Positions 1-6,108 of a DNA stretch of 6,108 nt are shown in pieces; positions within the stretch are counted from its first letter, which is position 1, and each line of letters opens with the position of its first letter. Source of the DNA: Bacteroidales bacterium. Lineage in GTDB: Bacteria; Bacteroidota; Bacteroidia; Bacteroidales; VadinHA17. The notes beneath the pieces were generated by a model. That model was not told where the DNA came from and did not search any database. It saw only the letters and a program-made list of their open reading frames with translations. The translations under genes were made by a program, and so were the position numbers. Where the stretch lies: contig PMEC01000214.1 of NCBI GenBank assembly GCA_003155705.1, forward strand, positions 786-6,893, read 5' to 3'.

Positions 1-353
1 TATTTAAAGTCATCCGGGATATTGTATTTTTTTAGTATTTTTTCAATAACAGGGAAATATCTGTTTGCCCGTTTTATTATCAGGATTGTCGATGAATGTC
101 TATATGCACTTGTAATAACTTCTCTTTCAAGACTTTCGCGAGTGTCAAAATTTTCAAGGGGCATTCTTTCACCTGCAAAACTCACACTATCAGGTAGCTT
201 ATATGGTCTTGAAATACCATTAAAATAACTGTTTGAATTATCTTTTCTGCTTTTAATTTCACCGCCGAATCCCTGCTCAACAAAGAAGATACCGGTACCT
301 GTTAATATTATAATAATAAGTGTTTTAAGTGTTTTTCTTTGTGAAACTATCAT
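1..353 (-). CDS. Lytic transglycosylase, N-terminal part (MltD-like, Bacteroidota type), cut by the left window edge
   Basis: This is a partial gene: 117 codons plus two bases are present, and the rest lies beyond position 1. The start is the ATG at 353-351. The protein opens with a basic start and a hydrophobic stretch (residues about 8-25, TLKTLIIIILTGTGIFFVEQ), a signal peptide or membrane anchor. The following segment, with LPDSVSFAGERMPLENFD (residues 53-70), then HSSTILIIKRANRYFPVIEKIL and NIPDDFKY at the cut edge, is the region that precedes the SLT domain in Bacteroidota lytic transglycosylases. Such enzymes cleave the glycan strands of peptidoglycan in the periplasm, leaving 1,6-anhydro ends. 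The catalytic glutamate and any LysM repeats would lie outside the window, so activity cannot be judged. The gene is preceded by its own promoter at 381-412, so it is probably transcribed independently of the sigma/anti-sigma operon upstream. The family call rests on remembered resemblance. Confidence 0.82.
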   Translation of the reverse strand, partial: MIVSQRKTLKTLIIIILTGTGIFFVEQGFGGEIKSRKDNSNSYFNGISRPYKLPDSVSFAGERMPLENFDTRESLEREVITSAYRHSSTILIIKRANRYFPVIEKILKKYNIPDDFK

Positions 354-380
354 AAAATTGGTTCTTGTTGAAATAAAGTG

Positions 381-412
381 CAAAGGTAACAATTTTGTAC
401 CTCAACAGTAAA
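381..412 (-). promoter_or_regulatory. Bacteroidota housekeeping-type promoter for the lytic transglycosylase gene
   Basis: On the minus strand, positions 388-381 read TACCTTTG, an exact match to the Bacteroidota -7 consensus TAnnTTTG. The four bases at 412-409 read TTTA, three of four matches to the -33 element TTTG, at 24 bases start to start, which is the expected distance. Transcription would begin near position 375 and leave a leader of about 22 bases before the ATG at 353. The placement in a short gap directly ahead of a start codon supports it. The transcription start is inferred, not observed. Confidence 0.6.
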
Positions 413-440
413 GCAAGCCAATCTTAAAATTACATTATTT

Positions 441-530
441 AAAGAAAAAGGGTTGGATCAGCCAAATCAGAATTTATATGATAATCCTGAAAATACTCCG
501 AACGAGTACGGATGAGCAGTAGATCCAACC
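441..530 (-). terminator. Possible terminator-like fold at the end of the anti-sigma gene
   Basis: On the minus strand GGTTGGATC (530-522) is a perfect 9-base inverted match to GATCCAACC (459-451), and the second arm is followed at once by CTTTTTCTTT (450-441). Inside the loop is a smaller hairpin, TACTC/GAGTA with a five-base loop (508-494). The outer stem would begin inside the last codons of the anti-sigma gene, whose stop is at 469-467. The 62-base loop is long for an intrinsic terminator, so chance pairing is a real alternative. A competing short stem, TTGG/CCAA, lies immediately before the same T-rich run. Confidence 0.3.
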
Positions 531-1783
531 AGACCTCCCAATGGAGTAAGATAATATCTTAGAGTGGGTTCTATATTAAGAGAGACCTTCCCGGAGAAAT
601 TATATTCAAATCCAAGTCCAAATGAGCTGCTGAAATTTACAGGACTCAACCCCTCTGTCTTTCCTATTGAATATTTCACCCCGCTAACATAAGTAGAAGC
701 TGAGTTACCAACAAGCATATTATATGATAATCCACCTATTAAATTCAAATCTATTTTACTGTCGATAGCTTTGAACTTAAAGACAACCGGGACCTCCAGA
801 TAATTAAAATTCTGGATAACTGAATTATTAAGGTATGTCAGGTCAGCTTTTGCAGGATTGAATACATCACTCGAGTATCTTGTAATCACTCTTCCTGATA
901 TATTATCTCTTAAAAAAATATCATTATTAGTAGATACTATTGTTCCATTGGATGTCTGGAGGCTAAATTCGCTGCTGCCTTTTGCGGCATAATAACTGCG
1001 AAATCCTGAATATGTACTTATCCCAGTAATTTTTTGACCAACCGAAGAGTAATAAACGCCTGACCGGATGCTTATCCTTTTATTTACTTTATATGAAAAC
1101 GCCATCCCTCCCGCATAGGAGACTGCAGGTTTCTCATTCTTGGCTAGATCTGTTGAAGCATCATTTTTTCCAAAGCTTGTGCTTGAAAAATAAGTTGGTG
1201 ATGCCAGTGCGCTAATCGTCCATCGATTAACCACATTTCCTGTATTTGCAGGTAGAGAATTTTCAGGAATTAAACTAAGATATTTTTTTTCTGCAGAACT
1301 TGAATTTTCAACTAAATCACTCCTGGCAACAATAGTTCCATTGCCCTTTCGAGGTTTGCCTTCCTTTAAAAAACTAGAAAATAGGCTTGAAGATGGAATC
1401 TTTAGATTTATCTGTTCGGAACTGTTTTTTTCATTAATGATTATGGATCCAGCAGTTTCGTTACTGATAACAGGAATTTCAATTTTTGGAGCTGTTATCA
1501 ACCGATTTTTAAATACATAAGAACCTGCAGGAATGACATCCTGATTCAGTGAAATTGATGGTCCGTTAAAATTTTTCGAGATATTAGTTGTCAACCAGAA
1601 AGAAAAGACCGAGATTGAAATCGGAATGGCAGCAATAGCAGCAAATCTCAAAATATTAAGAGACCTCTGCTTCTTCCTCAGTACAGGTTGAATATTATTC
1701 CAGACCTCAGGAGGAGGAAGAACTTCAAATTCTTTCAGCCCGTTCCTGAAAAAAATATCCACATATGTACCTCTGTCAGCCAT
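467..1783 (-). CDS. Dual-membrane-spanning anti-sigma factor (Dma-like): cytoplasmic segment, TM helix, periplasmic linker, outer-membrane beta-barrel
   Basis: This 438-residue protein probably holds the preceding ECF sigma factor inactive and senses the outer membrane. Residues 1-46 are short, soluble and presumably cytoplasmic, with the FRNGLKEFEVLPPPEVWNNI pattern (12-31) common at the front of Bacteroidota anti-sigma-type proteins. Residues about 47-65 form one hydrophobic helix, flanked by basic residues on the N-terminal side (RKKQR at 36-40, R46), which predicts N-in topology. Residues about 66-186 are a polar, Ser/Asn-rich linker. From about 187 to the end come alternating strands rich in Gly, Tyr and Ser, as in the OMP_b-brl/PorT-like barrels, finishing in SGLSYKF with a C-terminal phenylalanine, the usual signal for outer-membrane barrel assembly. 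The ATG at 1783 lies 6 bases after a purine-rich run (1799-1790) inside the sigma gene and the genes overlap by 8 bases, suggesting translational coupling. No zinc-binding anti-sigma motif is visible. A porin-like protein without sigma-binding function is the main alternative. Confidence 0.8.
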   Translation of the reverse strand: MADRGTYVDIFFRNGLKEFEVLPPPEVWNNIQPVLRKKQRSLNILRFAAIAAIPISISVFSFWLTTNISKNFNGPSISLNQDVIPAGSYVFKNRLITAPKIEIPVISNETAGSIIINEKNSSEQINLKIPSSSLFSSFLKEGKPRKGNGTIVARSDLVENSSSAEKKYLSLIPENSLPANTGNVVNRWTISALASPTYFSSTSFGKNDASTDLAKNEKPAVSYAGGMAFSYKVNKRISIRSGVYYSSVGQKITGISTYSGFRSYYAAKGSSEFSLQTSNGTIVSTNNDIFLRDNISGRVITRYSSDVFNPAKADLTYLNNSVIQNFNYLEVPVVFKFKAIDSKIDLNLIGGLSYNMLVGNSASTYVSGVKYSIGKTEGLSPVNFSSSFGLGFEYNFSGKVSLNIEPTLRYYLTPLGGLVGSTAHPYSFGVFSGLSYKF

Positions 1784-2336
1784 TTACCACTTTCTTCTTA
1801 AGTCCGGTATACGATCCAACTCTTCTCTGAAGTATGATCCTTGCTCGTGAAAGATTGGATTTCGAAGTACCTTCAGAGATATGGAGCATCTTACCTATTT
1901 CTTTGTGCGAGTAACCTTCGATGGCATAAAGGTTAAACACCATACGGTACTTAGGAGGCAATTCCCTGATAATGTACAGCAGGTCAATAGCTTCAAGACC
2001 TGCATAGTCTTCATTATCCGGGTCTGATTCCGGCTCGGTGATAGTGTCAATATCGTCAATCCTGTAAAGATTGTGCCTGCTTCTGAATTTCTCAAGGGCA
2101 GTATTGACAACTATCCTTCTCATCCAACCTTCAAAAGAACCTTCATGTTTATAATGATGAAGATTCTCAAAAATCTTAATGAAACCTTCCTGGAGGATAT
2201 CCCTGGCTTCTTCATCATTACCTGAATACTGAAGGCAGACAGCAAATAATTTTGACGAATGCCTTCTGTACAAAAGTTCCTGATCCCTTCTGTTACCGTC
2301 AAGACATCCAAGTATTATTTGCTTAATATCGCTCAA
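1776..2336 (-). CDS. ECF-type RNA polymerase sigma factor
   Basis: This 186-residue protein directs RNA polymerase to a set of promoters and belongs to the extracytoplasmic-function sigma-70 group. Region 2 spans about residues 20-86 and includes DILQEGFIKIFENL and the GSFEGWMRRIVVNTALEKFR stretch, typical of the core-binding and -10-recognition part. An acidic linker (about 95-112) follows. Region 4 spans about 120-173, with ELPPKYRMVFNLYAIEGYS and a helix-turn-helix (HKEIGKMLHISEGTSKSNLSRAR) that reads the -35 element. Length and arrangement are normal for the family. The start is TTG at 2336: the frame is open upstream to a stop near 2399, but contains no ATG or GTG, and the N-terminus SDIKQIILGCLDGNRRDQELLYRRH fits where such proteins usually begin. 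It overlaps the anti-sigma-like gene by 8 bases, the standard arrangement for a sigma factor and its regulator. Its targets are unknown. Confidence 0.93.
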   Translation of the reverse strand: MSDIKQIILGCLDGNRRDQELLYRRHSSKLFAVCLQYSGNDEEARDILQEGFIKIFENLHHYKHEGSFEGWMRRIVVNTALEKFRSRHNLYRIDDIDTITEPESDPDNEDYAGLEAIDLLYIIRELPPKYRMVFNLYAIEGYSHKEIGKMLHISEGTSKSNLSRARIILQRRVGSYTGLKKKVVNG

Positions 2337-2405
2337 GGTACTATCCGATTGAGGATATAAATATATAAATAATCTTAATGAATTGCCAGTAATCTTTCAT
2401 TAGAT

Positions 2406-2436
2406 TGATGTGATGAGTTGAAAAAAGGTTGCGTTC
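2406..2436 (-). promoter_or_regulatory. Possible ECF-type (autoregulated) promoter of the sigma/anti-sigma operon
   Basis: On the minus strand, GAACGCAACC (2436-2427) is followed by a T-rich spacer and CATCA (2410-2406), 16 bases after AACC. An AAC-containing -35 element with a CGTC/CATC-like -10 at about 16 bases is the general form of ECF promoters, and ECF sigma genes often activate themselves. Transcription would start near 2399, about 60 bases before the TTG start. There is no good TAnnTTTG housekeeping element in this gap; the best near-match is TATATTTA. The assignment is inference from pattern and position only. Confidence 0.35.
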
Positions 2437-2497
2437 AGGACGAAATCCCCTTTACTTTTTCTTAAAAACATCGAGATACCTGAAGTACTTCTGCTCC

Positions 2498-2545
2498 ATG
2501 CCAGATACCGTCAGTAATGAACATAATATATATGCGGTCTGGCAT
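2498..2545 (-). terminator. Stem-loop just after the alpha-mannosidase stop codon
   Basis: On the minus strand ATGCCAGACCG (2545-2535) pairs with CGGTATCTGGCAT (2510-2498), giving an 11-base-pair stem with a two-base bulge and a loop of about 24 bases. It begins 4 bases past the stop codon (2551-2549). There is no T-run directly after it; the nearest, TTTTT, is about 30 bases further on. It may end or stabilise the mannosidase transcript and separate it from the sigma operon, but it is not a classic intrinsic terminator. Confidence 0.4.
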
Positions 2546-2548
2546 TCT

Positions 2549-5500
2549 TCATTCACTCTTTCTCAGTTTAATTGGTTTATTGTCCTTGAAATCGTCATAA
2601 AGTAACTGCAAAGGAACAATATTGTCATTAGCATTTTCAGCAACTGTGACAGCAAATACTTTTATTTTATTATTTACAGGAAGCGTAAGCGTCCTTGCGC
2701 CTTTTGGAAGAGATATCTCATATTTATAAAGATAACTATACCTGTATGCTTCGTTTGCATTTGGCGAATGGCTGTGGGAAGCATACCATGCAATATTATC
2801 TCTTTTTGTGAACGCTTTGATGATTGAATCAACCTTAAGATTATCTAAGCTAAGGACTCTTTTATAATGCTGACCAACAAAACCGGTCCAGTTCTGGATA
2901 TCCAGGTGTGTCGTCAAACTCCCGATTTTAAAATCCCCCTGTGTATCTTCAGAAGCAGCAGCAAGGATATAAACTTTGTTGAAATTTCCGGCAGGAATAT
3001 TTATTTTCTGACCTTTCGCTGCCACCATATTCAATTGTCCGTCAGCTTTATTACCAATAACAAATCTGATATCTTCACTGGTTATTTCGGTTGGAACTAG
3101 CTCAGCAGGAATGCTGAATCCGCCAACCATATTGCCATCAGATCTTTTTGTATCGTAACTAATGCCATCTTCATTGAAAGGAAGTTCAGCAGCGAGTTGT
3201 ACGGGTTTAACTGAAGGTGAAGGAGCATTTTCAAGTTTTACAGCAAAACTTCGTATTAAAAATTTTGTCATAATACAATTGAGATTTCCACCTGAGAAAT
3301 CTGCATTTCCAATCTTCTTCTCCTGCCCATTGACTTCATAGGCATCAACTATCTTGCCAGGAAGTGTAATTGACACGCTATTAGCATCTTTCCCATAAAG
3401 TTCATTGACTCTGATGATGTAATACCCGTTCTCTTCAGCTTTCTTGAAAGCCATAACATCAACCTGGGATGTACTTATCTTAAGCATTGAAACCTCTTTA
3501 CCAAGGCTTCCTTCATGTTTTGGTACCTCAAATGCGATTAGCGGGTTATTCAGGAAACTTCCCTCCCATGGAGTTTTAGCATATGCCCAGTCTCCGATAT
3601 GTGCATATATCCCGTATTTTATGTCATGGATTCCCCAGTCCTGGGTTCCCTGATATACGAAAGACTTTGCCTTTGGAGTGTACATAAGTGTAAGTCGAAG
3701 AGTGCTGTTATCCGGTTTGTCTGAGCCATATTTACAATCTTCAAGAATAGAAACGCCATAGTTGTTTGGACGGTCAGTTATGTCGATCCACTGACGACCG
3801 GGAACTTCAAATTTGACTTCATTATTGGTTGTCCTCTTTATAGCTGCAGTATTCAGGCTATAGGTTGCAAATTCATTTACTACCGTTGTGGGAAAGGCAG
3901 CTTTAAGGCTCACCTCTTTTGACTGCCAGTCTATTTTATTTTTTACTTCAATAACTTTCCCTGCATCACCTGCTGCAAGGCTGATTATCTGAGATATTTC
4001 TGAATTCCTGCCTTTCTTTGTTACTTCAAGAGCGACTCGTACCGGACCTTGTTCGACTATCTTTACTGAGACTTCCTTATTCATAAAATCTATCGGCGGA
4101 TTTTTGCGGTCATTCCAATCCATATTCCATGAAGGCCATTGGGTAGGAGCTTCGTGCTGAAATTGCAATGATGCCGGTTTCGACAAAACCTCTCTTGCAG
4201 CTTTTTTATCCCAGATGCTTGCGATATCACCATTTTCATCAATCTTCACTTTGAAAAAACTGTTTTCGAGATATTTATCAGCTACTTTAAGTTCAGAAGC
4301 TGAAGGCTTATCGGTAGTCTCACTTATATTGAATTCTGAAATACCAGCAGAAGGAAGTTTTGCCAGGAATATAACAGTTAATCTATTGCCTTTTGAAGAT
4401 ATGATCTGTGAAGGAATCAGCTTCCCATCCTTGTCTGTAACTTTTATATTGACAGGTATTTTTGAATAAACAAGATCTGCAGTCACCACATCTTCCCTGG
4501 CTATTGCCACAGGGTTATAAACCAATACTGCTCTGCCATCCCCCATTGTATTCATTTTGGCTGATATGGCACTTATTGAATTCTTCATGACTTCAGAGAA
4601 ACCGTTCATAGCAATGAATTCATCATTCCACGCAAAGTCGTATGCTTTTGGTATTGCTGTACCTGGTAATATATCATGAAACTGACTTCCCAGAACCAGA
4701 TCCCATGACTTGTTCAGCTTTTCATAGGGATATGCTGCGCTGCCCAGCCAGTCAGCCAAAACAGCTACCTGTTCTGATGACTTTGCCAAAGCTTCATTTT
4801 TCCTGTTGGCTCTTTTCATATACGATTCTGAAGTCATCGATCCTGCACTATGTTCAATAAGGAGAAGATCACCTGAGTAAGTCGGAAGCTTGGCCCTTAT
4901 TTCTGGGGTAATATCTTTATAAATCTGATCAGATGAAGTCAGTTCGACCTTGAATTTACTGTCGGCCTGGGGAAGGCTTCCAACTACATTTTTTACATCC
5001 CCGTCTCTTGGGGCACCTCCAACATCACCAACTCCATAATAGCGATAATCAAATGAAATCCCGTATTTGTTTATATCATCCTGAAGTCTTGCATTCCAGG
5101 TACTGTCTCTATCCAGACGATTTACTATGCGACCGGTATAATCTGTTGCATTGAGTGCAGCAATAAGACTTTTGCCATCGGGTCCTTCCCAAAGCCCCAC
5201 ATTGAAGGGTACACCATTTGTAGAACGCCAGGTAAGTTTCTGAGTTGAAAATCCCAGAAGTCCGGCATGACTCCAGATGGATGGCATAGTTGCCACAAAA
5301 CCGAAACAATCGGGAAGCATATAATCCATGCTCTCCTTATTAAACTCCCTCTTAAAGAATAAGTTGCCATATAGTACCTGTCTTAGGACAGATTCCGATG
5401 AGGAAATATTTACCTCACCTTCATCGACTGATGATCCGGAAACGAACCATTTCCCCTGGCTGATATAGTCCTTAACTTTTTTATATGATTCCGGATAATA

Positions 5501-5773
5501 TTCCTTCATCATGTTATATCTCCTTGAGCCTGTAAAATTGAATCTGTAATCAGGATATTTCTCAAATAATTTGAAATTATCCTCCATCGTGTTTTTAATA
5601 TACTCATTAATTGTTGTGGGATAATCCCAGTTCCATTGAGTATCCAGATGAGCATACCCGATAGTGTATAATACCTTTTCTTTGGTAATGTCGTACTGCG
5701 GTTTTAAGAGCGGTTGACCGAAGGCAGCTGACATAATTATCAGACATACGAGGACGGTAATAATTTTTTTCAT
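2549..5773 (-). CDS. Secreted GH38 alpha-mannosidase
   Basis: This 1074-residue enzyme is predicted to hydrolyse alpha-mannosides outside the cytoplasm. The start chosen is ATG at 5773; a TTG two codons upstream (5779) is possible but gives a less typical signal peptide. Residues 1-19 form a type I signal peptide with likely cleavage at AFG/Q, and no lipobox cysteine follows. The GH38 catalytic domain covers about 33-300: AHLDTQWNW gives metal ligands His42 and Asp44, and LPDCFGF gives the nucleophile and ligand Asp155. The middle three-helix domain (about 300-400) includes EHSAGSMTSESYMKRANRKNE and SQFHDILPGTA, whose His366 is the fourth ligand. Beta-sandwich C-terminal domains run from about 415 to 850, including RQWIDITDRPNNYGVSILED. 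A further all-beta segment of about 210 residues (865-1074), with WTGFVGQ and WYASHSHSPNANEAYRYSYL, makes it longer than simple GH38 enzymes. It lies 80 bases after lpdA with no clear promoter between. Substrate linkage cannot be told from sequence. Confidence 0.93.
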   Translation of the reverse strand: MKKIITVLVCLIIMSAAFGQPLLKPQYDITKEKVLYTIGYAHLDTQWNWDYPTTINEYIKNTMEDNFKLFEKYPDYRFNFTGSRRYNMMKEYYPESYKKVKDYISQGKWFVSGSSVDEGEVNISSSESVLRQVLYGNLFFKREFNKESMDYMLPDCFGFVATMPSIWSHAGLLGFSTQKLTWRSTNGVPFNVGLWEGPDGKSLIAALNATDYTGRIVNRLDRDSTWNARLQDDINKYGISFDYRYYGVGDVGGAPRDGDVKNVVGSLPQADSKFKVELTSSDQIYKDITPEIRAKLPTYSGDLLLIEHSAGSMTSESYMKRANRKNEALAKSSEQVAVLADWLGSAAYPYEKLNKSWDLVLGSQFHDILPGTAIPKAYDFAWNDEFIAMNGFSEVMKNSISAISAKMNTMGDGRAVLVYNPVAIAREDVVTADLVYSKIPVNIKVTDKDGKLIPSQIISSKGNRLTVIFLAKLPSAGISEFNISETTDKPSASELKVADKYLENSFFKVKIDENGDIASIWDKKAAREVLSKPASLQFQHEAPTQWPSWNMDWNDRKNPPIDFMNKEVSVKIVEQGPVRVALEVTKKGRNSEISQIISLAAGDAGKVIEVKNKIDWQSKEVSLKAAFPTTVVNEFATYSLNTAAIKRTTNNEVKFEVPGRQWIDITDRPNNYGVSILEDCKYGSDKPDNSTLRLTLMYTPKAKSFVYQGTQDWGIHDIKYGIYAHIGDWAYAKTPWEGSFLNNPLIAFEVPKHEGSLGKEVSMLKISTSQVDVMAFKKAEENGYYIIRVNELYGKDANSVSITLPGKIVDAYEVNGQEKKIGNADFSGGNLNCIMTKFLIRSFAVKLENAPSPSVKPVQLAAELPFNEDGISYDTKRSDGNMVGGFSIPAELVPTEITSEDIRFVIGNKADGQLNMVAAKGQKINIPAGNFNKVYILAAASEDTQGDFKIGSLTTHLDIQNWTGFVGQHYKRVLSLDNLKVDSIIKAFTKRDNIAWYASHSHSPNANEAYRYSYLYKYEISLPKGARTLTLPVNNKIKVFAVTVAENANDNIVPLQLLYDDFKDNKPIKLRKSE

Positions 5774-5853
5774 TTTCAAGATTGTAGGTTAATGGTTTGT
5801 ACTTTGAAATTATTTTTTTCTTCATGCATTTTCATTTCATCTTTTTGTTCAGT

Positions 5854-6108
5854 TCAGAGGTGTATCACTTCACCATATGCTGCAGCTGCTGCTTCCATAA
5901 TTGCCTCTGACATAGTAGGATGAGGATGCACAGATTTTATTATTTCATGAGCAGTTGTTTCCAACTTTCTTGCCACAACAATCTCAGCTATCATCTCGGT
6001 AACATTTGACCCGATCATATGGGCGCCTAACAATTCTCCATAGTTTGCATCAAAAATGAGTTTGACGAATCCATCCTTAGCCCCGGCTGAACTTGCTTTT
6101 CCTGAAGC
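5854..6108 (-). CDS. lpdA: Dihydrolipoyl dehydrogenase (E3), C-terminal end, cut by the right window edge
   Basis: Only the last 84 codons and the TGA stop (5856-5854) are present. The frame is open from the window edge and reads through FVKLIFDANYGELLGAHMIG and AEIVVARKLETTAHEI to HPHPTMSEAIMEAA. This is the dimerisation domain of the pyridine nucleotide-disulphide oxidoreductases. HPHPTMSEA is the signature of dihydrolipoyl dehydrogenase: its second His (the one in HPT) and the Glu form the active-site base pair working across the dimer interface. The enzyme is the flavoprotein E3 component that reoxidises lipoamide in pyruvate, 2-oxoacid or glycine-cleavage complexes in the cytoplasm. The FAD-binding half and redox disulphide are outside the window, so which complex it serves cannot be judged. 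No terminator hairpin is visible in the 80 bases between its stop and the mannosidase start, so read-through is possible. Confidence 0.93.
   Translation of the reverse strand, partial: ASGKASSAGAKDGFVKLIFDANYGELLGAHMIGSNVTEMIAEIVVARKLETTAHEIIKSVHPHPTMSEAIMEAAAAAYGEVIHL

Follow-up and report, generated by a model that had tools for sequence, protein, structure and literature searches.

A predicted Dma/Reo-type anti-sigma factor beside an ECF sigma gene in a Bacteroidales genome

Layout of the locus and of the anti-sigma protein

We analyzed a window of 6,108 nucleotides from a Bacteroidales bacterium (GenBank assembly GCA_003155705.1, contig PMEC01000214.1), in which all genes lie on the minus strand. 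In the order of transcription, the window holds the following features:

6108-5854 (-): dihydrolipoamide-dehydrogenase-type gene, end part, named from relatives
5779-2549 (-): GH38 alpha-mannosidase gene
2407..2434 (-): predicted ECF promoter, ACGCAACC-N16-CATC, at exact spacing in 56 of 59 loci
1776..2336 (-): ECF sigma factor gene, 186 aa, TTG start, with Pfam Sigma70_r2 and r4
467..1783 (-): likely Dma/Reo-type anti-sigma gene, 438 aa, assigned from domains, conservation and structure prediction
1..353 (-): lytic transglycosylase (SLT) gene, start part, truncated at the window edge and named from relatives

Among the best 25 of 104 NCBIfam matches to the sigma gene, TIGR02937 alone exceeded its cut-off. 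The TTG start of this gene (window 2334-2336, minus strand) was kept in all 60 loci compared, the window included; 59 were counted directly, and L032 has its TTG one codon upstream of the position picked by rule. Because this rare start codon is conserved, sigma may be held at a low level. A hairpin at the TTG start codon was also considered and dropped, as folds of single sequences were inconsistent. The sigma and anti-sigma genes overlap by 8 nt (ATGGCTGA being the common bases), and a gap of 113 nt separates the anti-sigma gene from the transglycosylase gene. No terminator-like site was found in this gap, a result that carries little weight because the expected number was 0.1. The transglycosylase gene could have its own promoter within the same 113 nt.

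The 438-aa anti-sigma protein divides into these parts:

1661..1783 (-): residues 1-41, predicted cytoplasmic sigma-binding segment with an F-x-N-G..E..PP..W motif and invariant columns
1571..1660 (-): residues 42-71, predicted inner-membrane helix, from structure prediction and hydrophobicity
1223..1570 (-): residues 72-187, predicted disordered periplasmic tether, from low pLDDT and low conservation
470..1222 (-): residues 188-438, predicted 8-strand outer-membrane barrel with a C-terminal Phe, from fold prediction and a domain match
839..1006 (-): residues 260-315, a long loop joining strands 3 and 4, with an outward orientation predicted from the fold

Residues 42-71 are the only strongly hydrophobic stretch of the protein, and the helix predicted there covers residues 47-65, where a first-pass annotation of the sequence had placed one. 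That annotation had also expected a closed barrel following residue 187, which the structure model of the full protein predicts; the barrel is of the OmpA type. When modeled as a single chain, the tether had a pLDDT below 50 at residues 75-86 and 88-183, and values at residues 1-16 were mostly below 50 without sigma. Conservation across 94 sequences followed the same division: 3.07 bits per site in the N-terminal segment (1-41), 2.99-3.73 in the barrel strands, and 0.72 at tether residues 91-183, the lowest of the protein. Just after the helix, periplasmic residues 67-97 (window 1493-1585, minus strand) are modestly conserved (I77, N80, P85) and may be where a protease or a binding partner acts.

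The 56-residue loop 260-315 is itself well conserved at 2.72 bits per site, with the other outward loops at 1.88, 2.87, and 2.45. This loop bears on one explanation for how sigma is released, namely that conserved loops of the barrel bind a specific surface molecule, such as a glycan, part of lipid A, or the PD40 lipoprotein described below, and that this binding is relayed inward. Such binding would suit a loop almost as conserved as the strands, and a glycan ligand was proposed for Dma2 by its authors, according to the accessible part of their paper (PMC13088901). However, a tether predicted to be disordered would be a poor conductor of conformational change, and we regard ligand-triggered release as distinctly unlikely.

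Domain matches and invariant columns led us to reject the reading of the anti-sigma gene as an artefact or chance ORF. A sequence search of solved structures with its product gave a best E of only 0.87, and a search of viral contigs found no relatives of it. The layout of the protein suggests that it is likely a Dma/Reo-type anti-sigma factor, with its topology and outer-membrane placement predicted from models. The first-pass pairing of a sigma gene with an anti-sigma protein apparently spanning two membranes was borne out by the gene overlap and predicted layout.

Gene neighborhood and the forms found in relatives

All 64 related loci, listed from one scan with three patterns, came from Bacteroidota records. 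The sigma gene lies upstream of the anti-sigma gene in every one of the 60 loci holding that place, mostly overlapping it, and in the remaining 4, which have no sigma match, a contig edge falls within the anti-sigma protein. In L064, the N-terminal part was too diverged for the search and sigma was located at the expected distance. Exactly one anti-sigma copy, with the full query covered, was present in each of the 23 same-genus genomes, including the window's own. Counting the window, 56 loci extend 450 nt or more downstream, and in 53 of them the transglycosylase is the next gene; it is not in L047, where a small frame intervenes, L054, and L064. The L006 orthologue of the transglycosylase matched PF01464 (SLT) at 4e-20. 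On the upstream side, a dehydrogenase or mannosidase gene precedes sigma in 52 of 55 loci. In 8 loci, one of them the window, the gene immediately ahead of sigma is the GH38 alpha-mannosidase; in other relatives it is mostly the dehydrogenase.

In the FecI-FecR-FecA and RseA-sigmaE systems, the state of the outer membrane or periplasm reaches an ECF sigma factor via an inner-membrane anti-sigma factor, with a receptor or sensor at the outer membrane that is a protein of its own. The first-pass annotation had proposed that the window system has no separate TonB-dependent transducer, and none was seen among inspected representatives of the conserved neighbor clusters. A long conserved neighbor was rejected as a nearby TonB-dependent transducer, since its sequence, judged by eye, is UvrA-like.

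More distant relatives came from a class-wide scan that gave matches in 33 of 198 genomes, from which 29 loci were read. A sigma match adjoined the frame in the same orientation in 20 loci, was fused to it in one (L129), and was absent in 8, of which 7 look barrel-only and L118 carries the N-terminal motif. Open frames that combine the N-terminal motif with a barrel span 457-610 aa in these class-wide relatives. The sigma genes of L125 and L131 are each followed by a gene whose product (263 aa in L125, 225 aa in L131) consists of the N-terminal motif, a helix, and a polar tail and lacks a fused barrel. Within ~30 bp follows a second gene, for 337-348 aa; its product starts like an exported protein, ends in Phe, and reaches 24.6 and 18.3 bits for the barrel family, short of the Pfam cut-off of 27 bits. 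This split arrangement occupies L125:939-3363 and L131:930-3219, and the GCAACC-N16-CATC element precedes sigma in both. In L129, sigma, helix, linker, and barrel form one chain with no anti-sigma segment from sigma to helix, which ruled out natural sigma/anti-sigma fusions as a model of contact.

Because the motif also follows the sigma gene in L125 and L131, where the protein lacks a fused barrel, residues 1-41 are likely the sigma partner. The occurrence of both split (L125, L131) and fused (L129) forms implies that the parts are modular, and the single-chain Dma form may be derived from a split anti-sigma/barrel pair. Release need not be uniform across the class, given L129-type fusions.

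The split form also bears on whether the hydrophobic segment might be a signal sequence cleaved after export, leaving a mature protein that does not bridge the membranes. A cleaved signal peptide is normal for barrel proteins, and the same two distant relatives carry a separate exported barrel-like protein, but the conserved 41 residues before the helix are unlike the n-region of a signal peptide and are co-conserved with the adjacent sigma gene. We consider cleavage of this kind very improbable.

Promoter element and predicted regulon

GCAACC-N16-CATC was exact before sigma in 56 of 59 loci, at 91-113 nt ahead of the start codon; the 59 include the window, and all offer 120 nt or more of upstream sequence. 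Of the exceptions, L029 has a spacing one base off, L040 has TATC, and L064 is without a site. A 14-base form of the promoter had at least one match in 31 of 60 genomes, compared with 0 for a reversed control. Across G000-G022, this form gave 20 matches in 20 genomes, each 648-653 nt before the anti-sigma start; G008, G013, and G016 had no strict match. From this association we infer that sigma reads GCAACC-N16-CATC promoters, and the promoter of the sigma gene is likely autoregulatory. An EcfO promoter motif is attributed to Ndamukong 2013 in the accessible text of PMC7366714, and the motif may thus already have been described in a relative.

In the window's own genome, a looser 10-base form gave 10 matches against 1 for the control. 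Two of these were intergenic and gene-leading, one before the sigma operon and one before a gene for a PD40 lipoprotein. The other 8 were set aside as likely chance matches because they fell within or opposite frames of at least 241 aa. The PD40 gene product has 333 aa, with PD40 repeats and a lipoprotein-type signal, as judged by eye. A close orthologue is present in 22 of 23 same-genus genomes (the window's own included, G018 without), and the copy in G003 is interrupted by an in-frame stop. The motif precedes the matched start by 176-243 nt in all 22 orthologues.

A 12-base form was then applied to ten of the 23 genomes, mostly the more complete ones, and returned 21 matches, 8 at the sigma operon and 10 at the PD40 gene, with 0 for the reversed control. 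Two of the remaining 3 stand before other lipoprotein-signal genes (G001) and one lies inside a frame (G013). With 18 of 21 matches at two sites and none in the control, a tiny regulon is therefore predicted, comprising the system's own operon and one PD40 lipoprotein gene, or about two transcription units. The first-pass annotation had called the regulon not known, and the shared promoter sequence now supplies a predicted one. The two additional G001 genes, L284:792-1472 (-) and L285:1547-2431 (+), combine the promoter element with lipoprotein-type signals, and neither had a Pfam family above cut-off.

The element extends in part to distant sigma genes, 4 of 21 having it in exact form (L106, L108, L125, and L131) and L133 having it with one change. 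It was absent from the stretch read in 7, and 9 of the 21 could not be judged, as the start was not placeable or too little upstream sequence was available.

Tether length and the proposed mechanism of release

We compared tether lengths using the distance from W28 to W188, dropping 10 of 281 sequences in which these anchors failed. In clade I (230 sequences, or 93 once those more than 65% alike were removed), this distance had a median of 159, a middle half of 159-161, and a range of 152-196, at a mean tether identity of 11%. Tethers in clade II were longer and looser, at 169-199 (41 sequences, 9 non-redundant). The clade I member L035:2054-3481 has a tether about 35 residues longer than the rest. 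Across the 16 genomes in which both linkers were measurable, tether length varied by 1.4% at 26% identity, versus 17% at 41% identity for the SSB linker (Brown-Forsythe test on logs, p = 0.007; paired Wilcoxon test, p = 0.0005), with 1 of 20 SSB sequences dropped for a run of N. A narrower first pattern, which measured just 14 of 20 tethers, had given 1.0% versus 13% in 10 shared genomes, a difference that was not significant (p about 0.16-0.17 and 0.10). The FtsZ C-terminal linker varied by 1.3% at 50% identity in the 19 of 22 same-genus genomes measured. Tether length constancy is real within clade I, but it is not demonstrably special because the FtsZ linker is equally constant.

These lengths matter for the possibility that the tether acts as an entropic spring or ruler, such that a shift in the distance or force between the membranes would move residues 1-41 off sigma without proteolysis. 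A length nearly fixed despite so little identity, and steadier than that of an SSB linker whose sequence is more alike, would fit a pulling mechanism. So would a worm-like-chain estimate of about 5-18 pN for 121 residues stretched over an assumed width of 20-25 nm. However, the FtsZ control matches this constancy, the SSB contrast was not significant in the first 10 genomes before the pattern was widened, and one tether in clade I has 37 residues more. Clade II is also longer and more variable, class-wide frames with motif and barrel vary as widely as noted above, and a helix in a fluid membrane would probably transmit a pull poorly. Hence, we consider release by pulling unlikely, and given the FtsZ result a ruler was not adopted as the lead explanation. 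Its fullest version, in which the tether is a molecular ruler of the inter-membrane gap, the regulon resets that gap, and the whole arose by fusion of a split anti-sigma/barrel pair still present in distant Bacteroidota, strikes us as rather doubtful. If true, it would describe a self-contained thermostat of envelope spacing acting via a wall-cutting transglycosylase and a lipoprotein. Such an outcome would be more surprising than a signal of failed assembly.

According to the accessible part of PMC13088901, Dma2 has an N-terminal anti-sigma domain, a helix, a long disordered tether, a C-terminal barrel, and an adjacent sigma gene. The identical order of domains supports the Dma-type assignment made in the first pass. 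Like the Dma family, the window protein is predicted to have a single helix after a short N-terminal segment, a long disordered tether, and a C-terminal outer-membrane barrel, and an ECF sigma gene is adjacent in the window and 60 related loci. The Dma family is described as confined to Bacteroidota with sigma factors of group ECF21, and loss of Dma1 or Dma2 is reported to raise outer-membrane vesicles. Das1-Dma1 and Das2-Dma2 of Bacteroides thetaiotaomicron, as far as the accessible descriptions go, share the part order and adjacent ECF sigma of the window, and these systems, associated with vesiculation and glycan-locus control, are likened to it by layout rather than sequence. The Dma2 operon carries a DUF4943 protein in the available description, whereas the transglycosylase is next in the window operon. 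Dma3 likewise has an inner-membrane helix, linker, and outer-membrane barrel but, unlike in the window, its sigma is the N-terminal domain of the same chain, as exemplified by L129.

The EcfO-Reo system (Bacteroides fragilis, Phocaeicola vulgatus) also consists, in the excerpts available, of a sigma gene followed by a predicted two-membrane anti-sigma factor. Its regulon there includes NigD surface lipoproteins, and that of the window system a predicted PD40 lipoprotein. Unlike EcfO-Reo, window-type loci mostly have a transglycosylase gene next (53 of 56), and the two are likened by layout rather than sequence. In Phocaeicola, both BcpT and Bd-A induce the Reo system, according to the accessible part of PMC13114119, and bacteroidetocin A binds and inhibits BamA (PMC9308784). 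Given these inducers and the inhibition of BamA, failed insertion of the sensor barrel would be the most economical signal, although the inducer data come from the relative Reo and extend to the window protein by analogy.

We favor, with a probability of about 60%, a Dma/Reo-type anti-sigma factor that restrains sigma at the inner membrane until a barrel-assembly or damage signal leads to its proteolytic release and transcription from GCAACC-N16-CATC promoters. The C-terminal barrel, because of its fold and C-terminal Phe, would itself be a client of the outer-membrane assembly machinery. Once folded in the outer membrane, it would form a closed, protease-protected leash, with residues 1-41 keeping sigma silent. 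Failed insertion or outer-membrane damage would expose the periplasmic part to cutting, and a subsequent cut in the helix would free sigma. Free sigma would then transcribe its own operon, likely continuing into the transglycosylase gene, and the PD40 lipoprotein gene elsewhere in the genome.

The Dma/Reo class is already published, and the window protein is a further member; no description of its predicted regulon or transglycosylase operon partner was found in the Dma/Reo literature searched. For the whole class, the question is how the state of the outer membrane reaches a sigma factor in the cytoplasm through one polypeptide. This member makes the question testable because it has one copy per genome, a sharp promoter, a predicted regulon of about two units, and a gene for a peptidoglycan enzyme following it in the operon, and because its parts can be told apart in naturally occurring split and fused versions.
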